NCBI RefSeq assembly: GCF_000754805.1
Contig: NZ_KN150731.1
Location: 4,141,886 to 4,205,885 of the forward strand
Source of the DNA: Yersinia frederiksenii ATCC 33641
Lineage (GTDB): Bacteria; Pseudomonadota; Gammaproteobacteria; Enterobacterales; Enterobacteriaceae
Length of the DNA: 64,000 nt
Direction: 5' to 3'
This document shows, in pieces, positions 1-64,000 of this stretch. The notes beneath the pieces are model-generated. The model was not told where the DNA came from and ran no database searches. It worked only from the letters and a program-made list of their open reading frames with translations. Position numbers and translations under genes: made by a program. Each line of letters opens with the position of its first letter. Position 1 is the stretch's first letter.

Positions 1-546
1 ACTGATTGGCGAGGTGACCTGAGTATATGCCAGGTTAATACGCGCTGTTTCTACCGCCGCTTTTGCCGCAAGAACTGAAGCATTGGCTTGCATAGAAGTG
101 GACACTGCCTGGTCATACTCTTGCTTACTGATGTAGTTAGTACCCAGTAACGGTTTGTAACGGTTCACTGTCAGGCGTGCGATTTCAGCAGCAGCTTGCG
201 CTTTGGCTAAATCACCTTTTGCACTGTCGTAAGCCGCCTGATAGGTGGCCGGGTCAATTTGATAAAGAGATGTTCCGGCGGTGACATCACTGCCTTCAAC
301 ATAGTTACGTTTAAGAATGATTCCGCTAACTTGCGGGCGAACTTCTGCAACACGGAATGCGGACGTGCGGCCTGGCAACTCGGTTGTGATATTCAGTGGT
401 GCTGCTTTCAATGTCACAATACCGACTTCAGGTGCTTGTTGAGCATGGGCTTGCGCCGCATCTTTGTCATTACATCCTATAAGTACTAAGCTGCCTGAAA
501 GTACCAGAATTGCAGCCAGAGGCATTACCCCTCTGTTTTTGCTCAT
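1..546 (-). CDS. acrA: AcrA, efflux periplasmic adaptor (3' end outside window)
   Basis: The membrane fusion protein of the AcrAB-TolC multidrug pump; it bridges the inner-membrane RND transporter AcrB and the outer-membrane channel TolC. The visible 182 residues are the N-terminal part of a protein that is normally about 400 residues. They begin with a lipoprotein signal peptide ending in the lipobox LIGC, followed by the biotinyl-lipoyl-like half (TTELPGRTSAFRVAEVRPQ) and the start of the alpha-helical hairpin. The start codon lies at 544-546, after a GAGG ribosome site. It is divergent from acrR and shares its operator. The remainder of acrA, and presumably acrB, lie left of the window. 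The recalled E. coli leader is nearly identical. Confidence 0.95.
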   Translation of the reverse strand, partial: MSKNRGVMPLAAILVLSGSLVLIGCNDKDAAQAHAQQAPEVGIVTLKAAPLNITTELPGRTSAFRVAEVRPQVSGIILKRNYVEGSDVTAGTSLYQIDPATYQAAYDSAKGDLAKAQAAAEIARLTVNRYKPLLGTNYISKQEYDQAVSTSMQANASVLAAKAAVETARINLAYTQVTSPIS

Positions 547-618
547 AGATAAACCTCAAGTGTCCGATTTTTAATTTAATCCAATGGATCACAAGCTTTA
601 AAACCCATTGCTGCGTAA

Positions 619-624
619 ATTATA
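619..624 (-). promoter_or_regulatory. Probable -10 box of acrA
   Basis: On the minus strand the hexamer is TATAAT, a perfect -10 box, just downstream of the AcrR operator in the direction of acrA. The arrangement is the same as in the E. coli acrAB promoter, so operator occupancy would block the polymerase. This is inference from position; no start site can be read from sequence alone. Confidence 0.55.
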
Positions 625-638
625 TGTGCGTGCTATGG

Positions 639-662
639 TACATACATTCGTGAATGTATGTA
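639..662. promoter_or_regulatory. AcrR operator (24-bp palindrome)
   Basis: The two arms, TACATACATTCG and TGAATGTATGTA, form a near-perfect inverted repeat in the acrA-acrR intergenic region. It differs by only one base from the E. coli AcrR operator as I recall it. AcrR binding here represses acrAB and its own gene; ligand binding releases it. Confidence 0.9.
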
Positions 663-690
663 AATCGCACCCCCTCGAAAAAACAACGCT

Positions 691-1347
691 ATGGCACGAA
701 AAACCAAACAGCAAGCCGAAGAGACCCGGCAACAAATTCTAGATGCCGCAGTGCGGGAGTTTTCTGCGCACGGGGTTTCTGGTACATCGCTTACTGATAT
801 TGCTGCCGCGGCAGGTGTAACCCGAGGCGCGATTTACTGGCACTTCAAGAATAAGGTAGACCTATTTAACGAGGTTTGGGCATTATCCGAGTCTAAAATT
901 GGTCAGCTTGAACTAGAGTATCAGGTAAAATATCCTGATAATCCACTCCGTATTCTGCGCGAGATACTCATCTATGTACTTGTTTCTACACGTGAGGACT
1001 GCCGACGCCGCGCATTAATGGAGATTGTATTCCATAAATGTGAATTTGTCGGTGAGATGACCTCTGTTCATGATGCGCGCAAAGTTCTTGATTTAGCTAG
1101 TTATGAGCGAATTGAATCGGTTTTGCAAGGCTGTATTGAAGCAAATCAATTACCCGTCAACCTTGATACTCGCCGTGCTGCGATAATCATGAGAGCCTAT
1201 ATTACAGGTTTGATGGAAAACTGGCTTTTTATGCCAGAAAGTTTTGATATAAAACAAGAGGCACCGGTATTAATTGATGCCTTTATGGATATGTTAGCCC
1301 ACAGCCTTTCATTGCGAAATGAGACGAATAGCAAGGTATCGGATTAA
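691..1347 (+). CDS. acrR: AcrR, TetR-family repressor of acrAB
   Basis: A TetR-family transcriptional repressor of 218 residues, about the family's usual length. The N-terminal helix-turn-helix is clear (residues about 28-60, [20 protein letters not shown]). The C-terminal region is the ligand-binding dimer domain that senses dyes, bile components and drugs in E. coli AcrR. It is divergent from acrA, with the operator 29 bp upstream of its start. Its stop is 14 bp before the next ORF, a YchN-like gene that may share the transcript. Confidence 0.95.
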
Positions 1348-1361
1348 CTGGAGAGGTTTAT

Positions 1362-1727
1362 ATGAGTTATGAAGTGAATTCACTGGTCGTGATTGCCAAT
1401 GGCGCTGCTTATGGTCATGAGTCACTATTTAATGCCCTACGTTTATCTATTGCCTTGAAAGAACAGCAAACAACTCTCGATTTACGTCTATTCTTAATGT
1501 CTGATGCAGTTATTGCCGGGCTGAATGGGCAGCAGCCACGAGAAGGTTATAATTTGCAGCAGATGCTGGAAATACTGACTGCACAGAATGTTCCCGTTAA
1601 ACTTTGTAAAACCTGCGCGGATGCGCGTGGAATTAGTGAGTTAACGCTCGTTGATGGTGTAGAAATTGGCACGCTGGTAGAACTTGCACAATGGACACTG
1701 GCGGCTGAGAAAGTTCTGACGTTCTGA
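1362..1727 (+). CDS. DsrE/YchN-family protein
   Basis: A 121-residue protein closely resembling E. coli YchN, a small DsrE/DsrF-fold protein. The diagnostic parts are VIANGAAYGHESLFNALRL near the N-terminus and VPVKLCKTCADARGI (residues about 78-92), which holds two cysteines. Members of the fold serve in sulfur relay or have no known function; YchN itself has no established role. A good ribosome site (GGAGAGG) precedes the ATG. In E. coli this gene is not beside acrR, so the acrR-ychN-mscK order is a local difference. Co-transcription with acrR is likely from the 14-bp spacing. Confidence 0.85.
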   Translation: MSYEVNSLVVIANGAAYGHESLFNALRLSIALKEQQTTLDLRLFLMSDAVIAGLNGQQPREGYNLQQMLEILTAQNVPVKLCKTCADARGISELTLVDGVEIGTLVELAQWTLAAEKVLTF

Positions 1728-1916
1728 GTTCCAAGGGAGTTCCTGATGTTGATTTCCTAAATCAACTGATATTTCTGGCGGTTACATTACATTTTGCAGC
1801 AAGTGCGTAACTGCCCGCATTATTACTGCTATTCACGCTCTGAAAGACTTTTCTTATTATGAGCCAAGATTGAACGTGATAGGATCTCATCCTCTGTGCT
1901 GAAATGAAGTTCAAAT

Positions 1917-4900
1917 ATGAGCAGCAAATTTCACAAGCAATATTATTTACCATTCGCTGTGCCAGTAATTGCGCCAACAAGCGCGTTTTTATTACGCCTA
2001 CAGATAATACTTATCCTGCTTATAATTACATTATCATTTTCCCCTTCACTCTTTGCTGCGGGAATAAATGTAGATGTACCGACTCGTAATGAAGTACTGA
2101 GCCAACTGGATACATTATCAAAGCAAAAGATATTGTCCCCGGCGGAAAAACTATCACAACAGGACCTGACCAAGACACTTGAGTACCTCGATACTATCGA
2201 GCGAACCAAGCAGGAAACCAATCAGCTTAGACAGCAATTGGCGCAGGCTCCGGCGAAGTTACGTCAGGCGACAGAAGGGCTGGATGCTCTTAAGAATAAC
2301 TCGGCCGACACCATAACCCGTGAGTCACTGGCCAACTACTCATTGCGCCAGTTGGAGTCACGTTTAAACGAAACGCTGGATGATTTGCAGTCCGCCCAGG
2401 AAGATCTCTCCGCCTATAATAGCCAGCTCATTTCCCTGCAAACTCAGCCCGAGCGCGTCCAGAGTGCGATGTATAATGCATCGATGCGTTTAATGAAAAT
2501 TCGTAATCAACTTAATGGGTTAGCGCCGAACCAAGAAACTTTACGACCCACCCAACAGCAAGAGTTATTGACAGAACAGGTCATGCTAAACGCGCAGTTA
2601 GATTTGCAGCGTAAAAATCTGGAAGCCAATACTACCTTGCAAGATTTGCTACAAAAACAACGAGATTATACCACTGCACACATTAACCAACTGGAGCGCT
2701 ATGTCCAGTTACTGCAAGAAGTGGTGAGTGGTAAACGTTTAGTTCTGTCAGAGAAAACGGCCAAAGAGGCGCAAGCACCTGCTGACGCGACAGATATCCA
2801 AAATGACCCTTTAGTCAGTCGTGAATTAGCGATAAACAAAGAATTGAGCCAGCGATTAATTAATGCCACTAAAGAAGGCAACACACTGGTACAACAGAAT
2901 ATTCGGGTTAAGAATTGGCTGGATCGCGCCCTACAATCTGAGCGAAATTTAAAAGAACAAATTACTGTGTTACGCGGCAGTTTATTGCTTTCTCGCATTT
3001 TGTATCAGCAGCAGCTCAGTTTACCGACCTCTGGTTTGATTACCAATATGGGGCCGCGCATCGCCGATCTACGACTAGAGCAATTTGAAATTAATCAGCA
3101 GCGTGACCAACTCTTCCAAGGGGATGACTATATTCAGACCCTGACGAGTGACAGTAAAGAAAAAATCAGCCCTGATGTGGAAGATGCATTGGGGCAAATT
3201 GTTGATATCCGTCGCGAACTGCTGGACCAATTAAATAAGCAGTTGGGTAACCAACTGACATTGGCTATCAATCTACAAATTAACCAGCAACAGTTATTGA
3301 GTGTCAATGAATCACTACAGCATACGCTGACACAACAGATTTTCTGGGTTAGCAGTAACAAGCCGATGGATTGGTCTTGGCTGAAAGCACTACCGGGGGC
3401 GCTCAAGGCAGAAATAAGTAATTTCCACTTTACGCTGTCATGGGGGGATGTCTTCGCCGGCTTGCTTAAATCACTGGTGTTCTTGGTTCCGATGCTAATT
3501 GCGGTGGGTGTGATCCGCTCTCGCTTTACCATCATCAATAAGCATCTGGGTAGTCTGGCTGATGATGTTGGGCAATTGAAACGAGATAGCCAAATGCACA
3601 CCCCGGTTGCCATCATGTTCACTTTGCTAAAAGTGCTACCAGGCACCCTGATTATCTTAGGTGTCGGTTACTGGTGTTTGCGCTCAGATTTCAATCTTAG
3701 TGATGTGCTTTGGAGCTTCTTCCAACGTTTGGCCCTGTTCTGGCTCGTTTTTGACCTGACATATCGCATGTTATCGCCAGGTGGTATCACTGAACGGCAC
3801 TTTATGATAGCGGCTGAGCGATGTGCACATTATCGCCGTCAGATGGTACGTCTAGGGGCAGCATTATTGCCGGTTATCTTCTGGTCAGTACTAGGGGAGA
3901 AAAATCCACTTCGACTAGTCGATGATGTTATCGGACAGGTAGTCATTGTTATTTCCCTGGCACTGCTGGCCTTGTTCGTTTATCCCTTCTGCCGTGATAG
4001 CTGGCGTGAGAAAGACTCTCATGCGGTCAGGTTAGTGATTGTTACCGCCGTGGCTGTAACACCCATCATATTGATTGGATTGATGATTGCTGGGTATTTC
4101 TATACCACATTACAGTTAGCTGGCCGCTGGATTGATAGTCTGTACTTATTATTCTTGTGGAATATCGTTTATCTAACAGCGATTCGTGGCTTGGGGGTCG
4201 CGGCGCGGCGTCTGGCATATCGGCGAGCAATTGCACGGCGGCAAAGTCTGGTTAAAGAGGGAGCCGAAGGTAGTGAACCAGTAGAAGAGCCGCCACTGGC
4301 GTTGGATCAAATTAACCAGCAATCATTACGGCTGACCACCATGGCACTGTTTGTGATCTTTGCCAGCGCCTTCTATGGGATTTGGGCTGATCTCATCACT
4401 GTTATCTCCTATCTTGACAGTATCTCGTTGTGGCATTACAGCTCGACGATAGCAGGCGCGAGTGTTACACAGGCTGTTACGCTGGGTAATATGCTAGTCG
4501 CTCTGATGGCGTTGGTGGTGGCTTATATTCTGACGCGTAACTTACCAGGTTTGCTTGAAGTGGTTGTATTGTCGCGTTTGCAATTACGGCAGGGGACTTC
4601 TTACGCGATCACCACGATTCTGACTTATCTGATTACCGCGATTGGGGGAGTAACCGCGCTAGGTTCACTGGGTGTTTCGTGGGATAAGTTACAGTGGTTG
4701 GTAGCGGCACTGTCTGTGGGGCTAGGGTTTGGTTTACAGGAAATCTTTGCTAACTTTGTGTCGGGCTTGATTATTCTCTTTGAACGTCCTGTTCGTATCG
4801 GTGATACCATTACTATTGGCACTTTCTCTGGGAATGTCAGCAAAATACGTATCCGCGCAACAACCATTACCGACTTTGACCGCAAAGAAGTGATTATTCC

Positions 4901-5369
4901 GAATAAAGCTTTTGTTACCGAACGCCTGATCAACTGGTCACTATCAGATACCGTCACCCGAATTATCATTAAAGTCGGGGTGGCCTATGGCTCTGATTTA
5001 GCAAAAGTAAAAGAGATTTTGCTAAAAGCAGCGCATGAAAATCCGCGGGTCATGGCTGACCCTGAGCCTCATGTATTCTTCCTTAACTTTGGTGCCAGCA
5101 CTCTTGATCATGAATTGCGAGTGTATGTGCGCGAGTTAGGCGACCGAAGTTATACGGTAGATGAATTGAACCGGGCGATCGATAAGCTATGTCGTGAGAA
5201 TGACATCAATATCGCCTTCAATCAGTTAGAAGTGTATTTACATAAATCTGATGGCACAGAAGTTCAGGAAGTCAGCCGCTCATTTGATACTAAAGGTTTA
5301 CCGTCAGGTCAATCTGACGTTGGGGATAGGAAACCTGATTTACCGGATATCAATAAGCCACTCGCGTAA
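1917..5369 (+). CDS. mscK: MscK, mechanosensitive channel (KefA)
   Basis: A large MscS-superfamily mechanosensitive channel, gated by membrane tension and potassium in E. coli, which releases solutes upon osmotic down-shock. The 1150-residue length is close to that of E. coli MscK (about 1120). It has an N-terminal signal/TM segment (residues about 24-47), a long glutamine-rich periplasmic coiled-coil region (about 55-480), a run of transmembrane helices (about 510-910), then the MscS core. The pore-lining helix lies near residue 919-965 (VAALSVGLGFGLQEIFANF), followed by the beta domain (PVRIGDTITIG). The start was taken at the first ATG with the signal sequence; the ribosome site is weak. 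It is convergent with rsmS. Confidence 0.95.
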   Translation: MSSKFHKQYYLPFAVPVIAPTSAFLLRLQIILILLIITLSFSPSLFAAGINVDVPTRNEVLSQLDTLSKQKILSPAEKLSQQDLTKTLEYLDTIERTKQETNQLRQQLAQAPAKLRQATEGLDALKNNSADTITRESLANYSLRQLESRLNETLDDLQSAQEDLSAYNSQLISLQTQPERVQSAMYNASMRLMKIRNQLNGLAPNQETLRPTQQQELLTEQVMLNAQLDLQRKNLEANTTLQDLLQKQRDYTTAHINQLERYVQLLQEVVSGKRLVLSEKTAKEAQAPADATDIQNDPLVSRELAINKELSQRLINATKEGNTLVQQNIRVKNWLDRALQSERNLKEQITVLRGSLLLSRILYQQQLSLPTSGLITNMGPRIADLRLEQFEINQQRDQLFQGDDYIQTLTSDSKEKISPDVEDALGQIVDIRRELLDQLNKQLGNQLTLAINLQINQQQLLSVNESLQHTLTQQIFWVSSNKPMDWSWLKALPGALKAEISNFHFTLSWGDVFAGLLKSLVFLVPMLIAVGVIRSRFTIINKHLGSLADDVGQLKRDSQMHTPVAIMFTLLKVLPGTLIILGVGYWCLRSDFNLSDVLWSFFQRLALFWLVFDLTYRMLSPGGITERHFMIAAERCAHYRRQMVRLGAALLPVIFWSVLGEKNPLRLVDDVIGQVVIVISLALLALFVYPFCRDSWREKDSHAVRLVIVTAVAVTPIILIGLMIAGYFYTTLQLAGRWIDSLYLLFLWNIVYLTAIRGLGVAARRLAYRRAIARRQSLVKEGAEGSEPVEEPPLALDQINQQSLRLTTMALFVIFASAFYGIWADLITVISYLDSISLWHYSSTIAGASVTQAVTLGNMLVALMALVVAYILTRNLPGLLEVVVLSRLQLRQGTSYAITTILTYLITAIGGVTALGSLGVSWDKLQWLVAALSVGLGFGLQEIFANFVSGLIILFERPVRIGDTITIGTFSGNVSKIRIRATTITDFDRKEVIIPNKAFVTERLINWSLSDTVTRIIIKVGVAYGSDLAKVKEILLKAAHENPRVMADPEPHVFFLNFGASTLDHELRVYVRELGDRSYTVDELNRAIDKLCRENDINIAFNQLEVYLHKSDGTEVQEVSRSFDTKGLPSGQSDVGDRKPDLPDINKPLA

Positions 5370-5416
5370 AATCCTTGGGTGGGCAATAGGGATAAATACC
5401 ATTACCGTCAGTCAAC

Positions 5417-5442
5417 AAGGCGATACCGTTGCGTATCGCCTT
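5417..5442. terminator. Hairpin between mscK and rsmS
   Basis: AAGGCGATAC and GTATCGCCTT form a ten-base-pair stem with a six-base loop between two convergent genes. No T-tract follows on either strand, so it may act as a Rho-dependent end or RNA-stabilising hairpin rather than a classical intrinsic terminator. Confidence 0.5.
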
Positions 5443-5473
5443 GACGAAGCATAAAAGTATCGACAGAACTTGG

Positions 5474-5629
5474 TTATTCAGAAGTCTGATGGCGGAGCTT
5501 ACGCTGATAATCAAGTTGTACGATCGCTAACGCTGCCAGTGCTGTTTCTGGCGCTATCTCATTGCATTCCAGCAAGTAGATAAGATCTACTGCCAGTTGC
5601 AGTTCTGGTGAAGCTTTTTCAACTGACAT
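5474..5629 (-). CDS. rsmS: RsmS (YbaM), small pleiotropic regulator
   Basis: A 51-residue ORF on the minus strand beginning MSVEKASPELQLAVDLIYL and ending KLRHQTSE. It matches the short YbaM/RsmS family, which is found beside priC in enterobacteria, as it is here. RsmS has been linked to regulation of secreted factors in Pectobacterium; the molecular mechanism is not settled. The protein is acidic and helical, with no membrane segment or signal peptide. The start is the only ATG, and the gene is convergent with mscK. Confidence 0.85.
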   Translation of the reverse strand: MSVEKASPELQLAVDLIYLLECNEIAPETALAALAIVQLDYQRKLRHQTSE

Positions 5630-5848
5630 AATGTGGCCAACATTTGATTTTCAGTTAATTGGGAAAGTCGGGTGGCAATACCCCTAATATGGGTTCTCAC
5701 CTGACTTGATATCAATCTTTATGCCCAATAGGTCTCAATGTGCTTAAGGCTGCAAACTAAAGCAGCCAACATACCAGCACTGGGTATTAACATTATAGAG
5801 AACTATACGCTGTCGGAACCCCAATGATTCAAAAAATGTGACAAATAT

Positions 5849-6385
5849 TCAAAAACCGTTCTCTTTCTTTTCAATGCTACGCTCTATTTTTATCAGCGCT
5901 TGTCTACAGCGCATTAAACGACCTTCTAGTGCGGCGAGCTCTTTCTGTATCTTTTGCTGATCTGTTAATAAACTTTGCTTACCAAGCTGGCTCTCTCGGT
6001 CCTGAATCATTGCCAGAATGCGCCGTTCATAATCTTGATGTTCAGCCAGTTTATGGTAAGGGTCCAGCTTATTATCCCGAGGTTCAGGGTTTGATTTCCT
6101 TAACTTCTGTGTTGCTAACTCTCGTTGTAGTGCGGATATCTGTGCAACCAACTTTTCAGCCAGAAAAGCAACTTGCTGTGTCCGGTTCTCTGCCACAACC
6201 TGTTTCAGTTGCGCCATATTTTTGTGCACTTCCATTAGATAATCACGATAGCGGTTACCATGATTACTAAACAATTTCAGATCAAAGCGGGCTTGCTGAG
6301 AAGGTGTATTAGCTTGCGGGCCGACCTGTGCAGATAATGCTTCGATTTGGCTTTCAAGCACCTGTAATAACTTTTCCGTACTCAT
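5849..6385 (-). CDS. priC: PriC, primosomal replication protein N''
   Basis: A 178-residue, highly helical, basic protein. PriC reloads DnaB helicase at stalled forks that have single-strand gaps, in the PriC branch of replication restart. The family signature ARFDLKLFSNHGNRYRDYL lies at residues about 32-50, and the C-terminal arginine/lysine-rich helix ALIKIERSIEKKE is typical. A ribosome site (GGAGAAG) lies immediately before the ATG at 6385. It lies upstream of rsmS, with a 219-bp gap, and is divergent from ybaN. Confidence 0.93.
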   Translation of the reverse strand: MSTEKLLQVLESQIEALSAQVGPQANTPSQQARFDLKLFSNHGNRYRDYLMEVHKNMAQLKQVVAENRTQQVAFLAEKLVAQISALQRELATQKLRKSNPEPRDNKLDPYHKLAEHQDYERRILAMIQDRESQLGKQSLLTDQQKIQKELAALEGRLMRCRQALIKIERSIEKKENGF

Positions 6386-6655
6386 GGCGCTTCTCCTCGG
6401 CGTTTTTCGCTAGCTTGCCGGAGTTACAAGCAAGAGGCGAGTAAATATATGTATTGTGCTAGTCATGCCAGAATATCTATTGATGATGGTTAACACATGC
6501 GTTATTGATAGAGCTGCATTGATGAATATTATATCCCCGTGATCTTTCAAGCTACAGGGGGCTGCTATCGCTTATCCTGCGGACTAGGCAAACACTTTAT
6601 CAGTCTGTTGCCGCTGAGCTTCAACTAGGAATGTATAGTTAATGAAAGTGAGTAT

Positions 6656-7036
6656 ATGTCTCGTTGGTTGCTAATTGCTTTGGGTTGGCTGGCGGTAGTG
6701 TTGGCGACTTTAGGTGTCGTGCTGCCTCTGCTACCGACTACACCATTTTTGCTATTGGCCGCGTGGTGTTTTGCTCGATCCTCTCCGCGTTTTCATTATT
6801 GGTTACTTTACCGTTCTTGGTTTGGCAGCTATATACGCACGTGGCAACAACACCGAGCTTTGCCTCCTGGGGTAAAATGGAAAGCAATATTCGTTACTGT
6901 GCTGACTTTCGCTCTTTCGTTGTGGTTAGTGAAAATTTGGTGGGTCAGGGGCATCTTGCTCGTTATATTAACGGTATTGCTGACTTTCATGTTACGGATG
7001 CCAGTTATTGACCTATCGCAACAAAAAAAGCCCTGA
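6656..7036 (+). CDS. ybaN: YbaN, DUF454 inner-membrane protein
   Basis: A 126-residue membrane protein of the DUF454 family. Three to four hydrophobic segments are visible (residues about 3-25, 27-40, 73-90, 92-113). The conserved core LGVVLPLLPTTPFLLLAAWCFARSSPRF sits between the first two; the following YRSWFGSYIRTW is also typical. No enzymatic or transport function is established. The neighbours priC and apt are the same as in E. coli. The ribosome site is AAAGTGAG. Confidence 0.9.
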   Translation: MSRWLLIALGWLAVVLATLGVVLPLLPTTPFLLLAAWCFARSSPRFHYWLLYRSWFGSYIRTWQQHRALPPGVKWKAIFVTVLTFALSLWLVKIWWVRGILLVILTVLLTFMLRMPVIDLSQQKKP

Positions 7037-7266
7037 GCAGTTCACACCAGTTGCTTTTTAGTATCAGTTTGCATAGATTTGAGCGTTTTCGTGCGCGGGG
7101 TATTCCCTCGTTGCGTCCTTAGGGTTAAGGATGCAGTAATTTGCTCTATTGAGGCGATATGGGTAGACAGAAATATTGCCGGATAAGACAAGTTACTCAG
7201 TTGATGCCAATTTAGCACCGACTGGCCGCGCTTTAGTATGTACAGCAGTTTTATCAGGCACAAATT

Positions 7267-7830
7267 ATGACCGCTACTGCACCTAATTCAGCACAACAGC
7301 TTGAATATATTAAAAACAGTATTAAAACCATCCCTGATTATCCAAAAGCGGGAATACTGTTCCGTGATGTGACCAGCTTGCTGGAAGATCCCTTAGCCTA
7401 TGCTGCCAGTATTGAACTGCTGGTTGAGCGCTATCTGGATGCAGGCGTGACCAAAGTCGTAGGCACCGAAGCTCGCGGTTTTCTGTTCGGTGCACCAGTG
7501 GCTTTGTCTCTCGGCGTAGGTTTTGTTCCCGTACGTAAACCAGGCAAGCTGCCACGTGAAACCATCAGCGAAAGCTATGAGTTAGAATATGGCATCGACA
7601 AACTCGAGATCCACACTGACAGTATACAACCTGGCGATAAAGTCTTGGTTATTGATGACTTACTGGCTACTGGTGGCACGATTGAAGCAACGGTTAAGCT
7701 GATCCGTCGTCTGGGTGGTGAAGTGACAGATGCTGCGTTCATTATCGATTTACCTGAATTGGGTGGTGAAACTCGCCTAACTCAGCAAGGGATCACTTGC
7801 TACAGTCTGGTCTCTTTCAGCGGTCACTGA
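7267..7830 (+). CDS. apt: Adenine phosphoribosyltransferase
   Basis: Salvages adenine: adenine + PRPP gives AMP + pyrophosphate, in the cytoplasm. The protein is 187 residues, the family's usual size. The PRPP-binding loop is [17 protein letters not shown] at residues about 125-141, and the adenine-side motif [10 protein letters not shown] is at 66-75. It precedes dnaX, as in E. coli. The start is the ATG at 7267. A weak hairpin follows the stop, so at least part of the transcription probably ends before dnaX. Confidence 0.97.
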
Positions 7831-8198
7831 TAGCACTAAAAACTAATTTTATTGAAAATTGGTTGTCTGGAAAGAGTAGCCTCGCCGTCAGTCGTGAGGC
7901 TATATTTAAGTGTTCCAGCCTGTTCCTCAAGCCTGATAACATTTGGGTAAGAGAAGTGCACTCAGTGACAAACGTCTCCCTACCAGCAAATTCTGATGCT
8001 TCCTCGTGTGACTTCTAAGCTTCCTCCACTGTCTGCCAGAGTAGGATTCACTGGCAAAGTAAATTTATGGGAATGCGGATGGGCGTACTGATACACTACG
8101 GTAAGCATCGTCATTATGCGACTTGCATATGTCCGAAAAACGGCCAAATTAGCTATACTAGGTTAAATTATCCATCATAAATCAACGATGAAGCATTA
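7831..8198. other. apt-dnaX intergenic region with a hairpin
   Basis: These 368 bases contain no supported gene. TAGCCTC (7877-7883) pairs with GAGGCTA (7896-7902), a seven-base-pair stem followed by TATATTTAAG, which is at best a weak terminator for apt. The last 60 bases, AT-rich with TAGCTATACTAGG, plausibly hold the dnaX promoter. Confidence 0.5.
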
Positions 8199-10166
8199 AT
8201 GAGCTATCAGGTACTTGCCCGTAAGTGGCGCCCCAAAACGTTTTTAGACGTCGTTGGTCAGGAACATGTCCTGACGGCGTTGGCTAATGGCCTTTCGTTA
8301 GGGCGAATTCATCACGCCTATCTATTCTCTGGTACCCGTGGTGTTGGCAAGACCACGATTGCTCGGTTGTTAGCCAAAGGTCTTAATTGCGAAACTGGCA
8401 TTACCGCGACACCTTGTGGTGTCTGTGCCAATTGTCAGGAAATTGAGCAAGGCCGTTTTGTTGATCTTATCGAAATAGACGCCGCCTCCCGGACGAAAGT
8501 CGAAGACACCCGAGAGCTGCTGGATAATGTTCAATATGCCCCTGCCCGTGGCCGCTTCAAGGTCTATTTGATCGATGAAGTGCATATGTTGTCACGGCAC
8601 AGTTTCAATGCATTGCTGAAAACGCTTGAAGAACCGCCAGCCCATGTGAAATTCCTGTTGGCGACGACAGATCCGCAGAAGTTGCCAGTGACGATTCTTT
8701 CCCGCTGCTTGCAGTTCCATCTCAAAGTTATCGATGTTGAAGTTATCCGTGCACTGTTGGAGAAAATCTTGCAGGCTGAACAAATCAGCAGTGACGCCCG
8801 AGCCTTGCAGTTACTGGCGCGAGCCGCTGATGGCAGCATGCGAGATGCGCTAAGTCTGACGGATCAGGCCATTGCAATGGGGGATGGCAGTGTGACCACC
8901 ACCACTGTCAGCCAGATGTTAGGAACATTGGATGATGAGCAGCCGCTAGCGATTATTGAAGCTTTAGTGAGCGCCGACGGTGCAAGGGTGATGGCCCAGC
9001 TAGAACAAGCGGCATCACGTGGTATTGACTGGGAAAATCTGTTAGTCGAAACTTTAAGTTTGCTGCACCGCATTGCGATGGTGCAACTGTTGCCGTCAAT
9101 GTTAGATAATCACTACGCTACCATTGAACCGCGATTACGCGAGTTGGCTCGGACGCTACCTCCGACGGATATTCAGCTCTATTACCAAACTTTGCTGGTG
9201 GGGCGCAAAGAGCTGGCTTTTGCACCTGATCGTCGTATGGGGGTTGAAATGACCTTCTTGCGTGCGTTGGCGTTTCACCCTAAAGCGATAATTGCTGAGT
9301 CTCAGATGGTGCCAGTGAGTGCTTTGATGGTAGGAGCCAATAACGCCGCAGCTCAACAACACCTGCAATCTCCTGTTTATACTCAGCATACACCCGCGCA
9401 AGAGGCTCCACCATTAGGTGCGGCGGCACAAGTTAGTGCTCAGTTGCCGGATTCTACTGCGCAACTGCTTCAGGCGCGTACGCAATTACTCCGGCAGTCG
9501 GGGAGCACCACACCAAAAAAGAATGAGCCGGCAGCGCCAGGAAAAGCGCGGCCGGCAAACTCAGCACTGGAGCGTTTAGCTTCGGTGACTGAGCGTAGCC
9601 AGCAGCGCCTGGCTGCGAAATCAACAGAAGAAAAGAAACCCGCGAAGAAAGAAGCTTATCGCTGGACTGCTCAGAATCAGCCCGAGGTATCGACAGAGCC
9701 GGTAGCCACACCGAAAGCACTGCGTTCTGCTCTGGAGCATGAAAAAACTCCGGAGCTATCCGCAAAATTGGCTGAAGCCGCGATGGAGAGAGACCCTTGG
9801 GCTGCAGAGATCGATAAGTTACAGATTCCGAAATTGGTGCAACAACTTGCGCTGAATGCATTTAAAGAAGAAATAGAACCGGGTAATATTTGCCTTCACC
9901 TGCGTTCTGCTCAGCGCCATTTAAATTCGCCATCGGCACAAAAGGCGCTGGCAGATGCACTGAGTGAATTACACGGTAACGCGGTCACACTGAGCGTTAT
10001 TGAAGATGATAATCTGGCGGAACGTACCCCGTTGGAGTGGCGGCAGGCCATTTATGAAGAAAAACTGGCACAAGCGCGCCAGTCAATTATTGCGGATAAT
10101 AACATTCAGACACTGCGTCGTTTCTTCGACGCTGAACTGGATGAAGAAAGTATCCGACCGGTTTAA
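8199..10166 (+). CDS. dnaX: DNA polymerase III tau (and gamma) subunit
   Basis: The clamp-loader ATPase and polymerase-dimerising subunit of the replicase. The AAA+ domain shows Walker A GTRGVGKTT (residues 45-53), a zinc site with C64, C73, C76 and C79, Walker B DEVHML, and the SRC motif. Then come the collar domain, a proline/lysine-rich linker (about 385-545) and the tau-specific C-terminus that binds DnaB and alpha. Full-length tau is 655 residues. A programmed -1 frameshift at 9515-9521 would yield gamma of about 442 residues. It lies upstream of ybaB and recR, probably in one operon. Confidence 0.97.
   Translation: MSYQVLARKWRPKTFLDVVGQEHVLTALANGLSLGRIHHAYLFSGTRGVGKTTIARLLAKGLNCETGITATPCGVCANCQEIEQGRFVDLIEIDAASRTKVEDTRELLDNVQYAPARGRFKVYLIDEVHMLSRHSFNALLKTLEEPPAHVKFLLATTDPQKLPVTILSRCLQFHLKVIDVEVIRALLEKILQAEQISSDARALQLLARAADGSMRDALSLTDQAIAMGDGSVTTTTVSQMLGTLDDEQPLAIIEALVSADGARVMAQLEQAASRGIDWENLLVETLSLLHRIAMVQLLPSMLDNHYATIEPRLRELARTLPPTDIQLYYQTLLVGRKELAFAPDRRMGVEMTFLRALAFHPKAIIAESQMVPVSALMVGANNAAAQQHLQSPVYTQHTPAQEAPPLGAAAQVSAQLPDSTAQLLQARTQLLRQSGSTTPKKNEPAAPGKARPANSALERLASVTERSQQRLAAKSTEEKKPAKKEAYRWTAQNQPEVSTEPVATPKALRSALEHEKTPELSAKLAEAAMERDPWAAEIDKLQIPKLVQQLALNAFKEEIEPGNICLHLRSAQRHLNSPSAQKALADALSELHGNAVTLSVIEDDNLAERTPLEWRQAIYEEKLAQARQSIIADNNIQTLRRFFDAELDEESIRPV
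9500..9556 (+). promoter_or_regulatory. dnaX programmed -1 frameshift cassette
   Basis: Three elements are visible in the right order and spacing. A Shine-Dalgarno-like GGGGAGC lies at 9500-9506. The slippery heptamer A AAA AAG at 9515-9521 is in the required zero frame (CCA AAA AAG). A GC-rich hairpin has GCCGGC plus GCGC (9527-9537) pairing with GCGC and GCCGGC (9546-9556). After the slip the ribosome reads GAA then TGA, ending gamma, exactly as in E. coli dnaX. Confidence 0.93.
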
Positions 10167-10212
10167 TCGCTGTGATAAGTGCATGGTGCACCGACGCAGC
10201 CCCTTGCTATGA

Positions 10213-10553
<341 letters not shown>

Positions 10554-10554
<1 letters not shown>

Positions 10555-11159
10555 TGCAAACCAGCCCACTCCTTGAGTCATTAATGGAGGCGTTGCGCTG
10601 TTTGCCGGGTGTAGGCCCGAAATCGGCGCAACGTATGGCATTCCAACTGCTACAGCGTGATCGCAGTGGTGGAATGCGACTGGCGCAATCTTTGACTCGT
10701 GCAATGTCTGAAATTGGCCACTGTGCTGATTGCCGTACATTTACCGAGCAAGATCGTTGCACTATTTGCTCCAATCCGCGTCGTCAGCAAAATGGTCAGA
10801 TCTGTGTGGTCGAAAGCCCGGCAGATATCCATGCCATCGAGCAAACCGGCCAGTTTGGTGGGCGTTATTTTGTGCTGATGGGGCATTTATCACCACTAGA
10901 TGGTATTGGTCCTGGCGATATTGGTCTCGATTTGCTGGAAAAACGGCTTGAAACTGAAACTATCAGTGAAGTCATTCTAGCGACTAACCCGACTGTTGAA
11001 GGGGATGCAACCGCTAACTATATTGGCCAGATGTGTGGTCAGTATGGGGTGCTCGCCAGCCGGATCGCGCATGGCGTGCCTGTTGGTGGCGAGTTGGAGA
11101 TGGTCGATGGCACCACATTGTCCCACTCATTAGCCGGGCGTAATCCCATTAAGTACTAA
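10554..11159 (+). CDS. recR: Recombination mediator RecR
   Basis: Works with RecO and RecF to load RecA on gapped single-stranded DNA. The 201-residue protein has an N-terminal helix-hairpin-helix ([13 protein letters not shown], residues about 17-29), a four-cysteine zinc finger (CADCRTF to CTIC, about 57-72) and a Toprim domain starting [14 protein letters not shown]. The C-terminal [19 protein letters not shown] is the Walker B-like tail. The start codon overlaps the ybaB stop. Confidence 0.97.
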
Positions 11160-11300
11160 TCTCATCAAGTACAAGCTTATTAAATACCATCCTATTTAAT
11201 CTGGTGGGCGATAGTTTTTATCATTGATTATCATATGAATATTTCTATTCCTGATATTCAGTGAATCGCCCCTGATTCTCTGTTTTTTTCAGCGTTACGA

Positions 11301-11329
11301 CTTGAAACCATCCTCTATTGGCCCCACTT
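11301..11329 (+). promoter_or_regulatory. Sigma-32 heat-shock promoter of htpG
   Basis: CTTGAAA at 11301-11307 and CCCCACTT at 11322-11329 are separated by 14 bases. This matches the sigma-32 consensus (CTTGAA, 13-17 bases, CCCCAT-T). It is about 55 bases before the htpG start. HtpG is a classical member of the sigma-32 regulon. Confidence 0.85.
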
Positions 11330-11383
11330 GATACTCATTGTTTGATTTTATATACCTGTCGGTAATTTGGATTGAGGTAATTA

Positions 11384-13258
11384 ATGAGTATGAAAGGTCA
11401 AGAAACCCGTGGATTCCAATCTGAAGTAAAACAACTTCTTCATTTGATGATTCACTCGCTTTATTCCAATAAAGAAATTTTCTTGCGCGAGTTGATCTCC
11501 AACGCTTCTGATGCGGCAGATAAACTCCGTTTTCGCGCGCTGTCTAGCCCAGAACTGTTCGAAGGGGATGGAGAGCTGCGCGTGCGCTTATCTTTTGATA
11601 AAGAAAAACGCACTTTGACCCTAAGTGATAACGGCATCGGTATGAGCCGTGATGAAGTCATTGATAATCTTGGTACTATTGCAAAATCAGGGACTAAAGC
11701 ATTCCTTGAGTCTATTGGTTCAGACCAAGCCAAAGATAGCCAGCTAATTGGCCAGTTTGGTGTGGGCTTCTATTCTGCTTTTATCGTGGCTGATAAAGTC
11801 ACGGTTCGTACTCGTGCTGCGGGTGCCCCAGCAGATGCCGGTGTATTCTGGGAATCAGCAGGCGAGGGTGATTACACCATCGCGGATATCACCAAAGAAG
11901 ATCGCGGCACAGAAATTACCTTGCACCTGCGCGAAGGTGAAGATGAATATCTGGATGACTGGCGTTTGCGCTCTGTTATCAGCAAGTATTCAGACCATAT
12001 TGCACTGCCGGTCGAAATCCAAAGCAAAAATGAAGAAGATGGCACCGTAACTTGGGAAAAAATTAACAAAGCCCAGGCGCTGTGGACTCGCGGTAAAGCA
12101 GAAATCACCGAAGACGAGTACAAAGCATTCTACAAACACATCGCGCATGACTTCACTGACCCACTCATTTGGAGCCATAACCGCGTTGAAGGTAAGCAAG
12201 AGTACACCAGCTTACTGTATATCCCGGCACAAGCACCTTGGGATATGTGGAATCGTGACCATAAGCATGGTTTGAAATTGTACGTCCAGCGCGTATTCAT
12301 CATGGACGACGCTGAGCAGTTCATGCCGAATTACTTGCGGTTTGTCCGCGGTTTAATCGATTCTAATGATCTGCCGCTGAATGTTTCGCGTGAGATTCTG
12401 CAAGACAGTCGTGTGACTCAGAATCTGCGCAGTGCGCTGACGAAACGTGTACTGCAAATGCTGGAAAAACTGGCGAAAGACGATGCCGAGAAGTATCAGC
12501 AATTCTGGCAGCAGTTTGGTATGGCGTTAAAAGAAGGCCCAGCGGAAGATGGCAGTAACAAAGATACCATCGCTAAGCTATTACGCTTTGCTTCAACCCA
12601 TACCGACAGCTCCGCGCAGACTGTTTCATTAGAAGACTATGTTAGTCGCATGGCGGAAGGGCAGGAGAAGATCTATTACATCACTGCTGATAGCTATGCC
12701 GCGGCGAAGAACAGCCCACATCTGGAGCTGTTCCGTAAAAAAGGCATTGAAGTCTTGCTGTTATCTGATCGCATTGACGAATGGATGATGAGCTACCTGA
12801 CTGAATTTGATGGCAAAGCTTTCCAGTCAGTCAGCAAAGCGGATGATTCACTGAATAAACTGGCCGATGAAGAACGTCCAGAGCAGCAAGAAGCGGATAA
12901 AGCGCTGGAGCCTTTTGTTGAGCGGGTGAAAACTCTGCTGGGTGATCGTGTAAAAGATGTCCGTCTAACACATCGTTTAACGGACACACCAGCGATTGTG
13001 ACCACCGATGCTGACGAAATGAGCACGCAGATGGCAAAATTGTTTGCTGCTGCCGGTCAACAGGCGCCGGAAGTGAAGTACATCTTTGAGTTGAATCCAG
13101 AACATGGTTTGGTCAAACGTGCGGCAGATGTCGCTGATGACACTCAGTTTGCTGAATGGGTCGAGCTATTATTGGATCAAGCATTGCTGGCTGAACGTGG
13201 AACATTAGAAGATCCTAACCAGTTCATTCGTAGAATGAACCAGCTATTAACTGCTTAA
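11384..13258 (+). CDS. htpG: HtpG, bacterial Hsp90 chaperone
   Basis: An ATP-dependent cytosolic chaperone that acts on client proteins, with the DnaK system. The length is 624 residues, equal to the family norm. The GHKL ATPase domain contains the N-box [19 protein letters not shown] (residues about 29-47), DNGIGM and [11 protein letters not shown]. The middle domain carries the conserved LNVSREILQ, and the C-terminal dimerisation domain ends in [11 protein letters not shown]. The first ATG (MSMKGQE) was used because its GAGG site is at normal spacing. A sigma-32 promoter lies upstream and an intrinsic terminator downstream. Confidence 0.97.
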
Positions 13259-13269
13259 TTTAATATTAG

Positions 13270-13308
13270 AACGCCCCTGGCACATTATATGTCAGGGGCG
13301 TTTTTTTT
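13270..13308 (+). terminator. Intrinsic terminator of htpG
   Basis: AACGCCCCTG pairs with CAGGGGCGTT around a small A/T-rich loop, followed by eight T residues. This is a strong Rho-independent terminator starting 12 bases after the htpG stop. Confidence 0.93.
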
Positions 13309-13456
13309 ATTTTATTTCAGTGGGTTATATTTAGACTTTCACGCATGATTACTGAACAAATGCCACGGGTTCGGTTAGCATGCCTTGAGCCAACCCCCCT
13401 GAAAATGGTATGGTTGCTTGTTTTCCGCAATTTCGATTTAATTTAAAAAAAACATA

Positions 13457-14257
<801 letters not shown>

Positions 14258-14277
14258 TTCTGGATGGTAAGATAGCT

Positions 14278-14305
14278 AAGGCGGCCTAGGGTCGCCTTTC
14301 TTATT
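14278..14305 (+). terminator. Terminator of adk
   Basis: AAGGCG (14278-14283) and CGCCTT (14293-14298) form a six-base-pair stem with a nine-base loop, followed by TCTTATTTT. It is a moderate intrinsic terminator 20 bases after the stop. Confidence 0.75.
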
Positions 14306-14376
14306 TTACGGATATCGTCGAAAGTGTATTTACCTGTTCAAATAATCGGCGCAATACCCACAACAAGGACTTATGC

Positions 14377-15360
14377 ATGATGCAAAGCAAGCTTGGCGTA
14401 CTGATGGTTAATTTGGGGACACCGGATGCCCCGACACCCCAAGCGGTTAAACGCTATCTGGCTGAGTTCCTGAGTGACCGCCGGGTGGTTGATACTTCAC
14501 CCTTGCTTTGGTGGCCCTTATTGCGTGGTATTATTTTGCCGATTCGGTCACCGCGCGTGGCCAAATTATACCAATCAGTGTGGATGGATGAAGGTTCCCC
14601 TTTGCTGGTTTATAGCCGGCGACAGCAAAAAGCACTAGCTGCGCGTATGCCTGATATTCCTGTCGAGTTAGGTATGAGCTATGGCTCGCCAAATCTACCT
14701 GATGCAATTGATAAACTATTATCGCAAGGCGTGACCAAGCTGGTAGTCTTGCCGCTTTATCCACAATATTCTTGCTCAACAAGTGCTGCGGTTTGGGATG
14801 CTGTTGCTCGTATTTTGAAAGGTTATCGCCGCTTACCATCAGTATCGTTTATCCGTGATTATGCTGAACATCCCGCTTATATCGCGGCACTGAAGCAAAG
14901 TGTTGAACGTGCTTTTGAGCAACATGGGAAACCTGATCGGTTAATACTCTCTTTCCACGGCATTCCAAAACGCTATGCCAAGCTAGGGGATGATTATCCA
15001 CAGCGCTGCGAAGATACCAGTCATGCTTTGCGCGCGGGATTAACTTTGCCAGCCGAACAAATTATGATGACTTATCAATCTCGATTTGGCCGCGAGCCTT
15101 GGCTTACCCCCTATACAGACGAGACATTAAAAAGCCTACCTTCTCAGGGAGTGAAGCATATTCAGCTCATCTGCCCCGGTTTTTCTGCTGATTGCCTAGA
15201 AACGCTCGAAGAGATCAAAGAGCAAAACCGAGAAATTTTCTTACATGCGGGCGGTGAAAAGTTTGAATATATTCCGGCACTAAACGATGATGAGAGTCAT
15301 ATTGATCTTTTAGAACAATTGATAAAACAAGAGATTACTCCACTATCCTTGAATTCATAA
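14377..15360 (+). CDS. hemH: Ferrochelatase
   Basis: Inserts ferrous iron into protoporphyrin IX, the last step of heme synthesis, at the inner face of the inner membrane. The 327-residue length is normal for enterobacteria. The signature [18 protein letters not shown] (residues about 191-208) contains the catalytic histidine, and [15 protein letters not shown] holds the conserved glutamate. The start at 14377 has AAGGAC six bases upstream. In Yersinia the LPS locus follows this gene, as it does here. Confidence 0.97.
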
Positions 15361-15710
15361 TTTTTATATATCAATAAGCCTCTGAGTGACCCGTCATTAC
15401 ACTTTTTTACCCGGCCTTTTGCTTGTAATGACTGTTTAGATGTATGAGAATTACATAATTATAAAGAATTGGCCTGTCATCATATTCTGTAACTTTTTGT
15501 TATAAAATTGATTTTTTAGGCTGACTGGAATGCTGAACTCAATAAACAGTACATTGGTAGCTGTAAGCCAAGGGCGGTAGCGTGCCTTAGTTTTAGTCGT
15601 TATCTCGCAATAAATTACGCAATATTGGCTTTCCTCTACTAGAAAAAGAACTAATCAATAGGCTTAATACTCATGAAAAATATAATTTAATCCAAGAGCT
15701 GGAAATTAAA
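15361..15710. other. Leader region of the LPS outer-core cluster
   Basis: This 350-base AT-rich stretch between hemH and wzx contains no gene. GTCATTACA near 15394 and TGTAATGAC near 15424 can pair around a long loop. A JUMPstart/ops element is at 15548-15586. The promoter of the cluster must lie upstream of that element; TAAAATTG and TATTCTGTAAC near 15483-15510 are candidates only. Confidence 0.6.
15548..15586 (+). promoter_or_regulatory. JUMPstart sequence with ops element
   Basis: The sequence from 15548 contains TGGTAGCTGTAAGCCAAG followed by GGCGGTAGCGTG, matching the JUMPstart and ops consensus. In enterobacteria the ops site pauses RNA polymerase and recruits RfaH, which prevents premature termination in long LPS and capsule operons. 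It lies about 125 bases before wzx and points into the nine-gene cluster. Confidence 0.93.
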
Positions 15711-16967
15711 ATGTCAGTGTTACGAAAAAATATTTTTTCATTAATTTTATTACAGGGAAGTAATTATATTATTCCCCTTTTAACATTACCCTATTTAACT
15801 CGAGTCTTGGGAGTTGAGGGATTTGGTGTCTATAGTCTGACACTGTCATTAGCCCAATATTTTGTTATTTTAATCGACTTTGGATTTAATTTATCAGCAT
15901 CAAAAAAAATAGCTGAACATCAAGATGAACCTGAGTATATATCCAAAGTTTTCTTTGAAACATTGTATTCTAAATCAATATTATGCTTGGTTTCTATTTC
16001 AATTGTAATTCTACTTGTCACGACAAATTCACATGCCGTCATTAAGAGTGAATTGATTTACACAATACTTATGCTCATTGGTACGACATTGATGCCAGTA
16101 TGGTTTTTCCAGGGAATAGAAAAACTATCTGTTGTTACCAACTTAATGATAGTGGCAAAATTATCTATGTTGCCTCTGTTTTTTATATTTGTTCATAGTG
16201 ATACTGATGTTAAGTATGCTGTAATGATCCAGTCATCAATGAATTTATTGGCAGGAATCATTGCTATAATATATATATATCGAAAAAAATTAGTAAGAAC
16301 AGTTAACTTCTCTAGTTTGAGGGTTGTTTATACACTAAAAGATTCATTTCCTATCTTTTGTGCAACTCTGTCTATTAGTCTCTATACCATGAGTACGACA
16401 ATTATCATTGGTATCTTCAGTAATGTATATGAAGTGAGTATCTTCACTGCGGCAGATCGAGTAAAAGGGGCAATTCTTGGTGTGTTTCTAGTCTTGGGAA
16501 GTGCATTCTATCCAAGAATAAATGCCTTACTTGTTAATAAAAAAGAGGAAGCTTACTCCTTAATAAGAAAGATATTTTATTGGCAAGGTATCTTATGCAT
16601 TATAATAATGATTTTCGTTATAATTTTCGCTAAGCTGATAACGACAATAATGTTTGGACATGAATACTCAGAGGTTTCTAAACTTCTAATTTTATTTTCC
16701 CCAGTCTATTTACTGGTTATACAATCAACTGTTCTTGGTAATTATATTTTATTACCTCACGGACACCGGAAGTCCTATACCATCTTACCCATGGTTTCAG
16801 CAGTAATTCATATCCCTCTTTGTGCCTATCTTGCTTCTCAGTATGGTGCTTGGGGGGGCGTGGTTTCTATTATTGTGATTGAGTCTTTATCATTCATATG
16901 CTTAGTTATGATTCTTAAGAGAAAGAAACTGCTATTTGAAATTCTTTCGAGAAATAGAAATGGATAA
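15711..16967 (+). CDS. wzx: Wzx-type lipid-linked oligosaccharide flippase
   Basis: A 418-residue polytopic membrane protein of the polysaccharide-transport (MATE-like) family. It should flip undecaprenyl-diphosphate-linked outer-core oligosaccharide to the periplasm. About 12 hydrophobic segments are visible. The N-terminus has the typical IFSLILLQGSNYIIPLLTLP and YLTRVLGVEGFGVYSL. It is the first gene of an AT-rich cluster and overlaps the next gene by eight bases. Its position matches wzx of the Y. enterocolitica O:3 outer-core cluster. No Wzy-like polymerase accompanies it. Confidence 0.88.
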   Translation: MSVLRKNIFSLILLQGSNYIIPLLTLPYLTRVLGVEGFGVYSLTLSLAQYFVILIDFGFNLSASKKIAEHQDEPEYISKVFFETLYSKSILCLVSISIVILLVTTNSHAVIKSELIYTILMLIGTTLMPVWFFQGIEKLSVVTNLMIVAKLSMLPLFFIFVHSDTDVKYAVMIQSSMNLLAGIIAIIYIYRKKLVRTVNFSSLRVVYTLKDSFPIFCATLSISLYTMSTTIIIGIFSNVYEVSIFTAADRVKGAILGVFLVLGSAFYPRINALLVNKKEEAYSLIRKIFYWQGILCIIIMIFVIIFAKLITTIMFGHEYSEVSKLLILFSPVYLLVIQSTVLGNYILLPHGHRKSYTILPMVSAVIHIPLCAYLASQYGAWGGVVSIIVIESLSFICLVMILKRKKLLFEILSRNRNG

Positions 16968-17916
16968 TAAAAAAATACTTTCATTAATTATACCTGTATA
17001 CAATGTAGATAAATATCTTGATGCATGTTTAAACTCTGTATTCCTACAATGGGACCATACACTCGAAGTCATTGTTATTAATGATGGTTCAACGGATAAT
17101 TCTCCTAGTATCATAAGAAACTATGGTGAAAAGTATGAATTTACCTACATTGACCAAGAAAATACAGGTATAGCAGCTGTAAGAAATAAAGGGATATCTA
17201 TTTCGACCGGTGAATATATTGCTTTCTTAGATTCTGATGACTTATGGTGTGATGGAATATATAAAGTTATCAAGAAAATAGTTTTAGACAATTCACCAAG
17301 TTGTATTTTTTTTAACTATTCTGAAGTTTTAGGCGATAAGGAGAATCTATTCGAGCTAGCTAAAGAGAATAACTTTTTTGTCGATAAACTTGACTTTATA
17401 AAACTTAAAATAGCTAAAAGTGAAATGTTTTATGTATGGCGTTTTATTTTCAAAAAAGAAATTTTCAATAGTATCAACTTTGATGTTGGACGAAGATTTG
17501 AAGATCAATTATTGCTCCCGGTACTAATTAATAACTGTATTTCTATATTTGAATGTAAGAGTTTAATAGTTAAGTACAGACAGGTTTCAAGTAGTATTAC
17601 TAAAAATCTAAATGTATTCGATCTTGGTGATAGTGAGTTTGGATTAAAACGTTTTAGAGATAACTATATAAAATATAAAAGTAAATATTGGGCTGTTGTT
17701 TTAGCAAATGTATTTATTTCTCATATATCAAAATGTGCTAGAGTATATCATTTAGATAAATCTGTAGCGTTGAAGAGTTTTAATGAATCTTACAAAATAG
17801 TCCCACTTAGACCTATTATACACTCCGGGAAATTAAAGCCAATTCTATATTATCTGTTCAAATATAAATTGTTTTTTAGATTAATCTCCTCTGTTGAACA
17901 TGAGGTGAGAAAATAA
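16960..17916 (+). CDS. wbcK: Family-2 glycosyltransferase (WbcK-like)
   Basis: A GT-A fold glycosyltransferase of family 2, cytoplasmic, that adds one sugar to the outer-core oligosaccharide. The nucleotide-binding motif is LSLIIPVYNVDKYLDACL near the N-terminus, followed by VINDGSTDNS and the metal-binding AFLDSDDLW (residues about 85-93). The start MDNKKIL was preferred over an ATG 24 bases upstream because GAGA lies at better spacing and the family begins here. The acceptor and donor cannot be read from the sequence. The name is given from its position in the cluster. Confidence 0.75.
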   Translation: MDNKKILSLIIPVYNVDKYLDACLNSVFLQWDHTLEVIVINDGSTDNSPSIIRNYGEKYEFTYIDQENTGIAAVRNKGISISTGEYIAFLDSDDLWCDGIYKVIKKIVLDNSPSCIFFNYSEVLGDKENLFELAKENNFFVDKLDFIKLKIAKSEMFYVWRFIFKKEIFNSINFDVGRRFEDQLLLPVLINNCISIFECKSLIVKYRQVSSSITKNLNVFDLGDSEFGLKRFRDNYIKYKSKYWAVVLANVFISHISKCARVYHLDKSVALKSFNESYKIVPLRPIIHSGKLKPILYYLFKYKLFFRLISSVEHEVRK

Positions 17917-17917
17917 G

Positions 17918-18796
17918 ATGATAACAGTTACTATTTTCACCCCTACTTTCAATAGAGCACATCTATTAAAACGCTGCTATCTTTCAATCTTGGAGCAGAA
18001 TAGAGATGATATCGAGTGGCTAATAATCGATGATGGTTCGACAGATAATACTCTAGATGTAGTTAAAGAATTTCAAAATGAAAGTAGATTAAAGATAAAT
18101 TATATTTTTCAGGTGAATAGTGGAAAGCAAGCTGCTTGGAATTTAGCTGTAAAAAATGCAAATGGAAAATATTTCATCGGACTGGATTCAGATGATGCTC
18201 TTGTTACTAACTCTATCAGTAAGTTGCTTTCAATAAAGACAGTATTTGACGATAAAGAAATTATTGCAATTCGAGCTGTTTCAGTAAATTCAGAGACAAT
18301 GAGACCTAATAATTGTTATTTATTCAATGCAGATAAAAAAAATTCATGGTTTGAAGAATTTAGCTCTGGAATTCGTGGTGAGCGGATTGATCTATTTAAA
18401 ACGGAACTGTTACGAAAATATTTTTATCCGGTAGAATCTGGTGTGAATTTTATTCCTGAAATCTGGCTTTATAGTACAGTATCTAAAAATTATAAGTTTT
18501 ATTATAGCTCGATATTAGTTCGTATCTTCTTTGATGATGAAAATACTAATCGACTAAGCAAATCGTCGATAACAAGACATGCTGTGGGCCACTATATATC
18601 TCGTAAAGCGTTACTGGATAATATGCCTAAAAAAATATGGTTATACCGACCACTAGATTTTATAAAGTCTGTGTTACGGCTTAATCAAGCTTTGACTATA
18701 ATTGATAAAAAATATATTAATCATAGCAACTCCTCCATTTTAGTTAAAATTGTTGCATTTCCCGGTCTTATAATTAATAAGATTAAAAGGCAATAA
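17918..18796 (+). CDS. wbcL: Family-2 glycosyltransferase (WbcL-like)
   Basis: A second GT2-family enzyme of 292 residues. TIFTPTFNRAHLLKRCYLSI, IDDGSTDNTLD and the metal motif FIGLDSDDAL are all in order. It is related to WaaE/WcaA-like transferases but the sugar specificity is not evident. It begins one base after the preceding stop, with a GAGGTGAGAA ribosome site inside the upstream gene, so translation is probably coupled. Named from the cluster position. Confidence 0.75.
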   Translation: MITVTIFTPTFNRAHLLKRCYLSILEQNRDDIEWLIIDDGSTDNTLDVVKEFQNESRLKINYIFQVNSGKQAAWNLAVKNANGKYFIGLDSDDALVTNSISKLLSIKTVFDDKEIIAIRAVSVNSETMRPNNCYLFNADKKNSWFEEFSSGIRGERIDLFKTELLRKYFYPVESGVNFIPEIWLYSTVSKNYKFYYSSILVRIFFDDENTNRLSKSSITRHAVGHYISRKALLDNMPKKIWLYRPLDFIKSVLRLNQALTIIDKKYINHSNSSILVKIVAFPGLIINKIKRQ

Positions 18797-18804
18797 GGGA
18801 TTAT

Positions 18805-19881
18805 ATGAAAAAAATTGCTTTCTTTGGTGGTGATATCAGTCATACCGGTGGTACTGAGAGAGTTAGCTTGGCGCTTGCTAACTACCTTGTTAAAGAGGGT
18901 TACCAAGTCGTTATTATAAGTTTAAGCGGCAATGCTCCACCTAAATTTCATGTAGATGAAAGAATAAAGTTAGTATCGCTTTTTGATAAAAAAAGACGTT
19001 TTTCACTTGCTTATTTCTCTGTGGTTTTTAGATTACGTCGTATTTTAATAGACGAATCAATAGATGTAGTTATTGATGTTGATACAATGTTAGCATTGTT
19101 CAGTACCGTCTCTTTAGTGGGTACAAATATAAAACATATATCGTGGGAACATTTTAATTATAAAAGTAATTTAACTGTAAAATCACGAAAACTTGCTAGG
19201 ATTATAGCCGCTAAATATGCTGATGTTGTAGTCACCCTAACAGAGAAAGATCGTGAGTATTGGTTAGAAGAGAATAAATATCCCGAAAAAATAGTATCAA
19301 TATCGAATCCATTGCCTTTTGCGCCACAAAGTAGACTCAAAAATAAAGATACAAAAACAATTTTGGCGTTAGGCCGTCTGAACTATCAGAAAGGTTTTGA
19401 TCTTTTACTTGATATTTGGGCAAAAGTCGAAGAAGTAAATAGTGATTGGGGGTTAGTCATTGCAGGAGATGGTGAGGATAAAAATTTATTATCTGAAAAA
19501 ATCAATGAATTAAATTTAAAAAATGTAGAGTTACTTCCTTCAACTCCTAATGTCCGCGATTTGTATGATCAGTCTGCCATATATGTAATGACTTCTCGAT
19601 TTGAAGGTTTCCCGATGGTGTTGCTTGAAGCCAAGGCGTGTGGATTACCTATAATTGCATATGACTGTGATACCGGCCCTTCTGAGTTAATCACCGATAA
19701 TGAAGACGGATTTTTGATTCCCTTTGCTGATAGTAATACTTTTTCAGAACGTCTTATTCAACTGATGAATGATGACAATCTAAGGGAAGCGATGTCACTA
19801 AGGTCATTAGTAAACTCAGAAAAATATCAAATAGAAGCTACTATAGGTCGGAAATGGAAAATATTGATAGATAATATATAG
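18805..19881 (+). CDS. wbcM: Family-4 glycosyltransferase (WbcM-like)
   Basis: A GT-B fold, family-4 retaining glycosyltransferase of 358 residues. The N-terminal glycine-rich loop is GGDISHTGGTERVSLALA. The C-terminal half has ILALGRLNYQKGFDLLLD and the EX7E motif in SRFEGFPMVLLEAKACGLP (residues about 266-284). It begins eight bases after the previous stop. The donor is unknown. The assignment to WbcM relies on gene order in the Yersinia outer-core cluster. Confidence 0.75.
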   Translation: MKKIAFFGGDISHTGGTERVSLALANYLVKEGYQVVIISLSGNAPPKFHVDERIKLVSLFDKKRRFSLAYFSVVFRLRRILIDESIDVVIDVDTMLALFSTVSLVGTNIKHISWEHFNYKSNLTVKSRKLARIIAAKYADVVVTLTEKDREYWLEENKYPEKIVSISNPLPFAPQSRLKNKDTKTILALGRLNYQKGFDLLLDIWAKVEEVNSDWGLVIAGDGEDKNLLSEKINELNLKNVELLPSTPNVRDLYDQSAIYVMTSRFEGFPMVLLEAKACGLPIIAYDCDTGPSELITDNEDGFLIPFADSNTFSERLIQLMNDDNLREAMSLRSLVNSEKYQIEATIGRKWKILIDNI

Positions 19882-19983
19882 CCATTATGGATAAAATATT
19901 ACAGTCAATATTTTCATATAGGCTGAATACTGTAAGTCATAATATTTATTGTATGAATATGATAATAGGTAGCGAGGATTCTA

Positions 19984-21096
19984 GTGAATTTATTATATGT
20001 TATTACTGGGCTTGGTATGGGAGGGGCTGAAAAACAAACCGTTTTGATTGCTAACAAGATGCATGAGGCCGGGCATAATGTCATGATTATATCTCTTACT
20101 GGTGAGACTTTAGTCAATCCCAGGAATGGTGTTCAGTTAAATGAATTAAAATTAGAGAAAACACCTGTTAGCTTTTTTAAGGGTTTGCTTGAAGTTAGAC
20201 GAATAATAAAAAAATTCGCGCCAGATATTCTTCATAGTCATATGTTTCATGCTAATGTATTTTCTAGAGTTTTACGGTTGTTTACTAATATTCCTGTTTT
20301 AATATGCACAGCTCATAATACTAATGAAGGAAGCTCTTTGCGGATGTTGGCATATAAATATACTGACAGACTGGCTTCTCTTTCTACCAATGTTAGCCAA
20401 GATGCTGTTGATTCTTTCATTCGTAAAGGTGCTTCTAGTGTTGACAGGATGATTGTTGTTTCAAATGGTATTGATACTTCTCAATTCGATTTTTCAGCAG
20501 ATGATAGAAACACCAAAAGATCAGAGTTAGGAATTTTAGATGACACTCCAATATTGCTCAGTGTTGGAAGATTAACGGAAGCAAAAGATTATCCCAATTT
20601 ACTAAAGGCATATTCTTTACTTCTTAAAGATAACAGTTTTTATAATGTACCTCGTCTTTTTATTGTCGGGACGGGACATCTTGAAAGTCATCTCAAGAGT
20701 ATGGTCAAAGAGCTTAGCATTGAAAAATATGTAACATTTCTTGGGCAGAGAGATGATATAAGAGAGCTAATGTGTGCTGCAGATATATTTGTCTTATCTT
20801 CTGAATGGGAAGGCTTCCCACTTGTTATTACTGAAGCTATGGCATGTAAGAAAATAATTGTTGCTACGAATGCCGGTGGCATCACTGAGGCCTTGGGAGA
20901 TTGTGGATCTATTGTGCCAGTAAAAGATCCTGAGAGTTTATCTCAAGAGATAAATAAAATGATAAAATTATCTAATGAAGAAAAAGAAGCGTTAGGTAAT
21001 AGAGTCCGAGAGCGGATTATAAAAACAAATTCAATTGAGAAAATTATTGAACGCTGGATATCTATATATAATCAATATAAAAATAAAACAAGCTGA
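19984..21096 (+). CDS. wbcN: Family-4 glycosyltransferase (WbcN-like)
   Basis: Another GT4 enzyme, 370 residues. It has LLYVITGLGMGGAEKQT at the N-terminus, LLSVGRLTEAKDYPNLLKA in the second domain and the EX7E motif in SSEWEGFPLVITEAMAC. The start is a GTG at 19984 with an AGCGAGGA ribosome site; no better ATG is available without losing the glycine-rich loop. A 102-base gap without a gene separates it from the preceding one. Named from cluster order. Confidence 0.75.
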   Translation: MNLLYVITGLGMGGAEKQTVLIANKMHEAGHNVMIISLTGETLVNPRNGVQLNELKLEKTPVSFFKGLLEVRRIIKKFAPDILHSHMFHANVFSRVLRLFTNIPVLICTAHNTNEGSSLRMLAYKYTDRLASLSTNVSQDAVDSFIRKGASSVDRMIVVSNGIDTSQFDFSADDRNTKRSELGILDDTPILLSVGRLTEAKDYPNLLKAYSLLLKDNSFYNVPRLFIVGTGHLESHLKSMVKELSIEKYVTFLGQRDDIRELMCAADIFVLSSEWEGFPLVITEAMACKKIIVATNAGGITEALGDCGSIVPVKDPESLSQEINKMIKLSNEEKEALGNRVRERIIKTNSIEKIIERWISIYNQYKNKTS

Positions 21097-21159
21097 TTTC
21101 ATCTAAAGTAACAAGATATATTTATAGTTACTGTAGCTATAGATTGAATTGGGGTTAAA

Positions 21160-22185
21160 ATGCCAAATTTAATATTGTTAATGTCAATTTTTTTTGTTGT
21201 ATCTGTAATGCTAACGTATTTATTACGTGTTTATGCATTAAAGAATAATATTATTGATACACCTAACTCTCGTAGCTCGCATGTTATCCCAACGCCAAGG
21301 GGAGGTGGTGTCGCTATAGTTGTGAGTTTTCTCATTGGTATTATATTGTTCTATTTTCAAGGTTATCTGACCCTTTTACCCACTGTTGGGTTAATTATTT
21401 CTGGCGGAATAATTGCGCTAGTTGGATTTTGGGATGATCATGGACATATTGCTGCTCGTTGGCGTCTCCTTGCCCATTTTTCTGCTGCTGCATTCTTACT
21501 ATTCTGTTTAGGGGGTTTCCCTGTATTAACTATCTCAGACTATACCATTGATCTTGGGCTCTTTGGCAGCTTGTTCGGTTTACTATTTCTGGTATGGATG
21601 CTGAATCTCTACAACTTTATGGATGGTATTGATGGTTTAGCAAGCGCCGAAGCGGTAACTGCCTGTATTGGCGCGATTGTTATCTATCTTATCAGTGGCG
21701 ATCACATTGAACTGAATAGCTATTTGGTTCTTTGGTTACTCGCGAGTACTGTTTTAGGATTTTTATTGTGGAATTTCCCACCGGCAAAAATATTTATGGG
21801 AGATGCTGGTAGTGGATTTTTGGGACTAATTATTGGTTCTTTGGCGATAAGTGCCGGTTGGATAGAAACTAAATTCTTCTTCTGTTGGCTAATTTTATTA
21901 GGTTTATTTATCGTTGATGCCACCTGGACTTTGGTACGTAGAGTTCTTGGTGGTTTTAAAGTTTATGAGGCTCATCGGAGCCATGGCTATCAGATTGCCT
22001 CTAGGAAATTTAAACGTCACTTGCCAGTGACTTTACTTGCTATTGCTATCAATGTTGTCTGGCTATTTCCAATTGCATTGCTGGTTGGACTAAACATAGT
22101 TAATCCTATCATTGCATTGATTATTTCCTATACTCCTCTTTTGTATATTGATTATAAACTTAGTGCAGGAATCAATAATAACTAG
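21160..22185 (+). CDS. wbcO: Undecaprenyl-phosphate sugar-1-phosphate transferase (WbcO-like)
   Basis: An integral membrane enzyme of the WecA/WbpL/MraY superfamily (341 residues, about ten TM segments). It starts the outer-core unit by moving a sugar-1-phosphate from its UDP donor to undecaprenyl phosphate. The motifs are NSRSSHVIPTPRGGG, VGFWDDHGHIAARWRL, NLYNFMDGIDGLA, IFMGDAGSGFLG and EAHRSHGYQ near the C-terminus. The probable donor is the keto-sugar made by the next gene or UDP-HexNAc. It carries 63 bases of leader after wbcN. Confidence 0.87.
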   Translation: MPNLILLMSIFFVVSVMLTYLLRVYALKNNIIDTPNSRSSHVIPTPRGGGVAIVVSFLIGIILFYFQGYLTLLPTVGLIISGGIIALVGFWDDHGHIAARWRLLAHFSAAAFLLFCLGGFPVLTISDYTIDLGLFGSLFGLLFLVWMLNLYNFMDGIDGLASAEAVTACIGAIVIYLISGDHIELNSYLVLWLLASTVLGFLLWNFPPAKIFMGDAGSGFLGLIIGSLAISAGWIETKFFFCWLILLGLFIVDATWTLVRRVLGGFKVYEAHRSHGYQIASRKFKRHLPVTLLAIAINVVWLFPIALLVGLNIVNPIIALIISYTPLLYIDYKLSAGINNN

Positions 22186-22260
22186 CTGGTTAAATTTATA
22201 ATTAAGAAACTCGGTTTATCCATTTTTTAATGGCGTATTTCGTCTTGGGGTTGGTACTCT

Positions 22261-24177
22261 ATGTTTATTGTATTTTTGTTATCTTTACCAAGGCCTGTCA
22301 AACGAGTCATTATGTTGTTGTTAGATACTATTCTAATTGCTTTAGCATATTGGGGCGCTTTTTGGGTACGACTGGATGTAGATAGTCCATTTACCAGTGT
22401 TGAACAGTGGGTTGCCTTGGCTGTAATTATACCACCGACTCTTTTGGTTTATATAAAACTGGGTTTATATCGGACTGTACTACGCTATGTAAGTGCAAAG
22501 ATCGTCAATGTGGTGATAGTCGGAGTTATATTATCCTCTGGTTTGCTGGTGTTGGGCTCTTACTTTTTAGGTGTATACTTACCAAGAACAGTCTCAGTCA
22601 TGTTCTTTATTTTCTCAGCAGTTTTCATTTGCGGCTCTCGGTTATTCTTTCGAATGCTATTAAATTATGGTGTCAGGGGGCAAATCCCGGTAGTAATTTA
22701 TGGAGCGGGTGCATCAGGCCGGCAACTCGTACCGGCTCTTATGCAAGCAAGTGAATATTTCCCCATCGCATTTGTCGATGATAATCCTAAGTTACATAAG
22801 GCTGTTATTCATGGTGTTACAGTCTACCCCTCAGAAAAACTTGAGTATTTAATTGGTCGCTATGGGATCAAAAAAATATTGCTTGCAATGCCAAGTGTTA
22901 GCCAGAGCCAGCGCCGAGCGGTAGTCAGTAAACTTGAAAATCTTTCTTGTGAAGTTCTCTCTATTCCTGGTATGTCTGACTTAGTTGAAGGTCGAGCACA
23001 AATCAGTAACTTGAAAAAAGTATCTATAGAAGAGTTATTGGGAAGAGATCCGGTGGTGCCGGATCAAAAATTATTAGCTAAAAATATCACTAACAAAGTA
23101 GTTATGGTGACTGGTGCTGGAGGGTCAATTGGCTCTGAGTTGTGTCGCCAAATTATTGTTGAAAAGCCAAGCTTATTAATTCTTTTTGATATTTCTGAGT
23201 TTTCTCTTTACTCCATTGAGAATGGAATAGCATCAATCTGTAGAAATCATCATATCGATACAAAATTTGTAGCACTGCTTGGGTCGGTACAAAGCGAGCA
23301 GCGCTTAGTCCAAGTAATGTCTAGCTTTAAGGTTAATACTGTCTACCATGCAGCCGCTTATAAACATGTCCCTCTGGTTGAGAATAATGTTATTGAAGGG
23401 GTTAGAAATAATATATTCGGCACTCTTTATTGTGCCAAAGCAGCAATCAAATCTGGAGTGGAAAAATTTGTTCTAATTTCTACAGATAAAGCGGTTCGAC
23501 CAACCAATACCATGGGGGCGACCAAGAGAATGGCCGAGCTTATATTGCAAGCATTGTCGAAAGAGCAAGATAAAACGAAGTTTTGTATGGTTCGTTTTGG
23601 CAATGTTTTGGGGTCGTCAGGCTCTGTTGTGCCTCTCTTTAAGAAACAAATTGCAGAAGGGGGGCCAATCACTCTTACCCATAAAGACATTATTCGCTAC
23701 TTCATGACCATTCCAGAAGCTGCTCAGCTTGTTATTCAAGCAGGTGCTATGGGGCAAGGTGGCGACGTTTTTGTATTGGATATGGGTGATCCCGTTAAGA
23801 TTATCGATCTGGCTAAGCGGATGATTAACCTTTCCGGACTTTCAATTAAGAGTGAAGACAATCCTGATGGTGATATTGCAATAGAGATCTCAGGTCTACG
23901 CCCTGGTGAAAAGCTATATGAAGAACTGCTGATTGGAGAGTCTGTGCAAAATACTTATCATCCGCGAATTATGACAGCAACTGAAGTTATGCTGGAATGG
24001 CATAACTTGGAGGTTTTGCTAAATAGAATTGAAGCTGCCTGTAATGACTTTAATTATGAGTCTATTCGCTCTTTATTATTAGAGGCGCCTGCAGGATTTC
24101 AGCCAACAGATGGTATCTGCGACGTAGTTTGGCAAAAGACTCACGGCGAAAATGCAGAAAGTATGACTGTTCATTGA
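22261..24177 (+). CDS. wbcP: Membrane UDP-HexNAc 4,6-dehydratase (WbcP-like)
   Basis: A WbpM/FlaA1-type nucleotide-sugar 4,6-dehydratase of 638 residues. Four N-terminal TM segments (about 14-120) precede a first Rossmann-like domain (VVIYGAGASGRQLVPAL) and the catalytic SDR domain (VMVTGAGGSIGSELCRQI). The usual YxxxK is replaced by MGATK (in TDKAVRPTNTMGATK), as in large dehydratases that use Met rather than Tyr. In Y. enterocolitica O:3, WbcP converts UDP-GlcNAc to the 4-keto-6-deoxy sugar found in the outer core. No aminotransferase or reductase follows, which fits incorporation of the keto sugar itself. Confidence 0.85.
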   Translation: MFIVFLLSLPRPVKRVIMLLLDTILIALAYWGAFWVRLDVDSPFTSVEQWVALAVIIPPTLLVYIKLGLYRTVLRYVSAKIVNVVIVGVILSSGLLVLGSYFLGVYLPRTVSVMFFIFSAVFICGSRLFFRMLLNYGVRGQIPVVIYGAGASGRQLVPALMQASEYFPIAFVDDNPKLHKAVIHGVTVYPSEKLEYLIGRYGIKKILLAMPSVSQSQRRAVVSKLENLSCEVLSIPGMSDLVEGRAQISNLKKVSIEELLGRDPVVPDQKLLAKNITNKVVMVTGAGGSIGSELCRQIIVEKPSLLILFDISEFSLYSIENGIASICRNHHIDTKFVALLGSVQSEQRLVQVMSSFKVNTVYHAAAYKHVPLVENNVIEGVRNNIFGTLYCAKAAIKSGVEKFVLISTDKAVRPTNTMGATKRMAELILQALSKEQDKTKFCMVRFGNVLGSSGSVVPLFKKQIAEGGPITLTHKDIIRYFMTIPEAAQLVIQAGAMGQGGDVFVLDMGDPVKIIDLAKRMINLSGLSIKSEDNPDGDIAIEISGLRPGEKLYEELLIGESVQNTYHPRIMTATEVMLEWHNLEVLLNRIEAACNDFNYESIRSLLLEAPAGFQPTDGICDVVWQKTHGENAESMTVH

Positions 24178-24232
24178 TAGTTCGTGGGCTGTTCACTGGC
24201 TATGTTTGCATTTTGTTGTTTATGGAACTGAT

Positions 24233-25264
24233 ATGAAGACTATTGCATTTGTTATCACTAAATCAATCATTGGCGGTGCTCAAGGCTGGGTTCTTGAACA
24301 AGTTAAGCTACTCAAAGATGATTGCAAAATTATTTTGATAACCTCTGAGCCGGGGTGGCTCACTGAAACTATTGTTTGTGACAAAGTGGTTATTATTCCT
24401 GAGATTAGGAAAATGGCCAGCATCAAAGCTATTTACTCTTTATATAAAACTCTTAAAGATAATAAAGTTGATGTTGTTGTGTCTAGTTCGGCTAATGCCG
24501 GTCTTTATAGTCGATTGGCTCGTTTATTCTTACGCTTCCGTGGTGTCTATGTTTCTCATGGTTGGTCATGTATTTATAATGGCAATCTGTTGAGATTTAT
24601 CTTCTGTTATATCGAAAAATTACTGTCATATATTACAGATGTTGTATGGTGCGTTTCTCAAAGTGATGCTGATAAAGCCGTTAATATTATCGGTATTAAG
24701 CCTGAAAAAATCGTGACCCAACTGAATGCTATAACACCACTAGTTGAGCGGCCAGATCGTCAGTGCCAGAATAAAATTATTTACGTTTGCAGATTAGCGT
24801 ATCCCAAACGGCCTGACTTAATTTTAAAAGTTGCTGCAGCCAATCCTCAATATGATCTCGATATTGTTGGTGATGGTGAGTATTACCAAGAGCTTAAGAA
24901 AGAATATGATCGTTATGAGAATATTCATTTCTATGGTGAAATCAAAGGGTTCGATAAATTTAGTGAGTACGATGTTTTTGTATTAACGTCAGAAAGTGAA
25001 GGTTTACCAATGGCGGCCATTGAGGCAACAAGTGCGAGTCTGCCGGTGATTCTCAGTAACGTTGGTGGTTGCGGTGAGGTTGTCGATCAAAATGGCATTT
25101 TAATTGAGAATACGACAGAAGAGTTGGAGTCTGCACTTAATACTGTATTCGCAAATTATGATTCATTCTATAAAGCGGCTCAGAAACAAAAGAATAAATT
25201 TGATATAAATAGCGTTAAAGATAAATGTCGAGAAATTATTCTTGGTCAACAATACCAGCCTTAA
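24233..25264 (+). CDS. wbcQ: Family-4 glycosyltransferase (WbcQ-like)
   Basis: A GT4-like enzyme of 343 residues. The N-terminus MKTIAFVITKSIIGGAQGWV shows the glycine-containing loop of GT-B enzymes. The second domain has IIYVCRLAYPKRPDLILK and the EX7E motif in SESEGLPMAAIEATSASLP. The start at 24233 was chosen over an upstream ATG because a GGAA site lies seven bases before it and the family begins at this point. It lies 24 bases before the epimerase gene. The name follows the cluster order. Confidence 0.75.
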   Translation: MKTIAFVITKSIIGGAQGWVLEQVKLLKDDCKIILITSEPGWLTETIVCDKVVIIPEIRKMASIKAIYSLYKTLKDNKVDVVVSSSANAGLYSRLARLFLRFRGVYVSHGWSCIYNGNLLRFIFCYIEKLLSYITDVVWCVSQSDADKAVNIIGIKPEKIVTQLNAITPLVERPDRQCQNKIIYVCRLAYPKRPDLILKVAAANPQYDLDIVGDGEYYQELKKEYDRYENIHFYGEIKGFDKFSEYDVFVLTSESEGLPMAAIEATSASLPVILSNVGGCGEVVDQNGILIENTTEELESALNTVFANYDSFYKAAQKQKNKFDINSVKDKCREIILGQQYQP

Positions 25265-25288
25265 CTCATCAAATTGAATAGGTAAATT

Positions 25289-26299
25289 ATGACTATTTTA
25301 GTGACCGGTGGTGCAGGGTATATTGGCTCACATACGGTATTAACTTTATTAGAACAAGGCGATGATGTTATTGTATTAGATAATTTATCTAATGCTTCAG
25401 CGGAATCATTGCTACGTGTAGCTAAAATCACTGGCCGAGATGCAATATTTTATCAAGGTGATGTATTAGATAGACATTGCCTTAAAAAAATATTTTCTGA
25501 GCACAAAATTGATGCCGTTATTCATTTTGCTGGTTTGAAGTCAGTTGGCGAATCAGTCGCTAAACCGATTGAGTATTATCACAATAATGTTACCGGCTCG
25601 ATTATCTTGCTGGAAGAGATGGTTATTGCTGGTGTGAAAAAATTGATATTCAGCTCATCAGCCACGGTATATGGCGACCCTGAATGTGTACCGTTGACCG
25701 AAAATGCCCGTATTGGTGGCACTACAAATCCTTATGGTTCTTCCAAGGTCATGGTTGAACAAATATTAAAAGACTTCTCTTTTGCCCATCCAGATTTTTC
25801 TATTCGGGCACTGCGATATTTTAATCCGGTGGGCGCCCATCCATCAGGTTTAATTGGTGAGGATCCAAATGGGAAACCTAATAACTTGTTACCTTTTATC
25901 ACGCAAGTTGCTATTGGAAAACTCCCTAAGTTAGCCGTCTATGGTAATGATTATCCTACCGTGGATGGTTCAGGTGTTCGGGACTATATCCATGTTATGG
26001 ATCTCGCCGAAGGGCATCTTTGTGCACTGAATAAACTGACTAAAGGTTTCAAGGCCTATAATCTCGGATCCGGTGTTGGGTATTCAGTACTTCAGATGAT
26101 CACGGAATTTGAACGTATATCCGGTAAAAAAATTCCTTTTGAGATAGTGGCGCGTCGTTCTGGTGATATTGCAGAATGCTGGGCAAGTGCAGAACTTGCT
26201 TTCAAAGAATTAGATTGGCAGGCCAAAAGAAACTTAACGGATATGTTAAAAGACGCATGGAAATGGCAGCAATCCAATCCGAATGGCTATGTTCGCTGA
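25289..26299 (+). CDS. gne: UDP-GalNAc/UDP-Gal 4-epimerase
   Basis: A GalE-family epimerase of 336 residues that would supply UDP-GalNAc (and UDP-Gal) for the outer core. It has [10 protein letters not shown] for NAD binding, [11 protein letters not shown] and the catalytic NPYGSSK. Residue 297 is cysteine (GDIAECWAS), where E. coli GalE has a tyrosine. In this family a small residue at the position allows N-acetylated substrates, and Yersinia Gne is known to depend on Cys297. This supports Gne rather than a pure GalE. It is the last gene of the cluster, 62 bases before gsk. Confidence 0.9.
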
Positions 26300-26361
26300 A
26301 TACCTGATGAGTTGTGCTAAAATTCTTTATCTTTTCATTTCTAAATTTGTAACTCACAACA

Positions 26362-27666
26362 ATGAAATTTCCTGGCAAACGCAAATCTAAACACTATTTT
26401 CCTGTTAATGCCCGCGATCCCTTATTGCAACCGGCTCAGACAGAAAATGAGGTGAGTACATCTTATATTGTTGGCATTGATCAGACGCTGGTTGATATTG
26501 AAGCGAAGGTCGATGAGGACTTTATTGTGCGTTATGGCCTTAGTCAGGGGCACTCTTTGGTTATCGAGGATGATGTCGCAGAGCGCCTTTATCAAGAACT
26601 GACGGCTAACGGACTGATTACTCATGAGTTTGCTGGCGGTACCATCGGTAATACGTTGCACAATTATTCTGTGCTAGCGGATGACCGTTCAATTTTGTTA
26701 GGTACCATGTGCAGTAATATTAAAATTGGTAGCTATGCCTATCGATATCTGTGTAACACCTCTAGTCGTACAGATTTAAACTATTTGCAGGCAGTTGATG
26801 GCGCTATTGGCCGTTGTTTCACTCTTATTACGGATAATGGTGAGCGAACATTTGCTATCAGTCCAGGCCAAATGAATCAACTACGGCCAGAAAGTATTCC
26901 TGAAGATGTCATTGCAGGTGCATCAGCGCTGGTCCTTACTGCTTATCTGGTGCGCTGTAAACCCGGTGAGCCGATGCCTGATGCGACTATGCAGGCTATT
27001 CGTTATGCGAAGAAACACCATGTTCCGGTGGTAATGACATTAGGAACGAAATATGTCATTGCAGATAATCCGCAGTGGTGGCGTGATTTCCTTAAGGAGC
27101 ATGTTTCTATCGTAGCGATGAATGAAGATGAGGCCTATGAGTTAACGGGCCTGAATGATCCGTTAATGGCCTCTGATATGGCATTGAACTGGGTTGATTT
27201 AGTCCTTTGTACTGCTGGGCCTAATGGGCTGTATATGGCAGGTTATACAGAAGAGGCTAATAAACGCCAAACTCAACATCCATTATTACCCGGTGCCATT
27301 GCCGAGTTTAACTTGTATGAATTTAGTCGAGCAATGCGCAAAGAGCATTGTGATAATCCATTACGTATTTATTCTCATATAGCTCCTTATATGGGCGGAC
27401 CTGAGAAAATAATGAATACTAATGGGGCCGGAGATGGTGCTTTATCTGCGGTATTGCATGACATTGCGGCTAATGGCTATCACCGTAATAATGTTCCTAA
27501 CTCAAGCAAACATGTGCGTAGTTATCTGAGTTATTCTTCATTGGCGCAAGTGTGTAAATACGCTAATAGAGTAAGTTATCAAGTATTGAATCAGCATTCA
27601 CCGCGTTTAACCCGAGGCTTGCCTGAGCGGGAAGACAGTTTGGAAGAGTCGTACTGGGAAAGATAA
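26362..27666 (+). CDS. gsk: Inosine-guanosine kinase
   Basis: Phosphorylates inosine and guanosine in purine salvage. A 434-residue PfkB-family kinase with the C-terminal ATP-binding signature NTNGAGDGAL (residues about 352-361) and the N-terminal MKFPGKRKSKHYFPVNARDP, both as in E. coli Gsk. The C-terminus LTRGLPEREDSLEESYW is invariant in the family. It marks the right edge of the Yersinia LPS region. A strong terminator follows. Confidence 0.97.
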   Translation: MKFPGKRKSKHYFPVNARDPLLQPAQTENEVSTSYIVGIDQTLVDIEAKVDEDFIVRYGLSQGHSLVIEDDVAERLYQELTANGLITHEFAGGTIGNTLHNYSVLADDRSILLGTMCSNIKIGSYAYRYLCNTSSRTDLNYLQAVDGAIGRCFTLITDNGERTFAISPGQMNQLRPESIPEDVIAGASALVLTAYLVRCKPGEPMPDATMQAIRYAKKHHVPVVMTLGTKYVIADNPQWWRDFLKEHVSIVAMNEDEAYELTGLNDPLMASDMALNWVDLVLCTAGPNGLYMAGYTEEANKRQTQHPLLPGAIAEFNLYEFSRAMRKEHCDNPLRIYSHIAPYMGGPEKIMNTNGAGDGALSAVLHDIAANGYHRNNVPNSSKHVRSYLSYSSLAQVCKYANRVSYQVLNQHSPRLTRGLPEREDSLEESYWER

Positions 27667-27680
27667 TCGTCGTCAAATAA

Positions 27681-27717
27681 AGCAACAGGGCCAGCATATG
27701 CTGGCCCTGTTGCTTTA
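27681..27717. terminator. Strong bidirectional terminator between gsk and ybaL
   Basis: AGCAACAGGGCCAGCAT and its complement ATGCTGGCCCTGTTGCT form a perfect 17-base-pair palindrome. It lies between two convergent genes and serves either direction. On the plus strand it is followed by TTATAA; on the minus strand by TTATTTG. Confidence 0.9.
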
Positions 27718-27733
27718 TAATACAGAAATGTTT

Positions 27734-29425
27734 TTAAATTGGGCAAAGCGGGCGTTTGTCTTCTTCGGTCAGCGTTTCTATCTTCAACATATTAAGCATA
27801 CTGTTGGCAATTTCACGTTCGCCCATCACAACCTGGTTCGCGCCACGATCCGAGATATAAACCACTTCGTCGTCATAATGGGCGCGAGCAATTATCTCAA
27901 GGTCTGGCCGTTTAATTCTGGCGGAGGCAACAATTTCCCCAGCTTCGTAACCATTTGGAATCGTCAGCAACAGCCAGCGGGCGCAATCTAAACGCGCCAG
28001 TGACATAATATCAGCGCTGGCAGCATTGCCTAATACTGCATTAATACCTTGCTCACGTAAGGCTTCAACTCTTGGTCGGGAATTCTCAATAACAACCAGT
28101 GGGATCCCTTCAGCATGCAGTTTTGCCCCTAATAGGCTGCCGACCCGACCATAGCCCACTAATAATGCATGGTTGCACAGATCGACAGGGATCTGTTTTT
28201 CCTCTTCGACAGCTTCTTCCAGAATCAGGTCTTCCATGGTCTCATTCTTGGCTAAATAGCGGTCTAACAGAGTAAACAGTAGCGGGTTGAGCATAATGGA
28301 CAAAATTGCACCTGCCAGCACCAGATTACGGCTATGCTCTGACATTAACCCAAGCGAAATCCCAAGCCCGGCCAAAATAAAGGCGAATTCACCAATTTGT
28401 GCCAAGCTGACTGAAATGGTAAGTGCGGTGCGTTTTGAGTGGCCAAACAGCCGAACCAAAATAAATGCTGCTGCTGATTTCCCAATGATGATGATCGCCA
28501 ATGAAGCGACTACTGCTAACGGCTCATGCACCAAGATCATCGGGTCGAACAGCATCCCGACCGAAACGAAGAACAGCACGGCGAAGGCGTCACGCAGTGG
28601 TAAGGTATCTTGCGCGGCTCGGTGGCTCAGTTCAGACTCATTCAATACCATTCCGGCGAAGAATGCACCCAGAGCAAAGGATACGTCAAATAGCCCTACA
28701 GCGCCGTAGGCAATACCGAGCGCCAATACCAACACCGCTAATGTAAACAGCTCACGGGAGCCAGTACTGGCGGTTTTGGCCAGTATCCATGGAACCAACC
28801 GACGACCCACAACAATCATCAAAGTAATAAAGGCAATGACTTTACCAATGGTAATTGCTAACTCAGTGAATAATTGGCTCAGGCTAGTGGTTTCATTTCC
28901 CATCACGCCAGCAAATGCCGGTAATAGGACCAGTGTGAGTACCATCGCCAGATCTTCGACAATCAGCCAGCCAATCGCAATTTGCCCTCGTTGACTATCA
29001 ATGAGTTGCCGCTCTTCCAGTGCTCGCAGTAATACCACGGTACTGGCGGTTGATAGACAAAGACCGAAGACAAACCCAGCCATCAAGTCCCAGCCTAATA
29101 AATGAGATAGCCCCATTCCGAGTAAGGTGGCGACGGCTATTTGCGCCACCGCGCCGGGTATGGCGATGGCTTTTACTGCGAGGAGGTCTTTAAGCGAGAA
29201 GTGAAGTCCAACACCAAACATCAACAAAATAACACCAATTTCAGCCAGTTCAGGTGCTAATGAGGTATCAGCGACAAAACCTGGCGTGAATGGCCCGGCT
29301 AGCACCCCTGCGGCAAGGTACCCCACCAGTGGTGAGATGCGCAGGCGGTGAGCCAACGTGCCCAAGAGGAAGGCGAGAACAAGGCCTCCGACGATCGTGG
29401 TAATTAAGGGTGTTGAGTGGTGCAT
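27734..29425 (-). CDS. ybaL: YbaL, CPA2-type cation/proton antiporter
   Basis: A 563-residue inner-membrane transporter of the CPA2 (KefB/KefC) family, with twelve to thirteen TM segments up to about residue 385 and a cytoplasmic TrkA-N (RCK) domain. The RCK glycine-rich loop is LLVGYGRVGSLLGAKL. A potassium or cation proton exchange role is assumed from the family; the physiological role is not established. The position after gsk and before fsr is the same as in E. coli. Confidence 0.93.
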   Translation of the reverse strand: MHHSTPLITTIVGGLVLAFLLGTLAHRLRISPLVGYLAAGVLAGPFTPGFVADTSLAPELAEIGVILLMFGVGLHFSLKDLLAVKAIAIPGAVAQIAVATLLGMGLSHLLGWDLMAGFVFGLCLSTASTVVLLRALEERQLIDSQRGQIAIGWLIVEDLAMVLTLVLLPAFAGVMGNETTSLSQLFTELAITIGKVIAFITLMIVVGRRLVPWILAKTASTGSRELFTLAVLVLALGIAYGAVGLFDVSFALGAFFAGMVLNESELSHRAAQDTLPLRDAFAVLFFVSVGMLFDPMILVHEPLAVVASLAIIIIGKSAAAFILVRLFGHSKRTALTISVSLAQIGEFAFILAGLGISLGLMSEHSRNLVLAGAILSIMLNPLLFTLLDRYLAKNETMEDLILEEAVEEEKQIPVDLCNHALLVGYGRVGSLLGAKLHAEGIPLVVIENSRPRVEALREQGINAVLGNAASADIMSLARLDCARWLLLTIPNGYEAGEIVASARIKRPDLEIIARAHYDDEVVYISDRGANQVVMGEREIANSMLNMLKIETLTEEDKRPLCPI

Positions 29426-29441
29426 CCAGACTCCTTCTCGT

Positions 29442-29594
29442 TATACCCGCCATCTGTTAAGTTGCAGGTGTGTGGCTGTGTCCAAATCTGCTCCCGGCGC
29501 AAATCATTTGCCTGAGTAAGCTATCAAAATTGTGAGCCTGATGAGGGGCCCACTCTTCGGGCTTACGCTGCAAGTTAAGATCTATTGGGATATA
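29442..29594. repeat. Divergent ERIC-like inverted-repeat element
   Basis: The left end reads TATACCCGCCATCTGTTAAG then TTGCAG; the right end reads CTGCAAGTTAAGATCTATTG then GGATAT. The ends are imperfect inverted copies of each other and resemble the termini of the ERIC element near adk. The core lacks the ERIC primer-site sequence, so it is either a decayed copy or a different family of Yersinia intergenic repeat. Confidence 0.55.
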
Positions 29595-29762
29595 GAGGGC
29601 GGTAGCATTTCACAGCAATAGCATCAGTTTATTGCATTTATGCGATCAATGCGCGATAAAAATTAAATTTTTATCGTTAAAAGACTAGTTTGGCATGAAA
29701 ATTGTTTGAAGTGCTTGTTTGTGGGGGACTTGATGTTTTGATCACGATTACGTAGGGAACTC

Positions 29763-29792
29763 TCCCGACTGAAACATATGTTTCGGTCGGGA
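29763..29792. terminator. Hairpin downstream of fsr
   Basis: TCCCGACTGAAAC pairs with GTTTCGGTCGGGA around ATAT: a long, strong inverted repeat 17 bases beyond the fsr stop. There is no clear T-tract on the minus strand, so termination strength is uncertain. Confidence 0.6.
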
Positions 29793-29809
29793 TTATAAGG
29801 TCTTTACTA

Positions 29810-31024
29810 TTACTTATCTTCTATATTAGGCAGTAAGGCAGTAAATATCCCCAGTAATGGCAAGAATGCACATATTTGATAAACCAGTTCAATACTGGTT
29901 AAATCCGCCACATACCCCAGTACAGCCGCACCTAATCCCCCCATACCGAAAGCAAAACCGAAGAATAAGCCAGATACCATGCCCACTTTCCCCGGAATCA
30001 ACTCCTGCGCATATACTAATATTGCGGAAAAGGCCGATGCAAGGATAACACCAATGATCACGGTCAAAATTCCAATCCAATACAGAGATGCATAGGGTAA
30101 AATAAGGGTAAATGGTGCAACTCCTAAGATTGACCCCCAAATAACATATTTCCTCCCTATTCTATCCCCGAGAGGGCCACCAATTATGGTGCCGGCGGCA
30201 ACAGCAAAGAGGAACACAAATAAATGTATCTGAGCATTTTGCACCGAAACACCGAACTTATGCATCAGATAAAAGGTGTAATAGCTACTAATGCTGGTCA
30301 AGTAGAAGTATTTAGAGAATATCAGCACCATTAAGATTGCTAACGTGCTAACAACCGTCTTTCTCGGCAGTACTTTTGCCGATGAGACCTTGATGACTTT
30401 GCCATGACTGGCTCTTTGTTGCTGTTGATACCATTTACTGACTTGCAATAGCACCACAATCGCCAGTAAGGCGGCGAGTGAGAACCAGCCAACATTGCCT
30501 TTACCGTAAGGCGCAATCAGGATTGCCGCTAACAACGGGCCGAGAGCGCTGCCGAAATTGCCACCGACCTGAAAAATGGACTGAGCCATACCATGGCGAC
30601 CACCAGATGCCATACGAGCAACCCGCGAAGATTCCGGGTGGAAGACTGAAGAACCAGTTCCAACCAATGCTGCCGCCAGTAAAACCACAGGGAAAGTTGT
30701 GGCAACCGCGAGCAGTAAAATACCGGATAGGGTGAAACCCATGCCAATCGGCAAAGAATAGGGCTGGGGATGTTTATCCGTATACAGACCTATCAAGGGC
30801 TGCAATAGTGAGGCTGTCAGTTGATAAGTCAGGGTGATTAACCCTATCTGGGCAAAACTCAGTGAAAACTCGGCTTGTAATAGCGGGTAAATCGCCAGGA
30901 TCAGCGACTGAATCATATCGTTGAGCAAGTGAGATACGCTGATAGCACCCAAAATAGAGAAAGAGGTGCGTTTTACAGAAGTATTAACGGAAGGCTGGAA
31001 TTCCGTCTCAGAGCGATCGGTCAT
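29810..31024 (-). CDS. fsr: Fsr, fosmidomycin-resistance MFS efflux protein
   Basis: A major-facilitator exporter of 404 residues with 12 TM segments. Closely matches E. coli Fsr: FSILGAISVSHLLNDMIQSL near the N-terminus, GTGSSVFHPESSRVARMASG and GGPLGDRIGRKYVIWGS between helices. In E. coli it confers fosmidomycin resistance; the natural substrate is unknown. The start was set at the ATG at 31024 (MTDRSET) with AGGCGA upstream; a GTG 27 bases earlier is possible but less likely. It is divergent from ushA. Confidence 0.93.
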   Translation of the reverse strand: MTDRSETEFQPSVNTSVKRTSFSILGAISVSHLLNDMIQSLILAIYPLLQAEFSLSFAQIGLITLTYQLTASLLQPLIGLYTDKHPQPYSLPIGMGFTLSGILLLAVATTFPVVLLAAALVGTGSSVFHPESSRVARMASGGRHGMAQSIFQVGGNFGSALGPLLAAILIAPYGKGNVGWFSLAALLAIVVLLQVSKWYQQQQRASHGKVIKVSSAKVLPRKTVVSTLAILMVLIFSKYFYLTSISSYYTFYLMHKFGVSVQNAQIHLFVFLFAVAAGTIIGGPLGDRIGRKYVIWGSILGVAPFTLILPYASLYWIGILTVIIGVILASAFSAILVYAQELIPGKVGMVSGLFFGFAFGMGGLGAAVLGYVADLTSIELVYQICAFLPLLGIFTALLPNIEDK

Positions 31025-31291
31025 AATGAGTATTCGCCTAATAGTTTTCACTGTTAATAATATGTTGGTAACGAATACATATTATGCAGTTCGAATGATT
31101 TTTACTACTACTGACATAGTTTGATATATATTCCAAAGTTATGAAATTTGTACTTCCGTCATCACATTACAATACAAAGTGTGTCACAGTATCATCTTGA
31201 TTTATCATGATATTGATATGTATCACCCAAATTTCACTCATTAAACTGGCATTTATCGCGCTGGTTTTTAACGACAACATGGAGATTTGCC

Positions 31292-32944
31292 ATGCGTTTT
31301 TCATTACCAACCACAGCCTGTGTCTTAGCTGTGTCGCTGGCGTTTGCACCGGGATGGGCGGCGGCCTGGGAACAAAACAAAACTTACGACATTACTATTT
31401 TGCACACTAATGATCACCATGGGCATTTCTGGCAAAACGATTACGGCGAGTATGGTTTGGCGGCACAAAAAACAGTTGTTGATGAGATTCGCGAGCAAGT
31501 TGCTGCCAAGGGGGGAAGCCTGCTACTGCTCTCCGGCGGGGATATCAATACCGGTGTGCCTGAATCTGATTTGCAGGATGCCGAGCCCGATTTCCGTGGT
31601 ATGAATCTGGTGGGTTATGATGCCATGGCTATTGGTAATCATGAATTTGATAACCCACTGAGTGTGCTGCGCCAGCAGGAAAAGTGGGCGACCTTCCCGC
31701 TATTATCCGCCAATATCTACCAGAAAAGTACCCAACAGCGGTTATTCAAACCTTATGCTTTGTTTGATAAGCAAGGGGTGAAAATTGCTGTGATTGGCTT
31801 AACCACTGACGATACCGCAAAGATCGGGAATCCTGAGTATTTCACGGATATCGAGTTCCGCGTGCCTGCGGTAGAGGCAAAGCAAGTTGTCGATCAACTG
31901 AGAAAAACAGCAAAGCCTGACATCATTATCGCCGCGACACATATGGGGCATTACGATGATGGCAAACATGGCTCTAATGCTCCGGGTGATGTCGAGATGG
32001 CACGCAGCTTGCCTGCTGGCTATCTGGATATGATAGTGGGTGGTCACTCGCAGGATCCGGTTTGTATGGCCAGTGAGAACCATAAACAGGCGAATTATGT
32101 ACCGGGGACGCCTTGCGCCCCAGACAGGCAAAATGGAACTTGGATTGTGCAGGCTCATGAATGGGGTAAATATGTGGGGCGGGCCGACTTTACCTTCCGT
32201 AATGGTGAGCTAAAACTGGTGAGTTATCAGTTAATCCCGATCAATTTGAAGAAAAAGGTTGAGAAGGCGGATGGCACCAGTGAGCGAGTTTTTTATACGC
32301 AAGAGATTGCCCAAAACCCATCCATGCTGAAGCTTTTGACCCCATTTGAAGAGCAGGGTAAAGCACAGCTTGGTATCAAGGTGGGCAGTGTGAATGGCAA
32401 GTTGGAAGGGGATCGCAGCAAAGTCCGTTTCGAGCAAACCAATCTGGCCCGTATGTTATTGGTCGCACAAATGGAACGTGCGGGTGCTGATTTTGCCGTG
32501 ATGAGTGGCGGAGGGGTTCGCGACTCTATCGAAGCCGGTGATATCACTTATAAAGATGTGCTTAAGGTTCAACCATTCGGTAATACTCTGGTTTACGCGG
32601 ATATGAAAGGCCGTGAGGTTGAGAAGTATCTGGCGGTGGTGGCAAATAAAAAAGTAGATTCTGGCGCTTATGCTCAATTTGCCAATGTTAGCCTGGTGGC
32701 TGATGGTGAGGGGGTTAGCGAGGTGAAAATACAGGGTAAGCCGTTAGAGCCGAATAAAACTTATCGTCTGGCGACATTAAATTTCAACGCGCTAGGCGGT
32801 GATGGCTATCCGAAGATTGATACCTTGCCGGGTTATGTCAATACTGGTTTTATCGATGCAGAAGTTCTGAAACAGTATATAGAGAAACACTCGCCACTGG
32901 ATGCCAGTCAGTATCAGCCGAAAGGTGAGATTGTTTATAAGTAA
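31292..32944 (+). CDS. ushA: UshA, periplasmic UDP-sugar hydrolase / 5'-nucleotidase
   Basis: A secreted bifunctional enzyme that hydrolyses nucleotides and UDP-sugars in the periplasm for salvage. The Sec signal peptide spans about residues 1-25 (cleavage near AAA-WEQ). The metallophosphatase domain has ILHTNDHHGHF, GNHEFD and VGGHSQDP; the C-terminal substrate domain follows with GGGVRDSIEAGDIT and FNALGGDGYP. The 550-residue length is normal. The ribosome site is CATGGAG. A terminator lies downstream. Confidence 0.96.
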   Translation: MRFSLPTTACVLAVSLAFAPGWAAAWEQNKTYDITILHTNDHHGHFWQNDYGEYGLAAQKTVVDEIREQVAAKGGSLLLLSGGDINTGVPESDLQDAEPDFRGMNLVGYDAMAIGNHEFDNPLSVLRQQEKWATFPLLSANIYQKSTQQRLFKPYALFDKQGVKIAVIGLTTDDTAKIGNPEYFTDIEFRVPAVEAKQVVDQLRKTAKPDIIIAATHMGHYDDGKHGSNAPGDVEMARSLPAGYLDMIVGGHSQDPVCMASENHKQANYVPGTPCAPDRQNGTWIVQAHEWGKYVGRADFTFRNGELKLVSYQLIPINLKKKVEKADGTSERVFYTQEIAQNPSMLKLLTPFEEQGKAQLGIKVGSVNGKLEGDRSKVRFEQTNLARMLLVAQMERAGADFAVMSGGGVRDSIEAGDITYKDVLKVQPFGNTLVYADMKGREVEKYLAVVANKKVDSGAYAQFANVSLVADGEGVSEVKIQGKPLEPNKTYRLATLNFNALGGDGYPKIDTLPGYVNTGFIDAEVLKQYIEKHSPLDASQYQPKGEIVYK

Positions 32945-32959
32945 GCAGTGAATTTAGCA

Positions 32960-32990
32960 GCCTCCTTTTTACTTATGGAGGCTTATTTCA
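32960..32990 (+). terminator. Terminator of ushA
   Basis: GCCTCC (32960-32965) and GGAGGC (32977-32982) form the stem, followed by TTATTTC. It lies 15 bases after the ushA stop and before the convergent ybaK. Confidence 0.7.
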
Positions 32991-33016
32991 CACCCATTGT
33001 TAAACCAACAGGTTTA

Positions 33017-33496
33017 TCAATCTCTTTTTGCGATATCAGCAAAGGTGCCTTGCAGTAAACGGCATAGATCGGTTGCTGCTAATTCAATGTCTAAACCGCG
33101 CTTGCCGCCGGAGACATAGATAGTGGCATATTCTTGTGCCGGGCTATCAATCACGGTAGGTAGGCGTTTTTTCTGCCCTAATGGACTAATGCCACCGACT
33201 AAATAGCCAGTGCTGCGTTGTGCCAATTGCGGGTCGGCCATTTCGGCTTTTTTTGCCCCCAATGCGCGGGCCACTTTTTTTAGGTCAAGTTGAGTGGCAA
33301 CTGGCGTCACGGCTACCGCCAGATTTTTGGCATCGCCATTTAATGCAACCAACAAAGTTTTATAGACTCTTTCTGCATTGAGCCCCAACTTTTTAACCGC
33401 CTCATCACCAAAGTTGGTTTCTGTGGCATCGTGGTGATAAGGGTGCAAGGTGAAAGGAACTTTTTGTTTTTCCAGCAAAACGACTGCAGGTGTCAT
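33017..33496 (-). CDS. ybaK: Cys-tRNA(Pro)/Cys-tRNA(Cys) deacylase YbaK
   Basis: A 159-residue trans-editing enzyme that removes cysteine mischarged on tRNA-Pro. It has the YbaK/ProX fold with [19 protein letters not shown], the catalytic-lysine region [14 protein letters not shown] and the [17 protein letters not shown] loop. The start is the ATG at 33496. It lies upstream of chiX and is convergent with ushA. Confidence 0.95.
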
Positions 33497-33666
33497 AATA
33501 AACGTCCGATTTAAAATGAAGATTTATTCCAGTGGATTATCCGACATATCAATATTGGCGTGAGGTTAAAAATTAACCTAACAAAATCAGCATAATGATC
33601 AAATGTCATGCAGGTTATGATGAATGTCGGTTGCTAATCTAATCGTCAGGTTGCTACCCTGTACTT

Positions 33667-33762
33667 GCTGCTCATATTATCCGCAAGGAATATGAGAGCT
33701 TAATAACTAAAATAATGAAAATTCCTCTTTGACTGGCCGATAGCGATATCGGCCATTTTTTT
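33667..33762 (+). ncRNA. chiX: ChiX (SroB/MicM) small regulatory RNA
   Basis: The segment from ATGAAAATTCCTCTTTGAC through GGCCGATAGCGATATCGGCC and seven T residues is nearly the same as the 3' half of E. coli ChiX. The E. coli gene also lies between ybaK and ybaP. ChiX is Hfq-dependent and silences the chitoporin gene chiP. The 5' hairpin is kept in shape (CTCATATT 33671-33678 with AATATGAG 33689-33696) but not in sequence. A plausible promoter has TTGCTA at 33631-33636 and TACCCT at 33655-33660. The exact 5' end is inferred. It is missed by protein-based annotation. Confidence 0.88.
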
Positions 33763-34570
33763 ATTGCAGGCCGGATTTCAATAGTTCTGGAAGATTTCCT
33801 TCACCGTATAAATGTAGCGCCCCGACCGCCACCACGTAGCGCCCGGACGGTAATTGTTCCAGTTGCTGTTGCCAGCGTTTGTTGCGCTGAATCATTAGCA
33901 CGTCATACAGGCCCTGGCTAAAGGTTGGCGCCAGTGTGCTCAAATCATTGACCGGATGATGCTCCAGCCACCAGCTCATCATAGTTTGCAGCAGGCGGGC
34001 GTTGGTGTGCCAGTGGGTTAAGGTATCCAGCAGTAAAGACATGCCGTTGTCTGGCAATGTATCGAGTAAATCGAGCTGCATTTGCGCACCTTCCAGCTCA
34101 ATAACGTTTTTTCTCTGTGCCGCGGCCGCTTTCAATAGTTGGTAATCGATGCCGTATTCACCACGTAATCCTAAACGTTGGGCCTGACGGGCCTGAAGCA
34201 TTAAGGCAACCTGCCATGCAGGCAGAAACGCCATTGACTGAGGGTCACTACCCAATTCTTCGCAGCGTTGCAATAACTGTTGATAGTACTCTTCAGATAA
34301 TCGGTCGACTAATGGTTCATCAAGATTATCGTTACCAAAGGGTGAGGCGGTTTCAGTGATATCAGCTTCGACAATAAGGGCATCAGCCTGATTCAACTTA
34401 TTGAGCAGCGTATGGGGAAGGGGAAACATACCTTCGGTTCCCATATGAATGCTACCGACCAGGTGAAAGTGACGTTCACCGGGTAACGTGATATCCAAAG
34501 CGGGGTAGGTATAGCTCGCCGGGACAGTGATGCCCAGAAATTTTGCCATGCGGCGTAATAATTGGCCCAT
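33761..34570 (-). CDS. ybaP: YbaP, TraB/GumN-family protein
   Basis: A 269-residue protein of the TraB/GumN family. Diagnostic motifs are ALDITLPGERHFHLVGSIHM (residues about 25-44) and the C-terminal VAVGALHLYGEGNLPELL. In E. coli the homologue's function is unknown; relatives are suspected metalloproteases because of the paired GxxH motifs. No signal peptide is obvious. Its stop overlaps the end of chiX by two bases on the opposite strand. The start MGQLLRRM is preceded by AAGGGA. Confidence 0.9.
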   Translation of the reverse strand: MGQLLRRMAKFLGITVPASYTYPALDITLPGERHFHLVGSIHMGTEGMFPLPHTLLNKLNQADALIVEADITETASPFGNDNLDEPLVDRLSEEYYQQLLQRCEELGSDPQSMAFLPAWQVALMLQARQAQRLGLRGEYGIDYQLLKAAAAQRKNVIELEGAQMQLDLLDTLPDNGMSLLLDTLTHWHTNARLLQTMMSWWLEHHPVNDLSTLAPTFSQGLYDVLMIQRNKRWQQQLEQLPSGRYVVAVGALHLYGEGNLPELLKSGLQ

Positions 34571-34768
34571 GTGGTTCCCTTATTAGCGTTTTCTAACATG
34601 CTAAACGCTAAATGGCGCACAAGAAAGTGTTGTGCGCCATTAGGTTATCGGGAAAGCCCCTTTTACTTAAAGTCTCAGTGTTGCTAGCGGCATGCCGTTA
34701 TCCGCAGCTCTCACCTATTCGGAGTCGCTACAAGCCGTGTTCACTCGCAGCCTATACTATAGCGCCAA

Positions 34769-37516
34769 TTATTTTGGATCTTGGTTAGTGCTCGGTTTAA
34801 AACGCAGTAACCGGTTGGCATTACTGACAACTGTAATCGATGACAGGGCCATAGCCGCCCCCGCCACTACTGGGCTGAGCAAGGTTCCGGTGAAGGGGAA
34901 CAAAATACCCGCCGCAATCGGAATCCCCAGCGCATTATAGAAAAATGCCCCCAATAGATTTTGTTTCATGTTGCGCAATGTGGCTTTGGAAAGTTCTACG
35001 GCATCAGCCACTCCATGTAAGCTATGGCGCATCAGGGTAATAGCTGCAGTTTCAATCGCAATATCGCTACCGCCGCCCATGGCAATCCCAACATCGGCTT
35101 GCGCCAGTGCTGGTGCATCATTGATGCCGTCACCAATCATCGCCACTTTATGTCCGGCAGCTTGTAGTTGCTTAATCGCCTCTGCTTTACCATCAGGCAA
35201 GACTCCGGCGATCACCTGATCAATACCAGCTTCTTTGGCGATAGCATTCGCGGTAATAGGGTTATCACCGGTTAACATCACCAAATTATATCCTTGCTGA
35301 TGCAATCGTTGCAGTGCGCTGACACTGTCACTGCGCAGTGGGTCTCGAATTGACAGTAGCGCTGCTGGTTTACCCTGTGCAGTCAAGATCACCGGTGTAG
35401 CACCACTTTCAGCTTGTTGCTGCATCAGGGATTGCAACTCAGCGGTATCAATCTGTTGTTCCTCCAACAGACGATTATTCCCCAGCAATAGCGGGATGCC
35501 ATCGACTTCACCACTGACCCCTAAGCCACGCAATGTGCGGAATTGATTCACTGTCGCCAGTGTCAGCCCTTCTGCTCGTTGTAAAATAGCACGCGCCAAT
35601 GGGTGATTAGAGCCGGTCTCCAGTGCTGCCGCCCATGCCAGCGCTTGTTGTTCGCTCACGCCATTGAAGGTATGAATGGCGACCACTTGTGGCTGCCCTT
35701 CGGTCAAGGTACCGGTTTTGTCGAACACTAAAGTGTCGAGGTTGCTGGCCTGCTGCAAGGCATCTGCATCACGTACCAGGACGCCAAGCTCAGCCGCGCG
35801 GCCTACGCCAGAGATAATCGACATCGGCGTTGCCAGCCCAAGAGCACATGGGCAGGCGATAATCAGTACCGTCGTAGCGATCACTAAGGTGTAAACTAGC
35901 TGCGGTTGCGGGCCGAAGAAATACCAAATTAGCCCGGCGATAACCGCAATCGCGACCACCGTTGGTACAAATACTGCCGAGATTCTATCCGCCAGTTTAC
36001 CGATTTCCGGTTTGCTGCTTTGCGCCTGCCGGACCAGTTTGATAATGCGCGCCAAGGTGGTCTGACTGCCAATGGCATTGGCACGAAACAGCACTGACCC
36101 ATCCTGTACTTGTGTCCCAGCATGGACGACATCACCCGCTGATTTTTGTTGCGGGATAGGTTCGCCGGTCAGCATGGCTTCATCCATCCACACTTCACCT
36201 TGTACAATTTCACCATCAACGGGAACACGGTCACCCGTCGTCAGGCGCAATGTCATGCCCAGTTGAACATCAGCGAGTGGGATGACCTGCTCGCCTTCGT
36301 CTGTGACTTGCCGTGCGGTTGGTGGAGCCAAGTCTAGTAAGCGCTCCAGCGCATTTGACGAACGTTGTCTGGCGCGTTGCTCCATGGCATGACCCAGGTT
36401 AATCAAACCGATGATCATGGCACTGGCTTCATAATAAAGATGGCGTGCTTCCATCGGGAAGACATCTGGCCAGATATTCACCGTGATGGAGTAGAGCCAA
36501 GCTGCACCAGTACCTAAGGCGACCAGAGTATCCATGGTGGCACTGCCATTTTTCAGACTGACCCAGGCATTACGGTAAAAGTGACCACCGGCAAATATCA
36601 TCACCAGCAGCGTGATTACCCCGACAATCAGCCACGGTGTTTGGGTTTCGGGTGTTAGCGTCATACTGCCACCTAATAACCCCCATCCCATCAATGGGAT
36701 ACCCAACAACAGACCTAGAGCGGCTTGCCACTGAAAACGCTTCATACTGGCTTGCGACATTTGATGCTGGCGCTCGCGCCGCTCGTTTTCATCTTCAATA
36801 ATTTCAGCACCATAACCGGCATTTTTCACCGCTGCGATTAAGGCTTCATTGCTGGGATGACCGGTGACTAATGCACTTCGCTCGGCAAGGTTGACGCGCG
36901 CAACTTCGACGCCATCAACACTTTCTAGTGCATTTTGTACTTTAGAAACGCAACTGGCGCAGCTCATCCCAGTCAGTAATAATTGGACACTGTCGCTATC
37001 ACTGGCTGCGGGTTCTACCACGGATGTGGCTGCCGGAACCGTTGAAGAGGCCGCTGCCAGATGTTCCGGCTGAGATGGGGCTGATTGAGTCAGCGGCTCA
37101 GTTTTTGGGGATTCAGCCCCTTGCAGTGTGGCGTGATAGCCGGCTTGCTCCACGGCATCAATCATCGCTTGTGCATCAGCCTTACCGTATATTTTGGCAC
37201 TATCGAGAGCCACATCCGCCGCAATCACCCCAGGAACCGTTTCCAGTGCTTTGCGGGTGGACTCAGTACAATGTCCACAACTTAGGCCGGAGAGCTGTAA
37301 CTCAACATCCGGTGTTTGCGCCTCTTCTGCCTGATAGCCGGCTTGTTTGACGGTATCAATCAGCACATGAGTTTCAGCTTCACCGGTGACTTTTGCATAG
37401 TGAACATTCACTTCAGCATGATGAACATCTTCCCGGCTTTCTAGCGCGGCTTTCACGCGTTTGGCACAATTCATACAGGATAGGCCGTGTAAGGCCAGTA
37501 CTGTGGTTTGCAACAT
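34769..37516 (-). CDS. copA: CopA, copper(I)-exporting P1B-type ATPase
   Basis: Pumps cuprous ions from cytoplasm to periplasm. The start at 37516 has a strong AAGGAG site and gives 915 residues; an upstream ATG (37549) is excluded by position in the promoter. Three heavy-metal-binding domains are seen (GLSCMNC near residue 10, GLSCGHC near 78, GMSCASC near 183), compared with two in E. coli. The transport core has the A-domain TGEP, the CPC in [13 protein letters not shown], phosphorylation site DKTGT, the HP locus SNHPLARA and GDGINDAP. Its promoter carries a CueR box. Confidence 0.96.
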
Positions 37517-37684
37517 AGTTAACTCCTTATCGAGTAGGTACCTATCCATAAATTTTATAGGGATAAGTTTAATCGGTATTCCCCGTCATATACTGAATTC
37601 ATGGCAGAAGCGGACTGATACATTCTCTTCAGCTGTACCGGTTTTATTCTGCTTGACCGATATCGTTCTTTTCACTAATGATAG

Positions 37685-37715
37685 AGGTTAAACCTTCCAG
37701 CAAGGGGAAGGTCAA
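37685..37715 (-). promoter_or_regulatory. copA promoter with CueR box
   Basis: On the minus strand: -35 TTGACC (37710-37715), then a 19-bp spacer, then -10 TAACCT (37685-37690). The spacer contains the dyad ACCTTCC/GGAAGGT at 37692-37712. A long 19-bp spacer and a central dyad are the hallmark of MerR-family activated promoters. This one matches the E. coli copA promoter almost base for base, as recalled. Copper-bound CueR untwists it to activate copA. Confidence 0.92.
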
Positions 37716-37724
37716 GGGGGAAAG

Positions 37725-38165
37725 ATGAATATCAGTGATGTCGCCAAAAAAACCGGCTTAACCAGTAAAGCCATCCGTTTTTATGAAGAAAAAAAACTGG
37801 TGACCCCGCCGATCCGCACGGATAACGGCTACCGTAGTTACAGTGCTAAACACATTGAAGAATTAACACTATTGCGTCAGGCGCGGCAGGTGGGTTTTAC
37901 ACTGGATGAGTGTCGTGAATTACTGGCATTATTTCATAACCCGGCTCGTCATAGTGCCGATGTGAAAGCCGCGACGTTGCAGAAGGTCGCTGAAATCGAG
38001 CAGCATATTAATGATCTTAATCAGATGCGATTACGCTTATTGGCCTTGGCCGAAGAGTGCCCTGGAGATGATGGCGCGGATTGCCCGATTATTAATAATC
38101 TGGCGGGATGTTGCCATACGGATGATAAACAAGCAGCCACTGCAAGACAAAAAGTTGAGAGTTAA
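37725..38165 (+). CDS. cueR: CueR, copper-responsive MerR-family activator
   Basis: The regulator of copA, 146 residues. The winged helix-turn-helix begins [21 protein letters not shown]; a dimerisation helix follows. The metal-binding loop [12 protein letters not shown] supplies the two cysteines (about residues 112 and 120) that bind Cu(I), Ag(I) or Au(I). It is divergent from copA, so the copA promoter overlaps its leader. The C-terminal CCHTDDK is also typical. Confidence 0.96.
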
Positions 38166-38202
38166 CTAAGAATTCGGTGGCTGATATTTTGTCATTAACC
38201 TT

Positions 38203-38224
38203 GGCGTATTTAGATAAATACGCC
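38203..38224. terminator. Hairpin between cueR and ybbJ
   Basis: GGCGTATTT and AAATACGCC form a nine-base-pair stem between convergent genes; GTTAGATTAAATTTTTAG follows on the plus strand. It probably ends cueR transcription. Confidence 0.65.
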
Positions 38225-38238
38225 GTTAGATTAAATTT

Positions 38239-38691
38239 TTAGTGATGAATTATTGGACGAACATGCAAAGTATTACCTTCCACTAATATCACTTCAACTT
38301 CGGTGCCGGCACTCAGCTCAATAGCACTGTAAATGCGCCAGCTACTGTCACCCACCTTCATGCGACCATAGCCATCAACGGTTGCTTCAGTTAGCGTTGC
38401 GCGTGTTCCCAACAATTGATGATTGCGTTGGTTCAGCATAGCGGGCTGTGGTTTGATGCGTTTGCTTAACCAGTACCACCACAGGATGGCAGAAACCACT
38501 GTCAGCACAGAAAACAGCACGCCCTGCATTTCCCAGCTAAAAGGAAATAGCCAGACCAGAATGCCGACCACCACTGCAGCCACACCGCTCCACAGCATGT
38601 AACCACTGGCACCAAGCATCTCAGCAGCCAGTAATAGGCCGCCGAGTGATAGCCAAAACCAGTTTGGGTTTACTGCAATATCCTCCAGCAT
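38239..38691 (-). CDS. ybbJ: YbbJ, NfeD-like membrane protein
   Basis: A 150-residue NfeD-family protein with two to three TM segments in the first half (residues about 10-75) and a small OB-fold C-terminal domain (LGTRATLTEATVDGYGRMKVGD). It is thought to be the partner of the SPFH protein QmcA, whose stop codon is two bases upstream of the start of this gene. In this family the pair sits in membrane microdomains; a direct function is not established. Confidence 0.92.
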   Translation of the reverse strand: MLEDIAVNPNWFWLSLGGLLLAAEMLGASGYMLWSGVAAVVVGILVWLFPFSWEMQGVLFSVLTVVSAILWWYWLSKRIKPQPAMLNQRNHQLLGTRATLTEATVDGYGRMKVGDSSWRIYSAIELSAGTEVEVILVEGNTLHVRPIIHH

Positions 38692-38693
38692 GG

Positions 38694-39608
38694 TTATTTA
38701 CCCCGGCTGTTTTTACTCTCGCCAATCAGTTCTGCAATACCACCAATAGCACCCATCAGGCTGCTGGCTTCCAGTGGCATCATAATGACTTTGCTGTTAT
38801 TGGCTGAGCCAATGTGTTGCAGTGCATCGGTATATCTTTGGGCCACAAAGTAGTTAATGGCTTGAATATCACCCGCGGCGATAGCCTCAGAAACCATTTT
38901 GGTCGCCTGAGCTTCTGCTTCTGCAGCACGTTCACGCGCTTCAGCCGCCAAGAATGCGGATTGGCGCTCACCTTCTGCTTTCAGGATTTGTGACTGTTTT
39001 TCACCCTCGGCACGCAAGATAGCCGCCTGACGAACCCCTTCAGCTTCCAGAATATCCGCACGTTTGGTACGTTCGGCTTTCATCTGAGCATTCATCGCAG
39101 AAATCAGTTCAGTCGGCGGGCGCACGTCGCGGATTTCAATACGGGTGATTTTAATGCCCCACGGGTTGGTGGCTTCATCGACGATATGCAGCAAGCGGCT
39201 GTTGATGTTGTCGCGTTGAGACAACATTTCATCCAGCTCCATTGAGCCTAAAACAGTACGGAAGTTGGTCATGGTCAAGTTGACGATGGCGAGTTCCAAA
39301 TTGCTGACTTCATATGCGGCTTTTACCGGGTCAATAACCTGGATAAAGCAGACGGCATCAATCGCCACGTTGGCGTTATCGCGAGAAATAATTTCTTGGG
39401 ATGGGATATCCAGAACCTGTTCCATCATATTGATTTTACGACCAATACGATCCATAAATGGCACAACGATATTCAGGCCTGGCATCAGTGTTTTGGTATA
39501 ACGGCCAAAACGCTCGACAGTCCACTGAAAACCTTGTGGGACGATTTTGATTGAGGAGAAGACCACAATCAGGGCTACAACGATAAGAACAGGGATAACC
39601 GTAAACAT
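38694..39608 (-). CDS. qmcA: QmcA, SPFH/stomatin-like membrane protein
   Basis: A 304-residue stomatin-like protein with an N-terminal TM segment (residues about 2-22), the SPFH domain ([20 protein letters not shown], then [20 protein letters not shown]) and a long alanine/glutamate/arginine coiled coil (about 180-250) that drives oligomers. In E. coli it is a multicopy suppressor of htpX ftsH defects and helps membrane protein quality control. It sits next to ybbJ as one operon. Confidence 0.95.
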
Positions 39609-39720
39609 ATTTAACTTCCTGTCAGCAATGAATATTGTATCTTAATATTACGTGACAGAGCGCTAAATACCTAACGAAAGGCAGGTAAAAGCGTGTAAAT
39701 GAGAAAAAGCTCGATTGGGG

Positions 39721-39752
39721 CAAAATAAAACAGCGCGGATAGCCCGCGCTGT
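39721..39752 (-). terminator. Terminator of ybbN
   Basis: On the minus strand ACAGCGCGG and CCGCGCTGT form the stem, followed by TTTTATTTTG. It lies 50 bases after the ybbN stop and before qmcA. Confidence 0.85.
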
Positions 39753-39801
39753 AGCAATTAATGGCAATAGAATTACGGTGAATGACCGTTAAATATCTCT
39801 A

Positions 39802-40671
39802 TTAGTACAGCAATGAATACAATTGACGACGATATTTGGCCGCCAGCGCATCGCCTGTGCCTAATGCCGCTAAAATATCCATTAATGTCTTACGTGCCGT
39901 ACCATTGGCGGCTGCCAAGTCCTTCTTAAGATGCTCTAGCAACAGTTCCAGTGCTTCTTCGTTGCGGCCAACCTGATGCAATTGCAGCGCTAATTGTACT
40001 GCAAGTTCGACGTTATCGGGTTGCTCAGCCACTTGCTGTTGTAGCTGCTGAATTTCAGGGGTGTCGGCAGCTTGTTTTAACAACTCGATCTGCGCAATAA
40101 GCCCTTGATAACGAGTGTCACGGTCTTGTAGCGGAATGGTTGCCAGCACGCCTTCGGCATCTTCACTGCGGTTGAGCAGAATTTGTGCTTCTGCCAGTTG
40201 CAGCGCGATGTCGCTGGTTTGTGGGCTATGATTTTGCTGCATCAACTGCCAGGCATCTTTCAGTAATGGCAATGCGTCTTGTGCATTCCCCTCACTCATT
40301 AACTTTGCCGCTTCAGCAGCTTTCAACTCTTCAGGTTTGGGCAGAACGCGTTGTAACAGTTCGCGGATAACTTCTTCTGGCTGTGGCCCCTGAAAACCAT
40401 CGACCGGCTGGCCGTCTTTAAACAGATAAACCGCCGGTATTGAACGCAAACCAAACTGCGACGCCACCATTTGTTGTGCATCACAATCGACACGCGCCAG
40501 AATGAATTGGCCTGCATATTCTGCAGCCAGTTTATCCAGCACCGGGGTGAGTTGCAGGCAGTGCTGGCTGCGTTCTGACCAAAAATAGAACAATACCGGC
40601 ACAGCCATGGATTGTTCTAATGCTTGATGGAGGTTCGCTTCAGTAATATCAATCGTTGTAGGTGCTAGCAT
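39802..40671 (-). CDS. cnoX: YbbN (CnoX), thioredoxin-like chaperone-holdase
   Basis: A 289-residue protein with an N-terminal thioredoxin fold (about residues 1-110) and C-terminal TPR-like helices. The active-site motif is SQHC instead of CxxC ([14 protein letters not shown]), so it lacks thioredoxin reductase-linked activity, as in E. coli CnoX. There it protects substrates from oxidative aggregation after hypochlorous acid stress and hands them to GroEL and DnaK. A terminator lies downstream. It is 71 bases downstream of ybbO. Confidence 0.94.
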
Positions 40672-40742
40672 GAATTATTTCTCTCATCTGTTTTAACAGT
40701 AGATGGGGGCAGATTATGTGGCTTCAACCCTGGCGACTATTA

Positions 40743-41519
40743 TCAAGAATTGCCCCGCAGGACTTTATCTAACATTCGTCCCGGTAATATACGACGCAGT
40801 ATTGTCAGTGCATGGGCCACCAAGGTGACCGGATAACGCAATTGTGGGCGCGGGCTTTCCAGCGCATGGCGCAATTTCGGTAATATAGCTTCCGGCGGCA
40901 GGGTAAAACGCTTTGCAATACCGGGATTATTCACCGGTTTATCAGCTTCTGCCTGATTCACATTTTGCGTAAAATGGGTACTTATTGGGCCGGGTTCAAT
41001 CAGGCTGACATGAATACCGCTGCCGTGCAGTTCCATACGCAATGCATCTGACCAAGCTTCCAGTGCATATTTACTGGCGGCATAAGCACCACGACCAGCG
41101 GTTGAAACCAGCCCCATAACTGAGCTGGTTTGAATAATACGCCCTTCGCTGTGGGGGAGCATTGCCGGTAACAGCAACTGTGTCAGTTGGTGAGTGCCAA
41201 ACAGGTTGGTGGAAAATTGTTGCTCCAATTGTTGGCGCGAAATGGTGTGCAGTGGGCCATAGAGGCCAAAACCGCCATTATTAAACAAAGCATACAAGCG
41301 CCCACCGGTCAGTTCGATGACCTGTGCCGCAGCACGTTCGACACTGTCACTGTCATCTAAATCCAGTTCAATACCTTCCAGCCCCATTTGTGTCATCTTG
41401 GTCACGTCAGCGGGTTTACGGCAGGCCGCCAATACGCGGTAACCGCGATTCTTCAAATCTTTTGCTGCAACCAGGCCAATGCCAGTGGAACAACCAGTAA
41501 TTAATACTGCTTTTTGCAT
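40743..41519 (-). CDS. ybbO: YbbO, short-chain dehydrogenase/reductase
   Basis: A 258-residue SDR enzyme. The NAD(P)-binding motif is TGCSTGIGLVAAKDL at the N-terminus, and the catalytic YAASK is near residue 151 with the preceding serine in QTSSVMG. E. coli YbbO is reported as an NADP-dependent aldehyde reductase; the natural substrate is uncertain. It sits between tesA and ybbN in the same orientation, as in E. coli. Confidence 0.92.
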   Translation of the reverse strand: MQKAVLITGCSTGIGLVAAKDLKNRGYRVLAACRKPADVTKMTQMGLEGIELDLDDSDSVERAAAQVIELTGGRLYALFNNGGFGLYGPLHTISRQQLEQQFSTNLFGTHQLTQLLLPAMLPHSEGRIIQTSSVMGLVSTAGRGAYAASKYALEAWSDALRMELHGSGIHVSLIEPGPISTHFTQNVNQAEADKPVNNPGIAKRFTLPPEAILPKLRHALESPRPQLRYPVTLVAHALTILRRILPGRMLDKVLRGNS

Positions 41520-41584
41520 AACTTTACCTAGTGAGTGAATCTATTTGCCTAAAGTAATGGTTAACTGATCACTATAATTCAATG

Positions 41585-42217
41585 TTATTTGATAACTAAC
41601 GGTTTGAGCTGTTGTGCCATCCATTGTGCAATGAAAGGCTGGGCTTCTGCGTTAGGATGTAAACCATCATCCTGCATCCACTCAGGTTTTACGGCAACTT
41701 GTTCCATAAAGAATGGGACCAGCGGGATGTCAAATTGCTGTGCCAGTTGCGGATACATTGCAGTAAAAGCATCAGTATAGCGACGGCCATAGTTAGGAGG
41801 AATGCGGATTTGCATCAATAAAGGTTGGGCTTTCGCGTCCTTTATCAGATTGATAACTTGTGTGAGATCTCGTTGAATATCCTGTGTTGGAAAACCACGC
41901 AGGCCGTCATTGGCACCCAGTTCAATCAATACCCAGCGTGGCTGGTGTTGTTTGAGCAGGGCGGGCAGGCGAGCCAAACCCTGTGCAGCAGTATCACCAC
42001 TGATACTGGCGTTAACCACCTTTGGTAGTGATGGTGTGGTCTGCCATGTTTTATCCAGCAGTGAAGGCCAAGCTTGTGCAATAGGCAAGCGGTAACCGGC
42101 GCTTAAACTGTCGCCGAGAATCAAAAGTGTGTCGTTTGCGGCGGCACGCAAACTGAATAATCCCAACAGTAATAGGAAGGGAAGATGCCAGCGGAAAACG
42201 TTCTTGAAGTTCATCAT
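41585..42217 (-). CDS. tesA: TesA, periplasmic thioesterase I / lysophospholipase L1
   Basis: An SGNH-hydrolase of 210 residues. A signal peptide (residues about 1-28) ends at AAA-NDT. The catalytic serine is in LILGDSLSAGYRL; NDGLRG and DDGLHPN give the other blocks (the last with the Asp and His). It acts on acyl-CoA and lysophospholipid esters in vitro. The start [10 protein letters not shown] was chosen to match E. coli; an upstream ATG at 42247 is possible. With this start it overlaps the divergent ybbA by 33 bases. Confidence 0.94.
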   Translation of the reverse strand: MMNFKNVFRWHLPFLLLLGLFSLRAAANDTLLILGDSLSAGYRLPIAQAWPSLLDKTWQTTPSLPKVVNASISGDTAAQGLARLPALLKQHQPRWVLIELGANDGLRGFPTQDIQRDLTQVINLIKDAKAQPLLMQIRIPPNYGRRYTDAFTAMYPQLAQQFDIPLVPFFMEQVAVKPEWMQDDGLHPNAEAQPFIAQWMAQQLKPLVIK

Positions 42218-42871
42218 CTTAATAAACACGTCGGTCAGGGTGAGCAACAGCTCTCCATCCTTACCGGAGTTGAGCTGGTTGTCAAACCCGCTCAGACAAT
42301 TGCGCTGATTGGTGAGTCAGGTTCAGGTAAATCAACTTTGCTGGGAATTCTGGCCGGTCTGGATGATGGCAGCAGTGGTGAAGTGAGTTTGCTGGGGCAG
42401 TCATTGACTGCTATGGATGAAGAAGGACGGGCGCTACTGCGAGCCAAAAACGTCGGTTTTGTGTTTCAGTCATTTATGTTGGTCCCTACACTCAATACTT
42501 TGGAAAACGTACAGCTACCCGCGCTGCTACGCGGGGAAAGCGAACGCGAAAGTAAAGTTCATGCCATTGAGTTATTAAAGCAGGTGGGGTTGGAGAAACG
42601 TCTTCATCATCTTCCGGCTCAGCTTTCTGGTGGTGAACAGCAGCGCGTGGCGTTAGCCCGAGCCTTTAGTGGTCGGCCAAAAGTATTATTTGCTGATGAG
42701 CCAACCGGCAATCTTGACCGGCACACTGGCGACCGTATTGCCGACTTACTGTTCTCGCTTAACCGGGACTACGATACCACGTTAATTCTAGTGACCCATG
42801 ATGTGCAACTGGCTGGCCGCTGCCAGCGTCGGCTGCGCTTACAAGACGGCAAATTGTGGGAGGAAGCATGA
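42185..42871 (+). CDS. ybbA: YbbA, ABC transporter ATP-binding protein
   Basis: A 228-residue ABC ATPase of the LolD/MacB type. It shows Walker [10 protein letters not shown], the signature [14 protein letters not shown] and Walker [13 protein letters not shown]. It pairs with the permease YbbP, whose start overlaps its stop by four bases (ATGA). The exported substrate is unknown. The ATG has AGGAAGG just upstream, inside the start of the divergent tesA. Confidence 0.94.
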
Positions 42872-45300
42872 TTTGGCGGTGGTTTTGGCGTGAGTGGCGC
42901 TCACCCTCACTGCTGATTGTCTGGCTGGCATTAACATTGGCGGTTGCTTGTGTACTGGCGCTGGGCAGTATTAGCTCTCGGATGGAGCAAGGGCTTAATC
43001 AGCAAAGTCGTGATTTTCTAGCGGGTGATCGGGTACTGAGAACCTCTCATCCTGCGCCAGAAAATTGGTTACAAGAAGCGAAGCAGCAGGGGCTGACGGT
43101 CAGCCGCCAGCTTTCGTTTATGACCATGACCTTTGCTGGCGACCGGCCACAACTGGCAGATGTTAAAGCCACTGATTTGGCATATCCGCTGTATGGCGAG
43201 TTAGAAACCTTACCCCCTGATGTCAAGCTTGAACCGGGCACGGCGCTGGTGGCTCCGCGCCTGTTAGCGTTGCTGGGTGTTAAGGTGGGAGATACCGTTG
43301 AAGTGGGTGATACCTCGCTGAAAATCATTGGCGAAGTGATTCAGGAGCCAGATTCAGGTTTTAACCCATTCCAAACTGCCCCGCGGATCTTGATTAATTT
43401 GAGTGATGTGGAAAAAACGGGTGCGATACAGCCGGGTAGCCGCTTGAGCTACCGCTATATGTTTGCTGGCACACCCGATGCTATCGTGCAATTTAGTGAC
43501 TGGCTGACACCACAACTGACACCAGAACAGCGCTGGTATGGTTTACAAGAGTCCGGTGGGGCGCTGGGTAAATCCCTGCAACGAGCGCAGCAGTTCTTGC
43601 TGTTATCAGCATTACTGACGTTATTGCTGTCTATTGCCGCTGTCGCTGTGGCGATGGGGCACTATTGCCGCAGTCGTTATGATCTGGTGGCGGTGCTGAA
43701 AACATTGGGGGCTGGGCGCAGTGCATTGCGACGGCTGATTATCGGCCAGTGGCTCTCTGTTTTGGTGCTGGCGGGTCTGTGTGGCAGCATCATTGGGCTA
43801 TTGTTCGAGAAAATATTAATCCGCTTATTGTCCCCAGTATTACCGGCAGCATTACCGCCGGCGGGATTGTGGCCATGGGTATGGTCAATGGGATCGCTGG
43901 TATTGATTTCGTTGCTGGTGGGGATTCGCCCTTATCGGCAATTACTGGCAACTCAGCCCTTACGAGTATTGCGCCGTGATGTTTCCGCCAATGTTTGGCC
44001 GCTACGTTACTTTATTCCGGTGATGGTCGCGGTCGTAGTGGGGCTCTTGGCCCTATTGATGGGTGGAAACGCTCTGTTATGGGCGATTCTCGGCGGTATG
44101 GTGGTATTAGCGCTGTTGTTAGGTGTCATTGGCTGGGGCGGTTTATTATTGCTACGCCGCCTGACTGTCACTCGCTTGTCATTGCGGCTGGCGATCAACC
44201 GGTTATTGCGCCAACCGTGGATGACTCTGACTCAACTGGCGGCATTCTCACTCTCATTTATGTTATTGGCTTTGTTATTGGTGCTGCGCGGAGATCTGTT
44301 GGATCGCTGGCAACAACAGTTGCCGCCGGATAGCCCGAACTATTTCTTGCTAAATATTACACCGCAGCAGGTGCCGCAAGTTACCGAGTTCCTCACCCAG
44401 CATCAGATAACGCCGTCAACGTTTTATCCTATCGTCCGGGTGCGTTTAACGGAGATTAACCAGCAACTGGCGACGGAACGGGTACATGAAGACGACCCCG
44501 GTGGCGAGGCTGTCAACCGGGAGTTGAATCTTACCTGGCAGCAAGATCTACCAGCACACAATCTTTTGACTGCCGGGCAGTGGCCACCAAAGGCCAATGA
44601 AGTGTCGATGGAGCAGGGGATTGCTGACCGACTGGGAATTAAAATCGGCGATAAGCTGACATTTAGCGGCGATACTCAGTCATTTGAGGCCACGGTGAGC
44701 AGTATTCGTCAGGTAGATTGGGAAAGTCTGCGCCCTAACTTTTACTTTATTTTCCCGCCGGGCGCACTGGATAACCAGCCGCAAACTTGGCTGACCAGCT
44801 TTCGCTATCAAGGGGATGGAGAGGTTCTGACGCAATTAAACCGCCAGTTCCCAACACTCAGTTTGCTGGATATCGGCGCGATGCTTAAACAGGTCGGGCA
44901 GGTGCTGCAACAGGTTAGCCGTGCACTGGAAGTGATGGTCGTTCTGGTCATTATTTGTGGCACTTTACTGCTGTTGGCACAAGTGCAGGTCGGCATGCGT
45001 CAGCGCCGTCAGGAGTTGGTGGTTTATCGCACGCTAGGGGCAAGTAAACGCTTACTGCGGGGCACACTGTGGTGGGAGTTTGCGCTATTGGGACTGGTTG
45101 CTGGTTTGGCGGCGGCAATCGGTGCAGAAGCGGCACTCTGGGCATTGCAGCGGTTAGTGTTTGATTTCCCATGGCAACCTAACTGGGTTATGTGGTGGTT
45201 ATTGCCATTGGCGGCGGCACTTTTATTGTCACTTTGTGGCGGTTGGCTGGGCGCGCGGTTGTTACGAGGCAGAGCATTATTCAGAGGATATGAAGGCTAG
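42868..45300 (+). CDS. ybbP: YbbP, FtsX/MacB-type ABC permease
   Basis: An 810-residue inner-membrane permease with two FtsX-like units. TM segments are clear at about residues 15-40, then blocks near 250-430 and 670-800, with large periplasmic loops between. The conserved YCRSRYDLVAVLKTLGAGRS and RQRRQELVVYRTLGASKRL follow the two FtsX units. Start at [10 protein letters not shown]; it overlaps the ybbA stop. Like LolCDE relatives it may extract or export a lipophilic cargo, but nothing is proven. Confidence 0.93.
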   Translation: MIWRWFWREWRSPSLLIVWLALTLAVACVLALGSISSRMEQGLNQQSRDFLAGDRVLRTSHPAPENWLQEAKQQGLTVSRQLSFMTMTFAGDRPQLADVKATDLAYPLYGELETLPPDVKLEPGTALVAPRLLALLGVKVGDTVEVGDTSLKIIGEVIQEPDSGFNPFQTAPRILINLSDVEKTGAIQPGSRLSYRYMFAGTPDAIVQFSDWLTPQLTPEQRWYGLQESGGALGKSLQRAQQFLLLSALLTLLLSIAAVAVAMGHYCRSRYDLVAVLKTLGAGRSALRRLIIGQWLSVLVLAGLCGSIIGLLFEKILIRLLSPVLPAALPPAGLWPWVWSMGSLVLISLLVGIRPYRQLLATQPLRVLRRDVSANVWPLRYFIPVMVAVVVGLLALLMGGNALLWAILGGMVVLALLLGVIGWGGLLLLRRLTVTRLSLRLAINRLLRQPWMTLTQLAAFSLSFMLLALLLVLRGDLLDRWQQQLPPDSPNYFLLNITPQQVPQVTEFLTQHQITPSTFYPIVRVRLTEINQQLATERVHEDDPGGEAVNRELNLTWQQDLPAHNLLTAGQWPPKANEVSMEQGIADRLGIKIGDKLTFSGDTQSFEATVSSIRQVDWESLRPNFYFIFPPGALDNQPQTWLTSFRYQGDGEVLTQLNRQFPTLSLLDIGAMLKQVGQVLQQVSRALEVMVVLVIICGTLLLLAQVQVGMRQRRQELVVYRTLGASKRLLRGTLWWEFALLGLVAGLAAAIGAEAALWALQRLVFDFPWQPNWVMWWLLPLAAALLLSLCGGWLGARLLRGRALFRGYEG

Positions 45301-45312
45301 TGTGTGCTAAAG

Positions 45313-45333
45313 CGGGCAGTGAATGACTGCCCG
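45313..45333. terminator. Hairpin between ybbP and purK
   Basis: CGGGCAGT and ACTGCCCG form an eight-base-pair stem with a five-base loop between convergent genes. No good T-tract follows, so strength is uncertain. Confidence 0.5.
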
Positions 45334-45341
45334 TTGACTGA

Positions 45342-46406
45342 TTACAGCTTGTTCTGCGCCCAGATTAAACCAGACTGATACTCGGTTGGTAATAAAGGAG
45401 CCAAAGCAACCAAGGCGGCATGTAGCGCCGCGCCATCCGGGTCATTTAAATTCAAATGGCCCACTTTGCGCCCGTCGCGCACCTCTTTTTCATACCAATG
45501 CAGATGTACCAATGGCAGCGACAACCACTCGATATTCACGGGCGTGCCAATCAGATTCACCATGGCTGATGGCGTATTCACCACCGGAGTTGGCAGCGGT
45601 AAATCTAAAATAGCGCGCAAATGCAGCTCGAATTGGCTGATGGAGGCTCCATTTTGCGTCCAATGACCACTGTTATGCACCCGTGGAGCCAGTTCATTAA
45701 TCAGTAAACTGTCGCCAACGATAAAACACTCCATCGCCATCACACCGACATAATTCAGCTCATCCATAATGGCTGACAGCATCTTTTCAGCTTGCTGTTG
45801 TAAGCGACTGTCTGGCTGTGGCAAAGCCACACTCACGCGCAAGATGCCATCTTCATGCAGATTATGGGTTAGCGGATAAAAAACTGATTTACCTTGATGG
45901 CTGCGTGCGCCCACTAGCGAAACTTCGCCAGAGAAGTTAATGCCCTGCTCGACAATGCATTCGCCGTAAGCATCGGTAGGCAAGGTGTCTTGTTCACCGG
46001 CCCGTAAGCGCCATTGACCACGGCCGTCATAGCCGCCGACCCGACGTTTCACGATGGCTAATTCACCTAGTGTGGCGAAGACTTGTGGCCATTCGTCAGC
46101 ACTGGCCAATAATTGCCATGGGGCCGTCGCCAGATTCAGGCTATCGAGTAACTGTTTTTGTGTCAGACGGTCGGCCAGACGCGGGAAAATATCGCGGTTG
46201 ACGAAAGCCGTATGTGTAGCGAGCTCGCGAGTTAAGGCCGTTTCTGGCCAGCGCTCAATCTCGGCGGTGATAACACTGTGCTGATAAGGCACTGCTTCCG
46301 GTTCAGCATCTAAACCCACGGGATACACCGCAATACCCAGCGGTTCGCCAGCCTGACGCAGCATACGCCCTAACTGACCGTTGCCTAATACACAAACTGG
46401 TTTCAT
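45342..46406 (-). CDS. purK: N5-carboxyaminoimidazole ribonucleotide synthase
   Basis: Carboxylates AIR to N5-CAIR with ATP and bicarbonate in purine synthesis. A 354-residue ATP-grasp enzyme. The N-terminus [20 protein letters not shown] is typical; later [15 protein letters not shown] and [14 protein letters not shown] make up the ATP-grasp region. Its start codon overlaps the purE stop by four bases, so the two are one operon. Confidence 0.96.
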
Positions 46407-46957
46407 GCTTTCACCTGTGAATTCGGCGCTGGCAGATCTGACTCCCGCGGATCTGGATTATCTAATACTTCGTCAGTTTGGCTTTTACGCCAATCGGCCA
46501 AACGTACTGCCAATTCACGGTCATGCAGTGCCAGTATTTGAGCCGCCAGCAAGGCCGCATTTGCCGCCCCTGCTTTACCAATCGCCAGCGTTCCCACGGG
46601 AATACCGCGCGGCATCTGCACAATTGAATACAGGCTATCAACGCCACTTAATGCGGCACTTTGCACTGGTACCCCTAAAACCGGCACCAATGTTTTTGCC
46701 GCCAGCATACCTGGCAGGTGAGCAGCACCTCCCGCGCCGGCAATAATGACATGTAAGCCATTGGCATCAGCTTGCTCGGCGAAACTGAACAGTTTATCAG
46801 GGGTTCTGTGGGCAGAAACGACTTCGACATGAAACGGAACATTGAGCGTGGTGAGCACGTCGGCGGCGAACTGCATGGTGGCCCAGTCACTCTTGGACCC
46901 CATTACGATAGCGATTTTAACCCCGGCTGCATAAGCCGAATCGAGGTTGGCTCCCAT
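46403..46957 (-). CDS. purE: N5-CAIR mutase
   Basis: Converts N5-CAIR to CAIR, the step after PurK. Length 184 residues from the ATG at 46957; a TTG 27 bases upstream would extend it but is unlikely. The substrate-binding core is [19 protein letters not shown] and [14 protein letters not shown], then [11 protein letters not shown], and [20 protein letters not shown]. The ribosome site is AGGAG. A PurR box lies upstream, and purK follows with a four-base overlap. Confidence 0.96.
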
Positions 46958-47057
46958 GGGTGTAAAGCTCCTGTGATTGCGCAAGCGTCGGCCAGACCGA
47001 CTTTATATAAATCGTGACTGGCGAAGAGGGCGTAGAGCATATCATGAGCCAAAGGCA

Positions 47058-47073
47058 AGGAAAACGGTTGCGT
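47058..47073 (-). promoter_or_regulatory. PurR operator of purEK
   Basis: On the minus strand the sequence ACGCAACCGTTTTCCT matches the PurR consensus (ANGCAANCGNTTNCNT), and is the same as in the E. coli purE operator, as recalled. It lies about 100 bases before purE. PurR with hypoxanthine or guanine represses purEK. Confidence 0.88.
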
Positions 47074-47134
47074 CGTGGCTTTTGCTGGGTTTTATCGGTT
47101 TTTTTGTCAGGTAGTGAAAGGTGAGGATAGCTGA

Positions 47135-47857
47135 TTAAAACGGGAATTTAATCAACTCAACACTCTCTTTGGTGACTTTTACCATCGATCCTTCAACATG
47201 CCAGGCGCCTAAAACGACCCGATGCGCTGTTGTGGCTGGCAATTCTACAGTATGAACTGCAGGACGATGAGTATGCCCATGAATCATCCAACTGACATGA
47301 TTGCGCTGGAATGCATCCACCACAGCTTGTGGGTTTACATCCATAATAAGTTGCGATTTACCGCTATTATTTTGCTGGCTTTGATTGCGCATATAAACCG
47401 CAATACGTAAGCGAAAGCGCAAAGGCAACCACAGGAATAATTTCTGAATCAGCGGGTTGTGTACTCGGCGGCGAAAATGTTGATAGTCGGCGTCATCAGT
47501 GCACAGGGTATCGCCGTGTAAAATCACAATGTCACGACCATACAATTCGACCACTTTCTCTTCGGGTAGCAAGATCATGCCACTTTCAATAGCAAAGCGT
47601 TTGCCCAGCAGAAAATCGCGGTTTCCGTGAATAAAGTAGCAGGGCACGCCCTGTTGTTGGAGTGATTTTAATGCCGCAGCGATTTGCCGATATAGTGGTT
47701 CGGGGTCATCATCGCCAATCCAGGACTCAAATAAATCGCCCAGGATATATAACGCATCAGCATGAATAGCTTCACGCTGGATAAAATGCAGGAAACCGGC
47801 AGTGATTGCCGGTTCCTGAACGCTAAGATGCAAGTCTGCAATAAAAAGCGTGCTCAT
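47135..47857 (-). CDS. lpxH: UDP-2,3-diacylglucosamine diphosphatase
   Basis: Hydrolyses UDP-2,3-diacylglucosamine to lipid X in lipid A synthesis, at the inner membrane. A 240-residue metallophosphatase with all motifs: ADLHLSV (residues 6-12), [34 protein letters not shown] and HGHTHRP. The start is the ATG at 47857. It is ten bases downstream of ppiB, probably one operon. Confidence 0.96.
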
Positions 47858-47867
47858 TAAGCCGTCA

Positions 47868-48362
47868 TTACTCGCTTACAGTAACGCTTTTAATGATCAC
47901 ATCTTCTTTTGGCACATCTTGATGCATACCGCTGCGGCCAGTAGACACGTTTTTGATTTTATCAACCACGTCCAAGCCTTCAACCACTTCAGCGAATACA
48001 CAGTAACCCCAGCCATCTGGGCGCTCTGAGCGGAAGTTCAGGAAGTCGTTATCTGCAACATTAATAAAGAACTGGGCAGTGGCGGAGTGTGGATCATTGG
48101 TCCGCGCCATTGCTAAGGTGCCACGGGTGTTTTTCAAACCGTTATTGGCTTCGTTCTTGATAGGTGCATCAGTATTTTTCTGATTCATGCCCGGCTCAAA
48201 ACCACCACCCTGGATCATGAAACCATCGATAACACGGTGGAAGATAGTGTTATCATAGAAACCTTTACGGCAGTAGTTCAGGAAGTTTTCAACGGTAACC
48301 GGCGCTTTATCAGCGAAGGTGTTGATGACGATATCGCCGTGATTAGTATGAAACGTGACCAT
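47868..48362 (-). CDS. ppiB: Peptidyl-prolyl cis-trans isomerase B
   Basis: A cytoplasmic cyclophilin of 164 residues, the same length as E. coli PpiB. Active-site sequence [21 protein letters not shown] (with catalytic Arg and Phe) at about 38-58, and [12 protein letters not shown] follows. No signal peptide, which separates it from periplasmic PpiA. It is divergent from cysS. Confidence 0.96.
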
Positions 48363-48572
48363 AATAATGTTCCTGCTAGTGTAATAAGTGTATTCACAAT
48401 GAGTCGTAACTCTTTAGACGGCTCTTATATCATATCTGTGAGATTGAGTCAGCACTCGAAACGTCGCCTTTATAGGCGAAAAAGTACTGGATCAGAGGCT
48501 GATTTGCCTCATAATCTGATGATATCCTTTTAAACCATGCGTACCGCAAAACAAAAACCACGGAATGTCCCG

Positions 48573-49958
48573 ATGCTAAAGATTTTTAATACACTGAGTC
48601 GCCAAAAAGAGGAATTCAAGCCTATCCATGCCGGTAAAATTGGCATGTACGTATGCGGGATCACTATTTATGACCTGTGTCACATTGGGCATGGGCGTAC
48701 TTTTGTCGCTTTCGACGTTGTGGCGCGTTATTTGCGTTATTTAGGTTACTCTCTGACGTATGTGCGCAATGTGACCGATGTTGACGATAAAATAATTAAA
48801 CGTGCGATTGAAAACAATGAAACCTGCGAGCAGCTGACGTCGCGTATGTTGGCCGAAATGCACAAAGATTTCGATGCTTTGAATCTTGAACGTCCAGATT
48901 TAGAGCCGCGCGCAACTCATCATATCCCCGAAATCATTGAGCTAACCGAGCGTTTGATCGCCCGAGATCATGCCTATGTGGCGTCAAATGGTGATGTAAT
49001 GTTCGCGGTAGACAGTGATCCGGACTATGGCCTATTGTCGCGTCAGGATTTGGACCAGTTGCAGGCGGGTGCGCGGGTCGAAGTGGCTGATGTTAAACGC
49101 AACCCGATGGATTTTGTTTTGTGGAAAATGTCCAAGCCCGGTGAGCCGAGCTGGGAATCACCTTGGGGACCGGGCCGCCCTGGTTGGCATATTGAGTGTT
49201 CTGCTATGAATGGCAAGCAGTTGGGCGCGCATTTCGACATTCATGGGGGTGGCTCTGATTTGATGTTCCCACACCATGAGAATGAAATTGCACAGTCTAC
49301 CTGTGCCCATGACGGCCCTTACGTTAATTACTGGATGCACTCCGGTATGGTGATGATAGACAAAGAGAAAATGTCTAAATCACTGAATAACTTCTTCACC
49401 ATCCGTGATGTGTTGGCCTATTACGATGCTGAGACTGTGCGTTATTTCCTGATGTCCGGGCACTATCGCAGCCAGCTTAACTACAGTGAAGAAAATCTCA
49501 AGCAAGCACGTGCTTCATTGGAGCGCTTATATACCGCACTGCGTGGAACTGATGCAAATGCAACTCCGGCAGGTGGTGCTGAGTTTGAAGCGCGTTTCCG
49601 TGCTGCTATGGATGATGATTTCAATACCCCAGAAGCTTATTCGGTGCTGTTTGATATCGCTCGTGAAGTGAACCGCTTGAAAACTGAAGATATCGCTGCG
49701 GCAAATGGTTTGGCGGCAGAGCTGCGTAAGCTGGCTCATGTGCTGGGCTTATTGGAACAGGATCCAGAACTATTCTTACAAAGTGGTGCGCAGACTGACG
49801 ACGATGAAGTGGCAAAAATTGAAGCTCTGATTAAGCAACGCAATGATGCCCGCAGCAGCAAAGATTGGGCGCTGGCCGATTCTGCCCGTGATCAATTAAA
49901 TGAGTTGGGTATTGTGTTGGAAGATGGTCCGCAAGGGACGACATGGCGCCGTAAATAA
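48573..49958 (+). CDS. cysS: Cysteinyl-tRNA synthetase
   Basis: A class I aminoacyl-tRNA synthetase, 461 residues. HIGH-type sequence HIGHGRTF and KMSKSLNNF lie at about residues 31-38 and 266-274; zinc ligands include the cysteine in MYVCGI and the one in HIECSAMN. The start was placed at MLKIFNTL with a CGGAA site; an ATG 36 bases upstream is probably not used, since the family begins here. It is divergent from ppiB. A terminator follows. Confidence 0.96.
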
Positions 49959-50002
49959 AGGGTGCTGGTTCCGCCAGATAGGCACATTTGGCGAGTGAAC
50001 TC

Positions 50003-50048
50003 TAAAAAAATTGCGGTGCTGGCATTGACCAGTAACCGCAATTTTTTT
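50003..50048. terminator. Terminator of cysS (bidirectional)
   Basis: AAAAAAATTGCGGT pairs with ACCGCAATTTTTTT, a long stem with T-tracts on both strands. It lies between cysS and the convergent ybcJ and can serve both. Confidence 0.92.
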
Positions 50049-50084
50049 GCCCATACTTTATGCTGCCAGTAGGGGAGATTAAGG

Positions 50085-50297
50085 TCAGGCCTTAACCTGC
50101 ACTTTCATGCCTTGAAACTCAACAATTTGGTCAGCCACGATTTTGCAGCGCTTGCGCGTTTCTACATTACCGTCGACTTTAACCTGCCCATCAGCGATGG
50201 CGGCTTTTGCTGAGGCACCGCTGTCGTTCCAACCTTGTAACTTTAATAAGTCACACAGTTCGACATGCGGGTGTTTTTCCAAATGAAAAATGTCCAT
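50085..50297 (-). CDS. ybcJ: YbcJ, S4-like RNA-binding protein
   Basis: A 70-residue S4-domain-like protein, predicted RNA binding. Starting at MDIFHLEKHPHVEL it has the same length as E. coli YbcJ. The core LLKLQGWNDSGASAKAAI and DGQVKVDGNVETRKRCKI is the S4 fold. Its start lies 15 bases after the folD stop, so the two are probably co-transcribed. Function is not established. Confidence 0.93.
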   Translation of the reverse strand: MDIFHLEKHPHVELCDLLKLQGWNDSGASAKAAIADGQVKVDGNVETRKRCKIVADQIVEFQGMKVQVKA

Positions 50298-50311
50298 TAC
50301 TGTCCTTTCTA

Positions 50312-51178
50312 TCAGTTTTCGTTGATGTCGTGATATTCCTCGCAGGCTTGCAAGGTATTTTGTATCAGTGTTGCGACGGTCATCGGCCCGACCCCACCGG
50401 GAACCGGTGTAATCCAACCCGCGCGTTCAACAGCGACATCAAATTCTACATCACCAACTACTTTACCACTTTCCAAGCGGTTAATGCCCACATCAATCAC
50501 GATAGCGCCCGGTTTAATCCACTCGCCGGGAATAAAACCGGGTTTACCTACTGCAACCACGAGCAAATCAGCATTTTCGACATGTTGGCGCAGATTCTTG
50601 GTGAAACGGTGCGTTACCGTAGTGGTACACCCGGCTAGCAGCAGTTCAAGGCTCATCGGGCGGCCAACAATATTGGATGCACCGACGACGACAGCATTTA
50701 GGCCATAAGTGGGGATTTCATAGCGCTCCAGCAGTGTAACAATGCCGCGTGGGGTGCAAGGGCGTAGTTTGGGCGCACGTTGGCACAGACGGCCTACGTT
50801 ATAGGGATGGAAGCCGTCTACATCTTTATCTGGATGAATACGTTCCAAGACTTTGACATTATCAATACCCGCAGGTAGCGGCAGTTGCACCAGAATTCCA
50901 TCGATTTCACTATCATCATTCAGTGAATCAATTAAAGCTAACAGCTCAGCTTCAGTGGTGGTCATTGGCAGGTCATAAGAACGGGAAACAAAACCGACCT
51001 CTTCACAAGCCTTACGCTTACTGGCGACATAAATTTGTGACGCCGGATTCTCACCTACCAATACAACAGCAAGCCCGGGAGCACGTTTACCCGCAGCTAA
51101 ACGTTTCTGTACCAACGCAGCAACTTCGTTTCTTACCTGCTGCGCAATCGTTTTACCATCAATAATTTTTGCTGACAT
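50312..51178 (-). CDS. folD: FolD, methylene-THF dehydrogenase / methenyl-THF cyclohydrolase
   Basis: Bifunctional one-carbon enzyme linking 5,10-methylene-THF to 10-formyl-THF. Length 288 residues, as usual. [14 protein letters not shown] holds the catalytic lysine; [10 protein letters not shown], the NADP-binding [18 protein letters not shown] and [14 protein letters not shown] are family signatures. It precedes ybcJ. In E. coli folD neighbours the argU/DLP12 site, and argU is here 212 bases away. Confidence 0.97.
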
Positions 51179-51390
51179 CAGTGGAAGGGTCCATCAATTA
51201 AAAAAGCGGGAATCCGCCTATTTTGTCAGAAGCGGGGCGTGCTGTCAGGCGTATAATAACGATTAATTAACGATTAAATAGCCAGATGATAAACCATAAG
51301 GCGAAAACCCATTGACTCGAAAGCGACTGCCCGTATAATCCAACCCGCAACTGACTACCGGCAGTTTCTATGCTGCGGTAAATATCAAAT

Positions 51391-51467
51391 GCGCCCTTAG
51401 CTCAGTTGGATAGAGCAACGGCCTTCTAAGCCGTAGGTCACAGGTTCGAGCCCTGTAGGGCGTACCA
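51391..51467 (+). tRNA. argU: tRNA-Arg (anticodon UCU)
   Basis: A complete 77-nt tRNA including the encoded CCA. The D arm (GCTC to GAGC), the anticodon stem ACGGC/GCCGT around CTTCTAA, and the T arm ACAGG-TTCGAGC-CCTGT all pair. The anticodon TCT reads AGA/AGG. The acceptor pairs GCGCCCT with AGGGCGT, giving a G-U first pair, and the discriminator is A. The body matches E. coli argU (dnaY). This tRNA is a known integration site (DLP12 in E. coli), and an integrase gene lies 175 bases downstream. Confidence 0.97.
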
Positions 51468-51642
51468 TTTTGAAGTCAACACACCTCTACTGAATTCGCT
51501 TTTTATCCTTTATACTCCCTGAAATTACTGAATTTTTCTGTCACGAGCTCTACCGAAGTCAACTCAGTTATACCCAAATCAAGTGGTATCTGGGGGCCTT
51601 TGAGGGGGCTCATCTCGTTCAATGGAAATTAGGGGCCCCTTT

Positions 51643-52857
51643 ATGCCACTAAATGCACGACAGATTGATACTGCAAAACCCAAAGAAAAAGAATACAAGC
51701 TCACTGATGGCGGTGGCCTGTATCTGTTAGTAAAGCCTAACGGTGCGAAGTACTGGCGTTTGAAGTATCGTTTTTTGGGTAAAGAAAAAAAGCTCTCTAT
51801 TGGTGTTTATCCTGATATCTCTTTGGCTGATGCTCGCTTGAAGCGAGAAGAAGCTCGTAAAGTGATCGCTTTAGGTGGAGATCCTGGAGAAGAAAAGAAA
51901 GCAGAAAAATTGGCTCAAAAGGCCAATGTCGAAAATACCTTCAAGGCTATCGCCCTGGAATGGCATGAGTACAAGCGGCCTAACTGGTCGAAAGGCTATG
52001 CCGAAGATCTGATGGAAGCATTCGAGAACGACATCTTTCCTGATATTGGTAAGCGTCCCATTGCTGAGATCAAACCACTCGAAGTGCTCAGTTCGCTGCG
52101 TAAACTTGAAAAGCGGGGTGTGCTCGATAAGCTGCGTAAAATCCGTCAGGCCTGCAATCAGGTATTCCGCTATGCCATCGTCACCGGCAGAGCTGAAACA
52201 AACCCTGCCTCTGAACTGGCAAGTGCTTTAACTGCACCTAGATCCACCCATTATCCCCATCTGTTAGCTGATGAACTCCCTGATTTCTTACAGGCTCTTG
52301 CCGCGTACTCTGGTAGCCCGATTACCCGACTGGCTACTCGTATTCTGATGTTGACCGGAGTTCGCACCGTCGAACTCCGCCAGGCTGAATGGAAAGAGTT
52401 TGATTTCGATAAACGTGTTTGGGAAGTTCCGGTCGAAAGGATGAAGATGCGTCGTCCGCACCTGGTCCCTCTGTCCGATCAAGTTGTGGCAGCACTGCGA
52501 GAGATCCAGGCAGTGACGGGCCGTTACAACCTGGTTTTCCCAGGCCGTAACGACATTACGAAGCCGATGAGTGAAGCGAGCATCAATCAGGTACTGAAAA
52601 GAATTGGGTATCATGGGAAGGCGACAGGGCACGGTTTCCGGCACACGATGAGTACTATCCTGCATGAACAGGGCTATAACACGGCATTGATCGAGTTACA
52701 GCTTGCGCATGTGGATAAGAACACCATTCGTGGGACATACAACCATGCGCAGTATCTGGAGCAGCGTAGGGAGATGTTGCAGTGGTATGGGGATTATGTG
52801 GATGGGCTAGAGAAACTGGGGGCTGGGGGCGTTGTTGAACTTCATAAGAAAGGGTGA
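51643..52857 (+). CDS. P4-type tyrosine integrase
   Basis: A 404-residue site-specific recombinase of the P4 family. The DUF4102-type arm-binding domain starts MPLNARQIDTAKPKEKEYK and has LTDGGGLYLLV and YWRLKYRFLG. The catalytic domain has the first Arg in TGVRTVELRQAEW, HGFRH with His and Arg, and the nucleophile Tyr in IRGTYNHAQY. All key residues are present, so it is probably active. The start at MPLNAR was chosen over an ATG seven codons earlier. It points away from argU, as usual for islands integrated into tRNA genes. Confidence 0.94.
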   Translation: MPLNARQIDTAKPKEKEYKLTDGGGLYLLVKPNGAKYWRLKYRFLGKEKKLSIGVYPDISLADARLKREEARKVIALGGDPGEEKKAEKLAQKANVENTFKAIALEWHEYKRPNWSKGYAEDLMEAFENDIFPDIGKRPIAEIKPLEVLSSLRKLEKRGVLDKLRKIRQACNQVFRYAIVTGRAETNPASELASALTAPRSTHYPHLLADELPDFLQALAAYSGSPITRLATRILMLTGVRTVELRQAEWKEFDFDKRVWEVPVERMKMRRPHLVPLSDQVVAALREIQAVTGRYNLVFPGRNDITKPMSEASINQVLKRIGYHGKATGHGFRHTMSTILHEQGYNTALIELQLAHVDKNTIRGTYNHAQYLEQRREMLQWYGDYVDGLEKLGAGGVVELHKKG

Positions 52858-52874
52858 ATTTGTGGGGCCGATTT

Positions 52875-52893
52875 GATTCCGGCCTTCGCACCA
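52875..52893 (+). other. tRNA 3'-end-like sequence behind the integrase
   Basis: The sequence GATTCCGGCCTTCGCACCA resembles the 3' end of a tRNA-Leu (leuX in E. coli ends in TCCGGCCTTCGGCACCA, as recalled), the classical P4 attachment site. The rest of a tRNA is absent. It lies 18 bases after the integrase stop, so it may be a remnant attachment core from an earlier element. Chance similarity is possible. Confidence 0.4.
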
Positions 52894-52906
52894 ACAGTAT
52901 GTAAAT

Positions 52907-52930
52907 AGACCTCAACTGAGGTCTTTTTTT
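52907..52930 (+). terminator. Terminator of the integrase gene
   Basis: AGACCTCA and TGAGGTCT pair around AC, followed by seven T residues. It lies about 50 bases past the integrase stop. Confidence 0.85.
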
Positions 52931-52958
52931 ATGTCTAAAATCCAGTCCCCGCAAGGCT

Positions 52959-55595
52959 TTGCCCCGCTTTTCAGTCAACCGACGTCAATCTGAGTTACCC
53001 CACATCAACATGCTTGTGAGTATAGAACCGAGTATATATGCTGGTTCGATAATGCTTATATACTCACGGCAGCATATGGAAGGAATACCGGCAGACCGCG
53101 AACCATTGGAAGGCGTTAAGCATTCTCACCGTGGATCTAAGATGCGTACTCCGCACTTGGTTCCTTTATCCCGGCAGGCCCTTGCAGTCCTTGAGAAAAT
53201 AAAACGGCTAAATGGTAATCGAGATTTAATTTTCGTTGGCGATCATGACCCACGTAAACCGATGAGTGAAAACACGGTTAACAATGCACTCAGGGTTATG
53301 GGCTATGACACTAAGGTGGAAGTCTGTGGTCACGGTTTTAGAACCATGGCGTGTAGTTCGTTGATTGAGTCAGGGATGTGGTCGAAGGATGCAGTAGAAC
53401 GGCAGATGAGCCATCAGGAACGTAACTCTGTGCGTGCGTCTTACATTCATAAGGCGGAGCACTTGGATGACGCGCTGGACGTTCTGGATGGGATTATCGC
53501 TGATATTGGCCGGGAGGCGAAAAAAATTGGGCAGAAAAAACGACTGCAGACACTGAAAGACCTTGATAAGTCAGCATTAGAACTGGCACATATCTGCTCG
53601 GTGCTCCTGGATGAAAATATTGACAGTGAGTTGATCCGCTCGACAATATTCGGGAAATTTCCTCCGGCCAGGCTGGCCGATACCATCGCATTTATAAACA
53701 CCATCGCCCGACCTTCTGACACCAGTTTTCACGATGAAATGGTGGAACAGTATGGGAGAGTCCGCCGCTTTCTTCCCTGTTTGCTGGAGAATATTGAATT
53801 CAGCGCCGCTCCGGCAGGTGAAACCACGCTGGAGGCTATACGCTACCTTGCGGCGATCCGGTCAACCCGGAGGCAGCATATTGATGATGCGCCAATGGCG
53901 ATAATTACCGGCCCCTGGAAACGACTCTGCTATGGCAAAGACGGCCATTTATCCCGACAGGACTATACCCTTTGTGTTATGAATAAGTTACAGGACAGTC
54001 TGCGACGTCGGGATATTTACGTCGCACGGAGCGAGCGCTGGGGAGATCCGCGGGCTAAACTTCTCCAGGGGCAGGACTGGCACACCAACAGAGTGCAGGT
54101 ATATCGCTCCCTTGGGCATCCCCTCAACGCCGGAGAGGCCGTCAATGCACTGACCCGGCAGCTTGACACTGTGTACCGACAGGTCGCTAAAAATTTTGCA
54201 GATAATCAGGCTGTTTCACTGGATTTCACCGGTAAACGCACGAAGCTGACCATTGCTCATCTGAACGGACTGGATGAGCCGCCGACGCTGAAGTTACTCT
54301 CGAAACGTATATCTGACCTGCTGCCAATTGTCGATCTGACAGAACTTCTTCTTGAGATTAACGCGCATACAGGATTTGCAGATGAATTTACCCATGCAAG
54401 CGAGGCGGGCGCGCGTATGGATGACCTGACCGTCAGTATCTGCGCGGTATTGCTGGCTGAAGCCTGTAATATTGGCATGGAGCCCTTTATTCGACCCAAT
54501 ATTCCGGCGCTGACCCGTTATCGTCTGAGCTGGACCAAACAAAATTATCTCAGGGCAGAAACGCTGGTAAAAGCAAACGCCAGACTGGTTGATTACCAGT
54601 CTACTCTGCCTCTGGCTCAGAAATGGGGCGGTGGTGAGGTGGCCTCTGCGGATGGCATGCGGTTTATTGCCCCGGTACGAACGGTACATGCAGGCCCCAA
54701 CCGAAAATATTTTGGCTCCAGTCGCGGGATCACCTGGTACAACTTCATTTCAGATCAGTACTCCGGATTTCATGGCGTTGTCGTTCCAGGCACGCTAAGG
54801 GATTCCATTTTCGTGCTGGAAGGGCTACTGGAGCAGCAAACCGGACTAAACCCGACTGAGATAATGACAGATACAGCCGGTTCCAGTGATCTGATCTTTG
54901 GCCTTTTCTGGCTGCTGGGCTATCAGTTTTCACCCCGCCTGGCCGATGCCGGGGCTTCTGTATTCTGGCGAGTGGATAAAGATGCAGATTATGGCGTACT
55001 GAATGACATCGCCCGCAATGCTGCCAATGCCCGAAAGATAGAGCAACACTGGGATGACATGATGCGCTTGGCGGGTTCTCTGACGCTGGGGACAATCCGG
55101 GCGTCAGTTTTAATTCGTTCATTGTTGAGCAGCGATCGCCCTTCAGGGTTAACACAGGCCATTATCGAAGCTGGGAAAATTAATAAAACACTGTATCTGC
55201 TAAATTATATTGATGATGAGGATTACCGACGTCGCATTCTGACCCAACTCAACCGGGGAGAAAGCAGACATGCTGTCGCTAGAGCAATTTGTCACGGGCA
55301 GAAAGGCGAGATCAGAAAACGCTATCAGGATGGGCAAGAGGAGCAACTGGGTGCATTGGGGCTGGTGACCAATGCCGTCGTGCTCTGGAATACCATTTAT
55401 ATGCAGGCCGCCCTGGCACATTTGCATGATGAGGGCGAAGTCATGAATGAAGAAGATGAAGCCCGGCTTTCGCCACTGCGGCATGCACATATCAATATGC
55501 TGGGGCACTATACATTTACGCTTGCAGAACAGGTAACAAAGGGCCAGCTCAGACCTCTTAAGCAGGCGGACGAGGCGGATGATTGGCCTTTATGA
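52959..55595 (+). pseudogene. Chimeric ORF: integrase remnant fused to Tn3-family transposase
   Basis: An 878-residue open frame made of two unrelated parts. Residues about 50-170 are the catalytic end of a P4-type integrase (MRTPHLVPLSRQAL, GHGFRTMA, NSVRASYIHKAEHLD), without its N-terminal half and first catalytic Arg. From about residue 172 the reading continues as Tn3-family TnpA (KKRLQTLKDLDKSALELA onward) to the normal end. The DDE triad D565, D638 and E768 is intact, with the spacing of the Tn3 enzyme. Full TnpA has nearly 1000 residues, so about 280 N-terminal residues with DNA-binding function are missing. The right inverted repeat is present; no left one is seen. Probably not a working transposase. 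Confidence 0.85.
53030..53065. repeat. Inverted repeat upstream of the chimeric ORF core
   Basis: GAGTATATA (53030-53038) and TATATACTC (53057-53065) are exact inverted copies around an 18-base centre; GAGTATA occurs once more at 53018-53024. Such repeated boxes near integrase genes can be arm or directionality-factor sites. That role is a guess. Confidence 0.45.
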
Positions 55596-55643
55596 CGATC
55601 TAGTTATCAAGGCAATAAAGTGCTTGGCTGGTTAAAAAACATA

Positions 55644-55681
55644 CTTAGCGTACGTTTTCGTACGGTTGGGCTTCAGACCCC
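55644..55681. repeat. 38-bp right inverted repeat of a Tn3-family transposon
   Basis: Read on the minus strand it begins GGGGTCTGAAGCCCAACC and ends ACGTACGCTAAG, 38 bases in all, the exact length and terminal pattern (GGGG...TAAG) of Tn3-family ends. It lies 48 bases after the transposase stop. It marks the transposon edge, beyond which the sequence is a different element. Confidence 0.92.
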
Positions 55682-56042
55682 TACGAAAGAAGCGCAGCGC
55701 GGCTACACCATCCCGTTTAGCGGTCAGCAGAAAGTCGATGGTCTGGCCTGCAGTATCGACCGCACGGTACAGATATTTCCAGTGGCCTTTGACTTTGATG
55801 TAGGTTTCATCCAGATGCCAGGGGCGCAGGTCGGTAGGATGGCGCCAATACCAGCGCAGGCGCTTTTCCATTTCAGGGGCATAACGCTGGACCCAACGAT
55901 AAATCGTGGTGTGGTCAACATTAACGCCTCGTTCAGCCAGCATTTCTTGGAGTTCGCGGTAGCTAATCCCGTATTTGCAGTACCAGCGAACAGCCCAAAG
56001 AATGATGTCGCCCTGAAAATGCCGGCCACGGAAAGGGTTCAT
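55682..56042 (-). pseudogene. IS6-family transposase, N-terminal fragment
   Basis: Begins MNPFRGRHFQGDIILWAVRW and continues with the typical YGISYRELQEMLAERGV and DHTTIYRWVQRYAPEMEKRL. The first catalytic Asp is in WHLDETYIKV and the second in YRAVDTAGQT. The third (Glu) and the last 100 or so residues of the normal 230-240 are missing because the Tn3 end interrupts the gene; the frame runs on into the repeat as GLKPNRTKTYAKYVF. It cannot be a working transposase. Confidence 0.92.
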
Positions 56043-56105
56043 GTGCTGCCCCTTCTGCAAAAAAGAGAGCTAATTTTATCACCACTGGCTATTTGCAGCA
56101 GTGCC
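55682..56105 (-). mobile_element. IS6-family (IS26-like) element, truncated by the Tn3 transposon
   Basis: The right end has the IS6-family inverted repeat, GGCACTGCTGCAAATA on the minus strand, ending at 56105. The inward sequence includes the transposase start. The element stops abruptly at 55682, where the Tn3 inverted repeat begins, so the other half was lost or lies elsewhere. It lies just beyond the terminator of the immunity gene. Confidence 0.88.
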
Positions 56106-56137
56106 CCCAATTTTATGCTCTCCTTATCCGACATAAG

Positions 56138-56161
56138 AACCCCGGCCAGTTGAACGGGGTT
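56138..56161. terminator. Terminator downstream of the immunity gene
   Basis: AACCCCG and CGGGGTT form the stem; on the minus strand TTCTTA follows. It lies four bases past the stop of the immunity gene, so it ends the toxin-immunity transcript. Confidence 0.75.
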
Positions 56162-56164
56162 TTG

Positions 56165-56584
56165 TTACTTTGATTTAAGAGTATCTGTATACGGATTTTT
56201 AGTGAGGATATCATCAATTTCATGCTGAGCCTTTAATCTCCATTCATCACTAATACCCCCCATAAGATCAAGTGCTTTATTAAATGCAATTCGCCGCCCA
56301 TCTCTGTTTTCAACACGATTTTCCAGTTCATATTGAAAGGCAAATTTATAAATAAAGTCAGACATAATCCAATAAAACAGCTCATCTTTTGAGCTCGTTG
56401 TTTTTCTAAAAAACTCCACCCCTCTCTCTGCATATATATAATTGTACAACCCACCATCATAGGAAATATGTGGCCTACCATCACCAGGTGATGATGAGAA
56501 AATGTGCAAATCACTTTCAGGAATCCCCACAGACTTCCCTAAGTCGTTGACTTTTTTTTGTATCTCAGAAAAAGAGAGCAGCAT
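56165..56584 (-). CDS. cdiI: Probable CdiI-type immunity protein (Imm63-like)
   Basis: A 139-residue soluble protein without signal peptide or TM segments. The ATG lies one base after the stop of the toxin gene, so translation is coupled. SPGDGRPHISYDGG, YNYIYAERGVEF and the block KDELFYWIMSDFIYKFAFQYELENR followed by DGRRIAFNKALDLMG resemble the Imm63 family of predicted immunity proteins, as I recall it. By position, it should neutralise the CdiA C-terminal toxin in the cytoplasm. The gene is clearly AT-rich compared with the bulk of cdiA, as is usual for exchangeable toxin-immunity modules. Confidence 0.82.
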   Translation of the reverse strand: MLLSFSEIQKKVNDLGKSVGIPESDLHIFSSSPGDGRPHISYDGGLYNYIYAERGVEFFRKTTSSKDELFYWIMSDFIYKFAFQYELENRVENRDGRRIAFNKALDLMGGISDEWRLKAQHEIDDILTKNPYTDTLKSK

Positions 56585-56585
56585 A

Positions 56586-57512
56586 TTACTTTATCTCCCG
56601 TAGATATCCATTTTTCACCAGCCAGTCAACATTCACTCGGTCTTGCATATTAGGTAATATTTGGACACCTCCACCTGGCTGACCAAAAGCAGGAGCAATT
56701 TCTCCTTGTATAGCAGGCAAGGGCTTTATTACCTCATACTCATAATATTTTTCAGCTTTAGCACCCGGCGCAAGGGCACGTTGTTCGTAAGGTGTCCCTT
56801 TCGGTGCAAGGAAAGAACCATTGGGCTCTCCATATCTATCCAAACGAGTACCTACTGGGATTGTAGTTTTGACAGGATCACCTTCAAATCCCAAGTTCTT
56901 AGGCCAATCCCATCCCCCATTAGCATTCTTGAATTGGTCATAATAAGAATACCCGCCTGCCTCAAAATCGGTAACAGCACTTGAACTGTTAGGGTTACCA
57001 GATGGTGTTTTAAGGTTTGGTGAGTCAATTTTGCCAACCACTTTCGCTGCAATTTTCTCTGTGAGTACTGTACCCACTTTTGCAACACCAACGCCACCTG
57101 CAACAGCACCAATCAGATCAGACACAAGTTTACCGGCTTCAACTCCAGCATTATACGCACCACTTGCGCCAGCTTTCTGATACTCCGACTCCATCAGGTT
57201 GATGCGATCAATGTAGCTTTGCTTAACCGCATCTGACATGGTGTTAAAAATATCATCGCTCGCTATCAGTTGCTTGATTGCATCATAAGCCGCAGCAGGG
57301 TCACTGATGGATTTCGATAAACTCTCGACTGAGTCGTAAAGCCCTTGAGGAACACCAACCAGCATGCCTGCACTGTAAGCAGTATCTTGCCCTAGGCTAA
57401 TAGCATCCCATTTGACACCCACTTGCAATTGGCAGGACACACTGCCTTTACAGGCATCGAACTCTTTATCTCTATCTGAACGCTGTTGATTGCTCAGATA
57501 GTTATTCTCCAC
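56586..57512 (-). other. CdiA-CT region: VENN, entry segment and TNT-like toxin domain
   Basis: After VENN there is a segment with two cysteines (DACKGSVSCQLQVGVKWD) and helices (about 150 residues) that probably serves entry into target cells. The last 105 residues (about 56586-56903) resemble the TNT family: VGTRLDRYG, GSFLAPKGTPYEQRALAPG, YYEYEVIKPLP, APAFGQPGGGVQILP and DWLVKNGYLR. TNT domains, first seen in the Mycobacterium tuberculosis toxin CpnT, hydrolyse NAD. The conserved arginine in RLDRYG and the glutamine in GQPGGG are present. Enzyme activity is inferred. Confidence 0.82.
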
Positions 57513-60500
57513 CGCATTCTTCCCTGCCTGCGCACCCGCAACCGTATCAGCGGTGCTGTCACCGGTCAAGCCACCCGCCAGCCCTGCTGCCAGTGTTGCC
57601 AGTGCACTGACCGTCTGTTTCTGGTCTTCCGAGAGAGTGTTCTTGTCCCAGCCCATTGCCGCGATGATAATCGGTGCCATCAGTTCTGCCGTCGCCGCAC
57701 CTGCGGCACCCGCCAGCGCATTGTTACCACTGGCATACGCCGTCACCGCACCCAATACCGCGTGCGCCATGGCGTTGGCTGCCTGATTATCACCTGTACC
57801 GGCCTTTATCACTTCTGCCAGATACGGTGCCGAGGCGCCGGTCAGTGCCTGTGCCATATTGCCACCCGCCAGTCCCTGTATTGCCGCAGTGGCCGCCTGC
57901 ATCGCACGCTGTACCGAGCCGCCTGTTCCCAGACCTGACTCGTTAAACGCCTGATTGTAAGCAGTTTGGTATATCTGGTTATTGATATCTTCAGCGGTAG
58001 CTACTTTGCCCGGATTGGCTTTTTCCCACTGTTCTTTGGCTGCCGTAATATCTTCAGGCCGGACATCCTTCATCTTCTCGTTAGCCGCATTGGTCGCAAT
58101 AATCTTGCCCTGCGTGCGCGCAATATCCATCGCCTGACCGCCAATCTCACCAATCAGTTGCGCTTCTTTTAGCCGGTTTTGCTCTTTCTCTTTATCAAAG
58201 ATAGGGTTGATGCTGCCGTTGGCATTCTCGGTGTCGCGGCTCAGGTCTTCAACATTCTGCTGCTGTTTGTCCTGGTCTCGGAGGGTGATGGTACCATCCG
58301 CGATGGCCGCCTGAGTGGTGCCCTCGGCATGTCCATCATTACTCAGACCCGACAGCACCACGCCACCCAAATTACTCAGCAGGTCAGACCCGACCGGGCC
58401 ACCGGTGCTCAGGCTGCCGCCCTGATGTTCCGCTTTGAAGTCAGCCTTGTTCTCGATATCACTGAAACCCAGAGTGCCGGTATCCAGACTGTTTTTGCTC
58501 TTGTCGGCGGTGCTGGCAATCACGGCACCATCTAACTGGGTATGTTCACCGACCGTGATATCAAAGCCACCTTTGCCTGCAAAGATACCGGTCTGCTCCT
58601 GCACTGAATCATAATTGCTGTGCAGCTTGTCCTGACTCATGCTCAGGTTGGCAGAGCCGCCGCCGCCGACCACTGCCACGCTGACACCACCGCTGGTACT
58701 GGTCTGCTTCGAATCATAATTGTCGCTGTCCTGCTGACTTTGCAGCAGCAGGTCGCGGCCCACATCAACCTTCACCGTTTCGCCACTCGCCTGAGCGCCC
58801 ACTAATGAGGTATCACGGCCGCTGCTGAGCGACAGTGTGCCGCCCGTGTCAATCTGTGTTTCCGTCCAGGTCGTACCGTTACCGTGCTCATTGCCTTGTC
58901 CTTTGTTGGCATTGGCAAAGATACTCAGGCCACCGCCAGCGCTACCGAACCCCAGGCTGACACCCACACTGCCGCCACTGCTGCTGTTACTGCCGTCGGT
59001 TTTTTGCGTGTTGGCGGCACCGAGCAGCAGTAAATCACGCGCCGCATCCAGGGTAGTATCGCCACCGGCCTTGAGCTGGCTGCCTTGCACCACGATATCG
59101 CCGCTGTTCGCGGGGTTCCCATCACCGGTCGCATTGATAGTTAGATTGTTACCTGCCGTCAGGGTCGAACCGGTCACGCTGGTCTGTTCCTGATGCTGTT
59201 GTGAGGCCGATTTTTGTGAGCCTAATGAGGCGCTGATGCCGAACATGCTGGCGGTATCGCCCCCCTGCGCTTGCACCAGTTGCCCAGCCTGTACCGCCTG
59301 AGCACCACTGAGCGCAGCCTTCACGCCTTGCAATGCGGACAGCCGGCCATTGCTTTCTTCGCTGGCGGCTTTGGCGGTGGTGACGGCAGTATTCAGGGCG
59401 CTGCCCACCGTGCCGGACAGGGCCAGTGTCAGGCCACTCGATTTTTGCTCGACGGTATGGGTCTGGCTGCTCTGGTTTTCGGCCGCCAGAATACTGACGT
59501 TTTTCCCGGTCAGATTGATGTCTTTACCGGCTAACACCTCGGAGCCTTTCACCGTCAGGTTTTCACCGGCGGTCATGTTGACATTGCCCAGTAGGCTGCC
59601 GACGGTGCTGCCCACATTGGAAATCGATTGACCGGTATCGGTCATTTTGGTGCTGTTGCTGCCCACCGTGACCCCAATACCGCCGGTGCTCATCAGGCCG
59701 GACTTTTTCTGCTCATACAGGTGAGATTCGCTTTCGCTCTGCTGCGCGGTGCCGATAATTATGTTCTCTTGCGCACGCAGGTTAATATCGTTATCAGCCA
59801 CCACATTACTGCCGATGACCGCGATATTTTTACCACTGATATCCATAGAGCCGGCTGACAGCACCGAGCCGACCGCCAACGTCTGGCTAATACTGTCTTC
59901 GGTACGGGTGGTGGTGCTGGAGGCCAGTCCTTTTTTCGTGCCGGTATGATTGCGCTGCTCGTCATGCTGCTCAGTTTGGGTGGTGAGGGTGATATCGCCG
60001 CCCGCAGCCAGCTTTAGCGCACCGTCGGTTTGTACCGCACTGGCACTGAGTTTGATGTCTTTTGCTGCCTGTAAATGGATATCGCCGGTGGCATTCAACT
60101 GGCTGCCACGCAGGGTTTCATCATAGAGATTCACTGAGCTGGTGTGGCGATTGCTGGAGGATTCCCCCGTGACATGCAGACTGTCGGTGGCGGCACTGAG
60201 GTTAATATTCTGCGCCTGTATATCAATGGTGTTGGCATTAATATTAGCGCCTACGGCAGTTAAATTGTCGACGTTAGCGGTCAGCGCACCGCCAACATTC
60301 ACTTCGCTACCCAGATGGCGGATATGTTCACTGGTCGAGCTGCTACGGCCAGAATTCGCCGTTATCTGGTCGCGGGTCTCCACTGTATTGAGTAGCCAGT
60401 CGCCGCCAGTATTGACCTGCAAATCCTGGCCGACATTGAGGCCAGCGCCTTGCATGATAAAGTCACGTTCAGTATTGATAACCGCGTTGTTACTGACATT

Positions 60501-63500
60501 GATACTCGCCAGCGGCCCCAGCACGGTTTGGTTGCGCTGGACAGCCCCATTATCGCTGCTGAGTTGCTCACTGCCGGTACGCAGTATCACATCGCGGCCG
60601 CTATCAAGTTGCAGGTTAGTGGCATTTAACCGCGCGCTGGTCAGGTCAATATCGCTGTTCAACGTACTGAGCAGCATATTATTGCCAGCCTCAAGTAAGC
60701 CGCCACGGTTATTCAGGTTGATGTCCTGTGCCATGCTGATGCTCAGGTCATTGCCGGCTTTCATCGCGCCCTGATTGGTGAAACCCTGAACCTCGGTTAA
60801 GGTGATATTCTCGGCGGCAATTAATGCGCCGTTGGCCTGTAAATCGCCCGGCTTGACCCCCGCCAGATAGACCACCGGCACCAGCACAGTTTGCCCGGCC
60901 ACTTCACGGCTTTCCATCAGCACTATATTGGTGGTTAATGCCGCCATCTGTTCTGCACTAAGATGGGTACCCAGGGCAATATTGAAGGCTTTGCTGTACT
61001 CCAGGCCCGCCGCAAAGAGTGCTTCGAACTGTTCCTGCGCACTGCGGTAATCACTGGCCACAGCCTGGCCGGTCAACGCCAGCACCTGGTCGCGTACTAA
61101 ACGCTGTTCATAGGCGTTATCTCCCAACCGTTTGAATATCACATTCGGGTCATTATTCAATTGCTGGAGCACGTAGTCGGAACCGCGCCAGTTATTTAGG
61201 TTGGCAAAGGCCGGATTCGTTTCTATCAGATACTGGCTGTTGACGGTGTAGTCAGTACTGAACTGATACAGCCCGCCATTAGGCGGTGTCAGAGAAATAC
61301 CATTAAACTCGATGGCCAGATCTTTTCCGCTATTGTTACTACCCAGGGGAGGCGCAATAGCGCCGGGATTAGCCCCATTGTTGATCGTGGTGCCGCTGCC
61401 GCTGAGGGTTTGTGCAGTAATACTGGAGGCATATTGGTTGGTCGCGCGCTCACTGACTTCTGGCCCCCAATTATCACTCCACAAACCGCCTTTATAGTTA
61501 CGGTAATTCCATGTGCCACTGGAGGTGGTGCGTTCGATCAGGCGTTGTGCACTGCCCCAGCCATCCTGTTGCAGGGTGACGCCGGTGAGATTAATCTCGC
61601 CCTGTGCACTGATTTTACTCCAGAAGTTTTCCAGCGTGCCCACCTGCGGGGTCAGGTTCCCCCCCGCTAACAGTTGTGCCTCCGGGCTGATGTTATCAAT
61701 GCTGTTATAGGCGACAGTCGAGGTATAATCGGTACCAATATAATCGCTATTATTTGCCCCGCCATGTTCGGGTTCTTTGTAGCGCCCCCCCGGAATATCG
61801 GGATTTTCTGCTGTCCAGTAAGCCGAACCGGTCACGGTGTCGGCCACCACAAAGTCGCTATTGGCGGTGAGAATATGGCGGCTATTGGTCAGCGTATTGG
61901 CGTAAATCAACATATCTTTGCCGGACTCAATCAAGCCGGAAATATTGAGCACCTGAGCGGCTGTCAGATAATTACCGCTATTGTCCAGCGCGCCGGCGAG
62001 GATAACCTTGCCCATCCCTAAAATGGTGGTGGTCGCGGCGGTATCGGTGTGAGTGACGGTATCGCTGTTTTCAATCACCGGAGCCAGTAAGGCTAAAGTA
62101 CCATTTTCATCCGTGGCACCGATCAGGGCGTTCGGGCCGGAGTTAGTGATGCGCTCGCGTGCTTTGAGTGTGGCCTGTGCACTAATAATGGTGCCCGTAT
62201 TGAACAGGGTATTAACGTCGGTATTGAGCAGGCCGCTGGTCAAGATATCGCCGCTATTTATCAATGCGCCCACAGCTTTGAGATCGGCTTGCGTTGCAAT
62301 AATCGTGCCGCTATTCAGTAAGCTGTTTGAGTCGGTGCTGAGTTTGCCACCCGCGAGCATTTGCCCGCTATTGGTCACATCGCCAGCGGTGGTCAAAGTG
62401 AAATCACGCCCAGCTTGAAGGGTAGAACCCGCCAGATGGTTGAAATCACTCTGCAAGTTGATCGTCAAATCTTCACTGGCCGTCACCTTGCCTGCATTGT
62501 TGTTCAGTTGGCTCAGTTTTAAATGGATGCTATTGGCTGCCAGTACGCCGCCCTGATTATTGAGGGTTTGCCCGGCATTGGCACTGGCATTGATGGTGAG
62601 AGTACCAAGGGCGAGTATATTGGCACGCTGCGTGCTGATATCTCCCTGAGTGGCAGTGATATTCATCTCACGAGCTTGGGTGTAACTGTCACTCAGATCA
62701 ATCCGGCTGCCGGTTAATATCATGGTATCGGCGGCGAGGGTTTGTCCTTGGGCGATTAATTCCTGACGAGTATTGACCAGCAAATTACCGGATTCTGTCA
62801 GGCGGCCATCACTCTGTATGCCCGCGCCCAGCAGGCTGTTGCTGTTGCTGTTTACACCTTCGGCTTGTAGCGAGAGTGTGCCGGTAGACAGCAGAGTGCC
62901 ATCACGGTTATCAATATAACCCGGCAGATTTAGGTTGAAATCTGTGGTTCCGGTTTGCGCAATCACGCCGCCCACATTAGAGAGGGTTTGCGCGTTAAAG
63001 GTTATTTTATCTGCAATCAAGCGGGCATTATTGGTATATAACACCGAAGTCGTTGATGCCGACAGGCTCTGGCTGGCAAGCACCTCAGCCCCGGTGAGAT
63101 TGATGTCCCCGCTTTGTGCTGTGAGGGCCACATCACGGCTTTGCGTCTGACTACCGCTCAGATCGATACTGTGCGCATTGAAGCTCTGCGCCGTGCCGCT
63201 AATATTTTTCCCTTGGGCGATTAACTTGCCGCTGGCTTCTACTTTCAGTGTGCCACTGGTAATGCTGCTGTTGTCGGATTTTACGCCCGCACCTAACACA
63301 GCATTTCGGCTGCTATTAACCTCAGCCGCACGCAACGAAGTGTCACCCGCCGCCGCAATAGTGCCACTGTTAGTCAGTTTACCTGCGGTAGTGAGCTGGG
63401 TATTAGCACTGGCATAGAGCACCCCGGTATTCTCTATTTCAGCGCCGGTTTTCACCACTAAGTGCTGTGCGCTGTTGATTTGGCCACTGTTCATCAGCAT

Positions 63501-64000
63501 GCCGTCGGCGGTTATGGTGATATCGCCTGCCGAAGCTCCTATCTCTCCAGCATTGCGTACGCCGACACCAGTTTCAGTACCGATCAAGCGGATTTTACCG
63601 GCATACATGCCGCCTAAATTGGCGACATCTACCGCGACGGTAGGACGTGGGCTGCCATCGCTGGCTTTGGCATTAATGCTCTGATGCGCGGCATCCACCT
63701 GATTACGTCCGGTGGTAACATTCAGTTCTTTGGCCCAAATACCGGCATTCACTTTGACGGAACGCGCGATCAGATCAGTATGGTCCTGACGGCTGCTGTC
63801 CAGGCCGTTGCCCTGAATAACAATTTCGCCTCGTTCTACATCGTAGCCCGTCAGTTGGCCATTAGTGAGTTGTGCCTGACCGGTGGTTAATGTCGCGCGG
63901 TTGGCGTTGATAAAACCGCAGCCCTCGCAGGTAATACCTGATGGGTTGGCAATCACCACCTGCGCTTTGCGCCCGGCCACCTCGATATAACCATTGAGTT
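56586..64000 (-). CDS. cdiA: CdiA-type contact-dependent inhibition exoprotein (5' end outside window)
   Basis: A very large two-partner-secretion protein; at least 2470 residues are visible and the frame is open through 64000. The visible N-terminal side is the secretion/haemagglutination domain (AQVVIANPSGITCEGCGFINAN, a TPS hallmark). Long FHA-type beta-helix repeats follow, rich in N, G, T and S (NSGTI, LTTAGKLTNSG, GGDITLTTQTEQ). A pre-toxin region with VENN at 57501-57512 precedes a C-terminal toxin of 308 residues. The order toxin then immunity on the minus strand fits cdiB-cdiA-cdiI, with cdiB expected to the right. Filamentous haemagglutinin-like adhesion is an alternative, but VENN and the immunity gene favour CDI. 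Confidence 0.9.
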   Translation of the reverse strand, partial: LNGYIEVAGRKAQVVIANPSGITCEGCGFINANRATLTTGQAQLTNGQLTGYDVERGEIVIQGNGLDSSRQDHTDLIARSVKVNAGIWAKELNVTTGRNQVDAAHQSINAKASDGSPRPTVAVDVANLGGMYAGKIRLIGTETGVGVRNAGEIGASAGDITITADGMLMNSGQINSAQHLVVKTGAEIENTGVLYASANTQLTTAGKLTNSGTIAAAGDTSLRAAEVNSSRNAVLGAGVKSDNSSITSGTLKVEASGKLIAQGKNISGTAQSFNAHSIDLSGSQTQSRDVALTAQSGDINLTGAEVLASQSLSASTTSVLYTNNARLIADKITFNAQTLSNVGGVIAQTGTTDFNLNLPGYIDNRDGTLLSTGTLSLQAEGVNSNSNSLLGAGIQSDGRLTESGNLLVNTRQELIAQGQTLAADTMILTGSRIDLSDSYTQAREMNITATQGDISTQRANILALGTLTINASANAGQTLNNQGGVLAANSIHLKLSQLNNNAGKVTASEDLTINLQSDFNHLAGSTLQAGRDFTLTTAGDVTNSGQMLAGGKLSTDSNSLLNSGTIIATQADLKAVGALINSGDILTSGLLNTDVNTLFNTGTIISAQATLKARERITNSGPNALIGATDENGTLALLAPVIENSDTVTHTDTAATTTILGMGKVILAGALDNSGNYLTAAQVLNISGLIESGKDMLIYANTLTNSRHILTANSDFVVADTVTGSAYWTAENPDIPGGRYKEPEHGGANNSDYIGTDYTSTVAYNSIDNISPEAQLLAGGNLTPQVGTLENFWSKISAQGEINLTGVTLQQDGWGSAQRLIERTTSSGTWNYRNYKGGLWSDNWGPEVSERATNQYASSITAQTLSGSGTTINNGANPGAIAPPLGSNNSGKDLAIEFNGISLTPPNGGLYQFSTDYTVNSQYLIETNPAFANLNNWRGSDYVLQQLNNDPNVIFKRLGDNAYEQRLVRDQVLALTGQAVASDYRSAQEQFEALFAAGLEYSKAFNIALGTHLSAEQMAALTTNIVLMESREVAGQTVLVPVVYLAGVKPGDLQANGALIAAENITLTEVQGFTNQGAMKAGNDLSISMAQDINLNNRGGLLEAGNNMLLSTLNSDIDLTSARLNATNLQLDSGRDVILRTGSEQLSSDNGAVQRNQTVLGPLASINVSNNAVINTERDFIMQGAGLNVGQDLQVNTGGDWLLNTVETRDQITANSGRSSSTSEHIRHLGSEVNVGGALTANVDNLTAVGANINANTIDIQAQNINLSAATDSLHVTGESSSNRHTSSVNLYDETLRGSQLNATGDIHLQAAKDIKLSASAVQTDGALKLAAGGDITLTTQTEQHDEQRNHTGTKKGLASSTTTRTEDSISQTLAVGSVLSAGSMDISGKNIAVIGSNVVADNDINLRAQENIIIGTAQQSESESHLYEQKKSGLMSTGGIGVTVGSNSTKMTDTGQSISNVGSTVGSLLGNVNMTAGENLTVKGSEVLAGKDINLTGKNVSILAAENQSSQTHTVEQKSSGLTLALSGTVGSALNTAVTTAKAASEESNGRLSALQGVKAALSGAQAVQAGQLVQAQGGDTASMFGISASLGSQKSASQQHQEQTSVTGSTLTAGNNLTINATGDGNPANSGDIVVQGSQLKAGGDTTLDAARDLLLLGAANTQKTDGSNSSSGGSVGVSLGFGSAGGGLSIFANANKGQGNEHGNGTTWTETQIDTGGTLSLSSGRDTSLVGAQASGETVKVDVGRDLLLQSQQDSDNYDSKQTSTSGGVSVAVVGGGGSANLSMSQDKLHSNYDSVQEQTGIFAGKGGFDITVGEHTQLDGAVIASTADKSKNSLDTGTLGFSDIENKADFKAEHQGGSLSTGGPVGSDLLSNLGGVVLSGLSNDGHAEGTTQAAIADGTITLRDQDKQQQNVEDLSRDTENANGSINPIFDKEKEQNRLKEAQLIGEIGGQAMDIARTQGKIIATNAANEKMKDVRPEDITAAKEQWEKANPGKVATAEDINNQIYQTAYNQAFNESGLGTGGSVQRAMQAATAAIQGLAGGNMAQALTGASAPYLAEVIKAGTGDNQAANAMAHAVLGAVTAYASGNNALAGAAGAATAELMAPIIIAAMGWDKNTLSEDQKQTVSALATLAAGLAGGLTGDSTADTVAGAQAGKNAVENNYLSNQQRSDRDKEFDACKGSVSCQLQVGVKWDAISLGQDTAYSAGMLVGVPQGLYDSVESLSKSISDPAAAYDAIKQLIASDDIFNTMSDAVKQSYIDRINLMESEYQKAGASGAYNAGVEAGKLVSDLIGAVAGGVGVAKVGTVLTEKIAAKVVGKIDSPNLKTPSGNPNSSSAVTDFEAGGYSYYDQFKNANGGWDWPKNLGFEGDPVKTTIPVGTRLDRYGEPNGSFLAPKGTPYEQRALAPGAKAEKYYEYEVIKPLPAIQGEIAPAFGQPGGGVQILPNMQDRVNVDWLVKNGYLREIK

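What the first reader, a model, noticed from the sequence alone, without database searches (positions are those of the whole stretch)
56165..57512. Contact-dependent inhibition module with a TNT-like NAD-glycohydrolase toxin and an Imm63-like immunity protein
The C-terminus of CdiA after VENN carries the TNT signatures (RLDRYG, FLAP, GQPGGG, LVKNGYL). The following ORF starts one base after its stop and looks like a predicted immunity family. TNT was characterised as a NAD-depleting toxin in M. tuberculosis; a CDI-delivered version in Yersinia with this immunity partner would be a distinct interbacterial weapon. The toxin family call and the partnership come from motif recall, not from a search.
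Basis: partly seen in the sequence, partly recalled or inferred. Interest (0 to 1): 0.8.

Follow-up and report, generated by a model that had tools for sequence, protein, structure and literature searches.

The report
CDI toxin–immunity pair, TNT and Imm63
A bacterium of the genus Yersinia carries a contact-delivered surface toxin whose tip looks like a known NAD-destroying enzyme, with its antidote gene right behind it; this pairing is already described in other bacteria, so it is a good but ordinary example.

Summary
The window holds the 3' end of an intact cdiB-cdiA-cdiI cluster. CdiA (2631 aa) ends in a TNT domain (PF14021, E 3.8e-31, NAD-binding Arg/Phe/Gln kept). One base after its stop begins a 139-aa Imm63 protein (PF15599, E 9e-25). 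A tRNA-Arg and an integrase lie nearby, as on a genomic island. It most likely works as a CDI system that delivers an NAD(P)+ glycohydrolase, with Imm63 as antidote; activity and binding are inferred. It is not a new weapon: PF14021 CdiA toxins are in print for E. coli, the TNT-Imm63 pairing since 2012, and a TNT toxin on a Serratia Rhs protein is a proven NADase. 55 of 5426 E. coli genomes hold similar DNA; all 20 listed are annotated with Imm63 there. Modest additions: (1) the window joins TNT to an EC869-class entry domain, two E. coli modules to another; (2) toxin and immunity seem to differ in history (90% against 51% identity to E. coli); (3) the Imm63 core resembles small immunity-like proteins behind other enterobacterial TNT toxins, with an ERG motif whose basic residue may plug the active site.

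The parts
56165..56584 (-). cdiI: Imm63-family immunity protein, 139 aa
   Evidence: PF15599 E 9.3e-25, 87.1 bits, cut-off 26.7; ORF
56420..56428 (-). ERG motif of CdiI (E53 R54 G55); Arg54 proposed as the active-site plug (inference)
   Evidence: Invariant in 8 of 8 Imm63 rows of A1 and 9 of 9 rows; aligned to a basic residue in 9 of 9 small ORFs
56586..64000 (-). cdiA, 3' part; the whole gene is 2631 aa and its start lies 481 bases beyond the window
56592..56864 (-). TNT toxin domain (PF14021)
   Evidence: E 3.4e-31, profile 1-88 of 88; fungal NADase 8r17_A E 3.3e-18
56835..56837 (-). Arg codon of LDR (CT residue 226), aligned with Arg129 of AfNADase
   Evidence: alignment (residue numbers counted by hand); residue role as listed in PMC10539506
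56811..56813 (-). Phe codon of SFLAP (CT residue 234), aligned with Phe137 of AfNADase
56661..56663 (-). Gln codon of GVQIL (CT residue 284), aligned with Gln194 of AfNADase
57027..57512 (-). VENN and cytoplasm-entry domain of the EC869 class
   Evidence: 7vmc_B E 2.1e-53 over 162 residues, 7VMC being the CdiA-CT of EC869; 94 of 168 residues identical to a CdiA of E. coli 1303
57492..57641 (-). PT-VENN pre-toxin domain
   Evidence: PF04829 E 2.3e-22
55632..56060 (-). transposase fragment (142 aa, IS240-type DDE) just 3' of cdiI
   Evidence: PF13610 E 6.2e-21, profile positions 4-56 of 139 only
51391..51467 (+). tRNA-Arg (tct), possible island attachment site
   Evidence: ARAGORN; attachment role inferred, no att repeat sought
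51622..52857 (+). tyrosine integrase next to the tRNA
   Evidence: PF00589, PF22022, PF13356

Best explanation
This is an intact CDI cluster (cdiB-cdiA-cdiI), probably on a tRNA-Arg-linked island. CdiB exports CdiA. On contact with a neighbour the C-terminal region is released at VENN. Its EC869-class entry domain carries the TNT domain across the target's inner membrane through an unidentified receptor. The TNT domain then hydrolyses NAD(P)+ to nicotinamide and ADP-ribose and stops growth. Sister cells are spared because the Imm63 protein binds and blocks the toxin, probably by placing a basic residue (proposed: Arg54 of ERG) in the active site. Shown here: genes, domains, NAD-binding residues, order, conservation. 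Inferred from relatives: delivery, cleavage at VENN, NAD hydrolysis, neutralisation. Hypothesis only: Arg54.
For: Pfam hits for TNT, Imm63, PT-VENN, TPS, ESPR, ShlB and POTRA. Sequence match to solved fungal NADases with the residues at Arg129, Phe137 and Gln194 kept. Of 11 distinct loci examined that hold Imm63 at 39% identity or more, counting the window, 9 have a full TNT domain directly upstream, 1 a TNT remnant, 1 none. In 25 genomes of the genus 3 have Imm63 and all 3 have TNT beside it. A TNT-domain Rhs toxin from Serratia hydrolyses NAD+ and NADP+ (PMC10539506).
Against: No activity, binding or competition was measured. Structure models were poor (Imm63 pLDDT 61, CT 43), so modelling confirms neither fold. 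Imm63 is not tied to TNT everywhere: of 5 loci at 33% identity or less none had TNT within the stretch held, and among 295 genomes of the order only 1 of 10 with TNT also has Imm63, and 3 of 4 with Imm63 have no TNT. One genome of the genus has a TNT fragment without Imm63.
Confidence: 0.9

Rival explanations
1. The TNT domain is aimed at eukaryotic host cells, like TNT of M. tuberculosis, and Imm63 only protects the producer.
For: The founding TNT induces macrophage death (stated in PMC10539506).
Against: The domain sits after VENN and a known CDI entry domain in a cdiB-A-I cluster; relatives have the same toxin behind three other sequences in place of that entry domain and one lies in a truncated, displaced-looking module, as CDI systems do.
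Confidence: 0.05
2. The system is silent: an unexpressed or decaying island with a TNT cassette that no longer works.
For: A transposase fragment begins about 100 bases 3' of cdiI; the module is patchy, 3 of 25 genomes in the genus.
Against: cdiA, cdiB and cdiI frames are open; NAD-binding residues are kept; the window's toxin is 97% and 98% identical to those of Yersinia proxima and Serratia sp. Ag1.
Confidence: 0.08
3. Imm63 here is a chance neighbour or a replaced immunity gene that does not neutralise the present toxin.
For: Toxin and immunity differ in divergence: 125 of 139 against 70 of 138 residues shared with E. coli L016, and the same codon at shared residues in 80 of 121 against 28 of 65, Fisher p 0.003.
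Against: The same toxin-Imm63 order recurs in Yersinia, Serratia, E. coli and Pantoea; without immunity the toxin would be expected to harm the producer.
Confidence: 0.04

Closest known systems
E. coli CdiA-CT toxin type 15, TNT (PF14021), strain FCH1 (PMC11630599 Table 2; earlier named DUF4237 in PMC4927057)
   Same: CdiA-delivered TNT toxin. Two E. coli modules fetched here share 90% and 86% of toxin residues with the window and also carry Imm63.
   Different: The table lists a PtsG-type entry domain for type 15; the window has an EC869-class one. Immunity of the two modules only 51% and 54% identical. FCH1 itself was not fetched.
Ntox40-Imm63 polymorphic toxin pairs (Zhang et al. 2012, PMC3482391; 'Ntox40 (TNT)' with 'its characteristic immunity protein Imm63', PMC9503650)
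   Same: Same toxin and immunity families; filamentous-haemagglutinin carriers are listed for Ntox40.
   Different: Nothing of kind; only this lineage and entry-domain combination.
Serratia marcescens Rhs1-CT(SJC1036) and RhsI1, a T6SS TNT-like NADase (PMC10539506)
   Same: PF14021 toxin with an immunity protein directly behind it.
   Different: T6SS/Rhs carrier; 124-aa immunity protein whose family was not compared with Imm63 here.
CdiA of E. coli EC869 (7VMC, PMC9071432)
   Same: Cytoplasm-entry domain (E 2.1e-53).
   Different: Toxin is a tRNA nuclease.
Mycobacterium phage phiT46-1 cassette, WXG100-TNT with Imm63 (PMC7849713)
   Same: TNT with Imm63, as its authors describe it.
   Different: T7SS-type carrier on a phage; the window's Imm63 found no phage record at E 1e-5, so its Imm63 must be distant or the record absent.

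Membership tests
TNT (PF14021) NAD glycohydrolase | Profile score over the curated cut-off, full length | tested here: met
   107.9 bits against 27, positions 1-88 of 88
TNT (PF14021) NAD glycohydrolase | NAD-binding Arg, Phe/Tyr and Gln | tested here: met
   Aligned with Arg129, Phe137, Gln194 of AfNADase
TNT (PF14021) NAD glycohydrolase | TNT fold | tested here: inconclusive
   Model of the CT poor, pLDDT 43, not taken to a fold search; sequence match to solved TNT-type folds
TNT (PF14021) NAD glycohydrolase | Hydrolysis of NAD(P)+ | not testable with these tools
   Needs an enzyme assay
Imm63 (PF15599) | Profile score over the curated cut-off | tested here: met
   87.1 bits against 26.7, positions 2-81 of 82
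Imm63 (PF15599) | Gene directly behind a polymorphic toxin | tested here: met
   One base after the cdiA stop
Imm63 (PF15599) | Neutralises the cognate toxin | not testable with these tools
   Needs co-expression
CDI (cdiBAI) | TpsB exporter CdiB upstream | tested here: met
   ShlB E 8e-108 and two POTRA domains, 568 aa
CDI (cdiBAI) | CdiA with TPS domain, haemagglutinin repeats and PT-VENN | tested here: met
CDI (cdiBAI) | Known cytoplasm-entry domain class | tested here: met
   EC869 class; receptor given as unknown in PMC11630599 Table 2
CDI (cdiBAI) | Contact-dependent growth inhibition | not testable with these tools
   Needs co-culture

The most novel reading that the evidence does not exclude
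Imm63 and the small (about 75-85 aa) immunity-like proteins behind other enterobacterial TNT toxins are one superfamily that shares an alpha-beta core with an ERG motif. The basic residue of that motif plugs the NADase active site, as unrelated immunity proteins do in other NADases. Because the core is shared, immunity genes can be exchanged between toxins, and the window's pair is such a re-pairing: a toxin 90% like that of E. coli with an Imm63 only 51% like it.
Probability: 0.35. Interest if true: 0.45.

Novelty: new member of a known kind. Interest (0 to 1): 0.27.

Why it matters
It is a clean, complete example of a CDI-borne toxin of the NAD-depleting TNT family with its antidote, and it shows how these systems are put together: one toxin behind several entry domains, and an antidote that may have a history of its own. 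None of the papers opened here reported a bench test of a CdiA-borne TNT toxin, and the targeted searches listed none by title or abstract start; the library is partial. Sequence searches of the PDB found no Imm63 relative. The ERG comparison gives a concrete residue to test for how Imm63 blocks the enzyme.

Tried and rejected
Structure route: Imm63 modelled from 5 sequences that are 92-97% identical (pLDDT 61) and the CT from 4 (pLDDT 43). Foldseek with the Imm63 model gave no match at E 0.001 or better, best 2.5. I treat this as uninformative, not as evidence of a new fold. The pair could not be modelled as a complex with the tool given.

Viral relatives: two scans of viral contigs found none. 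In the phage collection the toxin had 3 matching records and Imm63 none.

First thought that the E. coli entry domain is related to the window's, because tblastn aligned the whole CT at 48-50%: rejected, the alignment shows that the identity lies in the toxin half. Thought that the window's entry domain might be of another class because E. coli 1303, listed in PMC11630599 with a MetI-type CdiA, matched part of it: not taken up, since the matching CdiA of that strain has the same entry sequence type as EC869.

The ERG similarity was first seen by eye and tested afterwards, so it is post hoc. With the first sets (8 and 5 rows) hhalign gave only 35.8% probability; with the enlarged sets (9 and 9 rows) 86.5%, E 4.6e-6 for one comparison, and 0 of 200 column shuffles reached its score. 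Four of the nine small rows came from a search with the other five and have no TNT domain in the stretch held. Two further hits of that search were left out: L043, as strong as those used but with an internal stop in the matched frame, and L047, weak and inside a long frame. A PDB search with the five small rows gave nothing better than E 0.029.

Full report
What is there. On the minus strand, CdiA ends at 56586 and a 139-aa ORF follows after one base. CdiA as a whole (L007:472-8367, 2631 aa) has an ESPR signal, a TPS domain, haemagglutinin repeats, PT-VENN and a C-terminal TNT domain. A 568-aa CdiB with ShlB and two POTRA domains lies upstream. The ORF behind CdiA is Imm63 (PF15599, E 9.3e-25). 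NCBIfam gave no hit for it. G+C falls from 0.54-0.61 in the CdiA body (57.5-60 kb) to 0.39-0.46 over CT and immunity gene, as one would expect of an exchangeable cassette.

Setting. A tRNA-Arg (51391-51467) is followed by a tyrosine integrase (51622-52857), a Tn3-type transposase frame and a transposase fragment, then cdiI, cdiA, cdiB. This looks like a genomic island; no attachment repeat was sought. PMC4927057 (passages seen) reports that E. [quoted passage not shown] The genome has one TNT match, one Imm63 match and five PT-VENN matches, three of them in frames over 2500 aa.

Toxin. phmmer finds solved fungal NADases (8r17_A E 3.3e-18, AfNADase 6yge E 3.8e-13). In that alignment, numbered by hand, the residues at AfNADase Arg129, Phe137 and Gln194, given in PMC10539506 as suggested to be required for NAD(P)+ binding (section 11 read), are Arg, Phe and Gln in the window. 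The Serratia TNT-like Rhs toxin of that paper hydrolyses NAD+ and NADP+ but not the reduced forms, and section 12 (read) shows that its immunity protein and an orphan homologue protect. So an NAD(P)+ glycohydrolase is the best prediction; it is not shown here.

Entry domain. Residues 1-162 of the CT match the CdiA-CT of E. coli EC869 (7vmc_B, E 2.1e-53; 7VMC identified in PMC9071432, passages seen). PMC11630599 Table 2 (passages seen) lists EC869 with entry class 13, receptor unknown, and E. coli TNT toxin type 15 with a PtsG entry domain. Searches show one toxin domain behind four different N-terminal sequences: Yersinia with Serratia sp. Ag1, E. coli, Serratia marcescens, and Pantoea dispersa. 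Whether the two E. coli modules read here have the PtsG type was not tested.

Partnership. Of 11 distinct loci examined with Imm63 at 39% identity or more (window, L002-L006, L014, L016-L019; L015 is taken as the contig of L006), 9 have a full TNT domain directly upstream, L003 a remnant, L019 none. These are not all that exist: I fetched 2 of the 55 E. coli places and 3 of the 23 plasmid records. Of 5 loci at 33% identity or less (L009-L012, L020) none has TNT in the stretch held. In 25 genomes of the genus 3 have Imm63 and 4 have TNT, one of them a fragment without Imm63. In 295 genomes of the order 4 have Imm63 and 10 have TNT, with one in common, the window's own (the handles show the same set). 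In 369 genomes of the class only the window's own had Imm63. The 14 control genomes had neither. In E. coli 55 of 5426 genomes matched toxin-immunity DNA, none over 80% of the query; 20 of the 55 were listed, and all 20 carry an Imm63-type annotation under the match. In plasmids, 23 records matched Imm63 and 16 matched the toxin; Pantoea dispersa accounts for 5 in each.

Histories. Against E. coli L016 the window's toxin keeps 125 of 139 residues, its immunity protein 70 of 138. Among shared residues the codon is the same in 80 of 121 and 28 of 65 (Fisher p 0.003); for L017 the figures are 69 of 116 and 28 of 69 (p 0.015). Against Pantoea L018 the residues differ (89 of 137, 65 of 138) but the codons do not (p 0.31). 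E. coli L016 against Pantoea gives 93 of 137 and 86 of 138, no difference. Serratia L004 against the window shows a codon difference the other way (97 of 126 and 110 of 121, p 0.003), and L002 and L006 show none. I compared 11 pairs and did not correct for that. Exchange of the immunity gene within its family is the simplest reading; faster change of the immunity gene is not excluded.

Immunity core. Five small ORFs (75-85 aa) next to other TNT domains or TNT fragments (L023, L030, L035, L037, L038) have no Pfam family over its cut-off. With four more rows found by profile, their profile aligns with residues 4-70 of Imm63: probability 86.5%, E 4.6e-6, score 36.6 against at most 19.4 in 200 column shuffles, and 13.4 for the reversed profile. 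The Imm63 ERG arginine is Arg in 9 of 9 Imm63 rows; the aligned residue in the small set is Arg in 8 of 9 and His in 1. PMC10539506 (passages) reports that three unrelated NADase immunity proteins place a basic residue (His131, Lys62, Arg153) in the active site. That Arg54 does so here is my inference. Zhang et al. 2012 (passages) describe Imm59 with a [DE]R motif, a partner of Ntox40 and at times fused to Imm63; an Imm59 protein neutralises a T7SS NADase effector in S. suis (PMC12558993, passages). Whether the small ORFs are Imm59 was not tested.

Known or new. Ntox40 (motif DRxxG) with Imm63 is tabulated in PMC3482391 (passages). 'Ntox40 (TNT)' with 'its characteristic immunity protein Imm63' is the wording of PMC9503650 (passages). 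A phage TNT-Imm63 cassette is in PMC7849713 (passages). Streptococcal T7SS loci with a TNT toxin and, behind several toxins, Imm63-like genes are in PMC13253547 (passages). A PF14021 CdiA of E. coli FCH1 is in PMC4927057 and PMC11630599 (passages). Searches for Imm63, for CDI with TNT, for CdiA with NADase and TNT, for PF14021 with CdiA, and for CdiA-CT with NADase brought up no bench test of a CdiA-borne TNT in what I opened; a wider search on CDI in Yersinia held 64 papers, of which 15 were listed and few opened, and papers outside the library were not searched. The finding is a new member of a known kind.

Noticed in passing
52959-55595 (+): One open frame joins a piece of a phage-type integrase to a Tn3 transposase DDE domain (PF00589 and PF01526).
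   Followed up: partly
L016, L017, L004, L018: One TNT toxin type behind four different N-terminal CdiA-CT sequences (counting the window's) in different Enterobacterales.
   Followed up: yes
L023, L030, L035, L037, L038: Small immunity-like ORFs (75-85 aa) next to TNT domains or fragments, without a Pfam family over its cut-off, resembling the Imm63 core.
   Followed up: partly
L031, L032, L033, L036: A second kind of ORF behind TNT domains (122-148 aa) with a motif like E-x-x-P/S-x-R-[FY] near its end; possibly another immunity family. L034 had no such ORF listed.
   Followed up: no
L003:5873-6417: Candidatus Pantoea varia keeps an Imm63 gene behind only a short TNT remnant, among other VENN modules: it looks like an orphan immunity gene.
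   Followed up: partly
L026-L029: The genome has four more PT-VENN sites besides the window's, one at about 3.49 Mb and three at 0.69-0.70 Mb, two of the latter in frames of 769 and 451 aa that could be displaced modules.
   Followed up: no
H21 and others: RefSeq names 9 of the 20 listed E. coli CdiA proteins with this tip 'effector tRNA nuclease', which does not fit a TNT domain.
   Followed up: no
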